DNA of 64,000 nucleotides, from positions 62,001 to 126,000 of the forward strand of contig NZ_JACHIG010000009.1 in assembly GCF_014203095.1 (NCBI RefSeq). The letters run 5' to 3'. The position numbers and the translations under genes were made by a program. Under the pieces are notes generated by a model, which saw nothing but the letters and a program-made list of their open reading frames with translations, was not told the DNA's origin and made no database searches. Numbering within the stretch: position 1 is the stretch's first letter; every line of letters begins with the position of its first letter. Below are positions 1 to 64,000 of the stretch, piece after piece. The stretch comes from Prosthecobacter vanneervenii. GTDB taxonomy: Bacteria > Verrucomicrobiota > Verrucomicrobiia > Verrucomicrobiales > Verrucomicrobiaceae.

Positions 1-1141
1 GGACGGCAGCTGGAATCCCAAGGACATTCCTGCGGACTTTGCCAGGAAAGAGCCAGAGCGAGTTTGGAAAAAAGACATCGGCGCAGGATTCGGCGGGGTG
101 ACCACAAGCGGCAGCCAGGTGTATGTGATGGACCGGGTCAGAACGCCCAGAGAGGTCGAACGCGTTCTGTGTTTTGATGCAGAAAGCGGCAGTTCTCTCT
201 GGCAGCAAAGCTGGGAGGTGAGCTATGGAGGCATGGAGTACGGCACCGGCCCGCGTGCCTCGGTTAATATCAGTGAGGGCAAGGCGTTTACACTGGGCGC
301 GACTGGCGTGGCATCTTGTTTCGATGCCGTGACAGGCAGGGTGATATGGCAGGTGGACACGGTGCAAACCTACGGAGCGAAGATTCCCAAGTGGGGCTTC
401 GCGGCGTCTCCGGTGACCGATGGCAGCCGCGTGCTGCTGCACGTGGGTGCGAATGGCGGATCTGTGCTAGCCCTGGATAAAAACTCCGGCAAGGAAGTCT
501 GGAGAGGCGGTCCTGATCCGGCTGGCTATTGCACACCGGAAATCATCACCCATGCAGGCACGCGTCAGCTCATCGCGTGGGGGCCGGAAAACGTGCAGAG
601 CCTTGATCCCGACAGCGGCAGAGTAAACTGGACCTTCCCTTACAAGATCACGTACGGAGTCAGCATCGCACAGCCGCTTTATCATGACGGCATCCTGCTT
701 GTGTCGGGCTACTGGCATGGAGCGAAGGCGCTTCGGCTCGGGGAAAAGAGCCCCAGCTTGTTGTGGGAAAATCAGGATAAGATCTGCGGCCTCATGTCCG
801 CTCCTTTGTTTAAAGACGGCGTCGTTTACATGCTCGACAAGACTCGTGGCCTGCAGGCCTTCGAACTCAAGACAGGCAAAATTTTATGGAGCGATGAAAA
901 CACGCTGACGCCCAAGGGCAGCAATCCGCAGATGAGCCTGGTGTGGATGCAGGAGTCTGCCAACCTTGCCGCTCTATTGAATGCCGACGGTGAACTCGTC
1001 TATGTCACACTCCAGCCTGACAAGCGCGTGGAACTGGCCCGCTGGCAGATTATTGGCAAAACCTGGGCGCACCCGGCATTCGCAGGAAACAGGATATTTG
1101 CACGCAGCGATAAAGAATTGTCAGCCTGGCGGCTTTGGTAG
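1..1141 (+). CDS. PQQ-like beta-propeller repeat protein, 5'-partial
   Basis: The reading frame is open from base 2 to the stop at 1139-1141, so the N-terminus lies outside the window. The visible ~379 residues hold repeated blades with the PQQ-like signature, for example LALDKNSGKEVW, LDPDSGRVNW and FELKTGKILW. This family (BamB-like, or the WD40-like domain of quinoprotein dehydrogenases) forms a propeller and is usually exported. In Verrucomicrobiota such stand-alone propellers are common and their substrate is generally unknown. No catalytic or haem motif is visible. It is followed after 4 bases by the ceramidase-like gene on the same strand, so the two are probably co-transcribed. A related propeller sits at 10413-11636. 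The family is clear; the function is not. Confidence 0.85.
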   Translation, partial: DGSWNPKDIPADFARKEPERVWKKDIGAGFGGVTTSGSQVYVMDRVRTPREVERVLCFDAESGSSLWQQSWEVSYGGMEYGTGPRASVNISEGKAFTLGATGVASCFDAVTGRVIWQVDTVQTYGAKIPKWGFAASPVTDGSRVLLHVGANGGSVLALDKNSGKEVWRGGPDPAGYCTPEIITHAGTRQLIAWGPENVQSLDPDSGRVNWTFPYKITYGVSIAQPLYHDGILLVSGYWHGAKALRLGEKSPSLLWENQDKICGLMSAPLFKDGVVYMLDKTRGLQAFELKTGKILWSDENTLTPKGSNPQMSLVWMQESANLAALLNADGELVYVTLQPDKRVELARWQIIGKTWAHPAFAGNRIFARSDKELSAWRLW

Positions 1142-1145
1142 TCCC

Positions 1146-2498
1146 ATGAAACTCTGGCTGCCTCTGCTCCTCTGCATTTTCGTCATCGCCGCTGCTCCTG
1201 TAAATGAACCGCCAGCGTGGAAGGCGGGCGCGGCTTCAGCGAAGATCACGCCGGAGCAACCCATGTGGATGGCAGGCTATGCGGGACGCACGAAGCCGTC
1301 TGAAGGCGTTGAGCTGGACCTGTTTGCAAAAGCGTTTGTGCTCACGGATCAGGCAGGCGGGCGGTTCGCACTCATCACGATGGATTTGATCGGCGTTCCG
1401 AGAAATCTGCGCCTTGCTGTGGCAGAGCGGGTGAAGAAGGAGCATGGCATCGAGCCCGCAAATCTGGCCATCAATGCCTCCCATACGCACAGCGGGCCGG
1501 AGCTGCGCACGAGCAAAATCTACGGCGCTGACGATCTGGCACTGCGCGAGAAGGAGGCCGCAGAATACACCGCCAAGCTGGAGAACACGCTGGTGAGTCT
1601 CGTCGGCGAGGCGCTGAAAAAATCCGTACCAGCGCATCTGGACCACAGCACGGCACGCTGCGGGGTCTCGATGAACCGCCGCACACCGGATGGCAAAGGC
1701 GGCTGGAACAATTTTCCGAATCCCCAAGGACCGGTGGACCAGACTGTGCCCGTGTTACGCGCCAGCACGGCGGAGGGCAAGGACATCGCCATCATCTTTG
1801 GCTACTCCTGCCACTGCACCGTGCTAGGGCACCAGAAATTCAGCGGCGACTACGCGGGCTACGCACAGCAGGAGATCGAAAAGGCGCACCCCGATGCCGT
1901 GGCGATGTTTGCGAACGGCTGCAGCGGCGACCAGAACCCCTACCCGCGCAAGACGATGGAGCTGGCGCAGACGCACGGCAAATCTCTCGCCACCTCCGTG
2001 CAGGCTGCGCTGGAGACGAACATGCAGCGCCTCAAGGGCCGCATCCGCGCCGCGTATCGAGAGATCCCTCTGGCCTATGACAAGCTGCCAACGAAGGAGC
2101 AGCTTCAGGAAGAACAAAAATCCAACAACAAATACTTGGTCGGACACGGCACACGCATCCTTCAACGCATGGCCGATGAAGGCTCGCTGTCCACAACCTA
2201 TCCCTACCCCGTTCAGGTGCTACGCCTCGGCAATGAACTCACCTGGGTCACACTCGGCGGCGAGGTGGTGGTGGACTACTCACTCCGCCTCAAGCAGGAC
2301 CTCAAAGATCCCATCGTCTGGATCAGCGGCTACACCAACGATGTCATGGCCTACATTCCAAGCCTGCGCATCTGGCAGGAAGGCGGCTACGAAGGCGGCG
2401 GTGCCATGATCTACGGCTCTCACCCCACACGCTGGAGCGACAAGACCGAGGAGCACATCATCGGCACGGTGATGGAGCTGAGGAACGCGGTGGAATAA
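1146..2498 (+). CDS. neutral/alkaline non-lysosomal ceramidase-like protein
   Basis: 450 residues. The start is the ATG four bases after the previous stop. It gives a signal peptide (MKLWLPLLLCIFVIAAAPV) and avoids the long overlap of upstream in-frame starts. The N-terminal domain of the neutral ceramidase family is recognisable: an early GxxKAxITP-like segment, NASHTHSGP at residues 110-118 (zinc-binding His residues), a GYSCHCTVLG segment and GCSGDQNP near the middle. Neutral ceramidases hydrolyse the amide bond of ceramide. The bacterial relatives in this phylum are shorter than the ~650-750 residues of true ceramidases and lack the C-terminal Ig-like domain, as here. The substrate may therefore be another exported amide or lipid. 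Likely operon with the propeller gene upstream. Confidence 0.85.
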   Translation: MKLWLPLLLCIFVIAAAPVNEPPAWKAGAASAKITPEQPMWMAGYAGRTKPSEGVELDLFAKAFVLTDQAGGRFALITMDLIGVPRNLRLAVAERVKKEHGIEPANLAINASHTHSGPELRTSKIYGADDLALREKEAAEYTAKLENTLVSLVGEALKKSVPAHLDHSTARCGVSMNRRTPDGKGGWNNFPNPQGPVDQTVPVLRASTAEGKDIAIIFGYSCHCTVLGHQKFSGDYAGYAQQEIEKAHPDAVAMFANGCSGDQNPYPRKTMELAQTHGKSLATSVQAALETNMQRLKGRIRAAYREIPLAYDKLPTKEQLQEEQKSNNKYLVGHGTRILQRMADEGSLSTTYPYPVQVLRLGNELTWVTLGGEVVVDYSLRLKQDLKDPIVWISGYTNDVMAYIPSLRIWQEGGYEGGGAMIYGSHPTRWSDKTEEHIIGTVMELRNAVE

Positions 2499-2519
2499 TT
2501 CTACAGTCTCATCTCCAGC

Positions 2520-3107
2520 TCAACGCTTGCCGAACTTCAGCCGATCGTAGACCTCGACCAAAGGAAGCTGGATGCCGAGACACTTGATATCAAGTTCTTG
2601 GTCCAGCCCTTTGGCCTCTGTGAGAAACCAGAAGCCGTCGCCATGGCGTTCGTAGATCTCGATGTGCGGAGCGTCCTGGGAGACGAGCACATAGGCTTTA
2701 AGAGATTCTAGCTGACGATAGTTTTCCGCCTTTTTTCCGCGATCATAGCTCTCGGTGGATTTTGAAAGCACTTCGAAGACGATAGTCGGATTGACAGCAG
2801 TCTGCTGACGCTTGTCTCTGGGATCAACCTCGAGCTTTTTGCAAAAAACCGAAGCATCAGGATAGGTAACGAGGCCTGTGGCAAGAACTTTGACTCGCAG
2901 ATTGCTGTCGTAGGGAGTGCAGGTTTTGCCTTTGAGTCGCTGACGTAGCTCTCCAAGCAAATTGGTAACAATCAAGCTGTGCTCAGGGCTTCCTCCAGCC
3001 ATGGCGAATATCTCGCCATCGTGAAACTCGCTTTTATAAACCTCGTTTTCTTCGAGGTCGTAGTATTGCTCCACGGTGTGTTTGGCTTTGGCTTTGGCGA
3101 TGCCCAT
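2520..3107 (-). CDS. Uma2 family endonuclease (DUF820)
   Basis: 195 residues from the ATG at 3107; a GTG six codons upstream (3125) is also possible. The PD-(D/E)xK-like nuclease core of the Uma2 family is visible: an early EFHDGEIFAMAG segment, D84 in YPDASVF and E112 in FEVLSKST, followed by the RGKKAENYRQL helix typical of the family. Uma2 proteins are abundant in cyanobacteria and PVC bacteria, often as many scattered copies, and their biological role is unknown. No toxin or antitoxin partner or transposase is adjacent. The gene is convergent with the ceramidase-like gene, and a terminator for the gene upstream lies just behind its start. Confidence 0.85.
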   Translation of the reverse strand: MGIAKAKAKHTVEQYYDLEENEVYKSEFHDGEIFAMAGGSPEHSLIVTNLLGELRQRLKGKTCTPYDSNLRVKVLATGLVTYPDASVFCKKLEVDPRDKRQQTAVNPTIVFEVLSKSTESYDRGKKAENYRQLESLKAYVLVSQDAPHIEIYERHGDGFWFLTEAKGLDQELDIKCLGIQLPLVEVYDRLKFGKR

Positions 3108-3150
3108 GATCTCTAAAGCTATCACTTCCAGATTTCAGATTCAATCATGC

Positions 3151-3180
3151 AAAAACGGCCCGGGAGGTGATCCCGGGCCG
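3151..3180 (-). terminator. rho-independent terminator of the 3222-4223 gene
   Basis: A perfect 10-bp GC-rich stem (3156-3165 with 3171-3180) and 5-base loop GGTGA. Read on the minus strand it is followed by five T residues (the A run at 3151-3155). It lies about 40 bases downstream of the stop of the minus-strand isomerase gene. Confidence 0.85.
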
Positions 3181-3221
3181 CTGAGGCGTGAGGCATGTGC
3201 ACACGGAGTGTGCTGACCGCA

Positions 3222-4223
3222 TTATTTGCTGTTCTCGGCGAACTGCGCGTCGAAGATGATCTTGCTGGGCGGGAAGTCGATCTTCTTCACGAAGGCGGCG
3301 GACTCGGCGGCGCCGAACTCGCGGTCCATCGCGCCGTCTTCCCACTCCACGCTGAGAGGGCCGCCGTAGTCGATGTCGTTGAGGGCGCGGATGATGCGCT
3401 CAAAGTTGATGTTGCCACGGCCCACGGACTTGAAGTCCCAGTAGCGGCTCGGCTTGTGGAAGTCCACATGGCCGCCGAAGACGCCCGCCGTGCCGTCACC
3501 GATGCCCCAGGCCACGTCCTTCATGTGGACGTGGAAAATGCGGTCGCTGAACTTGTAGATGAACTTGATGTAATCCACGCCCTGGTAGCCGAAGTGGCTG
3601 GGGTCGAAGTTGAAGCCGAAGGCCGGGTGATAGTCCACGGCCTGGAGAGCGCGCTCGGCGCTGGCAATGTCGAAGGCGATCTCCGTGGGGTGCACTTCCA
3701 GCGCGTAGCGGATGCCGAGCTTCTGGTATTCGTCAAAGATGGGGGTGAAACGCTTGGCGAAATCTTTGTAGCCTGCGTCGATCTGGCCGGGGAGATTCGG
3801 CGGGAAGGAATAAACGAGGTGCCAGATGCTGCTGCCCGTGAAGCCGTTCACGACGCTGACGCCGAAGCGCTTGGCGGCATGCGCGGTCTTGATGAGCTCC
3901 TCTGCGGCGCGCTGGCGCACACCTTCCGGATTGCCGTCGCCATAAATGTGCTGGGGCAGGATCTGCGCGTGGCGGGGGTCGATGTTGTCGCACACAGCCT
4001 GGCCCACGAGGTGGGTGGAGATGGCGTGGCACTGCATGCCTGCGGCCTTGAGCTTGGCGCGCTTGGCATCGCAGTAGGCCTGGTCTGCCTTGTCCACTTC
4101 AAAGTGGTCGCCCCAGCAGGCAAGTTCGACACCGTCATAGCCGAAGGCCTTGGCCTTCTGGATCATGGTATCAACGGAAAGATCGGCCCACTGGCCGGTG
4201 AAGAGTGTGACAGGGCGAGGCAT
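3222..4223 (-). CDS. sugar phosphate isomerase/epimerase (AP endonuclease 2-like TIM barrel)
   Basis: 333 residues. The fold family of xylose isomerase-like TIM barrels is shown by the N-terminal strand [28 protein letters not shown], the metal-site segment [12 protein letters not shown], the [11 protein letters not shown] stretch, HVHMKD and the C-terminal LSVEWEDG. These carry the Glu, Asp, His and Glu ligands expected for a divalent metal. Members isomerise or epimerise sugars, inositols or hydroxypyruvate. The substrate cannot be told from sequence. There is no signal peptide, so it is cytoplasmic. It is monocistronic, with its own terminator at 3151-3180. Confidence 0.88.
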
Positions 4224-4315
4224 GACGTGTTTAAGGTTGAGTTGAGGCGGGGAAGAAGGAGAAAGATTGCGGGTTGTCGAATGTGAAAGACGATTTTTTC
4301 GCGGGTTCCTGGGGC

Positions 4316-5176
4316 TTATTTGCGCTCCAGAGCCTGGGAGCGGGTCAGGGTGTAGGGCAGTTCCAAGGTCAGCTGGGCTTGTTTTCCGGACTGGTCATTG
4401 ACGAGACCGACGTGCTTCAGCTGGCCGGAGATCTTGGTGTCCAGATCCAGCATGTCCGAAAGACGGCGGACGAGAGTGACATCAAATGTGACCTCAATGC
4501 GGCTCAGGTAGCCCATGGGCCGCTCCATGGTAAAGCTGCCGGTGAGGCGCACCGTGGCCTGCCGACCACCGGGCTGCTCACTCACGGAAACGAGCGTGCA
4601 GTCGATGTCCCTGGCCACCACGGCTCCGTAGGCCTTGCCTGAGGATTCATTGATGTTGATTTTCCAACTCTCTCCGGCTTTGCGTGTTTGATTGAGCAGG
4701 CAGGCGTCAGGGATCTCCAGCAGCAGCTTGGTGAAAGCCAGGTCACTCATGAACTTTTGCTCTTCAGCACTGGGCTTGCCGCCAGTCATGAGGGGCTTCC
4801 ACGAGCCGCCCGTTTTGCGCATCCGCAGAGTTTTGCCCACCAGGGGTGCTGCCCGCTCTGCAGATGGCGGCGGCACACCATTGTAGTTTACCAGTTCGCA
4901 AACCATCTCGCGCACCTGCACCTCCTCGGAGTCACTGCCCAGCAGGCGACGCACGAGGTTCACTTTCTGCACAAAGCGGCAGGAAAAGCCGCTGCCAGTA
5001 TTTGACGGCTCCATGCGTCCTTTGCCTTCCTGCACGCGAATCTCGCGCTTTTCCCGCAACAGAGTGCCGCTGCGCAGACCGGAGGGTGAGCCGAGATCTA
5101 CCGGAGAGGAGCGATCTGCGGCATTCAGCGGCACGGCTGCCAGGCAAAGCAGAAAGAAGCGGGGCAAAAAGCGCAT
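4316..5176 (-). CDS. exported protein of unknown function
   Basis: 286 residues from the ATG at 5176, which begins a clear signal peptide ([20 protein letters not shown]). The frame stays open upstream to 5236, but that extension overlaps the divergent gene and does not look like a leader. The mature part is rich in beta-strand pattern and Arg/Leu, without recognisable catalytic motifs. The stretch on gains such as [23 protein letters not shown] resembles domains that assess protein-level lipid or polymer binding, but I do not recognise a family. It is divergent from the PQQ dehydrogenase gene, with less than 100 bases between starts, so the two could share a control region. Confidence 0.7.
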
Positions 5177-5274
5177 GGCGCTGAGCCTATCAAAAACACG
5201 TAAAGACGCACAAGCTGCAAGTGCGCTGCATTTCATGCTTGGCTAAAAGGCCCGTCCCCCTGCATCATGCGGCC

Positions 5275-7986
5275 ATGACCCGCGTGCTGCTGCTTTGCCT
5301 GGCCTTTTCCACCACGATCTCTGCGCAATGGACGACCTCGCGCATTCAGGGTTCACCCGAGGCGGCAAAGCCTTGCATCCCGGAGCAGGCCTTTGCCGGA
5401 ATCTCCCTCCAAGATGCTCTTGAGATGGTGCCGGTGCCTGGCGCGCAACGGTTCATCGCGGTGGAAAAAGGTGGCAAGATCTGGAGCTTCAAGGACACGC
5501 CTGAGGCGAAGCAGCAAGACCTCCTCATCGACCTCAAGCCTGAGCATCCTCAACTGCAATACGCCTATGGCATCGCCTTCCACCCCAAGTGGAAGGAAAA
5601 CGGTCTCGTCTTTCTCTGCTACGCTTATGGCGATAAGGTACCGGATGGCACCAAGCTCTCCCGCTTCAAGCTCACGCAGCAGGAGCCGCCAGTGCTCGAT
5701 CCCAAGTCTGAAACGGTGCTGCTGACCTGGCGCAGCGGCGGGCACAACGGTGCCAGCCTGCAGTTTGGCCCGGACGGCATGCTCTACATCTCCACCGGCG
5801 ACTCCGAGGTGCCCTCCCCGCCTGATCCACTGAACACCGGGCAGGATTTGAGCGACCTGCTCTCATCTATTCTGCGCATCGATGTGGATCACGAGAAGAG
5901 CGGCAAAGCCTACGCCATTCCGCCGGACAATCCGTTTCTGAAAACGCCCAATGCCATGCCGGAGATCTGGGCCTTCGGTTTCCGCAATCCCTGGAAGATG
6001 AGCTTTGACGACCAAGGGCGTCTCTGGTGCGGCGATGTGGGCTGGGAGCTTTGGGAAATGATCCACCTGGTGCAGCGCGGCGGCAATCATGGCTGGAGCG
6101 CCTACGAGGCCAGCCAGCCGATCAAGCCTGAAACCGCGCGCCCCGAGCCCATCATCCCGCCCGTGGCCGCACATCCGCACACGGAGGCGGCGAGCATCAC
6201 CGGCGGCTATGTGTACCATGGCCGCCGCTTTCCAGAGCTGAAGGATGCCTACATCTACGGCGACTATGAAACGGGCAAAATCTGGGCGCTGTGGCATGAC
6301 GGCAAGCAGGTCACACGCCGGGAGGAAATCGCCGACACACCGCACAAGATCGTGAGCTTCGGTCAGGGCCCCGATGGCGAGATCTACTGGATGAACTGGG
6401 AAAAGGATACGCACATCTACCGCCTGGCGCGAAACCCAGCGGTGGGCAGGCCCAGCCAGTTTCCGCACAAGCTCAGCGAGACGGGACTGTTTAAATACAC
6501 CGCCGAACAAGCTCCGGCGGCTGGGGTGCTGCCGTTTGAGATCGCCGAGCCCATGTGGCAGGACGGCGCATCTGCTTCGCGTTTTATCGCCCTGCCGGAA
6601 GGCCGGCGCATCAAGACCAAGAAGGGCGGCAATCCTGCCAAGCCAGATTTCAAAATCGAGTGGCCGGTCGGCGCCGTGCTCGCACGCACCATCACCTGGC
6701 CAGCCACTCAGCAACGCATCGAAACGCAGATCCTCCATTATGATGGCGACTCGTGGAATGGCTACTCCTACCGCTGGAATGAGAAGGGCACCGATGCCGA
6801 ACTGGTGGCTGCGGATGGTACGGAACTCACCGTGCAGAAGCAGCCCTGGCGCATCCATGGCCGCGCCGAGTGCGCCCGCTGCCACAACAACTGGAGCGGC
6901 TTTGCCGTGGGCTTTCAGCCGGACCAGCTTGTGAGTATCGGAGGCAAAAAGCCAGCCGAGGCGGCTGAACTTTTTGACGGTCCTTATTTAGAACGGCTGG
7001 AGCAGCACCTGGTCTCCAGCCATGACGAGAAGTCTGACTTGGAAAGTCGTGCCCGCTCCTGGCTGCATGCAAACTGCGCCCACTGCCATCGCCGGCACGG
7101 GGGAGGCAGCGTGCCGCTGATGGTCAATTTTGACCTACTCACCGCAGAGACGATGATGTGGAATGAAAAACCGGTGCGGGGTGATCTGGCGCTGACAGAT
7201 GCACGCGTCATCTCACCGGGCAAACCGGAGCAGAGTGTGCTCGTGGCCCGGATCTCACGCAGCGGCAGCGGCCACATGCCCATGATCGGCGCACGCGAGG
7301 TGGATCCTCACGGGTTTCGTCTGCTGTGGGACTGGATTGCCCAAGGAACCAAGACTCCAAAACCGAAAGCCCCACCGTCCAGCGCCAGTGAAGCACTCAT
7401 CCTAGCCAGCGCGATCTCGCGCAAGGAGGCCGACTTTGACGCCAATTTGGCACAGATCGCAAACTCAGACGTCTCATGCTACTTCGAGCGTTTCCTGCCT
7501 CCTGAGCAGCGCGTCAAAACACTCGGCATGCATTTCGATGCCAAAAAACTTCTATCCGCCCCCGGATACGCAAAGCGAGGCGGCGAACTCCTCAGCATGA
7601 CGGGCAAACTGGCCGCGTGTTTTGCCTGCCACATCATCAACGGCAGCGGCCTCGATTTCGGCCCTAATCTGAGCAAGGTGGGCGCGCGGATGAACCGCGA
7701 GAAGATTCTCGAAAGCCTGCATCAGCCTTCGAAGGTCATCGCCAAAGGCTACGAGACCTGGATCATCACCCTGAAGGATGGCAGCGCGCAGACGGGCTTC
7801 ATGCTCAAAGCCAGCGATGGCGAGATCACGCTGAAGCTTCCTACCGGCCAGGCGATGACGATGACACGCGACCAGATCAAGAGCCAGCAGCCGCAGCCTG
7901 TTTCCCTAATGCCCGAGGGTCTGCTGCAAAGCGTGACCGAGCAGGAGGCGGCAGATGTCCTCGCGTATCTGGCGGGATTGAAATAA
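5275..7986 (+). CDS. PQQ-dependent sugar dehydrogenase fused to tri-haem cytochrome c region
   Basis: 903 residues. The start ATG at 5275 gives a signal peptide ending at AQWTT. Residues ~40-390 resemble the soluble glucose/sorbosone dehydrogenase propeller (GSDH): GIAFHPKWKENG, SGGHNGASLQFGPDG, IYISTGD-like LYISTGDSE, FGFRNPWKMSFD and GGNHGWSAYEA. The middle is a domain common in planctomycete and verrucomicrobial proteins with CARCHNNW and CAHCHRRH. The C-terminus has a third CxxCH (CFACHIINGSG) followed by the GYETWIITLKDG segment of the PVC haem-binding domain. Three CxxCH sites imply three c-type haems. The likely role is periplasmic sugar or alcohol oxidation passing electrons to an internal cytochrome. 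PQQ is inferred from the family. Confidence 0.85.
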   Translation: MTRVLLLCLAFSTTISAQWTTSRIQGSPEAAKPCIPEQAFAGISLQDALEMVPVPGAQRFIAVEKGGKIWSFKDTPEAKQQDLLIDLKPEHPQLQYAYGIAFHPKWKENGLVFLCYAYGDKVPDGTKLSRFKLTQQEPPVLDPKSETVLLTWRSGGHNGASLQFGPDGMLYISTGDSEVPSPPDPLNTGQDLSDLLSSILRIDVDHEKSGKAYAIPPDNPFLKTPNAMPEIWAFGFRNPWKMSFDDQGRLWCGDVGWELWEMIHLVQRGGNHGWSAYEASQPIKPETARPEPIIPPVAAHPHTEAASITGGYVYHGRRFPELKDAYIYGDYETGKIWALWHDGKQVTRREEIADTPHKIVSFGQGPDGEIYWMNWEKDTHIYRLARNPAVGRPSQFPHKLSETGLFKYTAEQAPAAGVLPFEIAEPMWQDGASASRFIALPEGRRIKTKKGGNPAKPDFKIEWPVGAVLARTITWPATQQRIETQILHYDGDSWNGYSYRWNEKGTDAELVAADGTELTVQKQPWRIHGRAECARCHNNWSGFAVGFQPDQLVSIGGKKPAEAAELFDGPYLERLEQHLVSSHDEKSDLESRARSWLHANCAHCHRRHGGGSVPLMVNFDLLTAETMMWNEKPVRGDLALTDARVISPGKPEQSVLVARISRSGSGHMPMIGAREVDPHGFRLLWDWIAQGTKTPKPKAPPSSASEALILASAISRKEADFDANLAQIANSDVSCYFERFLPPEQRVKTLGMHFDAKKLLSAPGYAKRGGELLSMTGKLAACFACHIINGSGLDFGPNLSKVGARMNREKILESLHQPSKVIAKGYETWIITLKDGSAQTGFMLKASDGEITLKLPTGQAMTMTRDQIKSQQPQPVSLMPEGLLQSVTEQEAADVLAYLAGLK

Positions 7987-7987
7987 G

Positions 7988-8515
7988 ATGCGCCTGCCAC
8001 CGATGCCCTCTGCCGCCATCATCCTCCAGTGCATCCTGGCGGCGGTCTGCTATGGCATCATTCACGACCAGATCACCACGCGCGTCTGCCTGGAGTACTT
8101 TACCATCGCGCATCCGCGCCTGATCGAGTCCACCTCGCCCACGGTGCTGGGACTGTTCTGGGGCGTGGCTGCCACATGGTGGGTGGGAGTGCTGCTGGGT
8201 GTGCCTCTGGCCTTTGCGGCCCGGGCCGGAAGCTGGCCCCGGCTGGGCTGGCGTGATCTGCGACGCCCGCTCCTTTGCTTGCTGCTGGTCATGGCAGGCA
8301 CTGCCGCATTTGCGGGGGGCACCACCTGGCTTTTATCTCGGCATTGCAGTCCAGTTGATCTCGCCGACCTCACTGAAAACCAAATCCCCCCGCAAATGAG
8401 AGCCCGCTTTCTCGGTGCTTGGGCGGCCCATTTGACGAGCTACGGCGTCGGATTTGGCGGAGGCCTTGCGCTCATCATCCGTGCTTTTTTGAGGCGCATC
8501 CATGCGGCCAGATGA
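7988..8515 (+). CDS. four-helix integral membrane protein, unknown function
   Basis: 175 residues, starting one base after the stop of the dehydrogenase gene, so translation is probably coupled; an alternative ATG is at 8003. Four hydrophobic segments are visible, around AIILQCILAAVCYGI, GLFWGVAATWWVGVLLGVP, LLCLLLVMAGTAAFAG and the C-terminal GVGFGGGLALIIRAF. No charged active-site motif or known family is recognised. Its position behind the PQQ dehydrogenase could mean a membrane partner, but nothing in the sequence shows this. Confidence 0.7.
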   Translation: MRLPPMPSAAIILQCILAAVCYGIIHDQITTRVCLEYFTIAHPRLIESTSPTVLGLFWGVAATWWVGVLLGVPLAFAARAGSWPRLGWRDLRRPLLCLLLVMAGTAAFAGGTTWLLSRHCSPVDLADLTENQIPPQMRARFLGAWAAHLTSYGVGFGGGLALIIRAFLRRIHAAR

Positions 8516-8582
8516 AGCGTCTTTACTTTGATGACCGCATAAAAGCCGCACATGCTGCCACCACCAGACCGCCACGCCGCTG

Positions 8583-8780
8583 ATGTTCACCACACCTGTC
8601 ACCTGCCCTAGCTGCTTTCAGGAATTCGAAGTTCCAGCCCCCTCGTTTGATGAGGTTCCATGCGATGTGGACTATGACTGTGAGGTGTGCTGCAGACCGC
8701 TGCGCATTTTCTTTTCTGAAGATGATGGCGAAGTGATAGGCACGGCTTATGGCCTGGGAGAAAGCGGCCCTTATGGGTAA
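8583..8780 (+). CDS. CPXCG motif-containing cysteine-rich protein
   Basis: 65 residues with the paired cysteine layout of the CPXCG small-protein family: VTCPSCFQ near the N-terminus and YDCEVCCRPL about 30 residues later, then an acidic tail (FFSEDDGEVIG). Four cysteines suggest a single zinc ribbon. The family is widespread in proteobacteria and PVC bacteria and its function is unknown. The length matches the family norm of 60-70 residues. Cytoplasmic. Confidence 0.8.
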   Translation: MFTTPVTCPSCFQEFEVPAPSFDEVPCDVDYDCEVCCRPLRIFFSEDDGEVIGTAYGLGESGPYG

Positions 8781-8968
8781 CTTTTACCATCAGAAAAACT
8801 GATATTCTGGTAGTCTCAAGTTTGCGCATTACTACTCTTTTCTGCGAGTTTTCGCAGAGAATGCATTTGGATATTTGCAAAAGCAGAAGTTGTCGTTAAT
8901 CTCGAAAAATCCCGCTGCCAGGAGTCTGGTGGATGGGAAGCTTAACAAACTGGTTAACACCCACACAC
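8781..8968. other. intergenic region with small hairpins
   Basis: No gene. Two imperfect or short inverted repeats are present: ACCATCAG/CTGATATTCTGGT around 8786-8815, and a 7-bp stem TCTGCGA/TCGCAGA (8841-8847 with 8852-8858, loop GTTT). Neither is followed by a T run, so they are not typical terminators. The stretch is AT-richer than its surroundings and probably carries the promoter of the small lipoprotein gene at 8969. I could not pick a convincing -35/-10 pair. Confidence 0.35.
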
Positions 8969-9073
8969 ATGAAAATCGCTATCCTCACCCTTATCGCGGC
9001 TTCCGCCGTTCTGTCCGCCTGCCAGCAGCCCGCTCCTCCTCCCCCTCCGCCCCCGGTGCACTCCGGCAAGTAA
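8969..9073 (+). CDS. small proline-rich lipoprotein (34 aa)
   Basis: The ORF starts at an ATG at 8969 and ends with TAA at 9071-9073. It encodes a lipoprotein signal peptide MKIAILTLIAASAVLSAC with a good lipobox (LSAC, lipidated Cys at residue 18). A short tail QQPAPPPPPPPVHSGK follows. Tiny lipoproteins of this kind (entericidin-like in size) are common but usually missed by gene callers. The mature peptide of 17 residues, half proline, has no domain. The function is unknown. Confidence 0.7.
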   Translation: MKIAILTLIAASAVLSACQQPAPPPPPPPVHSGK

Positions 9074-9124
9074 GTAATCCGCCGCCTAGAGCGGTCGATT
9101 GCAAATCTTGCGCGTGATCATTTC

Positions 9125-9260
9125 GTGATCCGTCTTGCCACTGTTCTGTTCGCTGCGTCCTTGGTGCCACAAGCATCTTGAGCCAGCAAGAGAGGGATGT
9201 GCCAAGTGCGACGCCGAAGCGAAGGCCGACTGTAAAGACGGTCAGAAGCGCTCAACTTAA
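9125..9260 (+). pseudogene. possible frameshifted small secreted cysteine-rich peptide
   Basis: Frame 2 from a GTG at 9125 reads VIRLATVLFAASLVPQAS and then meets TGA at 9179-9181; this looks exactly like an export signal. From about 9180 the next frame reads EPAREGCAKCDAEAKADC and KDGQKRST before TAA at 9258-9260. Removing one T near 9178 would join them into a coherent ~45-residue secreted peptide with a CxxC motif. A strong terminator begins 20 bases after the TAA, as expected behind a real gene. No ATG or clear Shine-Dalgarno site is seen, so the start is doubtful. It may be a decayed gene, a sequencing error or coincidence. Confidence 0.3.
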
Positions 9261-9280
9261 GACAGGCATCTTGCCTGAAC

Positions 9281-9322
9281 GCCGCCGTTCCCTACCCAAC
9301 CAGGGAACGGCGGCATTTTTTT
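9281..9322 (+). terminator. rho-independent terminator
   Basis: A perfect 13-bp stem (9281-9293 with 9302-9314, GCCGCCGTTCCCT arm) and 8-base loop, followed by A and seven T residues. It ends the transcript of the small lipoprotein and possible Cys-peptide unit and isolates it from tsaD. Confidence 0.9.
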
Positions 9323-9387
9323 ACCCTCATGCCACCGGTTTCCGGGTGTCAGTTTCCATATCTGCGCCATTCGTATGCTCTGCCGCC

Positions 9388-10398
9388 ATGCCAGACTGCC
9401 TGCTAGCCTTAGAATCCTCCTGCGATGAGACCGCCGCGGCTGTCTGCACCCTGGAAGGAGAGCTGATCTCAAGCCGCATCGCCACGCAGATCGCCATACA
9501 CCGTCAGTATGGCGGCGTGGTTCCGGAGGTGGCTTCGCGCAACCACATCCTGCATGTGCGCCTGCTAGTGGAGGAGGTCCTGGCGGAGGCGGGGCAAACT
9601 CCGCGAGACATGGCCGCTTTTGCGGCCACCAGCGGCCCGGGTCTGGTCAGTTCATTGCTCATCGGCACCTCAATGGCCAAAGCCCTGGCGATTGCTGAGA
9701 GCAAGCCCTTTATCGCTGTGAATCACATGGAGGGGCATCTGCTCTCCCCTTTCATGAGTGGCAACGGCCCGGTGCGCCCCTGCGTGGCGCTCATCGTCAG
9801 CGGCGGGCACACCATGCTGGTGCGCGTGCATGGCGTAGGACGCTATGAGCTGCTGGGCCGCACACGCGATGACGCCGCTGGAGAGGCTTTTGACAAAGTG
9901 GCCAAGATGGTCGGCCTCCACTACCCTGGAGGACCAGAAATCGACAAGCTCTCCACACGCGGTGACCCCAAGGCCTTTGATTTCCCACGCAGTTTTTTGG
10001 ACGGGCGCAGTCTGGAGTTCAGCTTTAGCGGCCTGAAAACCGCCGTGCTGTACGAGTTGCCACGCCTGGATCTGAAAAACGAGCAGGTCCTTGCAGATCT
10101 CAGCGCCAGCGTGCAGGCGGCGATCGTGGAGGTGCTGGTGGAAAAGTTGGTGCTGGCCGCCCGGCAGTGCGGAGAAAAACTCGTGACCGTCAGCGGCGGA
10201 GTGAGCTGCAACAAGGGCCTGCGCGCTGCGCTCAGCGCGCGGTGCGCCAAGGCTGGGCTGCAACTGCTGCTGGCGCGGCCTGATCTCTGTACTGACAATG
10301 CGGGCATGATCGGCTTTGCCGCTGCGCAGCGCTTCAGCACAGGGCACACCTCGCCTCTGGAGGCGGATGTGGACCCGAATCTGCCGCTCATCAATTAA
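9388..10398 (+). CDS. tsaD: tRNA N6-adenosine threonylcarbamoyltransferase TsaD
   Basis: 336 residues, the normal TsaD length, from the ATG at 9388 (MPDCLLALESSCDETAAAV); the frame is open further upstream through the terminator, so the longer version is rejected. TsaD transfers the threonylcarbamoyl group to A37 of tRNAs that read ANN codons, working with TsaB and TsaE. Family marks are ESSCDET, the metal-binding HMEGH in VNHMEGHL, SGGHTMLV, the DDAAGEAFDKVAKM segment, FSFSGLKTA, and SGGVSCNKGLR followed by LCTDNAGMIG. Cytoplasmic. tsaB, tsaC and tsaE are not in this window. A propeller gene follows 14 bases downstream. Confidence 0.96.
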   Translation: MPDCLLALESSCDETAAAVCTLEGELISSRIATQIAIHRQYGGVVPEVASRNHILHVRLLVEEVLAEAGQTPRDMAAFAATSGPGLVSSLLIGTSMAKALAIAESKPFIAVNHMEGHLLSPFMSGNGPVRPCVALIVSGGHTMLVRVHGVGRYELLGRTRDDAAGEAFDKVAKMVGLHYPGGPEIDKLSTRGDPKAFDFPRSFLDGRSLEFSFSGLKTAVLYELPRLDLKNEQVLADLSASVQAAIVEVLVEKLVLAARQCGEKLVTVSGGVSCNKGLRAALSARCAKAGLQLLLARPDLCTDNAGMIGFAAAQRFSTGHTSPLEADVDPNLPLIN

Positions 10399-10412
10399 CC
10401 CACCATCACCCG

Positions 10413-11636
10413 ATGCGCCCGCTCCTTCTTCTTCTTTGCACCGTCGCCAGCCTGCAAGCTGGGGACTGGCCGCAGTTTCTCGGACCGCAGCGCAACTGCA
10501 CTGCGTCTGGAGAAGCCGAAATCACCGGCAGCGCCGAGCCTGAGATGGTCTGGAAGCGCATGTTGGGCAGTGGCCACGCCGGGGCTGTCATCTCTGGCGG
10601 TCGTGTGATCATGACGCATCGCGTGGGTGGGGAGATCGTCACCGAGGCGCTAACCGCCGATGAGGGTAAACCGATCTGGAAGCACGCTTATCCCACCACC
10701 TACCGAGACAGCTTTGGTTTTGACAACGGCCCCCGCGCCGTGCCCTGCGTCTCTGCGGACAAGGTGATCACGCATGGCCCGGAGGGCATGGTACAGGCGC
10801 TCGATTTTGAAACGGGCAAGGAACTCTGGAGTTATGACACCGTGGCCGAGCTGGAATCTCCACAGGGCTACTTTGGCCGAGCCTGCTCGCCACTGGTGAC
10901 TGATGGAAAGGTGCTGCTGAATGTAGGAGGCAGAAATGCCAAAGGCGGCGCAGGCATCATCGCGCTGGACTTGGCCACAGGCAAACTCGTCTGGCAGGTC
11001 ACGGAGGATGAGGCCAGCTACTCCTCCCCGGTACTGATTCCTGGCAATGAGGAGGTGAGCGCTTTCTTCACCCGGCGCGGAGTGCTGCTGACGCAAAACA
11101 GCGATGGCAGGGTCCTGGCGGATGAGTTTTTCCGCGCGCAGATCGATGCCTCCGTGAATGCCGCCGCGCCTGTGCCCTGCGGTGAAGACAGGCTGTTCTT
11201 TTCAGCCGCCTACGACGTGGGTGCGGGCCTGTGGCGCTGGAACAAGGCCGAGCGCAAGCTCACCAACCTTTGGAAAAAGGCCGACGCGCTCGACTGCCAC
11301 TATACCACGCCGGTGTATCACGCAGGTCATGTCTATGGGCTGCACGGAAGGCAGGAGAGCGGCATGACGCTGCGCTGCATTGATGTGGCTGACGGTCACG
11401 TAACCTGGGAGGCCTCTGACCGCGTTCCCGGAGGCACCTTGATCCTCGTGGGAGACAAGCTGCTCATGCACACCGAGGCCGGAGAGTTGTGGATCTTCAG
11501 CGCCGATCCGAAGAAGTTCAACCTCCTGCAGCGCGCACAGATCACCCGCGCGGGCCACCGGAGCCATGGTGCCTTTGCCAACGGCCTGCTTTATGCCCGC
11601 GATGCGGAGAAACTCGTGGTGGTGAAGGTGAAGTAG
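10413..11636 (+). CDS. exported PQQ-like beta-propeller repeat protein
   Basis: 407 residues with a signal peptide (MRPLLLLLCTVASLQAGDW). It begins with the DWPQFLGPQRNC motif typical of PVC PQQ-like propellers (DWPxFRGPxxxG). Blades show the LDLATGKLVWQV, LDFETGKELWSY and CIDVADGHVTWEA repeats. It lacks the catalytic residues and haem of alcohol dehydrogenases, so a binding or scaffold role is as likely as an enzyme. It is of the same general family as the partial protein at the left edge of the window. Confidence 0.87.
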   Translation: MRPLLLLLCTVASLQAGDWPQFLGPQRNCTASGEAEITGSAEPEMVWKRMLGSGHAGAVISGGRVIMTHRVGGEIVTEALTADEGKPIWKHAYPTTYRDSFGFDNGPRAVPCVSADKVITHGPEGMVQALDFETGKELWSYDTVAELESPQGYFGRACSPLVTDGKVLLNVGGRNAKGGAGIIALDLATGKLVWQVTEDEASYSSPVLIPGNEEVSAFFTRRGVLLTQNSDGRVLADEFFRAQIDASVNAAAPVPCGEDRLFFSAAYDVGAGLWRWNKAERKLTNLWKKADALDCHYTTPVYHAGHVYGLHGRQESGMTLRCIDVADGHVTWEASDRVPGGTLILVGDKLLMHTEAGELWIFSADPKKFNLLQRAQITRAGHRSHGAFANGLLYARDAEKLVVVKVK

Positions 11637-11675
11637 GCGCTGGATTGATCCCGCACAGCGTCTAGTCTGCATTTC

Positions 11676-12566
11676 ATGGCTCAGATCGGCAGACTCAATT
11701 CCCTCATCGTTCTTCACAGCACGCCGCATGGCGTTTATCTCGATGGCGGCGAGCATGGGGAGATCCTGCTGCCGAACCGCTATATCCCCAAGGGCACCGG
11801 CCTGGATGAAGCGGTGGAGGTCTTTGTTTATCGTGACTCAGAGGACCGCCTGGTGGCCACGACGGAGAAGCCCTTTGCCATGGTGGGGGAGTTTGCCACG
11901 CTGGAAGTCGTGAACGTGAACCGTAACATCGGCGCGTTTCTGAGCTGGGGCCTGCTCAAGGATCTGCTGCTGCCCTTCCGCGAGCAGGCCAACCCGGTGC
12001 ATGTGGGAGAGAAAGTGGTCGTCTATATCCTGCTGGATGAGAAGACGGACCGCATCATCGCCACCACACGACTGAACCGGCACCTGAGCAAAGCGCGCCC
12101 GCCGTTTAAACCCGGACAGGCTGTGCCGCTGCTGATCACTGCACGCACACCTCTAGGATACAATGCCATCGTGGGCGGCACCCACATGGGACTGCTGTAC
12201 CACAGCAACGTGGGTGCGCCGCTCCAGGTGGGGCAAAAGCTCAATGGCTACGTCACCGCACTGCAGCCCGGCGGCAAGATCGACCTCAGCCTGGACGCCT
12301 CAGGCTACCAGCGCGTGGCCTCATTGACGGACCGTATTTTGGAAGCCCTGAAGAACAACGGCGGCAGACTCTCCTATGACGACGACAGCCCGCCCGAAGT
12401 CATCCGCAGTCATTTTGAGGCCAGCAAGAAAGCCTTCAAACAGGCGCTCGGCGCGCTCTACAAGCAGCGCCGCATCCGCTTCACGAACCCGGGCATCGAA
12501 GCCCTGGACATTCGTGAAGCGAAAGACGGTGACTGGCAGCCTTCAGGCCCTAAAAGGCAGGGCTGA
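11676..12566 (+). CDS. cvfB: CvfB-like S1 RNA-binding protein
   Basis: 296 residues, close to the ~280-300 of CvfB/YitL. The order matches that family: an N-terminal S1-like barrel (IGRLNSLIVLHSTPHGVYLD, EILLPNRYIP), a second and third OB-type domain (VNRNIGAFLSWGLLKDLLLP; LGYNAIVGGTHMGLLYHS), and a C-terminal winged-helix region (LSYDDDSPPEVIRSHFEASK, FKQALGALYKQRRIRF). CvfB binds RNA and was first linked to virulence regulation in Staphylococcus; the general role is uncertain. Cytoplasmic. It is convergent with the RpiB-GlyA gene, and the two stops abut (TGATCA). Confidence 0.9.
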   Translation: MAQIGRLNSLIVLHSTPHGVYLDGGEHGEILLPNRYIPKGTGLDEAVEVFVYRDSEDRLVATTEKPFAMVGEFATLEVVNVNRNIGAFLSWGLLKDLLLPFREQANPVHVGEKVVVYILLDEKTDRIIATTRLNRHLSKARPPFKPGQAVPLLITARTPLGYNAIVGGTHMGLLYHSNVGAPLQVGQKLNGYVTALQPGGKIDLSLDASGYQRVASLTDRILEALKNNGGRLSYDDDSPPEVIRSHFEASKKAFKQALGALYKQRRIRFTNPGIEALDIREAKDGDWQPSGPKRQG

Positions 12567-14270
12567 TCAAGGCAGCGGGAAGCGCTTGTTCGCCTCGCTG
12601 ACTTCCTTGCGGATCTCGGCCAGGACGGCGTCGTTTTCGCGATTGGTAAGAGCGCGGTCGATCCAGGCGGCGATTTGTTTCATGTCAGCTTCTTTCATGC
12701 CACGGGTGGTCACGGCGGGGGTGCCGACGCGGATGCCGCCGCCGAGGGTGATCTTCTCGGTGTCGAACGGAATGCCGTTCTTGTTTACGGTGATCGCGGC
12801 CTTGTCGAGGGTCTCGCTGGCGATCTTGCCGTTGAGGCCTTTCGGGCGGAGATCCACCAGCATGAGGTGATTGTCCGTGCCACCGCTGGTGATGCGGTAG
12901 CCAAGCTCGATGAGGGCAGCAGCCAGCGCCTGGGCGTTTTTGACGACTTGTGCGGTGTAGTCCTTGAACTCGGGCTTGAGACACTCGCCGAAGCAGACGG
13001 CCTTGGCGGCGATGACGTGCATGAGCGGACCGCCCTGCACGCCAGGGAAGACCTGACTCTGGATCTTTTTGAAGAGTTCGTCGTTGTTGGTGAGGATCAT
13101 GCCTCCACGAGGGCCGCGCAGGCTCTTGTGGGTGGTGGTGGTGACGAAGTCGGCATACTCCATGGGGGAGGGATGCGCGCCACCGGCCACGAGACCGGCG
13201 ATGTGGGCCATATCGACAAAGAGGTAGGCACCCACGCTTTTGGCGATCTCGCTCATCTTCTTGAAGTCGATGATGCGCGGGTAGGCGCTGGCACCGGCGG
13301 TGATCATCTTGGGCTTCTCACGCAGGGCCACTTCGGCAAGCTCGTCGTAGTTGATGCGCTCATCCGTGGCGCTGACGCCGTACTGGCAGAACTGGTAGAA
13401 GCGGCCGGAGAAGTTGGCCGGATTGCCATGGGTGAGGTGGCCGCCGTGGGCCAGGTTCATGCCCAGCACCTTGTCTCCGGGCTGGAGCACGCTGAAGTAA
13501 ACAGCGGCATTGGCCTGGGAACCGGAGTGCGGCTGCACGTTGGCATACTTGGCACCAAAGAGCTGGCAGGCGCGGTCGATGGCCAGCTGCTCCACCTTGT
13601 CCACTTCTTCACAACCACCGTACCAACGCTTGGCTGGGTAGCCTTCCGCATACTTGTTGGTGAGGCAGCTGCCCTGGGCGGCCATGACCGCCTTGCTGGT
13701 GAAGTTTTCGCTCGCGATGAGCTCGATGTGGTCCTGCTGGCGATGCTGCTCGCCGCGGATGATTTCGGCCACGGCGGAGTCGCTGGCCTCCAGAATGTCG
13801 AGGGGGTGGGGTTGTGCGTTCATTTTATCGACCCGACGGCCATGACGGCCACCGGCAAAGGGGGTTTTCAGCCAGGCGTCCACGATCTCCATGGCGGTAG
13901 CTTCCGGTGTGTTCTTGCCGGAGAGGCAGAGCACATTGGAGTTGTTGTGCTCACGGGTGACAGCCGCAGTCTGGGCATCGCCCACCAGAGAGGCCTGGAT
14001 GCCGACGTGGCGGTTGGCGGCAATGCACATGCCAATGCCCGTGGTGCAGACAAGAATGCCTGCGTCGGCTGCGCCGGAGAGAACTTTTTCAGAAACGAGC
14101 TCTGCGTAGTCGGGATAGTCCACGGAGTCGTGCGAATGAACCCCCAGATCTTCCACGCCGTAACCGGCGGTCTTCAAGTGAGCGACGACGGCATTTTTCA
14201 GTTCCACGCCGCCGTGGTCGGAAGCGATGGCGAGTTTATGAGGGAGGATGCCGTTGGAGGTGCTGGTCAT
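12567..14270 (-). CDS. glyA: RpiB-GlyA fusion: ribose-5-phosphate isomerase B + serine hydroxymethyltransferase
   Basis: 567 residues from the ATG at 14270. Residues ~12-149 are a complete Rpi[14 protein letters not shown], catalytic-type Cys75 in [20 protein letters not shown], and the usual RpiB ending [10 protein letters not shown]. With no stop codon the frame runs on at Met150 (13823) into a full SHMT of about 418 residues: [23 protein letters not shown], and PLP-lysine K382 in [14 protein letters not shown]. RpiB interconverts ribose- and ribulose-5-phosphate. SHMT makes glycine and methylene-THF from serine. The upstream gene is a YwlE-type phosphatase, the same order as ywlE-ywlF(rpiB)-ywlG-glyA in Bacillus. 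Met150 could still act as an internal start. A single-base error near 13823 could have created the fusion. Confidence 0.88.
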
Positions 14271-14322
14271 TTTTTGCGTTGGGGGTTGGGGGGGACGGAA
14301 GATGATGGGCTGGAGGCCGCTG

Positions 14323-14799
14323 TCATCCTTCATTTTTCTTCCAGGTCTGGTCGATATAGGCAAGCAGGCTTGGGAGCATTTTTTCCAGGCTGCGCAGCGT
14401 CTCTTCGTAGGCTGCTCGGCCCTGGCCGAAGGGATCGGAGACATCCCTGCCGCGCAGAGCGTCCTCGGCGGCAAATTCGGAGACCAGGTAAACCTTGTCC
14501 GAATGATCAGGAAACTCATCGGCAATCGCGGCCATGTGGTGGGAGGACATGGCGAAAACGTGCGTAGCGCGCTCCAGCAGCTCCTGGTCCAGCATGCGGC
14601 TCTGGAACCTGGAGAGATCGAGGCCACGCTCCTTGAGAATGGCGGCGGTGTGCTTGCTGGCGGGCATGCCGGGCGCGGCGGCCACCCCGGCGCTGGAGAC
14701 CTGGTAGTCGGCACGTTCCTTCACCAGATCGCGGAAGAGCGCCTCCGCCATCGGGCTGCGGCAGGTGTTGCCAGTGCAGACAAAAAGAACGTTTTTCAA
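14323..14799 (-). CDS. low-molecular-weight phosphatase, protein-arginine-phosphatase type (YwlE-like)
   Basis: 158 residues. The P-loop CTGNTCRSP starts at Cys8, with Arg14 and Ser15, and the general-acid Asp lies in SDPFGQG. The residue after the loop Asn is Thr12. In the family, Thr here (YwlE) goes with phospho-arginine specificity, whereas Ile or Leu marks tyrosine phosphatases. The best inference is therefore a protein-arginine phosphatase, which would reverse McsB-type phosphorylation. Whether the genome has McsB cannot be seen. The stop lies 53 bases ahead of the RpiB-GlyA start, so they are probably one operon. Cytoplasmic. Confidence 0.85.
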
Positions 14800-14993
14800 G
14801 GTGCTGGGCAGGTTTTGATTCAGCCCCCGGGAGATAGTCCACGGGGAGGTTCAGTGTGCCGCGCCCCCTCCTTTTGTCAAAGGCGGAGCAAAAATGCGCC
14901 CATAAGCATTTTCGTGGAATATCCCGCTTGCCAAAGGGGAGGCAGATGGGCTTTGCTTTCGGCTGTCCTATTTCTCTAAGCGTCAAACCCCGG

Positions 14994-17606
14994 ATGGCGG
15001 AACGATACAAAATCTATGAAAAGCTCGGCATGGGCGGCGTTGGAGCCGTTTACCGGGCTTACGACAGCCAGCTTAAACGCTGGGTCGCCGTCAAACGACT
15101 GCTGACCGCCAACGAAGCAGACCAAGACAAAAACGTGGCCTCAGAGCTGCGAAGGGAGGCAGACGCGCTGGCCTCGCTGCGCAATCCGAACATCGTGACC
15201 ATCTTTGACGTGGCGAGCGATGACGAGGGGCTCTTCATGGTGATGGAGCTGCTGCAGGGAGAAGACCTCGCTGATGTGGTGGCCCGCGGCCCGCTGCCCT
15301 ACGATGACTTTAAAGAGCTGGCCTCACAGACCCTCGAAGGCCTGCTCTCCGCACACCAGCACCACATTCTGCATCGGGACATCAAGCCGGAGAATATCAA
15401 GGTGGAGCGCCTGCCAGGCGGACGCCTGCAGGCCAAAATCATCGACTTTGGCCTGGCCCGCGCCGGCCTGCGTGCCCGCAAGCAGACGGAAGACCAGGAA
15501 GGCACCGTGATGGGGTCCATCTACTACATGGCTCCGGAGCAGCTGACCCGCGAGCCAGTGGACGAACGCACCGACCTCTACTCGCTGGGGTGCGTCTTTT
15601 ACGAAGCGCTCTCCGGAAGAAAAGCCTTTGACGGAGCCACCATGGCCGAGGTGATCGACAAGCACATCGACCACGTGGTGGTGCCGCTGCACCAGATAGC
15701 ACCGCATGTACCCCAGTGGCTGGGTGCCTGGTGTGCACGCCTGATGGCGCAGAAGCCAGATGACCGGCCCGCCAATGCTCAGCAGGCCATCGAAGAATTC
15801 CGCGCCTGGGAAAAGATGCCCACCATGGTGCCCTACGGGCCGTGGATGGGAATGTATGTGCCGCCTCCCGTGTACATGCCCCCGCCCGGGATGCCTCCTG
15901 GCACAGGCACTGTCCCCCTGACCGGCTACTACCAGCAGCCGTACGAAATGCAGCCCCAGCCGGTGGTCTATGCCGAACCGGTGTTAGAGGCAGTGCAATA
16001 TGGAGAAACAGGCCAGCCCGTGACGGATGCGGCCTCCATCACCACACATCTGACCCCTGCTCCGCGCCGACCCACTTCCGGCCATACCGCGGCGCTACGC
16101 CACGGCCAGCAGGCTGCAGGTGCGTCTGGCGGATCCTTTTTCCAGCAAAATGCCAGATTGGTCAAAAACGCAGCCATCATCGGCGGCGGTGTGCTCCTGC
16201 TAGGCATCGGCGGCTGCTTCTTTTTTGGCAAAGGCAAATCGTCATCCGGTGGCGGCAAATCGGTACTCTCCTCCGTTGGCATCTCGGCCAATCCGCCCAA
16301 GGTCAGGTTCCAGCTCCCGCAGGACCGTCCCTTCCCGCCGGTAGATGCGGGCATCTGCATGTTTTATGTGGGGAACACCGGCATCCTGACCAACCGCAAA
16401 GGTGGTGATGGCAAACTGGCCCCGGCAAACACGAACGAACCGGTCATCGAGTGGCATGATCTCTCCGAACGTGGAGGCGACAACATCCTGCGCAGCTATG
16501 ATGACAGCCCCGACTATGCGCCCAAGCGTGTGAACTGGCCGGAAGCCGCCACAGGCGGCAGCCCCAAGCCGGGCCGCGTCGTGCTCGACTTCCATCCACG
16601 GAATGGCAAGCCCTGCATCCTGGAGCTCGACGATACTGGAATCGAAGAGCCGAACATGCCCTTTGGCAGCAAAAATGTCTCCGTTCCTAATGAAAAGGGA
16701 ATGACAGCGGTGGTCGCCTTCCAGGCAGACGCCAGCAAGCTACCCATGCGGGTTTTCACCCTGAGCAATGCAGACGGCAGCCTCGTCTCGCTGCTGGTGG
16801 ACGAGAAAAAGAATGTGGTCATGGAAGTGAAACACGAGGGAGGCAGCCCCACAATCGTCTCCAAGGACGTCAGCGGCACGATCGCCTGTCTGGCCCAGAT
16901 CACCTGGAGCACAAACTCAGGCATGGTGGAGCTGCGTGTGCGTGATTCCAACGGCAAGGGATTCACCGGATCCAACAAGTCCACCGCCCCCTACAAGCCG
17001 CTGAACAAGCTGGTGTTTGGTCGCGACCATGAAAGCACTGGTGCCAATGTGGGATCCCAGGATCAGTTCTGCGGTTATCTGGCGGAGTTTTTTCTCTACT
17101 CCGTCCTCTTGAAGCCGGACCAGCTTCAACTCATAGATGGACGCGTGAGGGATTATTACTTTGTGCCTTCAGCACCACCGCCGCTGAACACCCGGCTGAG
17201 AACCAAGCTGGCAATGATCGAACCCCGCAGCTCGTGGAAGCTGAACGCCAGCCTGAAAAAGGAAGACTGCTCAAAGGCCACCGACAACAACACCGGTACG
17301 CGCTGGTCCACCGGCGCAGCGATGAAAGGCGGCGAATGGTTCACGATTGAGCTACCCGCCGAGGAAAACATCGCCGGTCTGGCGCTGGACAGCCAGGCCA
17401 GCAACCAGGACTACATTCGCAAACATCGCATCGAAGTTTCCTCCAACGGCAGCCAGTGGACTCCTGCGGCAGACGAAGGCTTTGGATCGGCTGTCACTGA
17501 AATTGTGTTCAAGACGCCACAGAAAGCACGCTTTGTGCGAATCACTCAGCTGGGAACCGCCAGCAACTACTGGGGCATCAACGAAGTGGTGCTCTTCAAG
17601 AAGTAA
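14994..17606 (+). CDS. transmembrane Ser/Thr protein kinase with LamG-like and F5/8 type C ectodomain
   Basis: 870 residues from the ATG at 14994, chosen because MAERYKIYEKLGMGGVG puts the glycine loop at the usual distance. The kinase domain (1-~285) has all key residues: GMGGVG 12-17, K34, HRDIKPEN from 127, DFG 151-153 and APE 180-182. A Pro/Tyr/Gly-rich linker follows, then one membrane helix (IIGGGVLLLGIGGCFFF). The outer part carries a concanavalin/LamG-like domain and, over the last ~130 residues, a discoidin-like F5/8 C domain (DNNTGTRWSTG, WGINEVVLFKK). It should sense a carbohydrate or surface ligand outside and phosphorylate proteins inside. It stands alone between convergent genes. 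Confidence 0.87.
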   Translation: MAERYKIYEKLGMGGVGAVYRAYDSQLKRWVAVKRLLTANEADQDKNVASELRREADALASLRNPNIVTIFDVASDDEGLFMVMELLQGEDLADVVARGPLPYDDFKELASQTLEGLLSAHQHHILHRDIKPENIKVERLPGGRLQAKIIDFGLARAGLRARKQTEDQEGTVMGSIYYMAPEQLTREPVDERTDLYSLGCVFYEALSGRKAFDGATMAEVIDKHIDHVVVPLHQIAPHVPQWLGAWCARLMAQKPDDRPANAQQAIEEFRAWEKMPTMVPYGPWMGMYVPPPVYMPPPGMPPGTGTVPLTGYYQQPYEMQPQPVVYAEPVLEAVQYGETGQPVTDAASITTHLTPAPRRPTSGHTAALRHGQQAAGASGGSFFQQNARLVKNAAIIGGGVLLLGIGGCFFFGKGKSSSGGGKSVLSSVGISANPPKVRFQLPQDRPFPPVDAGICMFYVGNTGILTNRKGGDGKLAPANTNEPVIEWHDLSERGGDNILRSYDDSPDYAPKRVNWPEAATGGSPKPGRVVLDFHPRNGKPCILELDDTGIEEPNMPFGSKNVSVPNEKGMTAVVAFQADASKLPMRVFTLSNADGSLVSLLVDEKKNVVMEVKHEGGSPTIVSKDVSGTIACLAQITWSTNSGMVELRVRDSNGKGFTGSNKSTAPYKPLNKLVFGRDHESTGANVGSQDQFCGYLAEFFLYSVLLKPDQLQLIDGRVRDYYFVPSAPPPLNTRLRTKLAMIEPRSSWKLNASLKKEDCSKATDNNTGTRWSTGAAMKGGEWFTIELPAEENIAGLALDSQASNQDYIRKHRIEVSSNGSQWTPAADEGFGSAVTEIVFKTPQKARFVRITQLGTASNYWGINEVVLFKK

Positions 17607-17626
17607 CGACTGCAAAGAGTCCCTGC

Positions 17627-18568
17627 TCAGTTCATGGCGGCGCAAAGGGCTCCGCGAAGCTGATGTGCCTGCTCATGGCTGAGCCCCGTAGGCGCTGCCA
17701 CCGCCGCATGAACAATGCCGCCAGTCGTTTCACAAGGAATCACCGTGAGGATGTTGCCAGAAGCCAGAGGCTGATGGATCACCGCAGGCGTCTCGCGCGC
17801 GGAGAGCACGCTGGCACGGATGGCGGCACCGCAGGCCATCATGGTGGAGAGAGCCAGGCCGGACTTTGCCTCGCCTCCGCCCCAGAGGACCTCGCCGTCA
17901 TCACGCATGACCAGAAGTTGCCCCCCGCCATCTTCGCGCAAGACCTGCCGAGCCCATCCTGCAAAGGCTGCCAGGCGGACTTCACGCGGACCACGCGGTA
18001 TTTCGAATGCCATTTTAGCAGAACGCGCCGCCGAGGCAGAGACGGGAGCGCTGGAAGCAGCCGCTCCTTTGGCACGTGGCGTCTGCGGCAGGCTCTCTTC
18101 CGGTTTTGGCATGACAAAAGGGACGGCATCTGCCTGGGCCGCGCCGTTGGTGCGGGTCAGAATGCCAGCATCTGCAGCCCGCTGGCGAATGGCGCGCAGC
18201 TTGTCACGAATGCGGCTGAGAGGCAGCGCCGAGGATGGGCTCTGCAGCGGCTGGTCGATTCCACTTTCTTCAAACGGCTCGTCCTCGGCATCCGACACGA
18301 ATGCATTCAATGGATCAGACTGCACCGGGGCAGGAGGTGCAACCGGAGCGGCCACGAACTTTTCAGGAACAGGGGGAGCCGGCGGCAAGAATGCGTGGCT
18401 AGCAGGAGGAACTTCCCGCTCTGCCAAAAAGCCCCAGGCTTCTGAACTGTCTGAAGGCACGGTATCGAGTTCCACCACCTCGGGGGCGGCTTCAGGGCGC
18501 GGAGCAGGCATTTCGATCTGGGCCACCAAGGCCTTGATCTGGTCGGCATCAATCCATGAGACTTGCAT
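17627..18568 (-). CDS. Pro/Ala-rich protein with C-terminal roadblock/LC7-like domain
   Basis: 313 residues from the ATG at 18568, which has AAGGAG seven bases upstream. An ATG at 18574 is too close to that site. Residues ~1-190 are low-complexity, acidic and Pro/Ala-rich. The last ~115 residues (from EVRLAAFAGWARQVL) show a compact alpha/beta pattern, with GGQLLVMRDDGEVLW, a helix with LALSTMMACGAAIRA, then strands GNILTVIPCE and GGIVHAAVAA. This resembles roadblock/LC7 domains, which bind or regulate small GTPases and related ATPases. It overlaps the ParA gene by 20 bases, so the two are co-translated and probably act together. The LC7 call is inference from pattern. Confidence 0.65.
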   Translation of the reverse strand: MQVSWIDADQIKALVAQIEMPAPRPEAAPEVVELDTVPSDSSEAWGFLAEREVPPASHAFLPPAPPVPEKFVAAPVAPPAPVQSDPLNAFVSDAEDEPFEESGIDQPLQSPSSALPLSRIRDKLRAIRQRAADAGILTRTNGAAQADAVPFVMPKPEESLPQTPRAKGAAASSAPVSASAARSAKMAFEIPRGPREVRLAAFAGWARQVLREDGGGQLLVMRDDGEVLWGGGEAKSGLALSTMMACGAAIRASVLSARETPAVIHQPLASGNILTVIPCETTGGIVHAAVAAPTGLSHEQAHQLRGALCAAMN

Positions 18569-19358
18569 GGCCATGCTCCTTTTCGCGTTCATGTGTCAGT
18601 CCGGTGCGCTGCTCCAGCTCTGCAGCGATCTGGTCAAAAATGAGCGCCTCTGGCGGCGGATTCCTTTTGGTCAGAGCCACGGGCACTCCCAGGGCGCTGG
18701 CCTCCAGGAATGACGAAAGGCGCGGAATGCTCTGCTGAAACATCAGGTTGGCGGGCAGCATGTCCCGCAGTTCCCTGGCTACTTTCAGGCTCATCTCGTT
18801 TTCCCTCATCACCATCGTAAGCAAAATGCCTGCGACACGCACCCCCGCCCCTTCGGCGCGGAATCGGGCCAAAGTCTCCAGCAAATGCGGCACGCTGCGG
18901 ATGGCCAGCGGCTCTGCCTGCTGGGGCAGGACCACAAAGTCGCAGGCCTTCACCACAGCCTCGGTGGTGCTGCTCATGCCGGCAGCAGTATCCATCAGCA
19001 CCACGTCCACGCCCCGCAGCTCCGCACTGCGCAGCAGATCAGCCAGGCGGGCCGGCACCTCGTGCTCCACCCAGCCCTGCCGGGCGCAGGTGTCGTACTG
19101 TCCGGCAGGCACGATCTCGAGCTCAGGCAGCCGGGTTGGCACCACCATCTGGCCTAGATCACCGCCACGGACGAGAAATTCATGAAACCCTTCGCGCGTC
19201 TTGGCGCTTTTGGCCAGAGACAGACCCACGCCCCCCTGGGGGTCAGTGTCGATCAGGAGCACACGCCAGCCGCGCCGCGCCAGAGAGTAGGCGAGGTTGA
19301 TGCACAACGTGGTTTTCCCCACGCCGCCTTTCTGGCTGGCCGTTGCAATCGCAATCAC
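18549..19358 (-). CDS. ParA/MinD-family ATPase without ParB partner
   Basis: 269 residues from a GTG at 19358. The deviant Walker A KGGVGKTT occupies residues 10-17 (signature Lys10 and Lys15), followed by LLIDTDPQGG and VVLMDTAAGMSS (Walker B). Such ATPases form ATP-dependent dimers on DNA or membrane and position plasmids, chromosomes or large protein assemblies. No parB or parS-like repeat is next to it. Instead it overlaps a roadblock-like protein gene, suggesting an orphan ParA that positions something other than the chromosome. It is divergent from the protease gene at 19599. Confidence 0.9.
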   Translation of the reverse strand: MIAIATASQKGGVGKTTLCINLAYSLARRGWRVLLIDTDPQGGVGLSLAKSAKTREGFHEFLVRGGDLGQMVVPTRLPELEIVPAGQYDTCARQGWVEHEVPARLADLLRSAELRGVDVVLMDTAAGMSSTTEAVVKACDFVVLPQQAEPLAIRSVPHLLETLARFRAEGAGVRVAGILLTMVMRENEMSLKVARELRDMLPANLMFQQSIPRLSSFLEASALGVPVALTKRNPPPEALIFDQIAAELEQRTGLTHEREKEHGHASLMD

Positions 19359-19598
19359 AGAGCGATGCTAGGGTGGGATTGCTGAATGGCAAGAAAGTTG
19401 AGCTGCGGACTGGTCAAGAATGCGCGCCACATGCCGCATCAACAAAAGACGTTCGCGTATGAGCCATCCTGGGCATCCCCAAATGGCACACTATTTCCTG
19501 CAAAAATCACTGAATGGCGCATCAGAATAAATCACCAATTAATACTTGAACTGGTATACAAAATAAGATTTCTAGCGATAGAACCACGAAATATTCGC
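19359..19598. other. divergent intergenic region, parA-like / protease
   Basis: 240 bases between two divergent genes. The right half is AT-rich (AATAAATCACCAATTAATAC, then TATACAAAATAAGATTTC) and is the natural place for the promoter of the protease gene. No -35/-10 pair with normal spacing is convincing. The frame of the protease is open across most of this region, but translation of it has no leader-like or conserved character. Confidence 0.35.
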
Positions 19599-21065
19599 AT
19601 GAAAAAACTCATGAAGCCTATGCCCAGCGCTTACCATCCGCCTTCGGTGGCATTAGGTCTATTAACCAGCTTGATATTGTCCATCTGCTCCGCGCAAGAG
19701 GTCACGCCACAGCTTGAAGTCCAGGGAACGGTCGGCAAAAAAGTTTACACCAACGTCAAGGTCATGTCCGTGACTCCTCAGGGAGTCAAAATCGCGCATG
19801 ACGATGGCATATCCGTGGTGCCTGTCGGCTACCTGCCAAAGGAGTGGCTCGATAAATATGCACCGGGAGCATCAACCATGCCCCAAGCCACCTCAGACGC
19901 GCCGCCCGCCGCAGCCAAGGGCACGCCTCAAGCAGCCTCAACACCCGCACGTGCCGCCGCCGTCACCATGACCGACGGCACATCAGCCTCAGAGAAGCAA
20001 GCTGTAGTCACTTCATTTGAGCCAAGCTGCCTCGTTTTCATCAAGACAAACAACAGCAATGGTTCTGGCTTCATCGCCAAGGTCGATGGAGCAACCTACA
20101 TTTACACCAATGCGCACGTCCTCTGTGGCACACAGAAAGCATTCACCTCCAAAATTATCAGCATCCAAACCGCATCGGGACACAATATTCCCATTCCTCG
20201 TGAGCTGGAACTCTCGGACATGCCCTCCACCTCGGACGAAAACGGTCTTGAAGATCTGGCTCGCATACCGATCAAGATCGAAGGCGATGAGAAGGCCTAT
20301 GAAATTTCGGAACTCAACGCCAATGTCTCCATGGGCAGCAAGGTCGTCGCCTACGGCAACAGTCTTGGCGGCGACGTCTTCACCGCACTGGAAGGCATCG
20401 TTGTCGGCGTAGGGGCCGACAGAATCGAAATCAGCAGCGAGATCGTGCCCGGCAACAGCGGAGGCCCTGTGGTGCTGGAGGAAAGCAAAAAAGTCATCGG
20501 TCTGTCATCTTATCTGATCGGAGGTCAGCAGGATATCTGGACCGATGGCACCAAATTTGAGCGGGTGCGCCGTTTTGCCCTTCGACCCGATAAAGTGACC
20601 AAGTGGAGAAAAATGCTGTTTTCCTCCCTTGCGACCTCGCTCTCCGAACTCACCGCCTTTGAGCGTGATACACTTTCTCTCGCTGCGGCCTCTTATCTCA
20701 GTCCCAAATCAAACTACGCTGGATTCGACCTCCGTTTGAACTCACGAGGAGATTACGATATCCAGAAGGTGCTGAGGGAAGGCGGCAAATACAGCCTTGG
20801 ACAAACGATTGCCTCGGCTGTGGCAAGAGTGAATCAAAGACTGGGCGTAGGGATGGGTGGCTCAGGTGCCCGAATGGCCAAACAAGGTGTGACAGGTTAT
20901 TTTGCAGAATTCTACAACACCGTTGCAGCAGCCTCGGCCACTCAGTTGCAGGCACTCGAATCCTCCGAGAGATCAGCCTACTTGAAAAAGCTCATCCCTG
21001 AAATGGTTCGTCTGCGCAAAGAAGCTCATCAGGCGTTCATGAGGGAGGCAGCGCAGTTTAAATAA
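19599..21065 (+). CDS. exported trypsin-like serine protease (S1C type) with N-terminal SHD1-like segment
   Basis: 488 residues from the ATG at 19599, which opens a signal peptide ending near SICSAQE. A short segment after it (VQGTVGKKVYTNVKVMSV... GISVVPVGYLP) looks like the small beta domain used in verrucomicrobial exported proteins to start the mature chain. The chymotrypsin-fold triad is visible: His in TNAHVL, Asp in LEDLARIPI, and Ser in PGNSGGPVV. No PDZ domain follows. The C-terminal ~150 residues are helical with no known family. It is likely a periplasmic protease related to DegP. A terminator lies 27 bases downstream. Confidence 0.82.
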   Translation: MKKLMKPMPSAYHPPSVALGLLTSLILSICSAQEVTPQLEVQGTVGKKVYTNVKVMSVTPQGVKIAHDDGISVVPVGYLPKEWLDKYAPGASTMPQATSDAPPAAAKGTPQAASTPARAAAVTMTDGTSASEKQAVVTSFEPSCLVFIKTNNSNGSGFIAKVDGATYIYTNAHVLCGTQKAFTSKIISIQTASGHNIPIPRELELSDMPSTSDENGLEDLARIPIKIEGDEKAYEISELNANVSMGSKVVAYGNSLGGDVFTALEGIVVGVGADRIEISSEIVPGNSGGPVVLEESKKVIGLSSYLIGGQQDIWTDGTKFERVRRFALRPDKVTKWRKMLFSSLATSLSELTAFERDTLSLAAASYLSPKSNYAGFDLRLNSRGDYDIQKVLREGGKYSLGQTIASAVARVNQRLGVGMGGSGARMAKQGVTGYFAEFYNTVAAASATQLQALESSERSAYLKKLIPEMVRLRKEAHQAFMREAAQFK

Positions 21066-21091
21066 CGGAACAAAGCACCGAGGATCTTGGG

Positions 21092-21126
21092 ATGCCGCAC
21101 CTTCACATGGGTGCGGCATTTTATTT
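21092..21126 (+). terminator. rho-independent terminator of the protease gene
   Basis: A 10-bp stem ATGCCGCACC/GGTGCGGCAT (21092-21101 with 21110-21119), followed by TTTATTT. It slightly overlaps the last codons of the convergent gene that ends at 21121. Confidence 0.85.
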
Positions 21127-23361
21127 GGCCGCCACTTCCGGATGCAGAGGAGTGTAGTGCTCCATGTAGCCGATCATCATTTCGTCAAAGGTCTGCTGGC
21201 CCCAGCGCACGGTTTTGGTTGGGTCAGGGTTGGCAGGATTGCCTGTGCTGTTGTCATACACGGCGGTGATTTTGATGGTGCTGCCGCGCGGCAGGAAATG
21301 CGGTTTGGCGTAGTCGTAGCGCAGCTGCCAGTTGAAGTCGTATTTGGGGATGTCCAGAAGTGTCTCGGTTTTGCCGTCCGGGAGGGTGACTTCAAATTTG
21401 AAGGCCTTGCCCCTCACGTGCAGGTGGGCCATCCAGGCCATCACATTGATGTCCGTGGGCAGTTTGCGCGAGGCTGTTTCCACATGATTAGCCTCTCCCG
21501 GCGGAATGCTAATCCGGGCATTGGGCAGTCCGGTGGTGTGGATGACGTACTTGGGCGGTTCTTTGGCAAACAGCAGCCCCATGCGGATGGTGTCTTCCAC
21601 AGCCTTGCCATTGGGAGTGTAATGGATCTGGAAGCTCACGGTGGCTCCAGCGGAGAGCTTTCGCGCAAAGCCCTCGGGATAGATCTGCTTGGTATTGCCA
21701 GGCACATATGCAGCCCAGTAGCCCTGGGCACCTTCATCGCCGCCGTCGCGCACACGGCGCCCTTTCTCATGCACACTGACAATGACGTGGTGCACCACCT
21801 CGCGGGCGGTGGGCAGGATCTCATAGCCGCGCACCCAGCGGTCCTCGGGGAAATCCGTGGTCACCGTCACATGCTGGTAGGGCATGGTGCCCTCGGCCTT
21901 GACGGAAACCGGCCGCGCGCCAGCGATGATGGCATCCGGCTTGCCAATCGTCCATTCCCCCTGGAACACGCGGGCCTTCGGAGCATCGGCTACATCTCCT
22001 TTGGGACGGTCTGAGGCCAGCCAAGCCAGGAGGTCTGTGCGGTCGCGCTCGGAGAGAGAGCGGTCATTGGCCCAAGGAGAGTGGGCTTTGCCCTCCAGAG
22101 GTGCGGCAAACCACGGCGGCATGGCTCCGCGCTCCACCTGCTTGCGGATCATTCCGGCGTGCTCGATCACGTCTTCATAGGAGTCCAGTGCAAACGGGCC
22201 CACACCTCCCTTGTGATGACACTCTACACAGTTCGCCTGCATGATGCGTGCAATGTCGCGGTGATAGGTCGCCACTGTGCTGGCGACGGCTTTTTCATGC
22301 GGCAGATCGAGTGCGCAGCCGGGGGCGCTGGTGGCCGCCACATCTGCCGGTTCGCCACGCAGCATCGCCGCCACGGCATCGCGCAGGTAGTGATGCTGCG
22401 GGGCATCTTTGGTGTAGCCAAGGCCATACTGGTCATTCAGCGCGCCACGATAGACCAGCGTGCGTGCAGCATCGAGGAGGAAGACCTCCGTGGTGGTGGT
22501 GGCAGCAAGCTGCTGCGCGAGTTTGCCATCGGCATCGCTTGCAGCCGGGGAGTTCAGCTTGTGAACCGAGATGAACTTGGCGGCCTCCTCAGATTTCTGC
22601 CCGGGAGGTGCGTTCACCAGCAGCATGCCCACGCCTTTTTCCTTCAGCTCTTTTTCCAGACGGGCTGTCTCGGGAGCCAGCTTGCCGCTGATCGGGCAGG
22701 TGGCGCTGAAGAGAGCGATGACGAGGCCGTTTTTCCCGGCAGCGCTGCTGAGCTTGAGCTCGGCTCCTGCCAGAGTCTTGAGGGTGGTGTCTGCCACCAT
22801 GCGGCCAACGCCAAGCTCCGCCCCTTTGAGCAGCTCGGGAGCTTCCTTGAATGTCGGGTCTTCAGAGGCAGGCTGGATCGGGGAGCTGGATGCCTGACTG
22901 CTGCCAGTCGCTGGACTGCCGCGCTTGCGCAGGGTGGCGATGACTTTCTCCGCCTCTTCCAAGCTGACATGGCCGTCATTGTCCGTGTCGAGACCGTTGA
23001 ACCATCTCTTGTTTGGCAACTCGTCAGAGGTCAGCTTGCCGTCGCCGTTTTTGTCCAGCCGATTGAAGAGCACACCTGTGGGTTCATCTCCGATAGCAGG
23101 AGTTGGGTTGCCTGAGAGCTTGCGCATTTTCTGCACGGCTTCCAGCGCCTCCTCGCGCGTCAGCTTGCCATCCTTGTTCAGGTCCAGCTGGGGCAGGTAT
23201 CTGGCGCCGTTCATCTCGTCTCCGCTGATGATGCCGTCCGCGTTCTGGTCGAAAGCCTTGAACTTTTCATCGAATTCCGCCTGCTGGGCCTGGGCGCGCA
23301 GACCGACGACGGAACCGGCCAGAGCCGCGCCGCCAAGGAGAATGGAGAGAACCTTTTTCAT
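21121..23361 (-). CDS. EF-hand / redoxin / c-type haem / copper-monooxygenase-like multidomain protein
   Basis: 746 residues from the ATG at 23361 (signal peptide MKKVLSILLGGAALAGSVVG). Four EF-hand loops come first: DQNADGIISGDE, DLNKDGKLTREE, DKNGDGKLTSDE and DTDNDGHVSLEE. A thioredoxin-like redoxin domain follows (LVIALFSATCPISGKL); its active site has one Cys, CPIS rather than CxxC. A single haem site, CVECHHKG, lies past residue ~380. The C-terminal half resembles the copper type II ascorbate-dependent monooxygenase fold (EVVHHVIVSVHEKG, GATVSFQIHYTPNG, AWMAHLHVRGK, FLPRGSTIKITAVYDNS), with His-rich metal sites. The domains suggest a calcium-binding periplasmic redox or oxygenase enzyme; the substrate is unknown. 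Confidence 0.85.
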   Translation of the reverse strand: MKKVLSILLGGAALAGSVVGLRAQAQQAEFDEKFKAFDQNADGIISGDEMNGARYLPQLDLNKDGKLTREEALEAVQKMRKLSGNPTPAIGDEPTGVLFNRLDKNGDGKLTSDELPNKRWFNGLDTDNDGHVSLEEAEKVIATLRKRGSPATGSSQASSSPIQPASEDPTFKEAPELLKGAELGVGRMVADTTLKTLAGAELKLSSAAGKNGLVIALFSATCPISGKLAPETARLEKELKEKGVGMLLVNAPPGQKSEEAAKFISVHKLNSPAASDADGKLAQQLAATTTTEVFLLDAARTLVYRGALNDQYGLGYTKDAPQHHYLRDAVAAMLRGEPADVAATSAPGCALDLPHEKAVASTVATYHRDIARIMQANCVECHHKGGVGPFALDSYEDVIEHAGMIRKQVERGAMPPWFAAPLEGKAHSPWANDRSLSERDRTDLLAWLASDRPKGDVADAPKARVFQGEWTIGKPDAIIAGARPVSVKAEGTMPYQHVTVTTDFPEDRWVRGYEILPTAREVVHHVIVSVHEKGRRVRDGGDEGAQGYWAAYVPGNTKQIYPEGFARKLSAGATVSFQIHYTPNGKAVEDTIRMGLLFAKEPPKYVIHTTGLPNARISIPPGEANHVETASRKLPTDINVMAWMAHLHVRGKAFKFEVTLPDGKTETLLDIPKYDFNWQLRYDYAKPHFLPRGSTIKITAVYDNSTGNPANPDPTKTVRWGQQTFDEMMIGYMEHYTPLHPEVAAK

Positions 23362-23480
23362 GGGAAAGTGCATGGGAACACGCTGTGTGACCTGAAGTTT
23401 CCTGCCGTATGACAGGATCATCCAGCAAAATCGCTGTTGTACGATTGACCCCGCCGCCGTGCTTCGTTTGAATCGGCCTG

Positions 23481-24593
23481 ATGAGCAACCGCATCCTCTC
23501 CCTTCTGTCCGTCATGGCCCTGGCCGGCACCGCCGCTGCCGAGGTGTCCTATGAGTTCGTCCCCAACTTCATCACCCCGCCTCCCGGCAAGGAGACCATC
23601 GGTGACGGCCACGGCGAGATCGCGGTGGACTCCACTGGCAAGATCTACGTGAGCGTACAGGACAAGGACCCTGCCCTGGCAGGTCTGCAGGTCTATGGCA
23701 AGGACGGCAAGTTTATCAAAACCCTGCCGCTGCCCCCTTCCCTGCACGGCTTTGTGATCCGCAAGCTGGCCGATGGCGAGCACATCTACGCCGCTGTGCT
23801 GGGCGAGCAGAAGGTCATCAAGTGCAATCTGGACGGCACCGTGGTCATGGAGATCCCCACCAGCGCCTTCCCGGCGGAGCAGCGTGATTTCGTCACCGTC
23901 AGCAAGAGCGACGAGGCCGATCCTAAAAAGAAGACAACCATCGCATCCGGCGTGAAGATCGCTGATTCCAAGACGGAGATCACTCTGAAGCTGGCAGACG
24001 GCACGGAGAAAAAAATCACCAAGGAAAAGGGCGTGGGTGCCGCCGGTGGCCTCAGGCTGACCAACTGCGATGTGGCCCCCAATGGCGACATCTACGTGGT
24101 TGATGGCTACGGCCGCAGCTTCATCTTCGTGTTTAGCGCCGAAGGCAAGTTCAAGAGCGTCTTTGGTGGCCCAGACAAGCCTCTCGCCTTGGCCAACGCC
24201 CACAAGATCTTCATCGACACCCGCTTTGAGCCCGCCCGCGTGATGATCTGCGACCGCGGCCACAAGCGCATGCTGCACACCGACCTCGCAGGAAATTTCA
24301 TCGGTGAGATCGCCACGGAAATGCGTAACCCGAGTTCCGCCAGCTTCCATGGCGACCTGATGTGCGTGGCCGAGATCGCCGGCAATGTGAGCGTGTGGGA
24401 CAAGGCCAACAAGCGTGTGGCTGACCTGGGCACCAGCCCGGCGATGACCAACACCCCCGGCATTCCTCCGCAGGACTGGAAGCAGGGCATCGTGACCAGC
24501 CCGCACGGCATCACCTTTGACAACGATGGCAACATCCTTGAAACCGAGTGGAACAAGTGGGGCCGGGTGCTGAAGTGGAACGTGAAGAAGTAA
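23481..24593 (+). CDS. exported 6-bladed beta-propeller (NHL-repeat) protein
   Basis: 370 residues with a signal peptide (MSNRILSLLSVMALAGTAAA). NHL-like blades recur: HGEIAVDSTGKIYVSVQD, LTNCDVAPNGDIYVVDGYG, KIFIDTRFEPARVMICDRG and HGITFDNDGNILETEW. NHL propellers serve as binding platforms or, in the peptidylamidoglycolate lyase branch, as enzymes. No lyase metal site is certain here. Its stop overlaps the start of the next gene (TAATG), so the two are translationally coupled. It is divergent from the multidomain redox gene. Confidence 0.83.
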   Translation: MSNRILSLLSVMALAGTAAAEVSYEFVPNFITPPPGKETIGDGHGEIAVDSTGKIYVSVQDKDPALAGLQVYGKDGKFIKTLPLPPSLHGFVIRKLADGEHIYAAVLGEQKVIKCNLDGTVVMEIPTSAFPAEQRDFVTVSKSDEADPKKKTTIASGVKIADSKTEITLKLADGTEKKITKEKGVGAAGGLRLTNCDVAPNGDIYVVDGYGRSFIFVFSAEGKFKSVFGGPDKPLALANAHKIFIDTRFEPARVMICDRGHKRMLHTDLAGNFIGEIATEMRNPSSASFHGDLMCVAEIAGNVSVWDKANKRVADLGTSPAMTNTPGIPPQDWKQGIVTSPHGITFDNDGNILETEWNKWGRVLKWNVKK

Positions 24594-25225
24594 TGATGCG
24601 CCTTGCGCGAACCATCCTCATTCTCGCCGCAGGGGGAGCCTTTTTGGCCCCCCTGTGTGCTTTGGGGCATGGCGCGGAATTTCTGAGTGCCAAGCTGACC
24701 CTGCTGCCGGATGCCGAGGTGCTGCTCGAAATCACCGCCGACTACGGCAGCAATCCCCTGATCATGGATGAGGCTGCAGCCCGGGAGGCGCTGGCGGATC
24801 CGGTGCGCCTACGACAGCATGACAAGCTGATACTGCTGAATTCCTTGGGCACAGCCCGTATCTGGCAGCACGACAACTGGGCAGATTACGCCCCCGCCGC
24901 TTATCTGCCCTCTGGCACTGAGGGAGAGGCCCACACCTTGATCACCTCTTCATGGAAGTGGCGCAGCATCGAGCCTGAAATCGTTTTTGAAATGCAGAAG
25001 GGCAAGCTGCACGACGTGCTGCTTTGGACACAGGACGAGACGCACCCGGAGACTCCACCCCGGTGGATGCTCCTGCTGGCGGGGGACCGCTCCCGCCCCA
25101 TTCCCATCCAGCAGACACCGTGGTGGCGCGGCTGGATGGCGGCCGCAGGAGCGGGCGGCCTGTTTTTACTGATGGGGGCTTACTTCGTCTCGCGGAACTT
25201 CACATTCCGCCAGCGCACACTGTAG
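24593..25225 (+). CDS. membrane-anchored exported protein of unknown function
   Basis: 210 residues. The ATG at 24593 overlaps the previous stop; the ATG directly after it (24596) is equally possible. A signal peptide (MRLARTILILAAGGAFLAPL) is followed by a beta-rich domain with HGAEFLSAKLTLLPDAEV, and a single C-terminal membrane helix (AAAGAGGLFLLMGAYFV). No family is recognised. Coupling to the NHL propeller suggests a joint role at the cell surface. The 3' end overlaps the convergent DUF1080 gene by 46 bases. Confidence 0.7.
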   Translation: MMRLARTILILAAGGAFLAPLCALGHGAEFLSAKLTLLPDAEVLLEITADYGSNPLIMDEAAAREALADPVRLRQHDKLILLNSLGTARIWQHDNWADYAPAAYLPSGTEGEAHTLITSSWKWRSIEPEIVFEMQKGKLHDVLLWTQDETHPETPPRWMLLLAGDRSRPIPIQQTPWWRGWMAAAGAGGLFLLMGAYFVSRNFTFRQRTL

Positions 25226-25875
25226 GGGCCGGTACCGGCCTTGATGCCATGCACCTGAAAGCCGATGTAGCCCTCGGGGTCATTGGGCTGGGTGAAGTCG
25301 GCGGCGGCCACTCCATTGACGAAGCTCTGATAGTGGTCGCCCTTCACCACGATGCGGTAGTGGTTCCACTCGCCCTTCTTGAAGGCAGCCTTGGCGGCAT
25401 CCGTGCGAACGGCTTCGGTCTTCGTCAGAATGCTCCACCACGTGCCGCGGCGTGCTTCATCATAAAAGTCACCGGCTGTGCCGTTGATGGCGATCTCGCA
25501 CTGCGGTCCGTAAAGGCGTCCGGCAGGAAGCTTGCCTTTGGCCCCCTCGGGCACGGGATCCCCCTCTTTCGCGATGTGACTGCGCACCTGTACGCCGGAA
25601 TTGAGAGCGTCGTCCACATTGACCTCAAACTCGAGTTCGAAGTCTTTGAAGGGACCGATGGCCAGGAAGGTGTTGGGGCTGCCTTCGGTGGTGGTACCGG
25701 TGAGAACGCCGTTTTCCACTTTATAAGTGGCCTTGCCACTGATGATCTGGCCACCCTGAAGGGAGCCATCGGCAAACCAGTTCTGCCAGCCGTCACCCTT
25801 GGTTTCGGCATGCAAATTGAAGAGAGCAAGGCCCAGAAGGGCCACGGGGAGTGTAACGGTGAAGTATCGTTTCAT
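25180..25875 (-). CDS. DUF1080 (3-keto-disaccharide hydrolase) family exported protein
   Basis: 231 residues with signal peptide MKRYFTVTLPVALLGLALF. The concanavalin-like DUF1080 fold is shown by WQNWFADGSLQGG, FKDFELEFEVNVDDALNSGV, the QCEIAINGTAGDFYDEARRG segment, KKGEWNHYRIVVKGDHYQSF, VNGVAAADF and GYIGFQVHG. DUF1080 proteins, hugely expanded in Verrucomicrobiota and Planctomycetes, cleave 3-keto-glycosides made by Gfo/Idh/MocA oxidoreductases. A TAT-exported Gfo/Idh/MocA protein is at 55600, though not adjacent. Periplasmic or surface location. Confidence 0.88.
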   Translation of the reverse strand: MKRYFTVTLPVALLGLALFNLHAETKGDGWQNWFADGSLQGGQIISGKATYKVENGVLTGTTTEGSPNTFLAIGPFKDFELEFEVNVDDALNSGVQVRSHIAKEGDPVPEGAKGKLPAGRLYGPQCEIAINGTAGDFYDEARRGTWWSILTKTEAVRTDAAKAAFKKGEWNHYRIVVKGDHYQSFVNGVAAADFTQPNDPEGYIGFQVHGIKAGTGPYSVRWRNVKFRETK

Positions 25876-26057
25876 GAGTGATTGGGAGGTTTTGAACGCC
25901 CTATCAGGTGATTTTCCATCGCCGAGCCCGAGTTATTTAATATAACTTAAATAATTTCGAGGTTTTTATGGGGTAAAAACCCCAAATAAACCCAAACCAA
26001 CCTTGACCTTTGGGCCCGGTTGGAATTAAAATGGGATTATAACCCGGTTATTACTGG
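25876..26057. other. AT-rich intergenic region with inverted repeats and a promoter
   Basis: This gap is far more AT-rich than its flanks. It contains a perfect 8-bp inverted repeat TTATTTAA/TTAAATAA (25933-25940 with 25947-25954) and an 8-bp stem GGTTTTTA/TAAAAACC (25961-25968 with 25974-25981, loop TGGGG). The latter competes with an overlapping GGGG/CCCC pairing. A promoter candidate follows at 26003-26032. The repeats could be operator sites for the ribbon-helix-helix-like product of the next gene; this is inference. Confidence 0.45.
26003..26032 (+). promoter_or_regulatory. sigma-70-type promoter for the 26058-26512 operon
   Basis: A -35 box TTGACC (26003-26008) and -10 box TAAAAT (26027-26032) are separated by 18 bases. 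The ATG of the first gene is 25 bases downstream of the -10 box, leaving a very short leader. Two inverted repeats lie just upstream. Confidence 0.5.
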
Positions 26058-26309
26058 ATGGCCCGCCCCTCAAACACCTTCGATTCACTCTCGCTGACGA
26101 TCGCGATTACCCCGCAGATCAAGCAGTACCTCGAAGATATGACCTTGAAGGGCACGTTTGGGAGCAGCCCCGCCGAGGCGGCGAGGATGCTTCTGAGCAA
26201 TGGGATTGATGCCATGTTGAACTCGGGGGCTTTGGACAGACGCAAATGGACTCTCAAGGATGGACAACTCGTCCTTCTGACGCCGGATCAACCTTCCCTC
26301 TCATCATGA
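26058..26309 (+). CDS. small protein with ribbon-helix-helix-like core
   Basis: 83 residues. The segment LSLTIAITPQIKQYLEDMTL followed by FGSSPAEAARMLLSNGIDAML has the strand-helix-turn-helix pattern of Arc/CopG/MetJ-type ribbon-helix-helix regulators. The short tail is basic and then hydrophobic (RRKWTLKDGQLVLLT). If right, it binds DNA as a dimer, perhaps at the inverted repeats in its own upstream region. It overlaps the next gene at ATGA, like many two-gene modules. The partner is not a recognisable toxin. The RHH call is from pattern only. Confidence 0.6.
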   Translation: MARPSNTFDSLSLTIAITPQIKQYLEDMTLKGTFGSSPAEAARMLLSNGIDAMLNSGALDRRKWTLKDGQLVLLTPDQPSLSS

Positions 26310-26512
26310 CACTGCAACACGATCTTATGGCTGACTCCGCCGTCTTCTCCGCGCTTGTTGAAGTCGAAATGACCGACATGGACCGCAGCCGGAAAGGCAG
26401 CTGGAAATCCGAAACCCGGCTCTCGATGCTCGCGCACGAGATCACCCGTTACATGCCCGAACTGGCCGGACTGCTGGCCGAAGGCGGAAGGCAGAAGCTG
26501 CTGGCCGCCTGA
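26306..26512 (+). CDS. small protein of unknown function coupled to the RHH-like gene
   Basis: 68 residues from the ATG that overlaps the upstream stop (ATGA); an ATG at 26327 is an alternative. The product is charged and helical (EMTDMDRSRKGSWKSETRL, EITRYMPELAGLLAEGGRQ), without Cys or a known motif. Tight coupling suggests it works with the upstream small protein. A toxin-antitoxin or regulator-effector pair is possible but no toxin active site is seen. Confidence 0.55.
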   Translation: MTLQHDLMADSAVFSALVEVEMTDMDRSRKGSWKSETRLSMLAHEITRYMPELAGLLAEGGRQKLLAA

Positions 26513-26565
26513 TTCTTCTGTGCACGCACGCGCATCCGGATGACTGGCCCCAGAAGCGTGGCGCG

Positions 26566-26997
26566 TCAGGATTTGTCGTCACTGAGCAGCCCCCAGGGGC
26601 CAAGACGTTCGACGGCTTTTTTTCTCAAGAGCGCCTGCTTTTCCGCAGGCAGGTGTTTGCAGATGCGGTCCAGAGATCCCTCCACATTGGCCCCTGCCTT
26701 CTGCCACATTTCTAGACGCAGCGCTTTGAAGTCAGTCGCAGTCTGCTGCAGCTCAGCATGCACGGCGGCACGTTCGGTTTCCGTGAGAGCCAGCTCAGCG
26801 ACCATCACGGATTCAACCTTGTGCATGAGACGGTCCACTGGCGCATGGGATTCGCTAGGATGAGCGATGGCATGCTGAAGAGCACGGCGCACCACCAGCA
26901 ACCCGCCACCAATACCGCAGCCGGCACCGAGAATGAATACCAGCAGCAGAAGGAGCACAGCCTTCCAGCGCGATGAGGGAGAGGGGGAAGGATTCAT
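26566..26997 (-). CDS. Spy/CnrX-like periplasmic heavy-metal-sensor family protein
   Basis: 143 residues from the ATG at 26997. An N-terminal membrane anchor (AVLLLLLVFILGAGCGIGGG) is followed by a helical hairpin with the LALTETERAAVHAEL motif, resembling the LTxxQ motif of Spy/CpxP/CnrX proteins, and VEGSLDRICKHLPAEKQALL. CnrX-type proteins sense metal in the periplasm and control an anti-sigma factor. It is the third gene of a sigma / small membrane protein / sensor unit on the minus strand, which supports that role. The CnrX metal ligands cannot be confirmed; a chaperone role is the alternative. Confidence 0.7.
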   Translation of the reverse strand: MNPSPSPSSRWKAVLLLLLVFILGAGCGIGGGLLVVRRALQHAIAHPSESHAPVDRLMHKVESVMVAELALTETERAAVHAELQQTATDFKALRLEMWQKAGANVEGSLDRICKHLPAEKQALLRKKAVERLGPWGLLSDDKS

Positions 26998-27004
26998 AAA
27001 AAAA

Positions 27005-27310
27005 TCAAATGCCTGCGAGAACGGGGCCCTGAAGCTGCCAGATCCAGGACATTTCATTCACCGCTTCCAGGCTGTCATGAAAGGCAAGAAATGCCGATAG
27101 AGCCAAAGCGGCAAAACCTGCCTGCAACCAGCGGGAGCGAAAGAGATCCAGGACATCATCTAGGAGAGAAGTCGCTTCGAACTGGGGCTGTGGCGCACGG
27201 ATCCCGGCCCGGATAGAAGCGCGCACATCTACCTCCGCCGGTACGGCGGCAGAACGGGCGCTCCGGGTTAGGTGATCCCAAGATCGTGAATTATTCGAGG
27301 GTGTATCCAT
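27005..27310 (-). CDS. small single-pass membrane protein, candidate anti-sigma factor
   Basis: 101 residues. It has a soluble N-terminal ~70 residues, one membrane helix (WLQAGFAALALSAFLAF) and a short outer tail. It overlaps the ECF sigma factor gene by 20 bases and precedes the Spy/CnrX-like gene by 7. Position and topology match an anti-sigma factor such as CnrY. There is no zinc-finger (ZAS) motif HxxxCxxC. The role is inferred from context alone. Confidence 0.6.
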   Translation of the reverse strand: MDTPSNNSRSWDHLTRSARSAAVPAEVDVRASIRAGIRAPQPQFEATSLLDDVLDLFRSRWLQAGFAALALSAFLAFHDSLEAVNEMSWIWQLQGPVLAGI

Positions 27311-27878
27311 GACGTGTGAGGATGGTTTTAAGTCGCTGCCGTGCGCGGAAGGCTTTCACCTTGGCCTTCACCTTGCTCCAGCCAAAGTGAGCAGCAATTT
27401 CATTCAGCGGAAGCTGTTCCAAATGCAGCAGCGTGAGCAGGGCGCGGTCATCCGGCGGCAGATGGGAGAGGATAAACTGCACGCCAGTGAGATCATCGCT
27501 AGGTGAGGTGCCTTCATGGCCGGCGATGTGATCCAGCGGGTGCCCTTCCTCCGTGGGCTGCACGAGTCGCGAAAAAGGCGAACGCTGATGCCTGCGGCAG
27601 AATTCGAGACCGACATTGGCAGCGATTCGTTTGAGCCAGTGCAGAAAGGGCCTGTCAGGCCGCCACTGTGGCAGCGCACGCCAGGCGCGTACAAAAGTCT
27701 CCTGCACCATGTCCTCAAGATCGGCACGGCTGGTGGAGAAGCGATGGAGCATGGCGGTCACGGTGGACTGATGGCGCATGATGATTTGATCAAAGGCATC
27801 GAGATCGCCCGCCTGCGCCGCCTGAACCAGAACGAGGTCGTCGTCCAATTGGCTCAGGGGTTGGGCGGGAGCGGTCAC
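27291..27878 (-). CDS. ECF (extracytoplasmic function) RNA polymerase sigma factor
   Basis: 195 residues from a GTG at 27878; the frame is open to another GTG at 27923, but the extra residues look like AT-rich leader. Sigma2 is seen in AGDLDAFDQIIMRHQSTV, DLEDMVQETFVRAWRAL and PFLHWLKRIAANVGLEFCRR. Sigma4 is seen in LSHLPPDDRALLTLLHLEQL, PLNEIAAHFGWSKVKAKVKA and RARQRL. This is the two-domain structure of RpoE/CnrH-type sigma factors. It directs transcription of a stress or metal regulon, probably including its own operon. It is divergent from folD. Confidence 0.9.
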   Translation of the reverse strand: MTAPAQPLSQLDDDLVLVQAAQAGDLDAFDQIIMRHQSTVTAMLHRFSTSRADLEDMVQETFVRAWRALPQWRPDRPFLHWLKRIAANVGLEFCRRHQRSPFSRLVQPTEEGHPLDHIAGHEGTSPSDDLTGVQFILSHLPPDDRALLTLLHLEQLPLNEIAAHFGWSKVKAKVKAFRARQRLKTILTRHGYTLE

Positions 27879-27923
27879 GGTTAGGAGGTTCAGATAGTAG
27901 GGGACATATATAGTAATCAACAC

Positions 27924-28110
27924 GGCAGCTCAGCGAAAAGCGTGCGCCAAGTGGACTCAAGGTAGTGATGGGTATGGGGGATGGATGCGCGGCATGAGCG
28001 CCGCACACTGAGCCGAATGCCAGTCCTCGGAGGCCGGTTACAGAAAAATCAAGGCTCGGGTTTTTGGCCTCGGCGGTTGACTCCCCGCCGCGTCTGCATC
28101 ACCTGAAAAG
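27924..28110. other. divergent intergenic region, sigma factor / folD
   Basis: About 190 bases (230 if the shorter sigma factor start is used). The region next to the sigma factor contains ACATATATAGTAATC, an AT-rich stretch suited to a promoter. Near folD there is a GC-rich inverted repeat around GGCGGTTGACTCCCCGCC, and GAAAAG lies just before the folD ATG as a weak ribosome site. No firm promoter call. Confidence 0.3.
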
Positions 28111-28989
28111 ATGCAGCTCATCTCTGGAACCACCGTCGCCGAAAAAGTCCTCGAAGAATGCCGCCGTGACATAGCGGCGCTGGCCGCGCAAGGCCGCAAG
28201 CCGGGCCTGGCCGTCGTGCTCGTGGGCGATGATCCCGCCTCACGCGCCTACGTGCGTTCCAAAGACAAAAAGTGCCGCGACCTAGGACTGCATTCGATCA
28301 AGCTCGAGCTGCCCGCCTCCACCACGCAGGAGGAGCTGTTGGCGCATGTGCAGGCGCTGAACAACGATCCTGCGATCCATGGCATCCTGGTGCAAAGCCC
28401 GCCGCCGAAGCACATCGACGAAGCAGCCATCGTGCGCGCCATTGATCCTGCAAAAGACGTGGACGGCTTCCACCCTGTGAACGTGGCCAAGCTGGCACTG
28501 GAAGATCCCACCGGCTTTGTGCCCTGCACGCCGCTGGGCTGCCAGCGCCTGCTCATCGATGCCGGCATCGAAACCAGCGGCGCGCATGCCGTGGTGGTGG
28601 GCCGCAGCATGATCGTGGGCAAACCCATGGCCCTGCTGCTGATGGCCAAGGGCAAGGGTGGAGACGCCACCGTGACCGTGACGCATTCCCGCACCAAGGA
28701 TCTGGCCGCCATCACCCGCACGGCGGACATCATCATCGCAGCGATTGGCCGCCCCCATTTCATCAAGGCGGAGCACGTCAAGGAAGGGGCAGTGGTGATC
28801 GATGTGGGCATCAACCGTGTGGACGATCCTGCGAGCGAGAAAGGCTACAAGCTCGTGGGCGACGTGGCCTTTGATGAAGTAGCCCCCAAATGCCGCGCCA
28901 TCACTCCCGTGCCGGGCGGTGTGGGCCCCATGACCATCGCCATGCTGATGGCGAACACCATCAAGGCCTGCAAGCAGGCGGCGGTTTGA
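28111..28989 (+). CDS. folD: bifunctional methylenetetrahydrofolate dehydrogenase / methenyl-THF cyclohydrolase
   Basis: 292 residues, standard FolD length. It oxidises methylene-THF with NADP and hydrolyses methenyl-THF to 10-formyl-THF, in the same one-carbon cycle fed by the GlyA domain at 12.5 kb. Family marks are [20 protein letters not shown] (catalytic Tyr/Lys), [41 protein letters not shown] and [14 protein letters not shown]. The segment usually written VQLPLP is [10 protein letters not shown] here. Cytoplasmic and monocistronic or with the S10 peptidase gene 49 bases on. Confidence 0.96.
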
Positions 28990-29038
28990 CGAGAATTTTG
29001 ATTCTCAAGACGGAGCCTGCATGTCATGCTCCGCCACC

Positions 29039-30595
29039 ATGCGCATCCGCCCAACCCTGCTGACGACCGTACTGGCTCTCGCGACGCCGGTTTTTCTTGC
29101 CGCTGAAGACGCCAAACCAGACAAGCCAGAATCTCCGCCCGCCGAAAAGAAGGAAGGCAAAAAGGACGATAAGAAAGAGGACAAGAAGCCCGATGGCGAC
29201 AAGCCGGTGGTCACAGAAGGCAAAGTGACCATTGGCGGCAAGGAGATAGTTTATCAGGCCAAGGCAGGCACCCTGCCCATCCTGAAGCCGGATGGCAAGC
29301 CTTCAGCCCAGGTCTTTTACACGGCCTATACGATGAAGGACGTGAAGGACAAGAGCGCACGCCCGGTGACTTTCTGCTTCAATGGCGGCCCGGGTAGCAG
29401 CTCGGTATGGCTGCATCTCGGGGCCTTTGGGCCCAAGCGTGTGGACCTGCCTGCCGACGGGCTCACGCCCCCGCGCCCACCAGGCGGACTGGTGAACAAC
29501 GAGTTCTCGCTGCTGGATGTGACGGACCTCGTTTTCATCGACCCGGTGAACACCGGCTTCAGCCGAGCGGAAGACCCCAAAAACCTGCCGGAGTTCCTCG
29601 GAGTGCAGGAGGACATCGCAAGCGTGGCTGAGTTCATGCGCCTGTGGGTCACGCGGGAGGAACGCTGGCGTTCGCCCAAATTCATCGCTGGAGAAAGCTA
29701 CGGCGGCATCCGTGGCGGCGGGCTGGCGCAGCATCTGCAGCAGCGGCACCGCATGTACCTCAACGGCATCGTGATCGTCTCAGGCCTGCTGGATTACGCC
29801 ACGCTGATTTCCGGACCGCTGAACGACACGCCCTATCTCGTAGGCCTGCCAGCCATGACGGCTACAGCGCATTACCACAAAAAGCTGCCCCCCGACCTGC
29901 AGGCCGACTTCAAAAAAGCCGTGGCTGAATCACGCGCCTTTGCCTTCGGCGAATACGCCTCCGCCCTGCTGAAGGGGAATGACCTGACGCAGGCAGAACG
30001 TGAGAACGTGGTGAAGAAACTGGTACGTCTTACCGGACTGGAGGCCAAGCTGATCGAGCAGCAGGAACTGCGGATCGACAGCGATGTCTTCCGTGAAATG
30101 CTGCTGCGGAAGGAAAAGCTGGTGCTGGGAGCCTATGATGCCCGCGTAACCGGACGTGACGGCGATGAGTCAGACATCCATCCGCAGATCGAGCCCTTTA
30201 TGCGCGTGGTGGGCAGCATAGCCGCAGCCTCCATGAACGCCTACCTGCGCGAGGAGCTGCATTATGAAAAAGACCTTCCCTATGAAGTACTAGCACCGCA
30301 GCCCAACTGGAACCACGGCAAGGGCAACAGCTACACCAGCGTGAGCGGTCAGCTGGCCGAGGCGATCAAACAGAACCCTCACCTCAAGGTGCTGGCCCTC
30401 ACCGGCTGGAGAGATCTGGTGACACCGCCTGACAACATGCTCCTGAGCGTGCGCCAGATGCGGCTGCCGGAAGAGCTGCGCGGCAACATCGAATTCGCGG
30501 AATACGAGTCCGGCCACATGATGTACACCAACCGCCCGGACATGGAAAAAATGCATTCAGACATCTCTGCGTTCATCGCCAAGGCCCTGAAATAA
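29039..30595 (+). CDS. exported serine carboxypeptidase-like protein (peptidase S10)
   Basis: 518 residues from the ATG at 29039, which begins MRIRPTLLTTVLALATPV, a signal peptide. A Lys/Asp/Glu/Pro-rich stretch (~22-58) precedes the enzyme. S10 marks are NGGPGSSSVWLHLGAFGP (oxyanion hole, from 115), nucleophile Ser220 in AGESYGG, and the C-terminal Asp and His in WRDLVTPP and EYESGHMMY. It removes C-terminal residues from peptides in the periplasm or outside the cell. The acidic/basic low-complexity segment may be a linker to the surface. The sulfatase gene follows after 13 bases. Confidence 0.9.
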   Translation: MRIRPTLLTTVLALATPVFLAAEDAKPDKPESPPAEKKEGKKDDKKEDKKPDGDKPVVTEGKVTIGGKEIVYQAKAGTLPILKPDGKPSAQVFYTAYTMKDVKDKSARPVTFCFNGGPGSSSVWLHLGAFGPKRVDLPADGLTPPRPPGGLVNNEFSLLDVTDLVFIDPVNTGFSRAEDPKNLPEFLGVQEDIASVAEFMRLWVTREERWRSPKFIAGESYGGIRGGGLAQHLQQRHRMYLNGIVIVSGLLDYATLISGPLNDTPYLVGLPAMTATAHYHKKLPPDLQADFKKAVAESRAFAFGEYASALLKGNDLTQAERENVVKKLVRLTGLEAKLIEQQELRIDSDVFREMLLRKEKLVLGAYDARVTGRDGDESDIHPQIEPFMRVVGSIAAASMNAYLREELHYEKDLPYEVLAPQPNWNHGKGNSYTSVSGQLAEAIKQNPHLKVLALTGWRDLVTPPDNMLLSVRQMRLPEELRGNIEFAEYESGHMMYTNRPDMEKMHSDISAFIAKALK

Positions 30596-30608
30596 ACAAG
30601 CCCCCTTC

Positions 30609-32105
30609 ATGTCCTTTATGAAAAGCTTCTGGATGTCTCTGATGCTGGCCTCTGCCACAACGGCTTCGGACAAACCCAATGTGGTGCTGCTTTACGCCGA
30701 CGACCTCGGCTACGGAGATGTGTCATGCTACGGTTCCAAGACAATCTCCACGCCGCACATCGACAAGCTGGCTGCCGAGGGGCTGCGTTTTACGGACGGT
30801 CACTGCGCGGCGGCCACCTGCACGCCCTCGCGCTTTGCCATGCTCACCGGAGAATATGCCTTCCGCCAGAAGGGCACGGGCGTGCTGCCTGGAGATGCCA
30901 AAATGATCATCCCTCCCAGCCGGGACACAATGGCCACGGTTTTCAAAAAAGCAGGCTACCACACCGGCGTAGTGGGCAAATGGCACCTGGGACTGGGAGA
31001 CAAAGAGGTGGACTGGAACACCGAAATCCGCCCAGGCCCGCTGGAGATCGGATTTGACCACTGCTTCATCATGGCAGCCACCGGAGACCGAGTGCCCTGC
31101 GTTTTTGTGGAAGACCACCGTGTTGTAGGCCTGGACCCGGCAGACCCTATTCAGGTGAGTTACAAGCAGCCCTTTCCCGGCGAGCCGACAGGCAAAGACA
31201 ATCCTGAACTACTCCGCATGCACCCCAGCCATGGGCATGACATGGCGGTGCTCAATGGCGTCAGCCGGATTGGTTATATGAAGGGCGGAAAATCGGCCCT
31301 CTGGAAGGATGAGGACATGTCGGACACCTTCACCGCCGAGGCGGTCAAATTCATCGAGTCGAGCAAAGCCGCGCCGTTCTTCCTCTATTTTGCCGCGCAT
31401 GATCCCCATGTGCCCCGTGTCCCCCACCCACGCTTTACCGGCAAAAGCGGCATGGGCCCCCGTGGCGATGCCATTCTCCAATTTGATGACAACGTGGGCA
31501 CCATCCTGGCTGTGCTGGATCGGCTTGGCCTCAGAGAGAACACCCTCGTGCTGCTGAGCAGCGACAACGGCCCCGTGGTGGACGACGGCTACCAAGACGA
31601 TGCGGTGGAAAAACTGGGCTCCCACCAGCCGGCAGGTCCCCTGCGGGGTGGGAAATACAGCGCTTTTGAGGGCGGCACACGAGTACCTTTTATCGTACGC
31701 TGGCCTGGGAAGGTGAAGCCAGGCGTCAGCGACGCCCTAGTCTGCCAAGTGGATTTCCCAGCCAGCTTTGCCGCTTTGACCGGGCAGAAGGCACCTGAGT
31801 CTGCCAAGGACAGCCAGAATCTGCTGCCTGCCCTGCTGGGCGAGGACTCTGCAGGGCGCAAAGAACTCGTCGAGCAGGGTGGACCAGTCAGCCTCCGCCA
31901 GGGAGTATGGAAATTTATCCCCACCAGTCAGGGTCCGGCTAAAAACAAGAATACCAATAGCGAGACCGGAAACTTCCCCGAACCGCAGCTCTATGACTTG
32001 TCCCAAGACCTCGGAGAACGCCAAAATCTAGCCAAAAGCCAGCCAGAAAGAGCCCAAAGCATGGCTGCCGACCTGGAAAAAGCCCGGGTTGGCGCTGCAA
32101 AATAG
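30609..32105 (+). CDS. exported type I sulfatase (arylsulfatase family)
   Basis: 498 residues; a start at 30618 is also possible. A short leader precedes KPNVVLLYADDLGYGDVSCY, which holds the metal-binding Asp31/Asp32. The sulfatase signature CTPSRFAMLTG has Cys71 as the residue converted to formylglycine. HxGxVGKWHLG and the PFFLYFAAHDPHVP, SSDNGPV and GGKYSAFEGGTRVP segments complete the family. It hydrolyses sulfate esters, probably of algal polysaccharides or mucin glycans. A maturase (FGE or anSME) would be needed. A SUMF1-domain protein at 39706 lacks one catalytic Cys and is unlikely to be it. Confidence 0.93.
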   Translation: MSFMKSFWMSLMLASATTASDKPNVVLLYADDLGYGDVSCYGSKTISTPHIDKLAAEGLRFTDGHCAAATCTPSRFAMLTGEYAFRQKGTGVLPGDAKMIIPPSRDTMATVFKKAGYHTGVVGKWHLGLGDKEVDWNTEIRPGPLEIGFDHCFIMAATGDRVPCVFVEDHRVVGLDPADPIQVSYKQPFPGEPTGKDNPELLRMHPSHGHDMAVLNGVSRIGYMKGGKSALWKDEDMSDTFTAEAVKFIESSKAAPFFLYFAAHDPHVPRVPHPRFTGKSGMGPRGDAILQFDDNVGTILAVLDRLGLRENTLVLLSSDNGPVVDDGYQDDAVEKLGSHQPAGPLRGGKYSAFEGGTRVPFIVRWPGKVKPGVSDALVCQVDFPASFAALTGQKAPESAKDSQNLLPALLGEDSAGRKELVEQGGPVSLRQGVWKFIPTSQGPAKNKNTNSETGNFPEPQLYDLSQDLGERQNLAKSQPERAQSMAADLEKARVGAAK

Positions 32106-32223
32106 GCCTCCGAAGCCGACCAGACTTGCCGAAAAAGCAAAAAAACAGCAGATTTTCTCTAATGAGGGATTCCACTGACCCGTTTTGGACAGCGGAAGAC
32201 CACTCCTTTCATTCCACACCACC

Positions 32224-34437
32224 ATGAAACAAACCAAAAAACTGCTCAGCAGCCTGCTTGTTTCCGCGCTCGTCGCTTCCTCAGCCATGGCTGAGGTGCG
32301 CACTTGGACGGACACCTCCGGCCGCCAAGTCAAAGCCTCATTCATCGGTCTCGATGGAGAAAATATCGTTCTTCAAACTGAAGACGGTGCGACTCATAAG
32401 TTTCCGCTGACCAAGCTGTCTGCCGAAGACCAGACGCTGGCCAAAACCATGAAGCCCTCCGACCAGCCGGTGATGCTGGCCAACGCCTCGGTTGCCCAAG
32501 CCGCCGCCGCGATCGACAAATTGGTGGCCAACGGTTTGATTCGTGCCAATCCGGAGCGTGCCAAGATGAATCCGCCGAAGGCACCGATCAAGAACTTCAA
32601 CCCCCTGGCCAATGACGAGCAGTTCGTCCGCCGCGTCTACCTCGACATCGTGGGCCGCATTCCGAACTATGCGGAAACGATGCAGTTCATCCAGGACTCC
32701 AATCCGAACAAGCGTGCCAAGTTGATCGACCTGCTGCTCGACAGCCCTGGTTACAACAGCAACACCTTCAACTACTTCGCCGAGATGCTGCGCGTGAAGG
32801 ATCGCCTGGAACAGGACAATCTGCGCGGTGTTCCTTACATCAACTGGATGCAGCACCAGATCGAGAAGAACGTCACCTGGGACAAGATGGTCTTCGAGAT
32901 GCTGACCGCCAAGGGCAAGATGTGGGAAAACGGTGCCGCCGGCTACCTGCTGCGCGATGCCGGCATGCCTCTGGACAACTTGGCCAACACCCTTGCCGTC
33001 TTCCTCGGCACGGACGTGGCCTGCGCCCAGTGCCATGACCACCCATTCTCTGACTGGACCCAGCACCAGTTCTATGAAATGGCCTCCTTCTTCGGTGCCA
33101 CCACCACCAACATGCGCGCCGCCCAGAACCGCAAGGAAAAGGGCAAGGGCATGGCTTCCATGAACGCCATGAACACCCTGATGCCGAAGATCGAAGAGAT
33201 GATCACCAGCAGCGGCCAGGACATCAAGCGCCTGCGCAACGGCATCCGCAACTACATGTCCGCCAACACCTACATGGTGGGTGAAATGGACAACAACACG
33301 ATGAAGCTGCCGCATGACTACAAGTATCCGGACGCCAAGCCGAATGATCCTGTGGAGCCCAAGTTCATCACCTGGAGCAAGAACGACAAGAATCTGGCCG
33401 CCTACAAGCAGAAGACCAAGTCCGCTGAAGACCTCCGCCCGGCCTTCGCCAAGTGGACCACCGACCCATCCAACCCGCGCTTCGCCATGGCGATCGCCAA
33501 CCGTATGTGGAAGCGCGCCTTCGGCGTGGCTGTCGCTGAGCCGGTGACCAACATCGACGACCCCAAGCAGGCCGTGAACCCCGAACTCCTGGTCCATCTG
33601 GCCGAGGAAATGAAACGCGTGAAGTTCGACATCAAGGCCTTCATGCGCATCATCTACAACACCCATGCCTACCAGGCAGAGGCCACCACCGAGAAGATCG
33701 CCATGGGCGAGCCCTACTACTTCCAGGGCCCTCTTCTTCGCCGCATGACGGCTGAGCAGGCCTGGGACTCCTACATGACCCTCGTGCTTGGAGAACCCGA
33801 CAAGTATGCCAAGCCGCTGGAAGACCTCTACAGCCGCTCCATCGACCTCGACCTTACCAATCCCAAGCTGGACGCCCAGACCGTGCTCATCAAGTATGAC
33901 GCCTTCCGCAAGATGGCTGAAAAAGAGCGCGCACTTCAGGGTGGCAGCCTGGCAGATGCCGGTGGCGACATGATGATGGAAGGTGGCAGCAAGACCAAGG
34001 GCAAGGCAGCCGCCAAGCCAGCCGCTGCAGACATGATGGAAAACACCTCCCTCACCTACAACGGCATGATCCTTCGCCGTGCCTCTACCCTCGAGCAGCC
34101 TGCCCCTAACGGTCATTTCCTGATCGATTTCGGACAGTCTCCCCGCAATCTGATCGACGGCAGCATCAAGTCCGGCTCTGTGCCGCAGGTGCTGATGATG
34201 ATGAACGGCAAGGCCCAGCAGATGCTGACCAGCTCCGATTCGCTCATCTTCCGCACGATGGAAAAGGTGAAGTCTCCGCCGGAAAAGGTCGAGGCGCTCT
34301 TTGTCTCCATCCTCAACCGCCGCCCCACACTTGCTGAGAAAGACATCGCCAAGCGCGCCCTTTCCAACGGTGAAGACGGCTATGCCAACATGATCTGGGC
34401 TCTCATCAACACCCGCGAGTTCATCTTCATCCAATAA
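32224..34437 (+). CDS. SHD1 + DUF1549/DUF1553 exported protein with CxxCH motif
   Basis: 737 residues from the ATG at 32224 (signal peptide MKQTKKLLSSLLVSALVASS). Residues ~24-75 form an SHD1-like beta domain (RTWTDTSGRQVKASFIGLDG, FPLTKLSAEDQ). DUF1549 follows (FVRRVYLDIVGRIPNYAE, KRAKLIDLLLDSPGY) with CAQCHDHPF, a CxxCH that may bind haem. DUF1553 occupies the C-terminal half (RFAMAIANRMWKRAFGVAV, FDIKAFMRIIYNTHAYQ, LLRRMTAEQAWDSY, LFVSILNRRPTLAEK). These PVC-specific proteins always pair with DUF1501 genes, as here 46 bases downstream, and are of unknown function, probably exported redox or polysaccharide-related. Confidence 0.9.
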   Translation: MKQTKKLLSSLLVSALVASSAMAEVRTWTDTSGRQVKASFIGLDGENIVLQTEDGATHKFPLTKLSAEDQTLAKTMKPSDQPVMLANASVAQAAAAIDKLVANGLIRANPERAKMNPPKAPIKNFNPLANDEQFVRRVYLDIVGRIPNYAETMQFIQDSNPNKRAKLIDLLLDSPGYNSNTFNYFAEMLRVKDRLEQDNLRGVPYINWMQHQIEKNVTWDKMVFEMLTAKGKMWENGAAGYLLRDAGMPLDNLANTLAVFLGTDVACAQCHDHPFSDWTQHQFYEMASFFGATTTNMRAAQNRKEKGKGMASMNAMNTLMPKIEEMITSSGQDIKRLRNGIRNYMSANTYMVGEMDNNTMKLPHDYKYPDAKPNDPVEPKFITWSKNDKNLAAYKQKTKSAEDLRPAFAKWTTDPSNPRFAMAIANRMWKRAFGVAVAEPVTNIDDPKQAVNPELLVHLAEEMKRVKFDIKAFMRIIYNTHAYQAEATTEKIAMGEPYYFQGPLLRRMTAEQAWDSYMTLVLGEPDKYAKPLEDLYSRSIDLDLTNPKLDAQTVLIKYDAFRKMAEKERALQGGSLADAGGDMMMEGGSKTKGKAAAKPAAADMMENTSLTYNGMILRRASTLEQPAPNGHFLIDFGQSPRNLIDGSIKSGSVPQVLMMMNGKAQQMLTSSDSLIFRTMEKVKSPPEKVEALFVSILNRRPTLAEKDIAKRALSNGEDGYANMIWALINTREFIFIQ

Positions 34438-34483
34438 GTTCGCATCAAGGAAATCACTCAAAACAACGCGCTAAAATTGACTT

Positions 34484-35782
34484 ATGAAATCTGAACTGAA
34501 CAAACTCAGCCCGATGGCCCGCCGCGACTTCATGATGCGTACGGCCCAGGCCGCACTCGGCGTGACGGTCCTTCCCTCCCTCAACGTGGCCGCTGCCGGC
34601 ACCACAGGCCCAGGCACCCCTGGCTTCGGCAAGGCCAAGAGCGTCATCTTCCTCTGGATGGGTGGCGGTATGACCCATATCGACACCTGGGATCCCAAAG
34701 ACGGCGAAACCAAGGGTCCGACCGACCCCATCAAGGTGAATGCAGGTTCTGGTAACCTGGACCGCCTGGGCGGCACGATGGAGAAGATGGCCAAAGTGGC
34801 CAACAAGATCTCCATCATCCGCTCCATGAGTTCCAAGACCGGCGTGCATGACCAGGGCACCTACGTCATGAAGACCGGCTACGAACCCCGTGGCACGATC
34901 GTTCATCCTTGCATCGGCGCCTGGGCATCCCACTTCCTGGGACGCATCAAGGGCCCGACTCTTCCAGACAGCGTGGTGGTCAACAGCGGCAGCTCCTACC
35001 CGGGCGCTGGCTTCTTCCCCACCACGATGAGCCCCATCCCGATCTCCAATCCGGAATCCGGCCTCCAGAACATCAAGCCCACCACCTCCACCCAGGAGCA
35101 GTTCAAGAAGCGCCTGTCCCTCACCGATGAGTTCGACACCGCTTTCCGCAAAAAGTTCCAGTCGGACGAAGTGAAGACCTACTCCGAGTTCTACGACGAA
35201 ACCGTGAAGCTCATGAAGAGCGAAGACCTCAAGGCCTTCGACCTCAGCCAAGAGCCTTCGACGGTGCGCGAGAAATTCGGCAGAAACAACTTCGGTCAGG
35301 GTGCTCTCCTCGCCCGTCGTCTGGTTCAGGCCGGCGTCCGCTTCGTCGAAGTCCAGTCCGGCGGATGGGACATGCACAACAACATCGACCAGGCCCTCGG
35401 CACCACCGCAGCCACCATGGACAGCGTGTTTGCCGCTCTGATCGAAGACCTGCAGTCCAATGGCCTGCTGGAATCCACCATGGTCGTCATGGGTTCTGAG
35501 TTCGGCCGCACGCCGGACATCAACGAAAACGACGGCCGCGACCACTACCCGCTGGCCTACTCCACCGTCTTTGCAGGCGGCGGCGTCAAGGGTGGCTTCG
35601 TCTATGGCTCCACCGACAAGGATGGCCGCCGCGTGACGGACAAGCAGTGCACACCGCAGGACTTCCAGGCCACCATCGGCCATGCCATGGGTCTCCCGGT
35701 GGACGAAGTGGTCATGTCCCCCTCCAACCGTCCGTTCACGGTCGGCGACAAGGGCGTGCCCGTCCTCGATATCTTTGCGTAA
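34484..35782 (+). CDS. DUF1501 exported (TAT) protein
   Basis: 432 residues. The N-terminus ARRDFMMRTAQAALG has a twin-arginine signal. DUF1501 marks are KSVIFLWMGGGMTHIDTWD, RSMSSKTGVHDQGTYVM, ARRLVQAGVRFVEVQSGGWD and MGSEFGRTP. The family belongs to the alkaline-phosphatase/sulfatase-like superfamily by fold and is found next to DUF1549/DUF1553 genes in PVC bacteria. The pair is likely one operon, ended by the terminator at 35808. The reaction is unknown. Confidence 0.92.
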   Translation: MKSELNKLSPMARRDFMMRTAQAALGVTVLPSLNVAAAGTTGPGTPGFGKAKSVIFLWMGGGMTHIDTWDPKDGETKGPTDPIKVNAGSGNLDRLGGTMEKMAKVANKISIIRSMSSKTGVHDQGTYVMKTGYEPRGTIVHPCIGAWASHFLGRIKGPTLPDSVVVNSGSSYPGAGFFPTTMSPIPISNPESGLQNIKPTTSTQEQFKKRLSLTDEFDTAFRKKFQSDEVKTYSEFYDETVKLMKSEDLKAFDLSQEPSTVREKFGRNNFGQGALLARRLVQAGVRFVEVQSGGWDMHNNIDQALGTTAATMDSVFAALIEDLQSNGLLESTMVVMGSEFGRTPDINENDGRDHYPLAYSTVFAGGGVKGGFVYGSTDKDGRRVTDKQCTPQDFQATIGHAMGLPVDEVVMSPSNRPFTVGDKGVPVLDIFA

Positions 35783-35807
35783 CCATCCGCAGAGGCATTA
35801 CCTCACC

Positions 35808-35840
35808 AAAACACCCGGTCGAAAGGCCGGGTGTTTTTTT
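35808..35840 (+). terminator. rho-independent terminator of the DUF1549-DUF1501 operon
   Basis: Stem CACCCGGTC/GGCCGGGTG closed by a GAAA tetraloop (35821-35824). Flanking A and T runs extend it, with seven T residues at 35834-35840. Confidence 0.9.
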
Positions 35841-35881
35841 ATGCACCCTTCCCGTCTGCATTTCCGCTTTCAGCCTCTGCT

Positions 35882-36958
35882 CTATCTACGTCTGCGAGGA
35901 GCCAGCAGCAGAGCAGCGATAAAAAGCAGCACCAAGCCCCTGGGTTCCGGCACGGGAGTGGCAGAAAACGCGAAATCATCAAAGCTGTTGATGTAGCTGA
36001 TGGCACCGTTGTCCAGCGTACCGCCCCGCAGGTCCCATTGCAGCGCGCTGAGTGCTCCGCTGACTATCCCAAGCCCCTGACTGGCCAGCACGGCCGCGCT
36101 GCCATTCAGGTGAGCCGAGAGATCATTGTAGGCGTTGATGTCCAGACTGGCGGTATTCCGCACAGTGTCCACCACCACCGTGATTTCAGACCAGCCCAGA
36201 GTTCCCATCACATAGGAGGTCGTCTGCCATGCCCCGCCTGTAAGGCGGTACTGAAGCAAATTGTCGCCTGTAAACCCCACCTCAAAGACCGGCTGATTGG
36301 CTGCATCCAGCAGCGAGAGGCCAAACATGTTGCCGGTGTCAGGATCATCCCAATCAGTGGGTTTGACCCAGAAGGACATCTGCACCGCCATGCCCAGGGT
36401 GCTCGAGGGGGAGATCCCCCCCAGATCGCGAGAGTCCATGCTGTAGCGGTAGCTCAGACTTTGGTCCGCAGCCATCAGGTTCAGCGTCTGTGAGCCCCCA
36501 TGTGGCATGGTGTTACGGTAGGCCACGATCTGGTCGCGGTAATACTGATTACCGTAGTAGTAGGGAGCAGTGGCGTCTTCGTAGAGCCTGCCACCAGAGA
36601 GCACCTGCCACAGGCCAGAATTGTCCGTGATGTCAGCCGCCGCACCTCCCGGGCCGCTGTTGTTGGTGCCATACTGGCCTGCATTGTACCGCGTCACATC
36701 CGGCCCATTGGTTCCATCTCCCAGCGTATTTGGGTAAGCCCCCACAGGCACCACCCCGGTGTAGCCATTTGAAGCCGAGTTGTTCAGGTAGAACTGGGCA
36801 TCCCCGGCCAGGTAATTGGAGATGATCTGGCCATTGAGGGGCACTCGATAGCCATCCTGCTCCTCAAAGCCACCGAGATATGCGCCTGCCTTCAGGGGCC
36901 AGAAAAGAGCCCCTAAGAAGCACGCTTGGAGGCAAAATCTGCTGAGGCTGGCTTTCAC
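35882..36958 (-). CDS. PEP-CTERM sorted LamG-like surface protein
   Basis: 358 residues from a GTG at 36958. A signal peptide (MKASLSRFCLQACFLGALF) is followed by a concanavalin/LamG-like domain (VQMSFWVKPTDWDDPDTG, GWSEITVVVDTVRNTASL, DINAYNDL). The end has the full PEP-CTERM tripartite signal: VPEP, a hydrophobic helix (GLVLLFIAALLLA) and PRRRR. Such proteins are exported, cut by an exosortase (EpsH-type) and anchored or released into the extracellular matrix. No exosortase gene is in this window. Monocistronic. Confidence 0.87.
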   Translation of the reverse strand: MKASLSRFCLQACFLGALFWPLKAGAYLGGFEEQDGYRVPLNGQIISNYLAGDAQFYLNNSASNGYTGVVPVGAYPNTLGDGTNGPDVTRYNAGQYGTNNSGPGGAAADITDNSGLWQVLSGGRLYEDATAPYYYGNQYYRDQIVAYRNTMPHGGSQTLNLMAADQSLSYRYSMDSRDLGGISPSSTLGMAVQMSFWVKPTDWDDPDTGNMFGLSLLDAANQPVFEVGFTGDNLLQYRLTGGAWQTTSYVMGTLGWSEITVVVDTVRNTASLDINAYNDLSAHLNGSAAVLASQGLGIVSGALSALQWDLRGGTLDNGAISYINSFDDFAFSATPVPEPRGLVLLFIAALLLAPRRRR

Positions 36959-37202
36959 AGGATAAGCATAAGCTTATGCCATATAAATATAAATTCAATA
37001 ACTATTAAACTATTGAGAATTGCATAACTCTCAGGAGCTACCAGAAATGAGTTCGCCAGAGGTTGGTTCGCGTTCCCAATTTCGAGCTGAACCCTTGAGG
37101 CGGATACAAGCATTCCATCCATGGCTTTTCCTGCTTGCGGCGCACTGCGAAGCCCGGATAATGGCCGCCCTTCCTGCCTGACTTTCCAAGGCCTGAATCC
37201 CC
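36959..37202. other. divergent intergenic region, PEP-CTERM gene / xseB
   Basis: 244 bases. The left half is AT-rich with a palindrome around ATAAGCATAAGCTTATGC (36962-36979) and an inverted repeat around CAATAACTATTAAACTATTG (36996-37015), which lies where a promoter for the minus-strand gene should be. The right half is GC-rich and leads into xseB. No coding signal. Confidence 0.4.
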
Positions 37203-37550
37203 ATGAGCAAACCCAGCACCAAGACCGATGAACCATCCTTTGAGGACGCCATGCAGCGTCTGGATGAGATCGTGGCAGGCATGGAAGATGGGCAGCTCTC
37301 CTTGGAGGAAATGATCTCCAGCTACGAGGATGGCGTGCGGTTGTTAAAACTATGCCGCCAGCGCATCGAAGGCGCCCGCCGCCGGGTGGAATTGATCAGC
37401 GCCGATCTGGAAGGTGGAAAAGCCTCGCTCACGCCATTTGACGAGGAGGCTGATCACGACGAGAGCGCCGAGGACGCTGAAAAGCCCCGCACTCCCGCAC
37501 GCCGCCGCAAAACCGCCGAGCCCGAGGGTGGCGAAATCCGACTTTTTTGA
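37203..37550 (+). CDS. xseB: exodeoxyribonuclease VII small subunit
   Basis: 115 residues. The core matches XseB: PSFEDAMQRLDEIVAGMEDG, QLSLEEMISSYEDGVRLLKL and CRQRIEGARRRVEL. It is longer than usual (~80) because of an acidic/basic tail ending ARRRKTAEPEGGEIRLF; the EIRLF ending is typical. With XseA it degrades single-stranded DNA. The next gene, dxs, starts 3 bases after its stop, a common neighbourhood (xseB-ispA-dxs) here without ispA. Confidence 0.94.
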   Translation: MSKPSTKTDEPSFEDAMQRLDEIVAGMEDGQLSLEEMISSYEDGVRLLKLCRQRIEGARRRVELISADLEGGKASLTPFDEEADHDESAEDAEKPRTPARRRKTAEPEGGEIRLF

Positions 37551-37553
37551 CCC

Positions 37554-39443
37554 GTGGACACCGAACTGCCTGCCATCACCTGCCCTGCCGATCTCAAAGC
37601 CCTGCCGCTGGAGAAACTCCCTGAACTTGCGGAAAAAATCCGCCAGACCCTCATCCAGACCCTCAGCCAGACCGGTGGTCATCTCGGCCCCAACTTGGGC
37701 GTGGTGGAGCTTACCATTGCGCTGCACAGGGTTTTTGACACGCCCAAGGATCGTTTTGTCTTTGACGTGGCGCATCAGGGTTATGTGCACAAGATGCTGA
37801 CCGGTCGCTGGGACCGCATTCACACCATCCGCCAGCACGACGGCCTCAACGGCTTCCTGCTGCGCACGGAAAGTGAGCACGACTGCTATGGCGCAGGCCA
37901 TGCGGGCACCGCCCTCTCAGCCGCACTGGGCATGGCCACGGGCCGTGATCTCGCCGGCGGAGACGAAAACGTCGTCTGCGTGGCTGGAGATGCCGCCTTC
38001 ACCTGCGGTCCTGTGTTTGAAGCCATGAATAACGTGGCCGCGCACACCAAGCGCCTCATCGTCGTTCTCAATGACAATGAGTGGTCCATCGACCGCAACG
38101 TGGGTGCCATCGCGAAGTATTTTAACTCCATTGCCACACACCCAGCTTACGCCAACCTGCATCAGAAGGCCGGCAAGCTGCTGGAATTCATGCTGGGCGA
38201 GGACGCCCGCCGTATCGTCAAGAAGGTGGAGGACCACGCCAAGAACATCCTTCTCCCGCAGAGCCAGACGCCCTCCAACCGCAGCTCCCTCTTCGACGAG
38301 TTTGGCATCCGCTACTACGGCCCCATCGACGGACACAATATCCCGCTGCTCATCCAGACCTTTGAGTTCCTCAAGACCCAGGACGAGCCGGTGATCCTCC
38401 ACATCATCACTGAAAAAGGCCGCGGCTATACCCCGGCACTGAATGATCCCGGCAAGTTCCATGGCTTGGGCAAATACAGCGTTGAAACCGGCGAGACACC
38501 CTCGAGTGACAAGCCGACCTACTCCCAGGTCTTTGCCCGCAGCGTGACCGACTTTGCCAAAGCAGACCCAAAGATCGTGGCCATCACCGGAGCTATGCCC
38601 GGCGGCACTGGACTGAGCGTCTTCAAGAAGGAGATCCCAGAACGCTATTTTGACGTGGGTATCGCAGAAGAGCACGCCGCACTGTTTGCCTGCGGCCTGG
38701 CCACACGCGGTCAGAAGCCCTTCCTGACCATCTACTCCACCTTCATGCAGCGCGCGTTCGACATGATCGTGCACGACATGGCCATCCAGAACCTTCCGGT
38801 GCGTCTTTGCATGGACCGAGGCGGACTCAGTGGCGACGATGGCCCTACGCACCACGGACTCTTCGACATCGCCTACCTGCGCGGTATTCCGGGCCTTGTG
38901 CACATGCAGCCGCGTAATGAGGATGAATTTGTGGACATGCTTTGGACCATGGCCGGATACGAAGCTGGCCCCATCGCCATCCGCTATCCACGTGGCAACG
39001 GCCCGGGCGTCACTCCAAAGGACAAGCCTGTCCGCCTTGAAATTGGCAAGGCCGAAGTGGTGGCCGATGGCAACGACGTGGCCCTTGTTGCGCTGGGAGA
39101 TATGTTCCCTGTTGCAGAGGAGGCCAAAAAAGAACTCGAAGCCAAGGGCCTCTCCGTAGCTCTCATCAATCCGCGGTGGATCAAGCCGCTGGATATGGAC
39201 TGCATCTCCACCTTTGCCCGAAAAGTGAAGGTCATCTGCACGCTGGAAGACCACGTGCTGAGAAACGGCTTCGGCGCAGGCGTCATTGAAGAACTCAGCG
39301 ACGCTGGCATTCGCACTCCCGTGGTACGTATCGGCTGGCCGGACCAATTCATCGAGCACGGCACACCTTCAGTTCTGCGCAAAAAGCATGGCCTCAGTGT
39401 GGAGAATACCGTGGCCAAGATCATGGCTGCGCTAGGACAGTAA
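37554..39443 (+). CDS. dxs: 1-deoxy-D-xylulose-5-phosphate synthase
   Basis: 629 residues from a GTG at 37554, three bases after xseB. It condenses pyruvate and glyceraldehyde-3-phosphate with thiamine diphosphate in the MEP isoprenoid pathway. Marks are QTGGHLGPNLGVVELTIALH, HKMLTGR, GAGHAGTALSAALGMA, the ThDP motif AGDAAFTCG (145-147 is GDA, not the usual GDG) with NDN at 173-175, the catalytic Glu in DVGIAEEHAALFACG, and GDDGPTHHGLFDIAYLRGIP. The GDA form is, from memory, that of chlamydial Dxs, in keeping with a PVC origin. Cytoplasmic. The product supplies the polyprenyl synthase at 46.6 kb. Confidence 0.94.
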   Translation: MDTELPAITCPADLKALPLEKLPELAEKIRQTLIQTLSQTGGHLGPNLGVVELTIALHRVFDTPKDRFVFDVAHQGYVHKMLTGRWDRIHTIRQHDGLNGFLLRTESEHDCYGAGHAGTALSAALGMATGRDLAGGDENVVCVAGDAAFTCGPVFEAMNNVAAHTKRLIVVLNDNEWSIDRNVGAIAKYFNSIATHPAYANLHQKAGKLLEFMLGEDARRIVKKVEDHAKNILLPQSQTPSNRSSLFDEFGIRYYGPIDGHNIPLLIQTFEFLKTQDEPVILHIITEKGRGYTPALNDPGKFHGLGKYSVETGETPSSDKPTYSQVFARSVTDFAKADPKIVAITGAMPGGTGLSVFKKEIPERYFDVGIAEEHAALFACGLATRGQKPFLTIYSTFMQRAFDMIVHDMAIQNLPVRLCMDRGGLSGDDGPTHHGLFDIAYLRGIPGLVHMQPRNEDEFVDMLWTMAGYEAGPIAIRYPRGNGPGVTPKDKPVRLEIGKAEVVADGNDVALVALGDMFPVAEEAKKELEAKGLSVALINPRWIKPLDMDCISTFARKVKVICTLEDHVLRNGFGAGVIEELSDAGIRTPVVRIGWPDQFIEHGTPSVLRKKHGLSVENTVAKIMAALGQ

Positions 39444-39705
39444 AAAGGCAGCCGATATTCGAAGAATGTGATTTTGCAGGCCCTGCGCCGATTTCCCCTA
39501 AATGCAAATTTAGGAAACTGAAAAATACAGCAGCGACTACGCTGTTTTCATCGCCCATGCTTGTCAGCGGCGAAATTCCTGGCGTATGATCTGCGGGAAT
39601 TCACCCTCATGAGACGCTGCTCGGCAGAAATCATCTCCTTGAATCCGCATTGCACGCGCTTGAACTCTGCCATGCAGATTTTGCCGGACCGTTTGTCGTA
39701 GCTTC
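39444..39705. other. intergenic region downstream of dxs
   Basis: 262 bases without a convincing gene. An inverted repeat CCTAAA/TTTAGG (39497-39502 with 39509-39514) and, further on, a short stem CAGCG/CGCTG (39531-39535 with 39540-39544) followed by TTTT could be a weak terminator of dxs. A 29-codon ORF from 39609 has no ribosome site or recognisable content. The promoter of the following gene must lie here, but no clear boxes are seen. Confidence 0.35.
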
Positions 39706-40878
39706 ATGTTAACCCAGACAGCAGTTGCCGCCTCCACTTTGTCCGACACGATCGAGGATGTCGGAAAGTTCATCGCCGACACAACTTGCAACAGAGTCCC
39801 TGTAGCAACGGGTGAACATGAACAGGATGACTTTAAACCTGTTCAAGAGCCAAACCAGCTTTGTGAACGCCCCTTCTACCAGCGCCCTCCTCGTGCCAAT
39901 CTGAGGATTCGGCCCGCACAAAGAAAGCTCGTGGCAGCCGCTCTTTTCTTGGCTGCTGTCGGCGGGTATTTCCTCGGTGCCAGCCGCACTGAAATCAAAG
40001 CAGGGGGAAGCAATCCGGGTGCAGCACCGATGCCAGATACGGCTGTAGTGCTGATTAAACTGAACGGCGGAGATTTTGTCATGGGAGACTCTCTCGATGG
40101 ACAGATTGATGCACGCCCACACCGAGTCAGCGTGGCTCCTTTTACGATGGCCAGACACGAAGTCACTCTGGAACAGTGGGACAAAGTCATGCTCTGGGGC
40201 CGTGACCATGGTTATCCAGACCTCCCTGCAGGCAACGGCAAAGCCTACAATCACCCGGTCTATGGCATGACCTGGGGAGATGCGGTAAAATGGTGCAATG
40301 CACTCAGTGAGAAAGAAGGTCTGACGCCCTGCTACTATACAGACAGCACCCGGCAGAAGGTCGCCCGTGAAGGACTGGCTGATATTGGCAACGAGCAGGT
40401 GAACTGGAAGGCCAATGGCTACCGCCTGCCCACTGAAGCAGAATGGGAGTTTGCAGCTCGTGGCGGATTGACTGGAAAACGTTTTCCCTCAGGAGACAAC
40501 ATCTCTCATCTGCATGCCAATTATCATGGCTCCAAATACGTCTCTTATGACCACTGCCAGCGCGAGGGCTCCCCGTCTGCTTTGATGAGCAGCCCTCCAT
40601 ACACCGCTGCAGTCGGCAGTTTCCAGCCCAACGAGTTCGGCCTTTATGACATGGCGGGAAACCTGGCCGAATGGTGCTGGGACTTTTATGATTCCGACTA
40701 TGGATCAAGTGCACCAGTGATGAACAACCCGCATGGTCCGGATGCAGGCAAAAACTGCGTCGTCCGTGGCGGCAGCTGGCGGCACACAGCTGAACAGGCG
40801 CGCTGCGCCAGCCGTCTCAGCATGCCCGGCGATCTGCCAGCATCTTACGTTGGCTTGCGGGTGACTCGTCTCCAGTAA
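39706..40878 (+). CDS. membrane-anchored SUMF1/formylglycine-generating-enzyme-like protein
   Basis: 390 residues. A soluble N-terminal ~70 residues, one membrane helix (74-91, KLVAAALFLAAVGGYFLG), then a SUMF1 domain outside: GDFVMGDSLDGQIDARPH, EVTLEQWDKVMLWG, HPVYGMTWGDAVKWCNALSE, YRLPTEAEWEFAARG, FGLYDMAGNLAEWCWD and VVRGGSWRHTAEQARCASR. True FGE needs two Cys five residues apart near the end. Here the second is present (ARCASR) but the first is Ala. It is therefore probably not a sulfatase maturase but a SUMF1-type binding or iron-dependent protein. Convergent with pheA. Confidence 0.82.
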   Translation: MLTQTAVAASTLSDTIEDVGKFIADTTCNRVPVATGEHEQDDFKPVQEPNQLCERPFYQRPPRANLRIRPAQRKLVAAALFLAAVGGYFLGASRTEIKAGGSNPGAAPMPDTAVVLIKLNGGDFVMGDSLDGQIDARPHRVSVAPFTMARHEVTLEQWDKVMLWGRDHGYPDLPAGNGKAYNHPVYGMTWGDAVKWCNALSEKEGLTPCYYTDSTRQKVAREGLADIGNEQVNWKANGYRLPTEAEWEFAARGGLTGKRFPSGDNISHLHANYHGSKYVSYDHCQREGSPSALMSSPPYTAAVGSFQPNEFGLYDMAGNLAEWCWDFYDSDYGSSAPVMNNPHGPDAGKNCVVRGGSWRHTAEQARCASRLSMPGDLPASYVGLRVTRLQ

Positions 40879-40885
40879 GCGACGC

Positions 40886-41971
40886 TTACCGTTCCTCCAC
40901 CCAGCCCGGTGCCGGGTAGCTGCCGAGTACTTTGACCTGAACAGCGATGCCTTCGATTTCGAGGGCTGAGATGGCCTGCCGAAGCGTGGCGTCGGAATGG
41001 TGGCCGCTGATTTCCAAGAAAAAGCGCGCCTCCGCACCGCTGTTGGTGGGACGATTTTCAATCTGACGAACGTTGACGTTGCGGGCTGCAAAGACTTGCA
41101 GCACCTCCATCAATGCACCAACGCGATCCTTGGAATGGATCATGAGCATCGTGTTATCATTGCCCGATGGCGGACCTGAGCGACGCCCCAGAATGATGAA
41201 ACGAGTCTGTGTGGCGTATTCACGCGGAGAGGTGGCAATAACGCGCAGATCGTGCAGTTCGGCGCTCAACGGGGTGCCAAGGGCTGCTACAGCAGGATTC
41301 TGAGCAGCGAGAGCGGCTGCCGCATTGGAGCTGGCGGACTCGATCAACCTGGCTCCCGGGAAGCTCTGCATCAGCCAGGGGCGACAATGCGCGATCATCT
41401 GCGCCCGGCCGTGAATCTCCGTGATGGAGCGGTTTGGCGCCTGCGCCATGACGGCGGCATCCGCCCTCCACAAAATCTCGGCGTAGATCTGAAGCGAGCT
41501 ATCCGAAAGATGATCCAGCGTGTGATGCACCGCCCCTTCCGTGGAGTGTTCGATGGGCAGCACGCCGTAGTCGGCCGTCTGGGCGGCCACCTGGCCAAAG
41601 ACGCCTTCGGTAGTAGCCTCGGCGAGATACTCCACACAGTGGCCAAACTTGTTCACCGCCGCCTGATGCGTCCATGACCCCGCAGGCCCGAGATAGGCGA
41701 TCTTGAGGCTGTCTTCCAGGGCCAGTGCGGCGCTCATGATTTCGCGGTAAATCGCACGGATGGCACGTTCGGTCAGGCGGCCGTTTTGGGCGCGGTTAAT
41801 CTCAGCCAGTTTGCGCAGCAGCTTGTCCTCGCGGCCGGGCACATAGATGTCCAGATCATCCTTGCGCTTGATCTCGCCCACAGTGTGGACCAGTTCGGCG
41901 CGCTCATTGAGCAAACGCAGCAACTGCTGATCGATGCTGTCGATCTTGATGCGGACTTCTTCGAGGGACAT
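40886..41971 (-). CDS. pheA: chorismate mutase / prephenate dehydratase (P-protein)
   Basis: 361 residues in three parts: AroQ chorismate mutase (1-~85: IDSIDQQLLRLLNERAEL, KLLRKLAEINR), prephenate dehydratase (~90-270: IAYLGPAGSWTHQAA, YGVLPIEHSTEGAVHHTLD, ATQTRFIILG with the catalytic Thr-Arg-Phe) and an ACT regulatory domain (~280-355: VGALMEVLQVFAARNVNV, IENRPTNS, the ESRP-equivalent). It converts chorismate to phenylpyruvate for phenylalanine synthesis and should be feedback-inhibited by Phe. The upstream neighbour scpB ends 15 bases ahead of its start, so both are likely co-transcribed. Confidence 0.95.
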   Translation of the reverse strand: MSLEEVRIKIDSIDQQLLRLLNERAELVHTVGEIKRKDDLDIYVPGREDKLLRKLAEINRAQNGRLTERAIRAIYREIMSAALALEDSLKIAYLGPAGSWTHQAAVNKFGHCVEYLAEATTEGVFGQVAAQTADYGVLPIEHSTEGAVHHTLDHLSDSSLQIYAEILWRADAAVMAQAPNRSITEIHGRAQMIAHCRPWLMQSFPGARLIESASSNAAAALAAQNPAVAALGTPLSAELHDLRVIATSPREYATQTRFIILGRRSGPPSGNDNTMLMIHSKDRVGALMEVLQVFAARNVNVRQIENRPTNSGAEARFFLEISGHHSDATLRQAISALEIEGIAVQVKVLGSYPAPGWVEER

Positions 41972-41986
41972 TGGCCGCAGCGGTGG

Positions 41987-42691
41987 TTAAGAATTTTCAG
42001 CAGCAGAGGGTGTGACAGGCGCCAGGGAGAGCTGCTGCTCATGCGGCTGCTCCGCGGCCGTAGCTGCGCCTTCTTCAGCGGAAGGAAGCTTCACGCGGCG
42101 GAGTTCGGAAGCGTTCGGCATATCATCCAGGCTGCGAACACCAAAGTGGTCGAGGAAAGCTTCCGTCGTGCCGTAGAGCAGCGGGCGTCCGGGCAGATCG
42201 GCACGCCCTTCGATCTTCACCAGACCTCGGTCGATCAGCTGCTGCACCATGGCATCTACTGAAACACCACGCACAGCCTCGATACCGGCCTTGGTGATCG
42301 GCTGACGGTAGGCGACAATGGCCAAAGTCTCGAGCGCCGGCTGGCTGAGGCGCTGCACCTTCTTGCCAGGATACAGCGCGCGGCACCACTCGGCGTACTC
42401 GCCACGGGCGGCAATGCGCCAGCCATTGGCACGCTCCACGAGGGTAAAGGCATGCTTCTCGGCATCATAACGGGCGATCAGGGCGTCAATGATCCCTCTC
42501 ACCTGTTCATCTGTGGTTTCAGCCAGCGGAGCCACCCATTCGGGGATTCGGCTGGAACCGTCTTCCAGCGGCTCTCCCGCAGCTTCAATGATGTCTTTAG
42601 CCGTCTCTTTGACAGCGGCACACATCTGCGGCACCCCCAGGGGCTCCTGGGAGGCAAAAAGAAGGGCTTCGACGATCGAGATCAGTTCCAT
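41987..42691 (-). CDS. scpB: segregation and condensation protein B
   Basis: 234 residues from the ATG at 42691. The paired winged-helix family is clear: SIVEALLFASQEPL, TLVERANGWRIAAR, LSQPALETLAIVAYRQPITK, AGIEAVRGVSVDAMVQQLID, RGLVKIEGRADLPGRP and LLYGTTEAFLDHFG. With ScpA it loads on SMC to organise the chromosome. scpA is not in this window. The C-terminal ~40 residues are a disordered Ala/Glu/Gln tail. The first of a two-gene unit with pheA. Confidence 0.94.
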   Translation of the reverse strand: MELISIVEALLFASQEPLGVPQMCAAVKETAKDIIEAAGEPLEDGSSRIPEWVAPLAETTDEQVRGIIDALIARYDAEKHAFTLVERANGWRIAARGEYAEWCRALYPGKKVQRLSQPALETLAIVAYRQPITKAGIEAVRGVSVDAMVQQLIDRGLVKIEGRADLPGRPLLYGTTEAFLDHFGVRSLDDMPNASELRRVKLPSAEEGAATAAEQPHEQQLSLAPVTPSAAENS

Positions 42692-42826
42692 GGCATGGAC
42701 TGGCAATCTCAAGCGAGCCAGCGGGGAGAGTCAAGCCGGGGAACGGCACTTCGAAGCAGAGTACCGGGGAGCATTGCATGCACCCTGTTCTTGACACTCC
42801 CGCCGTCACGACGTTCTCATGCGCAC

Positions 42827-44044
42827 ATGGCCCTGCGTCTTGATACCGCCGTCATCCGTGGCGAAATCGACAATACCACCCGCGACAACGTGCGTGGCAG
42901 GCTCTGGCTGGTCGGCCGTGAAGATCCCGTCCTTATCGACCTGAGAGGCAATGCCTGGCGGGATGTGGCCGGCTGCAAAGTCACCTTCATCAACCCCACT
43001 CCCTCTGCCCGCCCTGCTGCGTTGAATCTGCATTCAAAACAGAGGGGCCGGGTCGGCGACATCACCGCCTCTCTCAAAGTGAAGGTTTATTCGGGGCCGG
43101 AAGATCAGGTGAGGAACTGTGAGGAGGAAACCTCGGGACATGCTACTGCCCGATGGCACAACGCGCTCTACTTTGAGTGGTTCTCCGAAGAAAATGGCCG
43201 CGTGTTTATCGAGGGAACGGATTTTGAGGTCAGCATCTCTGCCTGGGTCTGGGAAATGGACGGCCCCCAGGAGAAGGCGCAGAAAACGGCCAACCTCAGT
43301 GCAATGCGCGAATGGCTGGCCGGCATCATCCAACGTCCAGAACTGAAGGAAGAGGCCGAAGATGAGTTCGACGACAGCGAGGAAGCCTGGGAGGACTCTC
43401 TCAAGCAGTCCGACAGGCTCTCGGATGCGCACATGGAGGCGATCGAGAAGTATGGCGAAGACGGTCTCCATGATGACCGAATCGCCTTTGTCATGGGCTG
43501 GGACCACATGCTGAGCGGCGGCCATGACCATGGAGCCGATGACGGAGATGGCGAAGGTGAAGCCTGGAAGGAAAGGCAAGAAGAGTCACCGGAGCTGGAC
43601 GCTCTCGCGAGCGAACTCGACGATGAAGCCTTCTCTGACTTCCTGGACGAGCACGATCACGAAGCCCACCCGCTGCAGGTCATGGCCCAGGATTTCGTCC
43701 ATCGTCTGCTGACCGAGATCGAGGATGAACGCTCCGAAAGCACAGCGGGGGACGAAGACAACACACCGCTCGACCGCTTCATCCACAACTCAATGAACAT
43801 CAGCGGCAAGCTGGCGGGAGTGCTCGGCATGCAAGACTTTGAGGGAACATCCCACACCGGCCACACCCTGGCCATCCTGCGGCGCTGCCTCAATTGGGCC
43901 AATGAAGCCTTCGCGGCCTTGAACGAACTGACGGAAGCCCCCGAATGGAAGGATCGTCAGAATTTGCTCAATGACTTCCGCGCCGATCTCTTCGCCATCC
44001 GTGATGGCATCACAGATCTGCGCAGAAAGCTCCGCTCAGAGTAG
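42827..44044 (+). CDS. uncharacterised protein, copy A of a family found twice in this window
   Basis: 405 residues from the ATG at 42827; in-frame codons further upstream overlap scpB and are rejected. The N-terminal ~150 residues show a beta-rich domain with WRDVAGCKVTFINPTP and NALYFEWFSEENGRVFIE. The same pattern occurs in the product of 51325-52341 (LRDIAGCRVDFHNPLP; NLLFFEWFNHEHQRILI). The centre is very acidic (EEAEDEFDDSEEAWEDS; DELHDH-like repeats with many His). The C-terminal ~120 residues are helical. No signal peptide, so probably cytoplasmic. No known family is recognised. It is divergent from scpB and monocistronic. Confidence 0.75.
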   Translation: MALRLDTAVIRGEIDNTTRDNVRGRLWLVGREDPVLIDLRGNAWRDVAGCKVTFINPTPSARPAALNLHSKQRGRVGDITASLKVKVYSGPEDQVRNCEEETSGHATARWHNALYFEWFSEENGRVFIEGTDFEVSISAWVWEMDGPQEKAQKTANLSAMREWLAGIIQRPELKEEAEDEFDDSEEAWEDSLKQSDRLSDAHMEAIEKYGEDGLHDDRIAFVMGWDHMLSGGHDHGADDGDGEGEAWKERQEESPELDALASELDDEAFSDFLDEHDHEAHPLQVMAQDFVHRLLTEIEDERSESTAGDEDNTPLDRFIHNSMNISGKLAGVLGMQDFEGTSHTGHTLAILRRCLNWANEAFAALNELTEAPEWKDRQNLLNDFRADLFAIRDGITDLRRKLRSE

Positions 44045-44065
44045 GTCGAAAGCAGTTCAGTGAGC

Positions 44066-44479
44066 CTACTTGCGCAGGGATTTCCAGGGCTCTTCCTCGC
44101 TGTGGTCCACCAGACCGGGTTCATCCGCCTTGGCTGGCGATAGAATGGCCAGGAAGACGAGCATTTCCTCACCCACATTCCAGGTCCCGTGGATCTCCCC
44201 CATGGGAATGAAAGCGGTGTCTCCAGGTCCGAGGATCTTTTTCTGCGTGCCCACCCACTGCTCCGCCTTGCCGGAGATGACGTAGATGAGCTCCTCCCGT
44301 GTGGGATGGGAGTGAAAGGGATGGCTGCGACCGGGCTCCATGTTGGCCCGCACCATCATGAGGTGCTCATTGTTCACAATGTCTCCCCGGCAGATCCACT
44401 CTTCGAGCGTCCACGGAGAGAGAAAGTCCACTTTTTCAGCGGCGGTGACAAAACGGCGGTTGGCGATGGCTTCGGACAT
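44066..44479 (-). CDS. cupin domain protein
   Basis: 137 residues. One cupin barrel with both motifs: HPFHSHPTREELIYVISGKA (metal His/His/Glu) and the second-motif region FIPMGEIHGTWNVG (His). Single-domain cupins with this layout are often dioxygenases, isomerases or sugar-binding proteins; substrate not predictable. It overlaps nothing, and is likely transcribed alone or with 44567-44827. Cytoplasmic. Confidence 0.87.
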   Translation of the reverse strand: MSEAIANRRFVTAAEKVDFLSPWTLEEWICRGDIVNNEHLMMVRANMEPGRSHPFHSHPTREELIYVISGKAEQWVGTQKKILGPGDTAFIPMGEIHGTWNVGEEMLVFLAILSPAKADEPGLVDHSEEEPWKSLRK

Positions 44480-44566
44480 GATGGCACGGATGCTAGCCTG
44501 CCGTCATCACCACAGCAAGCCGGGCGATCCACCTGCGGCTATCTGTTTTGCCACTCCCGTTCCCGC

Positions 44567-44827
44567 TCAGTAGGTGAAGAGGTCCTTCACCGTCCACGGG
44601 CGCTCGATTTCCACGCCCTTTTGCTTGAGGAGGAGGTTTAGGGCATCTGCCATGCGCTGCTTCATGTGCTTCGTCAGGCGGCGTCCTTTGCGGGCGCGCT
44701 GCACGGCCTTGTGGGTCATGGGCTCCTGACTGGAGGTCACCAGGTCATGATTTCCCAGCTCATGTTCGGTCATGATCCCGTCCAGAGGCTGCACGCCCAT
44801 GTTGCGCTCGATTTGGTCTTGTCCCAT
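44567..44827 (-). CDS. small basic protein of unknown function
   Basis: 86 residues from the ATG at 44827, preceded by GAGAGGTG, a good ribosome site. The sequence is basic and helical, with HKAVQRARKGRRLTKHMKQR and ADALNLLLKQKGVEIERPW. No family is recognised and no membrane segment is present. The KGRRLTKH stretch could bind nucleic acid. It is divergent from the 2-hydroxyacid dehydrogenase gene. Confidence 0.6.
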   Translation of the reverse strand: MGQDQIERNMGVQPLDGIMTEHELGNHDLVTSSQEPMTHKAVQRARKGRRLTKHMKQRMADALNLLLKQKGVEIERPWTVKDLFTY

Positions 44828-44875
44828 GATCACCTCTCATTCCGCAAACCGTCATCTGCAATCTGAAATCCAGCC

Positions 44876-45838
44876 ATGCGCATTCTCCTCACCACCACCA
44901 GCTATCAGGACACCCCCGGCGACCACCACGCGCTGCTTGCCGCTCAGGGCTACGAAGTGCACCGCGAGCGCGGCCCCCTGCCGGAAAGCCGGATGCTGGA
45001 GCTGGCAGGCGAATTTGACGCCTTCCTCTGCGGCGATGATGAGATCACCCGCGCCGTGCTGGAGAAGTCCCTGCCCCGCCTGCGCGTCATCTCCAAATAC
45101 GGCATCGGCCTGGACAAAATCGATGTGGCTGCCTGCACAGAGAAGAAGATGCCCGTGCTCTTCACCCCCGGCGTGAACCACACCACCGTGGCGGAGCACA
45201 CCTTCTGCCTGCTGCTGGCCCTGGTGCGTAATCTGGTCGATTCCGCCAACTCCGTGCGCAATGGCCAGTGGAAGCGTGTCACCGGCCATGAAATCTGGAA
45301 CAAGAGCATCGGCATCGTCGGCCTGGGCCGCATCGGCCAGGAAGTGGCCAAACGTGCCGCCGCCTTTGGCATGAACATCCACGCCATGGACCTGCCACAA
45401 TACTGGCCCAAGGCCTTTGCAGACATCCACGGCATCACCCAGCACGAGGAGATCGAGACCATGCTGCCTCACATCGATGTTCTCAGCCTGCATGCCAACC
45501 TGAGCGAAAGCACCCGCAACCTCATCAATGCCGAGCGTCTCAAGCTCGCCAAGCCCGAGCTGCTTGTCGTGAACACCTCGCGCGCCGAACTCGTCCACAT
45601 GCCTGACATGATCGCCGCTCTGGATGCAGGCAAGGTGGGCGGCTACGCCACCGATGTGCTCGACGTGGAGCCGCCGCCCGCCGACCACCCGCTGCTCAAG
45701 CACCCGAAGGCCCTCATCACCCCGCACATCGGCTCACGCACTTATGAAAGCGTGCCCCGCCAGGCCATGCGCGCCACGCTGAACCTGGTGAACTACCTCA
45801 AGGGCGAGAAAGACGTGATCCAGGCGAACAAGTGGTGA
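44876..45838 (+). CDS. D-isomer-specific 2-hydroxyacid dehydrogenase (SerA-like)
   Basis: 320 residues, the length of a single-domain-pair enzyme without ACT domain. The Rossmann motif is GLGRIGQEVAKR, with catalytic Arg in VNTSRAELV, Glu in DVLDVEPPPADHPL and His in TPHIGSRT. These give NAD-dependent oxidation of a 2-hydroxyacid such as 3-phosphoglycerate or glycerate. The substrate is unclear. No neighbour pathway gene is obvious. Cytoplasmic. Confidence 0.92.
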   Translation: MRILLTTTSYQDTPGDHHALLAAQGYEVHRERGPLPESRMLELAGEFDAFLCGDDEITRAVLEKSLPRLRVISKYGIGLDKIDVAACTEKKMPVLFTPGVNHTTVAEHTFCLLLALVRNLVDSANSVRNGQWKRVTGHEIWNKSIGIVGLGRIGQEVAKRAAAFGMNIHAMDLPQYWPKAFADIHGITQHEEIETMLPHIDVLSLHANLSESTRNLINAERLKLAKPELLVVNTSRAELVHMPDMIAALDAGKVGGYATDVLDVEPPPADHPLLKHPKALITPHIGSRTYESVPRQAMRATLNLVNYLKGEKDVIQANKW

Positions 45839-45858
45839 GCCCCACCCCCAGAGCCCTC

Positions 45859-46554
45859 TCACATCATCCCGTGCTCCCTAAAGCTGAAATAGGGCACCGT
45901 GCGGGATGCTGAGGGCGCGCCAATGATCAGGTGGTCCTGCAGGATGAGGCCGGTGAGTTCTGAAGCCTCCTTCAAGCGGCGGGTGATGCTGCAATCAGCC
46001 TTGCTTGGTGTGGGATCACCGGAGGGATGATTGTGCACGAGGATGTAGCTAAGGGCGTTGTGGATAAGCACCTTCCGCAGCAGATCGCGAGGCTGAGCCA
46101 CGCACTCATTCAGACTGCCCCGAAACACCTCCTCACTGCGCACCACGGCCAGCTTGCTATTGAGCAGGATGATGCGGACAGACTCGTGGCCTAGAGACTG
46201 CATCTCAGGGCCGATGTAATCGTAAATGCGCTGCGGGCTGTCGAGAATGGTCTCCAAGTGGGATGGCACCTGCGCAGCGCGGCGGCCCAGCTCAAAGGCG
46301 GCGGCCAGCTTGGCGGTCTTGGCAGGCCCCAAGGCCTTGATCTTGCTGAGCACAGCAGGTTCCAGGCGGGAGAGATCGCGGAGGGACTTGTAGTCCCGCA
46401 GAAGACGCTGGCCAATCTGCAGCGCATTCTCCCCCTGAGTGCCGGTGTTGATGAAAAGTGCTAGCAGCTCGGCGTCTGACAATGCCTGGGGACCGAGGCG
46501 GAGCAGCCGCTCACGCGGGCGGTCGTTTTCCGGCATGTCGTGGATGCGGCTCAT
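45859..46554 (-). CDS. radC: RadC family JAB/MPN domain protein
   Basis: 231 residues. An N-terminal helix-hairpin-helix region (LGPQALSDAELLALFINTG, LSKIKALGPAKTAKLAAAFE) precedes the JAMM metalloprotease-like domain with HNHPSGDPTPSKAD, the complete HxH-x7-SxxD motif. Despite the name its role in DNA repair is doubtful; it is a genome staple. It lies downstream of the polyprenyl synthase gene, 37 bases apart, on the same strand. Confidence 0.94.
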   Translation of the reverse strand: MSRIHDMPENDRPRERLLRLGPQALSDAELLALFINTGTQGENALQIGQRLLRDYKSLRDLSRLEPAVLSKIKALGPAKTAKLAAAFELGRRAAQVPSHLETILDSPQRIYDYIGPEMQSLGHESVRIILLNSKLAVVRSEEVFRGSLNECVAQPRDLLRKVLIHNALSYILVHNHPSGDPTPSKADCSITRRLKEASELTGLILQDHLIIGAPSASRTVPYFSFREHGMM

Positions 46555-46591
46555 GAACTGGAACGCAAATCACACGATTCTAAACGGCCTC

Positions 46592-47602
46592 TCAGCGGAT
46601 AGCACGGCACTGATCCAGCAAGTTGTGGAGATAGCCGACGATGTCTTCGAGCGCCTGCTTGTGCGGAGAGGCTCCCAGGCAGCCGAGATCGGCGCGGGCT
46701 TCGAGCAGCATGTTTTGGGCAAACTTCACCGCACGCTCCACCGCTCCCTCATAGTCAGCGATCCCAGCGAGGATCGTGGTGTCCATGGGTTCTCCCTTGA
46801 GCAGCATGCGGTTTAGCTTCTGCTTCTGCGCCTCCGTGGCACCTTCCAGCAGGTAGAGAATCGGCAGAGTGAGCTTCCCACGGGCCAGATCAGTCCGCAG
46901 CGTTTTGCCCACGGTCTTTTCATCTCCGACGATGTCGAGGCAGTCGTCATAGATCTGGTAGGCAGTGCCAAGCTTGAGGCCGTAGCCACGCAGCGCCACC
47001 TGCACGGATTCGGGCTGATGATTGAGACGCGCCCCTAGCTCGCTGGCGGCAGCAAACAGTGCGGCGGTCTTCATCTCGATCATCTTGAGATAGTCCGTGA
47101 CCGAGAGATTGAAATCGAAACGGCGCTGAGTCTGCAGGATCTCCCCAGTGCAGACATCGCGCGAGGCACGGGCAATGGTGCGACAGACGTGGGTGTCGTC
47201 AAATTCTGTGGCAAGCTCCAGCGCATAGGCAAAGAGGCTGTCTCCCAGCAGCACGCTCAGGCTGCTGCCCCATTTGGCCACAGCAGTAGGCTGGGCGCGA
47301 CGGATGTCCGCACCGTCCATGATGTCGTCATGCACGAGGGAGGCGATGTGGACGAGTTCCAGAATGACGGAGAGGCGGGTATGCCCCTCATGCGTGCCAC
47401 CGGTGGCACCACCGGAAAGCACTGCCAGAGCTGGACGAATGCGTTTGCCTGACGTTTTGCAGACATAGCTCACATAACCTTCGACCCCAGGGTCAAAGGC
47501 GCGGGCCTGTTCGAGGATGGACGCTTCCACACGTTCCAAGTCCGCCCGCACGAGATGAAACGGGAAGACGGGATTGCTGGCGCTGATGACGGGGGCTGAC
47601 AT
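46592..47602 (-). CDS. polyprenyl (trans-isoprenyl) diphosphate synthase
   Basis: 336 residues. The two aspartate-rich motifs are HDDIMD (92-96) and YDDCLDIVGD (~217), with GKRIRPAL and KGKLTLPIL-like ARGKLTLPILYLL. Length and the lack of small residues ahead of the first motif favour a long-chain (C35-C45) synthase for quinones or undecaprenyl-like lipids rather than FPP; this is inference. It uses the isopentenyl diphosphate made through Dxs. Cytoplasmic. Confidence 0.9.
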   Translation of the reverse strand: MSAPVISASNPVFPFHLVRADLERVEASILEQARAFDPGVEGYVSYVCKTSGKRIRPALAVLSGGATGGTHEGHTRLSVILELVHIASLVHDDIMDGADIRRAQPTAVAKWGSSLSVLLGDSLFAYALELATEFDDTHVCRTIARASRDVCTGEILQTQRRFDFNLSVTDYLKMIEMKTAALFAAASELGARLNHQPESVQVALRGYGLKLGTAYQIYDDCLDIVGDEKTVGKTLRTDLARGKLTLPILYLLEGATEAQKQKLNRMLLKGEPMDTTILAGIADYEGAVERAVKFAQNMLLEARADLGCLGASPHKQALEDIVGYLHNLLDQCRAIR

Positions 47603-47706
47603 GGAAAACTACCCCATTCCATCCACCACGGCGGGGGCTTCGTCAAATGCCGTGCTAGTGCCTCGCAAAGGTGAACTTTCAAAAGAATTGAAAGCTGCAC
47701 TGCCAG

Positions 47707-48324
47707 TCACCTGGAGCGGACAGCCAGCAGCCCTTTGACAATAGCGTCCGCAAGCTTCTGCCGGTGAGCCGGATCTGCGCAGCGTAGGGCCTCCTTTTTA
47801 TTGCTGATATAGCCGCACTCCACCAGCACGGCTGGCATCTTCGTTTCCCGCAGGACCTTGAAATCGCCGTAGAGGACTCCCCGCGAGCCTACAGCCACCC
47901 GCGCCTTGAAAGACCGGCTGATGGCCGAAGCGATCACCTTGCCAAGAGCGCTTCGATAATACACCTCCGTTCCCGAGATACCAGACCTGCGGGAACTGTT
48001 GAAGTGAATGCTGACAAAAATAGACGCAGGCACCCGATTGGCCATACGCGCTCGCTGCTCCAGTTCCACAAAGGAGTCTGAGCGCCGGGTCATCGTGGTT
48101 TTTAGGCCGCTCGATTTCAGCCCACTTTCCACTCGCCTGGCCACATCCAGACAGAGCTTTTTCTCGATCAGATGATTCTTCACCGAGCCACCGTCCTTCC
48201 CCCCGTGCCCGGCATCAATCACCACCGTGGAAAAACGAACAGAGGCCGCCTGCAAGCAGCCCGCCGCAGCCCACACGATCAACGCTAGGCACCATGCCGC
48301 GATACCTGAGAGACCTGGCCTCAC
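47707..48324 (-). CDS. N-acetylmuramoyl-L-alanine amidase (Amidase_3)
   Basis: 205 residues from a GTG at 48324. A signal peptide with a lipobox-like WAAAGC precedes the catalytic domain. Zinc ligands and catalytic Glu are in VIDAGHGGKDGG (His40), LIEKKLCLDVARR, FVSIHFNSSRRSG and VLVECGYISNKKEAL. It cuts the stem peptide from peptidoglycan during cell separation. Six bases behind the LysM lipoprotein gene, so the two are likely made together as wall-remodelling partners. Confidence 0.93.
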   Translation of the reverse strand: MRPGLSGIAAWCLALIVWAAAGCLQAASVRFSTVVIDAGHGGKDGGSVKNHLIEKKLCLDVARRVESGLKSSGLKTTMTRRSDSFVELEQRARMANRVPASIFVSIHFNSSRRSGISGTEVYYRSALGKVIASAISRSFKARVAVGSRGVLYGDFKVLRETKMPAVLVECGYISNKKEALRCADPAHRQKLADAIVKGLLAVRSR

Positions 48325-48330
48325 AGGATG

Positions 48331-48816
48331 CTAGGGGATTTTGAGCGTTTTGCCGGCACGTATCCTGTCAGAGGACAAGCCGTTGGCGGCCTTGAGCTTG
48401 GCCACTGTCGTGCCATGCTTGCGAGCGATAGCGCCCAGGTTGTCCCCGCTTTTGATGGTATAGGCGCCGCCTTTGTGAGCACTACCTTTGCTGGAGCTTT
48501 TGCCGCTGGATTTGGACGTTTTCTTCTTGGAGGAATTTCGAGACGAGCTCCCGTGAGAGGAACGCCAGGAGGAGTAGTCCATGCCTGGAGACTGGCCGCC
48601 CTCGGCCGCCCAGTCGCTTTTGTAGTCGCCGTTGTCAGCAAAGGGATAGTCCGCATGGGACATGCTATGCGCCGGCGTGCTGGGGGAACCGTGCAGATTG
48701 ATGACCGGCAGATCCTTGGGCAGCCCCTTGATGTGAGAGGAATTTTCACACGCAGCCAGCAGCAGCAGCTGAGCCACCAGGGTGGTTCTGATGAAAAATG
48801 ACGTGCTATGATTCAT
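48331..48816 (-). CDS. LysM domain lipoprotein
   Basis: 161 residues from the ATG at 48816; an ATG at 48834 with a GGCGAG site is the alternative. The leader MNHSTSFFIRTTLVAQLLLL ends in the lipobox LLAAC. After an Ala/Ser/Lys-rich linker (SSSRNSSKKKTSKSSGKSS) the last ~45 residues form one LysM repeat (YTIKSGDNLGAIARKHGTTV, KLKAANGLSSDRIRAGKTLK), which binds peptidoglycan. It resembles activator or scaffold LysM proteins paired with amidases, and the amidase gene follows directly. Confidence 0.88.
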   Translation of the reverse strand: MNHSTSFFIRTTLVAQLLLLAACENSSHIKGLPKDLPVINLHGSPSTPAHSMSHADYPFADNGDYKSDWAAEGGQSPGMDYSSWRSSHGSSSRNSSKKKTSKSSGKSSSKGSAHKGGAYTIKSGDNLGAIARKHGTTVAKLKAANGLSSDRIRAGKTLKIP

Positions 48817-48856
48817 GCATGAGAGGTGCGGCATTCTCGCCTGTTTCAGTCATGAA

Positions 48857-49264
48857 TCAATTCACCGGATGAAAATGACTGATGGTCTCTTTCACCCTCT
48901 GGATGCCGTTTTTGTCCATCGCCATGACGACACTCCTCTCATGGTAATACTTGACCCCGCTGGCGGGCAGGCTGTAGCGCCATTTGGTGACTTCTGCCCC
49001 AGGGCTGTTTCCTTCCATGGGCACTCTCAGGAGATTAAAGACAGCCCTGCCATCCATGCCCGGCCGCACCATCTTAAAATTCCGCTCGGAAAATCCCATG
49101 GCATAACGCGTGCCCGTGGAGCCATAATGCATCACTGAGTTCAGGGACTCGGAGATCGGGTAGCCGTAATTGACAGTGCTGTACGCCATCATCAGCGCCG
49201 GAACGACGACAATGACCGCCGGGGTGAAAAAGTACCAGTTCTTTTTGAAGAATGCAGAATTCAT
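48857..49264 (-). CDS. small membrane-anchored protein of unknown function
   Basis: 135 residues from the ATG at 49264; the open frame continues to 49408 but that part overlaps the pseudopilin gene. One N-terminal membrane helix (WYFFTPAVIVVVPALMMAY) and an exported C-terminal domain with NSVMHYGSTGTRYAMGF and RNFKMVRPGMDGRAVFN. The latter recalls BamE/SmpA-like small domains (GMTxxxVxxLLG), but this is a weak resemblance. It lies between the pseudopilin and LysM genes on the same strand. Confidence 0.65.
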   Translation of the reverse strand: MNSAFFKKNWYFFTPAVIVVVPALMMAYSTVNYGYPISESLNSVMHYGSTGTRYAMGFSERNFKMVRPGMDGRAVFNLLRVPMEGNSPGAEVTKWRYSLPASGVKYYHERSVVMAMDKNGIQRVKETISHFHPVN

Positions 49265-49373
49265 GAAGGGCGCATGCTGGTAGCAAGCCGGGGTGCAGGC
49301 AAGGCAAATCACGCTGCCTATCGTGCGCCAGCCTGCATCAGTTCCGAGCCCTCCCTCCCGCACAAAAAGTCGG

Positions 49374-49808
49374 TTACAACTGCTGGTTGCCGCTGCCGCC
49401 GCCACCACTGCCCGCGTCAGTAGGCGAATACATCAACTGACCATCCTTGACACGAAGGTATTTGGAGGCCCCCACCATGTCTTCTTCGCTCAATCCGGGC
49501 ACCACAAAAACTCGGCCACGCATGGCGCCATTTACGGACATGCCGCCACGCACAATCGAGCGCACGGTATCAATCACGCTTTCATCCTGCACAAAGTTCA
49601 CACCCGCCGCTTGGGCAACCGCACAAGTGGAGCAAAGTTCCTGCGCATTACGACGATCACGGGCGGCATACACCGCATCATTTTGATTCAGCATTGGCAC
49701 CACAATGCCGACCATCACACCTATGATGGCCACAACCATGAGGACTTCAGACAGGCTGAACGCAGAGCGCGTTCTGCGGAGCGAGGAAGTTTGTGAGGCA
49801 AATTTCAT
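49374..49808 (-). CDS. type IV pilin-like / type II secretion pseudopilin
   Basis: 144 residues from the ATG at 49808. The prepilin signal is SAFSLSEVLMVVAIIGVMVG: a basic leader (LRRTRSA), cleavage after Ala16, Phe17 at +1 and Glu21 at +5, then the hydrophobic helix. The +1/-1 pair is A-F rather than G-F. The mature part is short, with two Cys (QELCSTCAVAQAAG) and a Gly-rich end. Such isolated prepilin genes are abundant in Verrucomicrobiota. No secretion-system genes are beside it. Confidence 0.87.
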   Translation of the reverse strand: MKFASQTSSLRRTRSAFSLSEVLMVVAIIGVMVGIVVPMLNQNDAVYAARDRRNAQELCSTCAVAQAAGVNFVQDESVIDTVRSIVRGGMSVNGAMRGRVFVVPGLSEEDMVGASKYLRVKDGQLMYSPTDAGSGGGGSGNQQL

Positions 49809-49955
49809 AATTGTTTCTGCGAATAATAATAAATTATGATAATTATTGCCGGAAAGCAACCAGAAATTATCGAAATCACGCGAAATATGCGTATTAGAGT
49901 CTCAAATGTGAGAAAGGCGCAAGACCTTACACTCCACTGAATTCCATCTCACAAA

Positions 49956-50693
49956 TCACTGTAGCTTGCCGATCCAAGCCAGAAACTCTCGGTTGCCGTC
50001 GGTCCCTTGAATGGTCGACTCAGTCATTCCCCGCCACTCAAGATGCGGCTGGGACCGCACAAAATCCTCGATCCGCGCACAGGCTTTGGCGTGGAGTTCC
50101 GGCTCTCGCACAATGCCTCCCGCACCAATTTCCTCCCGGCTCAGCTCAAACTGCGGCTTGATCAGCACCACAGCATGCCCACCAGGACGCAGCACTTGAA
50201 GAACTGCAGGAAGCACCAGCGTGAGGGAGATGAAGGACAAGTCTGCGACCAAAATGTCCACGTCCTGCCCCACATCCTCGGGTCGCATGTGCCGGAGGTT
50301 GAACTGCTCCCGTGAGACCACCCTGGGATCACTGCGCAGCTTCCACGCGAGCTGGTTGGTGCCGACATCATAGGCGAACACCTTCACCGCACCACGCTGC
50401 AGAAGGCAGTCTGTGAAACCTCCTGTGGAGGCACCCACATCGAGGGAGGTCATGCCGGCGACATCAATGCCAAAGTGCTGCAACGCGCCCTCCAGTTTCA
50501 ACCCGCCTCGGCTGACAAACTTGGGGCGTTCCCGCACGACGATCTGTTCATGATCCTTAACCAGCCATCCCGGCTGCGTGATACGCTTTCCCATGACACT
50601 GACCTCTCCGGCCATGATGAGGCGCTTCGCCTGTTCGCGAGATGGCACGATGCCCAGTTTGAGCAGGGCCAGATCGAGTCGTTCACGTGGCAT
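49956..50693 (-). CDS. tlyA: TlyA family rRNA 2'-O-methyltransferase
   Basis: 245 residues. An S4 RNA-binding domain comes first (ERLDLALLKLGIVPSREQAK, RLIMAGEVSVMGKRIT) and then a FtsJ-like methyltransferase: SLDVGASTGGFTDCLLQRGA (SAM site), VADLSFISLTLVLP and VLIKPQFELSREEIGAGGIV. TlyA methylates 16S and/or 23S rRNA; older annotation as haemolysin is misleading. It is 11 bases downstream of the 50705-51277 gene, same strand. Confidence 0.93.
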   Translation of the reverse strand: MPRERLDLALLKLGIVPSREQAKRLIMAGEVSVMGKRITQPGWLVKDHEQIVVRERPKFVSRGGLKLEGALQHFGIDVAGMTSLDVGASTGGFTDCLLQRGAVKVFAYDVGTNQLAWKLRSDPRVVSREQFNLRHMRPEDVGQDVDILVADLSFISLTLVLPAVLQVLRPGGHAVVLIKPQFELSREEIGAGGIVREPELHAKACARIEDFVRSQPHLEWRGMTESTIQGTDGNREFLAWIGKLQ

Positions 50694-50704
50694 CTGAGGG
50701 ATCG

Positions 50705-51277
50705 TTACTTGCGGACTGGCAGAATCAGCTCGTCTCCGGCTTCAATCCGCACCCCGGGGATGACAATGGTGTTGTCAATATCCACCACGGCCTCCGCAGC
50801 CTCGATCGTCTCACCCACGCTGACGCGACCAACGAGACCGTTGCCCCGGCGCACATCAAATTTCATTCCCGGAGTGAGTTGCTTGTCCTTGCCGACATTG
50901 ATCACGGCAAAGCCCTGGTCGGTGTGAGATTCCACCACTTTGGCAAAGGCTGGCATTCCGAGAATCTGCTTTTGCAGATCTGTCAGCGGCGCTGCGGCAG
51001 GAGGAGGGGACGGAAGAGGAGCTGGAGTGCCCGGCATCAGGCTGCTGCCTGCGAGCGGTGGCACAGTAGAAGGAGGAGGCGCGACAGGTGGCGGCGGCAG
51101 TTCAGCTACAGTCACTGGTTTTGCTGGCATGGCAGCTTCGTGGGCAGCCTGCTGCTTGCGCACCAGTTCCAGCTCCTTGCGCGCTCCCTTGGCTTCTTCC
51201 TGGGCCTCCCAGGCCAGATAGCCGGTGATGGCGAGAAGAATTATGGTAAGAGCTAGAGCATAGTGTGAAAGACGCAT
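50705..51277 (-). CDS. membrane-anchored protein with coiled coil, Pro-rich linker and C-terminal beta domain
   Basis: 190 residues from the ATG at 51277. An N-terminal membrane helix (YALALTIILLAITGYLAW) leads to a short coiled coil (EEAKGARKELELVRKQQAAH), a Pro/Ala-rich linker and a C-terminal domain KDKQLTPGMKFDVRRGNGLV, VGRVSVGETIEAAEAVVDID and IEAGDELI. The last part resembles the small barrel found in FlgT-like and other envelope proteins (GLxxGxxFxVxR...GD). The function is unknown. It follows the copy B gene 47 bases upstream. Confidence 0.65.
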   Translation of the reverse strand: MRLSHYALALTIILLAITGYLAWEAQEEAKGARKELELVRKQQAAHEAAMPAKPVTVAELPPPPVAPPPSTVPPLAGSSLMPGTPAPLPSPPPAAAPLTDLQKQILGMPAFAKVVESHTDQGFAVINVGKDKQLTPGMKFDVRRGNGLVGRVSVGETIEAAEAVVDIDNTIVIPGVRIEAGDELILPVRK

Positions 51278-51324
51278 GCCGCATGCTAGACGCAAGCTCC
51301 CAAAGGATCAACCCCGCGTCGTCT

Positions 51325-52341
51325 TCAGCGCAGCAGGCCTAGCAGTTCGCGCATGCGCAGCTCGATATTGAGCAGACTGGCCTGCACACCTGCCAGCCAT
51401 TCCATGTCCGCACCTTGCGGATGCTGCTGCACCAGTTTGTCCGTGGCATTGAGAGCTGCGGCAAAAAGGGGAAGACTTTGCTCCAGATCAACCACAAGAA
51501 ACTGCCACTGGTCTTTTTCCACTTCGGCAAACTGACACAGCACATGGATCAAATGCGCCGCCAGATCAGCCACAGTGGAGAGCAGCCGCAGCACCGCAGG
51601 TCTGGTTCGCACCTCCTCATTAAAGACCAGCAGGCTCTGAAAGCGCCGCAGCTCCTTGGCCAGAGCCGCAGAACGTGTGACGGGGTCCATGCTTTTGCTC
51701 TGAGGCTTGGCCGGTAGGTTGTGCGGCGGCTGGATGGCAGAATCATTTTTGACAGCGCCGAAGGGATCTGAGCCGGGCTTGGTGGGCTGGAAAGGATCAT
51801 CAAAACCAGGGCTGTGGAGCGCGTCTGCTGGTTTGGCGTTGCGGCCGGAGCCGAGGAGAAAATGCTTCCGCCGGGCACGATTTTGGCGCAGCAGAGAGGC
51901 TTCCTCCTCCTTGGTAAGCTGCCAGCGGGGCGGGGAGACTCGCAGTTGCAGGTGCCAGGACTGGATGAGGATGCGCTGATGCTCGTGATTGAACCACTCA
52001 AAGAAGAGCAGATTTTTCAGCCCGGGAGGATCTGGCAGCGAGGGCCCTGAGCCAGACTGTGATTTACGTCGTGGCAGCTTGGCCACACGGTAGGAGGCGG
52101 TCATCAGCCCGCTGTAGCCATGCTGCAGGGTGGAGATGGAGCCAACCAGGCTCTCATTGGCATCTGGCAGTGGATTATGGAAATCCACACGGCAACCCGC
52201 GATGTCCCGCAAAAAATTGCCCACAAGTTCGACACGAATGGACTGATTTTGCCCTGCAAGATGCAACACACCTGTCACCAAGCCGGGTACTTCATTGGAG
52301 AGGTACCCACCCAGGACGGAGGATTCGAGGCAAATAATCAT
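51325..52341 (-). CDS. uncharacterised protein, copy B of a family found twice in this window
   Basis: 338 residues from the ATG at 52341. The N-terminal half matches the product of 42827-44044: LVGNFLRDIAGCRVDFHNPL against WRDVAGCKVTFINPTP, and NLLFFEWFNHEHQRILI against NALYFEWFSEENGRVF, in the same order and spacing. The centre is a disordered, Pro/Ser-rich linker, not acidic as in copy A. The C-terminal ~110 residues are helical (SLLVFNEEVRTRPAVLRLLS, LIHVLCQFAEVEKDQWQFL). No signal peptide. Function unknown. It is divergent from the GYF-domain gene. Confidence 0.75.
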   Translation of the reverse strand: MIICLESSVLGGYLSNEVPGLVTGVLHLAGQNQSIRVELVGNFLRDIAGCRVDFHNPLPDANESLVGSISTLQHGYSGLMTASYRVAKLPRRKSQSGSGPSLPDPPGLKNLLFFEWFNHEHQRILIQSWHLQLRVSPPRWQLTKEEEASLLRQNRARRKHFLLGSGRNAKPADALHSPGFDDPFQPTKPGSDPFGAVKNDSAIQPPHNLPAKPQSKSMDPVTRSAALAKELRRFQSLLVFNEEVRTRPAVLRLLSTVADLAAHLIHVLCQFAEVEKDQWQFLVVDLEQSLPLFAAALNATDKLVQQHPQGADMEWLAGVQASLLNIELRMRELLGLLR

Positions 52342-52534
52342 TAATACTCATACAAACTAGAGCCCACTATGAGGAGCCGCAAGCGGACATGATTTGATGA
52401 AATCAAAAAATCCCCCCTCCAAGAAGCGGCCTCCACATATTGTGGAACTGTGGCAAGATTGCTGCTTGTTCCACATGGTGAGTGATGTTACGGCCCCTCC
52501 CCCCCCAAAACCTAAAACCAATACAAAGCACACC
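52342..52534. other. intergenic leader of the GYF-domain gene with an imperfect hairpin
   Basis: 193 bases. A long imperfect inverted repeat is present: TGTGGAAC (52441-52448) pairs with GTTCCACA (52468-52475), with an inner CAAG/CTTG pairing. A second short palindrome CCACATATTGTGG overlaps the left side. It is not followed by a T run, so it may be an operator or leader structure rather than a terminator. The frame of the next gene is open across it, but no ribosome site supports an earlier start. Confidence 0.4.
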
Positions 52535-52789
52535 ATGAAAGACCTTGTCTATCTCAGCCGCTCCTTCGTCGAATTTGGCCCCTTCTCCAAGAAGGAAATC
52601 CTTGATTTCCAAAAGCGTGGAATCCTGGCCGAGTCCGACTACCTCCGCGATGAAGGCAGCGACAGCTGGGTGCACTATCAGGAGTGGCTGACCGTCGTCC
52701 CGATGCCCGCGCCGAAGCTGGTGAAAAAGCCGGCCGTCAAAGAGCCCGCAGCCAAGGCACCGGCCAAGAAGGCCAAGAAGGCCGCCTGA
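52535..52789 (+). CDS. small GYF_2-domain protein with basic tail
   Basis: 84 residues from the ATG at 52535. The sequence YLSRSFVEFGPFSKKEILDF, QKRGILAESDYLRDEGSDSW is the GYF_2 (DUF4339) fold: an FGPF segment, a helix and a closing W, normally binding proline-rich peptides. The last ~25 residues are Lys/Ala/Pro (KKPAVKEPAAKAPAKKAKKA), like histone-tail or DNA-binding tails. Possibly a partner of a Pro-rich protein such as the kinase linker or the neighbour at 50705; that is inference. Confidence 0.72.
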   Translation: MKDLVYLSRSFVEFGPFSKKEILDFQKRGILAESDYLRDEGSDSWVHYQEWLTVVPMPAPKLVKKPAVKEPAAKAPAKKAKKAA

Positions 52790-52876
52790 TCACCGCCCTA
52801 AGGCGGCTTGCGCTTTTTGTTCTTTTCTTCCCCGCGATGCGCGGCCAGCCTCCGTGCTGGACGCGCATCTTTGTTC

Positions 52877-54139
52877 ATGCGAATAGGCCGCGTGAATGAA
52901 GCGGACGCCATCACCACCAGCCGGACCCTGCGCAACGAACTGTGGCGCTCCATCCCCTCTGGCGTCATCGATACCCTGACCGCCACCTTCGGCATGCTGA
53001 TCGCCGTGCGGGTGTTTCACATGGGAGATGTGGGCAAGTCCGTCTTTCTCAGTGCCACGAGCGGCGGCATGGTGGCCAGCTTGTTTGTCGTCCCCCTGCT
53101 GCTGCGCGCCAGGAGCACCATCGCGCACACGGCGGCCAAGGTTCAGATCCTCGGCGGAGCTTGCATGGCGGTTTCAGCAGCCTTTCCGCAGAATGCCTTT
53201 CTCTACATTGGCGGCCTCAGCCTGGGCCTTTTCTGCTTCACGATGCAAATCCCGCTGCTGACGCAGATCTACCGCATCAACTACCCGGCTGCCAGACGAG
53301 GCAAACTCTACGCGGTCACCGGAGTCACGCGTGCGGCTGCGGCCATGTGCTTTGGCTTTGTCGGAGGCAAGCTGCTGGGATGGCACCTCGGAAACTACAC
53401 CTGGCTTCTCTGGGCTTTTGCGGCCAGTGGCTTCATCTCCGGTTTCTGGACCTATGGCCTGCCCGTCACCCAGTGGGAGGCCCCGGAAAACTCCAGCACC
53501 AGCCTGTGGAGCTCCATGCGCTGGGTGCGGGAGGATGAAGATTTCCGCACTCTGCTTATCTCATGGATGATCATGGGCATCGGAAACCTCGCCGCGGCCT
53601 GCCTTTTCGTCGAGTATCTGGCGAACCCGAGCCATGGCATCAATCTGAGCGAGTTTGACGTCGCGTGGATCACAGGTGTGGTGCCGGTGCTGGCGCGTGT
53701 CATTTTCTCCTACCCCTGGGGGCTGGTGTATGACCACTTTCACCTCTTCACCGTGCGTGCCGTGCTGAATGTCTTCTTTGCCGCCGGCATCCTGTGTTTT
53801 TACCTGGGACACAACCTCTTCTGGTGGACTCTGGGCATGGGACTGTGGGGCATGGCCAATGCGGGAGGCAATGTCACCTGGGCGCTGTGGGTTACCAAGC
53901 TGGCCTCGAAGCACGCCGTGGCAGAGTACATGAGCGTGCACACCTTTCTCACTGGCGTGCGCGGCCTCATTGCCCCTTCCCTGGCTTTTGGGATGATCAA
54001 GTTTATGTCCTTCGACATGTTTGCGATTATCTGCGGCCTGTCGATTCTCTCTGCCAGCGGCTTCATTGGGGTGCGCGCCCGCACCAGCTCCGAATCCGCC
54101 GAGCGCCTCCGCCCCGGAGCACGCCAGGAACGCCTATGA
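52877..54139 (+). CDS. MFS-type transporter
   Basis: 420 residues from the ATG at 52877; a start at 52808 is possible but adds a basic leader without ribosome site. About twelve hydrophobic segments are visible, for example LYIGGLSLGLFCFTMQIPLL, LLWAFAASGFISGFWTYGL, LLISWMIMGIGNLAAACLF and FFAAGILCFYLGHNLFWWTL, with a charged mid-loop (SSMRWVREDEDF). Substrate unknown. Its stop overlaps the start of the next gene (ATGA), so transport and amidase are translationally coupled. Confidence 0.82.
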   Translation: MRIGRVNEADAITTSRTLRNELWRSIPSGVIDTLTATFGMLIAVRVFHMGDVGKSVFLSATSGGMVASLFVVPLLLRARSTIAHTAAKVQILGGACMAVSAAFPQNAFLYIGGLSLGLFCFTMQIPLLTQIYRINYPAARRGKLYAVTGVTRAAAAMCFGFVGGKLLGWHLGNYTWLLWAFAASGFISGFWTYGLPVTQWEAPENSSTSLWSSMRWVREDEDFRTLLISWMIMGIGNLAAACLFVEYLANPSHGINLSEFDVAWITGVVPVLARVIFSYPWGLVYDHFHLFTVRAVLNVFFAAGILCFYLGHNLFWWTLGMGLWGMANAGGNVTWALWVTKLASKHAVAEYMSVHTFLTGVRGLIAPSLAFGMIKFMSFDMFAIICGLSILSASGFIGVRARTSSESAERLRPGARQERL

Positions 54140-54906
54140 AAACTTTCCTCGTCCAACTCGATCCCGTCTGGGAAAACCGCCCTGCTAATCATGACAAGGC
54201 ACGCAGGCTGATTGCCAGCGCCAATCCAGAGCCAGGATCTTTAATCATCCTGCCAGAGACCTTTTCCACCGGCTTCAGCATGAACGTGGCGGTGACGGCT
54301 GAACCCGAAAACGGTCCCACTGAGCATTTGCTGCGAGAGTTGGCAGAGCAATACCAATGCTGTGTGATCGGCGGCGTCGTGACCCAGGCCGGCAATGGGC
54401 GTGGCATGAACCAGGCCGTGGCCATCTCCCCGGACGGAAGCATCCTGGCCCGCTACACCAAGAATTATCCCTTCACCTTTGGCGGTGAAGCTGAGGTCCA
54501 CGAGGCAGGCATAGGCGGCAGCCTCTTTGAATGGCAGGGGCTAAGCATCGCTCCGATGATTTGCTATGACCTGCGCTTTCCGGAACTCGCACGCAAGGCC
54601 GTGCGTAGTGGGGCAGAGGTGCTGATCTACATCGCTGCCTGGCCTGTGAAACGCATCCAGCACTGGATCACGCTGCTGCAGGCACGGGCGATCGAAAATC
54701 AAGCCTATGTCATCGGTGTGAACCGCTGCGGCACTGATCCCCAGTTCACCTACACAGGTCGCAGCCTTGTCGTGGACCCGCACGGCATCATCATTGCCGA
54801 TGCCGCTGAGCAAGAGCGCGTCATCTGCGCAGAGCTCGATACCGCCATCGTGCGCGACTGGCGGGCACAATTTCCAGCGCTCAAGGATGCGGACATTTTG
54901 CGCTGA
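54136..54906 (+). CDS. nitrilase-superfamily amidohydrolase (omega-amidase/YafV type)
   Basis: 256 residues from the ATG that overlaps the upstream stop. The catalytic Glu-Lys-Cys triad is visible: Glu41 in IILPETFSTGFSMN, Lys near 112 in RYTKNYPFTFGGE, and Cys near 146 in PMICYDLRFPELAR. WVIGVNRCGTDP-like and GRSLVVDPHG segments follow. The ICYDLRFPE form matches omega-amidases that hydrolyse alpha-ketoglutaramate or similar. Coupling to the transporter suggests uptake of its substrate or export of its product. Convergent with gmk. Confidence 0.88.
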   Translation: MKTFLVQLDPVWENRPANHDKARRLIASANPEPGSLIILPETFSTGFSMNVAVTAEPENGPTEHLLRELAEQYQCCVIGGVVTQAGNGRGMNQAVAISPDGSILARYTKNYPFTFGGEAEVHEAGIGGSLFEWQGLSIAPMICYDLRFPELARKAVRSGAEVLIYIAAWPVKRIQHWITLLQARAIENQAYVIGVNRCGTDPQFTYTGRSLVVDPHGIIIADAAEQERVICAELDTAIVRDWRAQFPALKDADILR

Positions 54907-55509
54907 TCACCAGAGGCTGGTGCGCATGCGCCCGGCTTCCAGGATGGCATCAAACCGCCGCGCATCGTCCTCCCGCGTGCCACTGACGAGCACGTAGCCG
55001 TATTTCCGCCAGTGCTCCATCTCCGCCGCCGCATTCTGCATACGCAGTTCAAAAGCGGCGGCATCCTCCGTGGCACGGCCGGAGAGGCGGTTTCTAAGCT
55101 CGTCCAAACTCGGCGGCATGACAAAGATCTCCAGCAGGCAGCGCTTCACCAGATCGTCCTCGCAGGCGCGCACTTGCATGGCCCCCTGGACGTCGATGTC
55201 CATGATGACGTCCACTCCGCGCTGGAGGTTTTCATACACGTAGCTTTTCAGCGTGCCGTAGAGGCGGCCATGAACACGGGCATATTCAAAGAGCTCGCCA
55301 CGCTCCACGCGCGCAAGGAAGTCCTCCTCGGTCAGGAAAAAGTAGTCTTTGCCGTCCACCTCACCCGGACGAGGGGCTCGTGTGGTGCAGGAGACAGAAA
55401 AAACGGCCTCGCCGCGGTCACACACCTTGCGCGCCAGCGTGGTCTTGCCGGTGCCGGAAGGGCCGGAAACGACGATAAGCTGGCCCAGGCGCTGTTTTGA
55501 AAAATCCAT
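54907..55509 (-). CDS. gmk: guanylate kinase
   Basis: 200 residues from the ATG at 55509; the frame is open 15 codons further but without a ribosome site. The P-loop VVSGPSGTGKTTLAR, the GMP-binding SVSCTTRAPRPGEVDGKDYF, EYARVHGRLYGTLK and VDVIMDIDVQGAMQVR segments, and LSGRATEDAAAFELRM define the family. It phosphorylates GMP to GDP. The stop abuts that of the nitrilase gene. Cytoplasmic. Confidence 0.95.
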   Translation of the reverse strand: MDFSKQRLGQLIVVSGPSGTGKTTLARKVCDRGEAVFSVSCTTRAPRPGEVDGKDYFFLTEEDFLARVERGELFEYARVHGRLYGTLKSYVYENLQRGVDVIMDIDVQGAMQVRACEDDLVKRCLLEIFVMPPSLDELRNRLSGRATEDAAAFELRMQNAAAEMEHWRKYGYVLVSGTREDDARRFDAILEAGRMRTSLW

Positions 55510-55599
55510 GCTGCCGAATACCCACGCCGACGGCAAGTGCAAGAGACTTGGCAAACGGACAGTACTGTTCCACCCTAGAGCCCCACCTTCCTATCAACC

Positions 55600-56949
55600 A
55601 TGCAAACTGCAGCTTCTCGTCGTCAGTTCTTCAAGGTCGCCGCCGCCTCGGCAGCAGCCCCCTTCATCCTCCCCTCTCACGTTTGGAGCGCAGAAACCGC
55701 TCCCAGCGAACGCCTCACGCTGGGCTTTATCGGCATGGGCAAAATGAACAGCGGCCACCTCGGCAACTTCCTGGGCCGCAAGGAGGTCCAGATCGTGGCC
55801 GTCTGCGATGTGGACACCAACCGTCGCGAACATGCCAAAAAAACGGTCGAAGAACGCTATGCCAAGGACAAGGCCGCCAATTATAAAGGCTGCGAGGCGT
55901 ATGGCGACTTCCGCAAGCTGCTGGAGCGCAAGGACATCGACGCGGTGGTGATCGCCACACCGGACCACTGGCATGCCTTCATCGCGATTGCGGCGTTAAA
56001 AGCAGGAAAAGACGTGTACTGCGAAAAGCCGCTCACCCACAACATCCACGAGGCGCTTACCCTGATCGATGCCGTGCGCAGCAACAAACGCATCCTTCAG
56101 ACCGGCTCCCAGCAGCGCTCCAGCAAGGAATTCCGTGTGGCAGCAGAACTCATTCGCAACGGTATCATCGGCAAGATCGACCGTGTTGAAACCGCATTCG
56201 GCGCCCCTGCCAAGCCCAATGCCAATCCTGAGGAGCCCATGGAGCCCGGCCTCGACTGGGACATGTGGTGCGGCCCGGCCCCACTGGTGCCCTACAGCAG
56301 CATTCTCAGCCCGCGTGGCGTGCACAACCACTTCCCTGCCTGGCGCATGACCCGCGAGTTTGGCGGCGGCATGATCACCGACTGGGGTGCCCACCACATC
56401 GACATCGCCCAATGGGGCCTGGGGGAAGATGAGCACGGTCCGGTCGAAATCATCGCACCGGAAAAATTCGCAGACGCCAACGACGGCGCCAAGCTCATCT
56501 ACGCCAGCGGCATTCCGCTTCTGCACAATGGCAAGGGCCGCGGCGTCTCCTTCTACGGCGCCAACGGCGAAGTGCATGTGAACCGTGGCAAGTTCGAACT
56601 CGTACTCGGTGGCAAAACCATCCACAAGTTCTGGGACAAGGAAACCGACAAAGGCACTTCCTTGGACCGCGAAGTCATCATGACCGAGCGCGAATACCTG
56701 GCTGATGCCAAGGTGAAGCTCTACAACTCCAAGAACCACCACGAAGACTGGCTCAACTCCATCAAGACCCGCGAGAAGCCGATCTGCGATGTGGCCATCG
56801 GCGCCAGCACGGCCATCTCCTGCCATCTGATGAGCCAGGCCTACTACCACGGCGGCTCCATGAAGTGGGATCCAGTGAAGCACGAATACACCAGCGGTGG
56901 CGACGCCAAGTGGCTGACCCGCGACTACCGCGCTGGCTGGGTGGTCTAG
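55600..56949 (+). CDS. TAT-exported Gfo/Idh/MocA family oxidoreductase
   Basis: 449 residues. The leader SRRQFFKVAAASAAAPFIL has the twin-arginine motif (Arg7-Arg8). NAD(P)-binding Rossmann fold LGFIGMGKMNSGHLGNFLGR, then AVCDVDTNRR and VVIATPDHWHAFIAIAALKA, with the catalytic EKP (YCEKPLTHN) and a GGGMITDWGAHHIDIAQWGL segment. TAT-exported members oxidise sugars at C3 in the periplasm for cleavage by DUF1080 hydrolases, one of which is at 25180. A terminator follows. Confidence 0.92.
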   Translation: MQTAASRRQFFKVAAASAAAPFILPSHVWSAETAPSERLTLGFIGMGKMNSGHLGNFLGRKEVQIVAVCDVDTNRREHAKKTVEERYAKDKAANYKGCEAYGDFRKLLERKDIDAVVIATPDHWHAFIAIAALKAGKDVYCEKPLTHNIHEALTLIDAVRSNKRILQTGSQQRSSKEFRVAAELIRNGIIGKIDRVETAFGAPAKPNANPEEPMEPGLDWDMWCGPAPLVPYSSILSPRGVHNHFPAWRMTREFGGGMITDWGAHHIDIAQWGLGEDEHGPVEIIAPEKFADANDGAKLIYASGIPLLHNGKGRGVSFYGANGEVHVNRGKFELVLGGKTIHKFWDKETDKGTSLDREVIMTEREYLADAKVKLYNSKNHHEDWLNSIKTREKPICDVAIGASTAISCHLMSQAYYHGGSMKWDPVKHEYTSGGDAKWLTRDYRAGWVV

Positions 56950-56974
56950 TCTGTGACCGGAATCTGTCTCCAGG

Positions 56975-57002
56975 GGCGGCCTCGAAAGAGGCCGCCTTTT
57001 TT
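56975..57002 (+). terminator. rho-independent terminator of the Gfo/Idh/MocA gene
   Basis: A perfect 9-bp stem GGCGGCCTC/GAGGCCGCC (56975-56983 with 56988-56996) around a GAAA tetraloop, followed by six T residues. Confidence 0.92.
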
Positions 57003-58272
57003 ATTTAGACTCCTCACGCTTCACCACGCTGGTGCCATCGCGCACGGTGTCTGGTGGATGCATCAGCACTTCATCGCCTTTTTTGAGGCCTCCGAGCACC
57101 TGGGTCAGCTTGCCATCCGTGCGTCCGGCCTTGATCACCACCGCTCTGGCTTTGCCAGCGTCATAAACGAATGTCTTCCAGTCACTACCCTCGCGGAAGA
57201 GCGCTCCCGCAGGCACCAGCAGTGTGTCATCACTGTGCCAGACGGCGACGCGCACTTCCACACGATAGCGATCTCCCAGGGACTTCAGGGCAGGTGTCTG
57301 CTCGGTAAAATCGCTCAAAACGAGCACGCGTTGCTCCTCCACACCTAATGCGGAGACTTTGGTGAAAGCCGCGGGCTCCACGCGACGCACGCGGGCCTTG
57401 GCAGGCTCTTCGCCCCCCCATTGATCGACAGTGACAAGCGCACCCGGCTTGATCGTCACCGCATCACGGGAAAGAATCTCAGCCTCAATCTCCAGATCCG
57501 TTGGATCGCCGATTTCAAGAATCGGAGTGCCCGGCGTCACCACCGTGGCGCTTTCCTGCTGCACCCGCAGCACCACACCGCTGACAGGTGCCCGGACATC
57601 GATCACTGCGCCTCCGGCTCCAGGTTTGTCGATCTGCTCCAGTGCTGCCTTGGCCTGAGCCAGTTCGAAATCGGCCACCTGCATGGCAAACTCCGTGGAG
57701 CGGACCTCCCGCGTCTTCATCTCAGCCTCGCGCTGAAAGGTATCGCGGTCGGTGTCGCTGATGGTGCCTTTGTCGGTGTTGTTTTTGACGCGGTCCCAGT
57801 TGGCCTGGGCGTATTTCAGCGCGGTACGGGACATCTCCACATCTTCATTGGCACGGCTGCGTGTGGCCATGGCGGCGTCCACACGTGCCTGGGCCTGGGT
57901 GCGGGCGCGGGCATCCAATAGCGGAGAAAGAGCCGGCTCGATACGTGTGAGCACCGTCTCGCCTGCTTTAACGACATCCCCCGGCTTCAGCGTCACCCGC
58001 TGCATGCTGCCAGCCACCGGCGCGGCGATGACGTGGCGGTTGCGGATGCGGGTCTTGCCCTCTTCGGACACATAAACCGTCAGCGGCCCCTGGTGCACGA
58101 CACCCGTCTCCACCTCCACTGGTCTCGGCTGCAGGGCATAAACGATCACGAGGACGAGCGCTGCCAGAGCAGACCAGAACAACAGCTTGCGAAACAAGCC
58201 GCGCCTCGTGACTGGCGCTTTGGCTTCCCAGGGAGGAACGGTTGATGATGGAGAAACGGGGGCTTCAGGCAT
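57001..58272 (-). CDS. HlyD-family efflux periplasmic adaptor protein
   Basis: 423 residues from the ATG at 58272. One membrane anchor (LLFWSALAALVLVIVYAL) is followed by a lipoyl-like hairpin (RHVIAAPVAGSMQRVTLKPG, DVVKAGETVLTRI), a coiled coil (~100-220, e.g. ARTQAQARVDAAMATRSRAN), the second lipoyl half (VRAPVSGVVLRVQQESATVV) and a beta barrel (DGKLTQVLGGLKKGDEVLMH). Such adaptors link an inner-membrane exporter to the outer membrane. No ABC or RND pump gene is next to it in the window, so the partner must be elsewhere. Confidence 0.88.
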   Translation of the reverse strand: MPEAPVSPSSTVPPWEAKAPVTRRGLFRKLLFWSALAALVLVIVYALQPRPVEVETGVVHQGPLTVYVSEEGKTRIRNRHVIAAPVAGSMQRVTLKPGDVVKAGETVLTRIEPALSPLLDARARTQAQARVDAAMATRSRANEDVEMSRTALKYAQANWDRVKNNTDKGTISDTDRDTFQREAEMKTREVRSTEFAMQVADFELAQAKAALEQIDKPGAGGAVIDVRAPVSGVVLRVQQESATVVTPGTPILEIGDPTDLEIEAEILSRDAVTIKPGALVTVDQWGGEEPAKARVRRVEPAAFTKVSALGVEEQRVLVLSDFTEQTPALKSLGDRYRVEVRVAVWHSDDTLLVPAGALFREGSDWKTFVYDAGKARAVVIKAGRTDGKLTQVLGGLKKGDEVLMHPPDTVRDGTSVVKREESK

Positions 58273-58411
58273 GGCGTGACTCCATTATGCGCCAAGTTCG
58301 TGCGGCGACAGGTGATTTTTGCTTGTTGCTTTCAGCGTACTCTGTTCAGAATCTGCCCCGCGCAGCAGAGATCTGCACACAGCGAATCACCCAACCGAGA
58401 ACACCACTCCT

Positions 58412-59215
58412 ATGCCCCACGTCGAAACCAACGGAATCAAGATGTTTTATCAGGAACGCGGCAGCGGCGAACCGCTCGTCTGCATCATGGGAGTGACCGC
58501 TCCCGGTGGTGTGTGGGACGCACACGCGCAGGCATGGGAAAAGCACTTCCGCTGTATTCTGGGAGACAACCGCGGTGTGGGCGAAACCGACAAACCCGCC
58601 GGTCCTTACACCACTGCCATGATGGCTGACGACTACGCCGGACTCATGGACAAACTGGGCATCAAGCAGGCCCGCGTGGTGGGCTGCTCCCTGGGCTCTG
58701 TGATCGCCCAGCAGCTGGCGCTGCGCCACCCGGAGAAGGTGAAGAGCATGATCCTCATGTGCACCTGGGCGCGGCAGGACCGCTTCGGCCTCTACACCTG
58801 GCAGCACCTCATCAAGGCCAAGGCCAGCATGCGTCCGGAGGACTTCATGCAGTGGATCCAGATGCTCATCTTCACCAAGCCCTGGTTCGACAACGACGAC
58901 TGCTGGAACAACATGCAGCAGGGCCTGAAGGATGCCGCCATCAACCCCGCCCCGCAGCCGGTGCACGCCACCGAGGCACAAAGCGCCGCCGCCATGACGC
59001 ACAACACGCTCAATGAACTCAAGAACGTCAAATGCCCCACGCTGGTGATCGGCGGCAAGAACGACACCTTCACCCCCCGCTGGATGAGCGAGGAAGTGGC
59101 CGCCGCCATCCCGGGAGCAGACCTGCATCTCTATGACAATGCCGGCCATGCCTTCCACTGGGAGTGCCTGGGCGACTTCAATCCACGCACCACAGAATGG
59201 CTGCTGAAGCATTGA
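58412..59215 (+). CDS. alpha/beta hydrolase (lipase/esterase or lactonase type)
   Basis: 267 residues from the ATG at 58412. Nucleophile in GCSLGSVIAQQLAL (GxSxG), Asp in IGGKNDTFTPRWM and His in YDNAGHAFHWE. The YQERGSGEPLVCIMGVTAPG opening and GDNRGVGETDKPAGPY match the 3-oxoadipate enol-lactonase/haloperoxidase-like branch. No pathway gene is adjacent. Cytoplasmic. Confidence 0.9.
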   Translation: MPHVETNGIKMFYQERGSGEPLVCIMGVTAPGGVWDAHAQAWEKHFRCILGDNRGVGETDKPAGPYTTAMMADDYAGLMDKLGIKQARVVGCSLGSVIAQQLALRHPEKVKSMILMCTWARQDRFGLYTWQHLIKAKASMRPEDFMQWIQMLIFTKPWFDNDDCWNNMQQGLKDAAINPAPQPVHATEAQSAAAMTHNTLNELKNVKCPTLVIGGKNDTFTPRWMSEEVAAAIPGADLHLYDNAGHAFHWECLGDFNPRTTEWLLKH

Positions 59216-59249
59216 TCTGACCTTGTCACGACGCGCTCTGCGTCCATCG

Positions 59250-59294
59250 AAACAGGCATGTGGCCGCAAGGCTGCGTGCCTGTTTTATTTTTTG
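59250..59294 (+). terminator. terminator-like stem loop between convergent genes
   Basis: AAACAGGCA (59250-59258) pairs with TGCCTGTTT (59277-59285) around an 18-base loop, followed by T-rich TATTTTTT. It ends the hydrolase gene on the plus strand, and its symmetric A/T flanks could also serve the minus-strand kinase gene that stops at 59285. Confidence 0.7.
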
Positions 59295-62200
59295 CCCGCG
59301 GCGATGTCAAAGCGGCAGGTCACCACCACGCCACGCTTGACCTTGTTTTTAATCGTCAGCCGGGCCCCAATGAGGTTGGCGCGGTAATCCATCACCCGAA
59401 CCCCGATCCCGTTTTTCTTCCCGGACTTGGGCTTTTTCATGCCTGCACCATCATCCTCAATGCGCAGCTCCGCCTCCTTGGGGCCTACCTGCTGAAGGGA
59501 AATTTTCACCTGCGATGGTTTGCCATGCCTCAGCGCATTATTCACTGCCTCCTGGGCGATGCGGAAAAGATGCGTCTCGATGTCATTGGCCTGAGGTGCA
59601 ATGGCAGGGTCCACATTGCACTCGCAAGGCGTGCGAAAATTAGTCCTCACGGTCTCAGCCAGCAGTCGCAGCGCCCCCACAAGGCCGCGGTATTTGACTC
59701 CTGTGGGAGAAAGTCCGTGCGACATGCGGCGCACTTCAGAAACCGACTGGCGCAGCAGTTCATGAATACGTTGGGCCTGCTGCCTGGTATCTCCTGCAAG
59801 ATCCGACTCCAGCGCCTCCACCAGCGAAACGATGCCGGTCATGGTCTGGCCCACACCATCATGCAGGTCATGGCCCACGCGCGCCTGCTCCTGCTCCACC
59901 ACGCGCAGCACCTCCTGCTGCAGACGGTTGCGTTCCGTCATGTCCGTGCCGGTGACGACGATACGGTCATAGGTGCCATCAGGCTTGCGTGTGACGGTGC
60001 TGCGGATTTCCACATAGCGCCATTCACCGCTTTTTGTCCTCATGCGAGAGTCGGCAGGGGGATTTTCCTCCCCACGCATCAGCCGGGCAAAGCGCTCCTG
60101 GGAGCGAGCCGTCTCCGCCTCATCCATAAGCCCGAGCTCCCATGGTGTCTTGCCGATGATCTGCTCTTGCGCGTACCCCATCGTGGCGCTGAATGCGGAG
60201 TTTGCATGCACAAACCGCCCTTCGAGGTCAAGCACGGCAATAAAGGCAGATGTATGGCTGACCAGCGCCTGATTGTAGGCCAGCTCCCGCAGATAATTCA
60301 GCTCCACCTGCTTTCGCTCAGTGATATCTTCGACGACAGCAATGTGCCTCAAAGGCGGCTCGCCAGGGCGCCACATCGGCGAAACAGTCAGATGAATCCA
60401 ATGCTGCTCGCCATCAGGGCCCACGTTGCGCTTTTCCAGTTTAAAGCTGGGGATCTTTCCAGCCTTCAAAGCTTCCATTTGTGAGAGATCATCCTGCAAG
60501 TCATCTGAGCAGGTGATGTCCATGAAGGTCAGCTTCAGCATTTCCTCGGAGCTGCGACGGTTGATCTCGCACATCCTCTGGTTCACGCTGAGAAAGCGCC
60601 CGGTCGGCGTATCAATGACAGCCACTCCTACGGCCGCCTGCTCAAATACAGCGCGGAAACGCTGCTCGCTCTCCTGCAGCGCCTGCTCCACGCGTTTGCG
60701 CTCGGTGATGTCCTCCACCACCGCCACATGACGCAGTGGCTCTTCACCGGGCAGCCACATGGGTGAGACGGTAAGATTGACCCACTTCACAGTTCCATCC
60801 GGGAGGATGTTGCGCTTCTCGAGGTTGTAATTGCGGATTTTTCCGGCTTTCAGAGCTTCCATTCGCTCCAGCGATCGAGGAAGATCCTCCGCGCAGGTCA
60901 ACTCTTTGAAGGTCAGCTTCAGCATCTCCGCCCGGGTGCGCAGATTGATCTCACAGATGCGCTGGTTTACGTTCAAGAAGCGGCCGGTGACGGTATCCAT
61001 CTCTGCCACACCGACAGCAGCCTGCTCAAAGACAGCCCTGAACCGCTGCTCACTCTCACGCAATGCCTGTTCGGCCTGCTTCCGGTCCGAGATGTCCGAA
61101 ATGGTGCCCGTCATGCGTATGGGCTGGCCTTGCTCATCCCAGTCGGCTTCTCCTCGGGTGAGAAACCAGCGAAAATCACCTTTCTTGGTTCGCAGCCGCA
61201 GTTCCACCTGGTAGGGCACCCGCTTGTCAAAATGCTCCTGTCTCGCAGCTTTCACCCGCGGCCAGTCTTCCGGATGCAGACGAGACATGAAGGCCTCCTG
61301 ATCGGTCCCTAGAGGCTCATCATCATCAAAGCCCAGCATCTGCTTCCAGCGTGGCGAGAGGTAAGTTCCTCCCGTGATGAGGTTCCAGTCCCACAGGCCG
61401 TCAGTAGTGGCGCGCATGGCTCGCGCATAGCGCTCCTCGCTCACCAGGAGTTCCAGCCGGCGTTTCTCCCCCTCGATGGCCAGCGCCGCCAGTCGTGCTG
61501 CCGCAGTGATCGTCTGAATTTCTGCCTGGTCTGGATTATGAATCTCCCGCCGATAGCAGGCAAAGGCACCTAGCACCTGCCCTGTTCCACTGACTACAGG
61601 CTCCGACCAGCAGGAGCTCAGCCGGGCTTTTTCCGAGAGCCTGTGGTAGGCCTCCAGCCGAGGTTCAGAGCGGATGTCCGCACAGATCACTCGCTTGCCG
61701 GTAAAGGTGGCCACCCCACAGATGCCGATGTCAGGCGAGATGGGAGTGCCATCCAGGGCCTTTTTGACATATTCTGGCAGACTGGGAGCAGCGACCATTT
61801 CCAGCCGGGTGCCTGTTTTATCTGCCAGCATGATGCTGCAGCGCATGCCCTGATTGCCCGCTTCGACACTGCGCACAATGGCCTCCAGCACGGCTGTGTA
61901 TGGGGCCCCTTCGACGATCAGCTGCAGATTGTGTGCCTCACGCTCTTCAGCAGCCTTGCGCCGCGAAATGTCCTCCAAGGTCCCCGTCATTCGCAGAGCA
62001 CGGTTCTCCACATCTCGCACTATGACTTTCCCACGGCCCATCACCCACTTCCACGAACCGTCTTTGCACCGCATGCGAAACTCATGGACAAAATCGTCCG
62101 ATTTGCATGTCAGGTGGTCATTCACCGCCTTCTCTGTTCCGGCCAGATCGTCCGGATGCACCAGGGGGTGCCAGCCGTTTTCTGAACCGGGTATCCACTC

Positions 62201-62758
62201 ATTGGCCCCAAAGCCAAGCATCATTTTGAACTGGCTGGAACGAAAGATCTTGTTGCTCGCGAGATCCCAGTCCCACACGCCAAACCCAGAACTTTCCAAG
62301 GCAAACTTCCACCTTTGCTCGCCTTCCTGCAAACGCTGCTCTGCCTGAACCCGCTCGGTAATGTCACGCCCCACCGACTGCATCTCCTGCAAATGCCCCT
62401 GCGCGTCAAAAAAGGCGCGGTTGACGAATTCCATCCACCGCACGCGCTTTTTGCCGTCATAAACCCGGTTCTCAATCACTACCACCGGAGTCTTCGGCGA
62501 GAGCATTCGGAGCCGGCCCTCGATCAGAGAAAGATCGTCTGCCACGACTGAAGGCTGCCAGGGCATGCCTATCAGTTCTTCATGCGTCTTGCCAAAAAAG
62601 CGGCAGTACACCTCGTTCACATACGTGATGGTGCCATCCGGTCGAAAACGGCAGATCAGCTCCGTCAAATCCTCCACCACCGTGCGGTAGGAATCTGGGG
62701 TCAGCAACGCATGCGGGGGCGCAGGCACCGCAGTGGTTGAAGTCTTGCGTGTCTTCAT
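59285..62758 (-). CDS. multi-PAS/GAF sensor histidine kinase (NarL-type, HisKA_3)
   Basis: 1157 residues, no membrane segment, so a cytoplasmic sensor. In order: PAS (~20-140), PAS with PAC (~150-275), GAF (~285-430), PAS (~440-560), two very similar PAS units (~570-690 and ~700-815), PAS (~825-940), HisKA_3 with the phospho-acceptor in GHDLHDGVGQTMTGIVSLV, and HATPase with EAVNNALRH, DDGAGM and GIGVRVMDYRA. Each PAS ends in a DITER-type PAC motif. The family works with LuxR-type response regulators; none is adjacent. The many PAS domains suggest integration of several cytoplasmic or redox signals. Confidence 0.92.
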   Translation of the reverse strand: MKTRKTSTTAVPAPPHALLTPDSYRTVVEDLTELICRFRPDGTITYVNEVYCRFFGKTHEELIGMPWQPSVVADDLSLIEGRLRMLSPKTPVVVIENRVYDGKKRVRWMEFVNRAFFDAQGHLQEMQSVGRDITERVQAEQRLQEGEQRWKFALESSGFGVWDWDLASNKIFRSSQFKMMLGFGANEWIPGSENGWHPLVHPDDLAGTEKAVNDHLTCKSDDFVHEFRMRCKDGSWKWVMGRGKVIVRDVENRALRMTGTLEDISRRKAAEEREAHNLQLIVEGAPYTAVLEAIVRSVEAGNQGMRCSIMLADKTGTRLEMVAAPSLPEYVKKALDGTPISPDIGICGVATFTGKRVICADIRSEPRLEAYHRLSEKARLSSCWSEPVVSGTGQVLGAFACYRREIHNPDQAEIQTITAAARLAALAIEGEKRRLELLVSEERYARAMRATTDGLWDWNLITGGTYLSPRWKQMLGFDDDEPLGTDQEAFMSRLHPEDWPRVKAARQEHFDKRVPYQVELRLRTKKGDFRWFLTRGEADWDEQGQPIRMTGTISDISDRKQAEQALRESEQRFRAVFEQAAVGVAEMDTVTGRFLNVNQRICEINLRTRAEMLKLTFKELTCAEDLPRSLERMEALKAGKIRNYNLEKRNILPDGTVKWVNLTVSPMWLPGEEPLRHVAVVEDITERKRVEQALQESEQRFRAVFEQAAVGVAVIDTPTGRFLSVNQRMCEINRRSSEEMLKLTFMDITCSDDLQDDLSQMEALKAGKIPSFKLEKRNVGPDGEQHWIHLTVSPMWRPGEPPLRHIAVVEDITERKQVELNYLRELAYNQALVSHTSAFIAVLDLEGRFVHANSAFSATMGYAQEQIIGKTPWELGLMDEAETARSQERFARLMRGEENPPADSRMRTKSGEWRYVEIRSTVTRKPDGTYDRIVVTGTDMTERNRLQQEVLRVVEQEQARVGHDLHDGVGQTMTGIVSLVEALESDLAGDTRQQAQRIHELLRQSVSEVRRMSHGLSPTGVKYRGLVGALRLLAETVRTNFRTPCECNVDPAIAPQANDIETHLFRIAQEAVNNALRHGKPSQVKISLQQVGPKEAELRIEDDGAGMKKPKSGKKNGIGVRVMDYRANLIGARLTIKNKVKRGVVVTCRFDIAAGKK

Positions 62759-62818
62759 TTCAGCACAGCGTCACCATACCCTAGTGTGGTGCACAAGCCA
62801 CCTCACAGATGAGGGGGG

Positions 62819-63685
62819 TCAGGGAATGTAGCCCATGGATTTCATCCATTCGGCCACACGGTCTGGCCAGTCATTCACAGGGCCGCCGCTCTTGCGCATG
62901 CCAAAGCCATGGCCGCCTTTGGCGTAAATGTGCAGTTCGCAGGGGATGTTAAGCTTCTTGTACTCAATGTAGAGCAGGGCGCTGGCGCTGGCGGGCCAGG
63001 GATCGTCATTGGCATGCACAAGGCACATGGGCGGCGATTTGGCCGTGACTTCAAAGCCCGGCAGAAGATGCGAGATGTCATCTTTGCTCACAAGGTAAGC
63101 CGGATACACGGGAATGGCGAAATTCGGCGTGGCATCCTCCACATCCAGCGCGGGATCAGTCGTATAGGTCCGCTCATTCGCATGCAGAGACGTCATGACC
63201 GTAAGATGCCCGCCGGCAGAAAAACCCAGGATGCCGATGCGGTCCGGCTTCAGCCCCCACTCCTGAGCGCGATGGCGGATGATTCCCATGGCGCGCTGTG
63301 CATCCTGCAGCGCCTCGCGGCCAGGATCTTTGGGGTCGCGCTTTGGCACGCGATACTTGAGCAGGATGCCGGTGACACCATGCTTCACCAGGAAATCGCA
63401 CACCTGAGACCCCTCATGTTCATAAGCCAGGATGCCATAGCCGCCACCAGGGCATACCAGCACCGCAGTGCCATTGGGCTTCTCAGGCTTGAAGACCGTG
63501 ATCATAGGATCGGTCACATTGGTGATGCGAACCACGTCCTCCGCAGACTTTTTCGGCACCTCCTTTTCAGCCTCGATCTTCACCCCCGGCTTTTCAGGTG
63601 CTCCGCCAGGCCAGAGTTTCACAACGACGGGATCCGCAGCAAAAAGCGACGAAGAGACAAGCAGAAGAGCGGGAAGGAGCTTCAT
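62819..63685 (-). CDS. exported alpha/beta hydrolase (acetyl xylan esterase-like)
   Basis: 288 residues with signal peptide MKLLPALLLVSSSLFAADP. The oxyanion-hole segment VLVCPGGGYGILAYEHEG, nucleophile Ser in IGILGFSAGGHL, Asp in VHANDDPWPAS and His in GGHGFGM form the catalytic set. This branch of the family acts as a carbohydrate or xylan esterase in many PVC genomes. It is 22 bases behind the partial gene at the right edge, on the same strand, hence likely an operon. Confidence 0.88.
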   Translation of the reverse strand: MKLLPALLLVSSSLFAADPVVVKLWPGGAPEKPGVKIEAEKEVPKKSAEDVVRITNVTDPMITVFKPEKPNGTAVLVCPGGGYGILAYEHEGSQVCDFLVKHGVTGILLKYRVPKRDPKDPGREALQDAQRAMGIIRHRAQEWGLKPDRIGILGFSAGGHLTVMTSLHANERTYTTDPALDVEDATPNFAIPVYPAYLVSKDDISHLLPGFEVTAKSPPMCLVHANDDPWPASASALLYIEYKKLNIPCELHIYAKGGHGFGMRKSGGPVNDWPDRVAEWMKSMGYIP

Positions 63686-63707
63686 GGTGCCGCTATTGGA
63701 GCGGAAT

Positions 63708-64000
63708 TCACCGCGCAGCGCAAGGCAGCATCATCGCATCCCGCATGCCGTGGAGAATTTTTTTGTCCGCCGGACAAACGGTGGCCAGCACGCCACCGAG
63801 AGCAGGATCATGGTCCTCCTCCGATGTGGCAAAGTAATACGGGCACAACCGCACCCGGCTCTGCATGGCGCGCGTCGCCTGCCTGTCCTCATCCCACGCT
63901 GGATGTGAGACCACCCTGGCACGGTGAAACTCCTGAAGCACAAAGGGATTGCTCGGGAAACTGGCCAGCGCCTCATCAATCGCTGCGCCCCACTGCTCAT
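63708..64000 (-). CDS. C-terminal part of an unrecognised protein, cut by window end
   Basis: The frame is open from the stop at 63708 to the window end (about 97 residues). The sequence EQWGAAIDEALASFPSNPF then VVSHPAWDEDRQATRAMQSR and VCPADKKILHGMRDAMMLPC has normal composition for a soluble protein. An overlapping frame (63731-64000) has lower-quality composition and is a shadow. No family can be named from this fragment. Confidence 0.6.
   Translation of the reverse strand, partial: EQWGAAIDEALASFPSNPFVLQEFHRARVVSHPAWDEDRQATRAMQSRVRLCPYYFATSEEDHDPALGGVLATVCPADKKILHGMRDAMMLPCAAR

Follow-up and report, generated by a model that had tools for sequence, protein, structure and literature searches.

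Several described families resemble the proteins analyzed here in part of their structure. The S23/IVP (PF05635) and Avd families may share with them a predicted four-helix bundle of similar size, but these families lack the N-terminal beta domain of our proteins and show no profile homology to them in a small comparison set; PF05635 proteins are also present separately in all six genomes tested. Cytosolic copper storage proteins (Csp) are defined by a bundle core lined with many cysteines. The bundle of one of our proteins, copy B, superposes on the Csp structure 6ei0 (Z 13.9, rmsd 2.4, 112 residues), but the bundles of copies A and B contain one cysteine each, as read from the translations, and Csp identity was rejected. 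PilZ domains, for which an RxxxR motif is the criterion, were considered because of a D-x-A-G motif in the N-terminal domain. They were rejected as well, as no RxxxR occurs in columns conserved in at least 85% of 104 aligned rows and PilZ is not among the 11 Pfam families listed for 36 N-domains. The PVC signature protein CT421.2 is comparable as a protein of unknown function that marks the PVC group (PMC3444138). At ~53 to >80 aa, it is far shorter than the members of the present family, which the accessible portion of that paper does not mention. Among the papers listed by the literature searches, most of them as titles and opening lines of abstracts, none is evidently on this family.

Two members of an uncatalogued family in one window

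The window, meaning the whole stretch of DNA that was analyzed, comprises 64,000 nucleotides of Prosthecobacter vanneervenii (contig NZ_JACHIG010000009.1, forward-strand positions 62,001 to 126,000). A sequence-only reading had proposed that it encodes two homologous proteins with a common order of motifs, which the translations confirm as RDVAGCKVTFINP and LYFEWF in copy A and RDIAGCRVDFHNP and LFFEWF in copy B (Table 1). Pairwise BLASTP bears out the homology (E 1e-20, 29% identity across 170 columns), and on this alignment A and B are relatives in one so-far unnamed protein family of Verrucomicrobiota. The same reading counted the family twice. Both copies are real, but the genome contains three: the third copy (C5:16146-16697) is 43% identical to A across 182 residues and consists of the N-domain only (189 aa, with the start set by aligning relatives).

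Table 1. Window coordinates of copies A and B and of their parts
Feature	Position	Strand	Description
Copy A	42827..44044	+	405 aa; N-terminal beta domain, MGW segment and four-helix bundle
Copy A N-domain (aa 1-142)	42827..43252	+	Predicted mostly beta
Copy A MGW segment (EEAWEDSLKQSDR..EKY..FVMGWD)	43379..43534	+	First part of the module that is elsewhere a separate protein
Copy A C-terminal predicted four-helix bundle	43667..44041	+	Second part of the module
Copy B	51325..52341	-	338 aa; N-terminal beta domain, Pro-rich linker and four-helix bundle, without MGW segment
Copy B N-domain (aa 1-142)	51916..52341	-	N-terminal beta domain
Copy B linker (aa 165-218)	51688..51849	-	Two DPF motifs
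Copy B C-terminal predicted four-helix bundle (aa 219-338)	51328..51687	-	

The gene models are consistent with comparative data. A residue is present in the column of the copy A start codon in 97 of the 104 aligned N-domains, and it is methionine in all 97; some of the remaining N-domains begin with GTG at that position. Compared with three relatives from the genus (loci L044 to L046 for copy A), dN/dS is ~0.17 to 0.23 for copy A and ~0.06 to 0.07 for copy B, and these low values indicate that both genes are maintained under purifying selection. Inspection of both sequences by eye found no signal peptide.

The family is uncatalogued in Pfam and NCBIfam, in agreement with the initial impression that it could not be recognized. 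The best Pfam match of the window proteins scores 12.2 bits against a cut-off of 31, and NCBIfam gave none up to E 1. Broader queries gave similar results: 18 Pfam families are listed up to E 1 for 28 A-type members, the best at E 0.0087 in one of the 28, and 11 are listed up to E 1 for 36 N-domains, the best at E 0.0094 in one of the 36. The stand-alone and further family proteins also all score far under the cut-offs. Sequence searches of the PDB returned nothing convincing: in one listing the matches were weak and helical, led by phospholipase C beta-3 at E 0.013, and another had one match at E 0.0085 over 31 positions that disappeared with a broader profile. Four proteins compared with the defense families of PADLOC-DB had no match up to E 0.1.

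Conservation and predicted structure

The N-domain spans ~145 aa and is predicted to be mostly beta. Eight residues are identical in all 104 N-domains (G41, D46, G49, G74, G77, E117, W118, and W142 in A numbering), and G12, N16, A48, N56, Q72, T80, S82, N112, and R125 are near-invariant, with R125 present in 102 of the 104. His, Cys, Lys, Ser, and Arg are all missing from the invariant positions, a mild argument against a classical hydrolase or metalloenzyme.

We modeled both full-length proteins with AlphaFold2, using 33 sequences for A (mean pLDDT 85.2) and 29 for B (mean pLDDT 80.3). In both models the first 140 residues are mostly strands, predicted with high confidence except around residues 90 to 110; for copy A, the mean pLDDT of 10-residue blocks of the N-domain is at least 88 except at aa 91 to 110 (72 to 74). 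Both models end in four long helices, consistent with the helical C-terminal domain that had been read in each protein. Foldseek searches with the full-length models found nothing in the PDB at E 0.001 or better for A or B, and likewise nothing in the viral library for A, while the VIA-align rows for both models cover almost only the bundle. The A-type and B bundles are probably homologous, as judged by profile comparison, in which hhalign gives a probability of 74% (P 2.8e-5) against 0.2% and 0.16% for reversed controls.

The N-domain also occurs without a bundle: in addition to the third copy, N-domain-only proteins of 168 to 206 aa are found in other family groups. The 168-aa forms (L063, L064, L083, and L084) adjoin a CHAD-like gene, Pfam scanned in L063, and a divergent GT2 glycosyltransferase gene.

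Phylogenetic distribution and divergence of copy B

The conserved N-domain is distributed widely across Verrucomicrobiota. At E 0.001 or better, the N-domain profile matches 131 of 189 genomes sampled from the order, 100 of 384 from the class, and 86 of 387 from the phylum, these samples overlapping; 27 of the matching genomes in the phylum sample lie outside the class, a few of them with weak matches. Within the same family group, single-sequence queries, which also pick up other paralogs, gave B-like matches in 62 of 68 genomes and A-like matches in 61 of 68. With the B query, 36 of the 48 genomes from the genus have at least two matches, so that several copies per genome are indeed found in this lineage. 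Most family-bearing genomes outside Verrucomicrobiaceae show one match.

A scan of contigs for relatives of A used single-sequence patterns that reach close relatives only, and the contigs recovered carry Prosthecobacter, Verrucomicrobiaceae, and other Verrucomicrobia-type titles, as well as that of one Akkermansia muciniphila MAG. Spread of the family by viruses or plasmids was considered and rejected, with no relatives detected in viral contigs by the one pattern used and no match to the family on plasmids.

We constructed an IQ-TREE phylogeny from 104 N-domain rows, 102 of which are different (L065/L207 and L068/L220 are the same genes entered twice); its bootstrap is not fully settled and its root is a midpoint. 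Copy B, the other B-type proteins, and the 168-aa forms fall on one side of a branch of length 2.35 with support of 100/100, in a clade of 18 rows and 16 distinct genes that all belong to family group f1. Copy A groups with other long A-type proteins, and the N-domain-only third copies come together in a seven-row clade. From this placement, B looks like a Verrucomicrobiaceae-specific, fast-diverged paralog, and A appears to keep the widespread architecture. The idea of a lineage-specific expansion thus holds in part: the B clade is confined to f1 in the sampled rows and the lineage has several copies, but the family itself is phylum-wide. As an uncatalogued and conserved family that is wide though not universal in Verrucomicrobiota, it is a candidate for biology peculiar to the phylum.

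A module that occurs both fused and alone

The linkers of the two copies had been described as wholly different. Their compositions do differ, with D+E at 32% and H at 5.2% in aa 146 to 280 of copy A against P at 19% and S at 11% in aa 165 to 218 of copy B. However, what lies between the two domains of A is more than a linker, as it contains the conserved EEAWEDSLKQSDR...EKY...FVMGWD segment that B lacks. This WE..SDR..EKY..MGW segment and the four-helix bundle together form a module that other Verrucomicrobiota have as a protein of its own. A search of five genomes with the segment following the N-domain found a match in one of them, G277 (E 0.001), in a protein without an N-domain, and relatives of this stand-alone protein are present in 50 of 188 class genomes, some of which are 1.3 to 1.8 Mb in size. 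The stand-alone proteins (L151:1432-2121 and loci L241 to L280) are uncatalogued and ~220 aa or somewhat more in length. From the 50 matched genomes we drew 40 loci, chosen because they match the module and extending at most ~6.5 kb on each side; their open frames gave no match to the N-domain up to E 10.

The fused and stand-alone modules are homologous by profile comparison (hhalign 99.8%, P 2.3e-28). At E <1e-3, an HMM of the stand-alone form reaches 53 of the 105 N-domain proteins, with copy A at 8.5e-16. Outside the B clade, it matches 52 of 71 long proteins and misses 19, whose bundles, taken together, nevertheless match the module profile (95.8%, E 8e-9). These proteins thus keep the bundle with another middle part, so that not every fused protein has the MGW segment. 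At L161 to L166, L170, L174, and another 11 loci, its place is taken by a different, charged stretch. The B bundle gave 0.15% with the stand-alone module profile, no better than a reversed control (0.23%).

A mixed profile detects the module, whether fused or stand-alone, in 172 of the 384 genomes sampled from the class, and once in the genome studied here, in A. Among these 384 genomes, 81 have both N-domain and module, 19 the N-domain only, 91 the module only, and 193 neither. The co-occurrence of the two parts is not independent evidence of a link between them, because A-type proteins carry both.

The linker of B has a feature of its own. The linkers of 31 B orthologs contain 60 D/NPF motifs, compared with 1.77 expected by within-linker shuffling, a control that ignores relatedness. 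At least two such motifs are present in 27 of the 31, namely, in 23 of 23 orthologs from the genus but in 4 of 8 from other genera, so conservation of the pair is firm within the genus only.

Gene neighborhoods and candidate functions

We tentatively favor, at a little less than an even chance, the explanation that A, B, and the third copy are cytosolic, non-enzymatic, two-module connector proteins, that is, scaffolds or adaptors; we infer the location, the non-enzymatic nature, and the connector function alike. The N-terminal beta domain, which exists as its own protein in several lineages, would be the recognition part. Fusion to the MGW segment and bundle in copy A would tie together physically whatever each of the two parts binds, and copy B, with its diverged second part and D/NPF linker, may link N-domain targets of the same kind with other partners. 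Parts that occur both separately and fused show the classical pattern of parts acting together, and we prefer a connector because the family has neither enzyme-like invariant residues nor a match to a known family. A possible adaptor role had been suggested from the start, and the modular architecture is compatible with it. The earlier view of a linker in A needs correction, as the stretch joining its domains belongs to a separate module and is not only a spacer. The 52 of 105 N-domain proteins that the module HMM does not reach count against the connector model, as do the lack of a match between the stand-alone profile and the B bundle and the occurrence of paired D/NPF motifs in only 4 of 8 B orthologs outside the genus.

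The split and fused forms of the module and the conserved gene order at some stand-alone loci point to concrete candidate partners. At the stand-alone loci, neighbor distances were taken on stop-to-stop frames, and identities come from a Pfam scan of one representative each. No conserved neighbor was found across the N-domain loci as a whole. For copy A, an operon-based explanation was rejected, as a divergent scpB gene and a cupin gene flank it in part of the genus only and loci of the genus such as L057 to L062 have neither. Around stand-alone modules the picture differs by family group. Of 16 loci (f14, f19, f23, f33, f42, and f45), 12 have an rlmN-like gene upstream, 10 an ECF sigma gene downstream, and 8 both, so that the module sits between them in 8 of all 40 loci; a gene with a weak zf-HC2-like (anti-sigma-like) match under its cut-off follows downstream in 9 of the 16, same strand. 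These neighbors suggest that the module, and hence copy A, might act in gene regulation, partnering either an ECF sigma/anti-sigma pair or the translation machinery; in the fused form, the N-domain would be the sensor. We consider this unlikely, although it fares best among the alternatives. None of these genes is present at another 20 stand-alone loci (f13, f17, f44, and f47), 15 of which have a divergent acylphosphatase gene, and 4 of the 40 loci (f39 and f50) have neither neighbor set. Around N-domain genes, rlmN was found at a single one of 93 loci and an ECF sigma gene at none of them. The neighbors may merely share a promoter.

Still less probable in our estimate is that the N-domain is an enzyme, acting, for example, on a sugar or nucleotide, with the bundle as an oligomerization part. 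The invariant D46 and E117, together with the near-invariant N16, N56, Q72, T80, S82, N112, and R125, could form an active or binding site. A divergent GT2 glycosyltransferase gene, identified by Pfam Glycos_transf_2 in the two genes scanned, adjoins the family gene at seven loci in six genomes (f1, f3, and f4) and in two further f1 genomes (L063 and L064). However, this neighborhood is restricted to few genomes of one order, and no convincing match to an enzyme family was obtained. A phylum-specific signaling scaffold, in which the stand-alone MGW module would work with the ECF sigma/anti-sigma pair and possibly rlmN, the fused form found here would be a one-piece version with an added sensing domain, and B, a second version evolved in Verrucomicrobiaceae, would recruit partners through its D/NPF motifs, seems to us more doubtful again.

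Predicted bundle structure brings in a further alternative. The A bundle superposes on the S23 family protein 2rld_B (Z 13.0, rmsd 2.1, 108 residues) and on Avd (8ub8; Z 10.3, rmsd 2.6, 108 residues), but a designed bundle reaches Z 11.5 for A and Z 14.2 for B (in the case of B, 9u78_A, rmsd 2.4, 114 residues), and these values can mean only a common arrangement. Homology to S23/IVP was rejected: hhalign against five S23-type proteins of mixed subtype from these genomes gave 1.2% for A and 0.1% for B, and PF05635 is absent from the 18 Pfam families listed up to E 1 for the A-type members. Binding of nucleic acid or of the ribosome by the bundle, in the manner of S23/IVP and Avd, is to us the least likely reading, the rlmN neighbors of some stand-alone modules speaking for it and these comparisons and the strongly acidic linker of A against it.

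Between copy B and a tlyA-like gene, the window encodes a 196-aa protein (50705-51295, minus strand) for which no Pfam match reaches its cut-off; 18 of the 20 loci L024 to L043 have relatives of both neighbors next to B. Divergent from copy B is a gene for a small protein (window 52394-52789, plus strand) with a weak GYF_2-like stretch (E 0.003, under cut-off), relatives of which are likewise present in 18 of these 20 loci.
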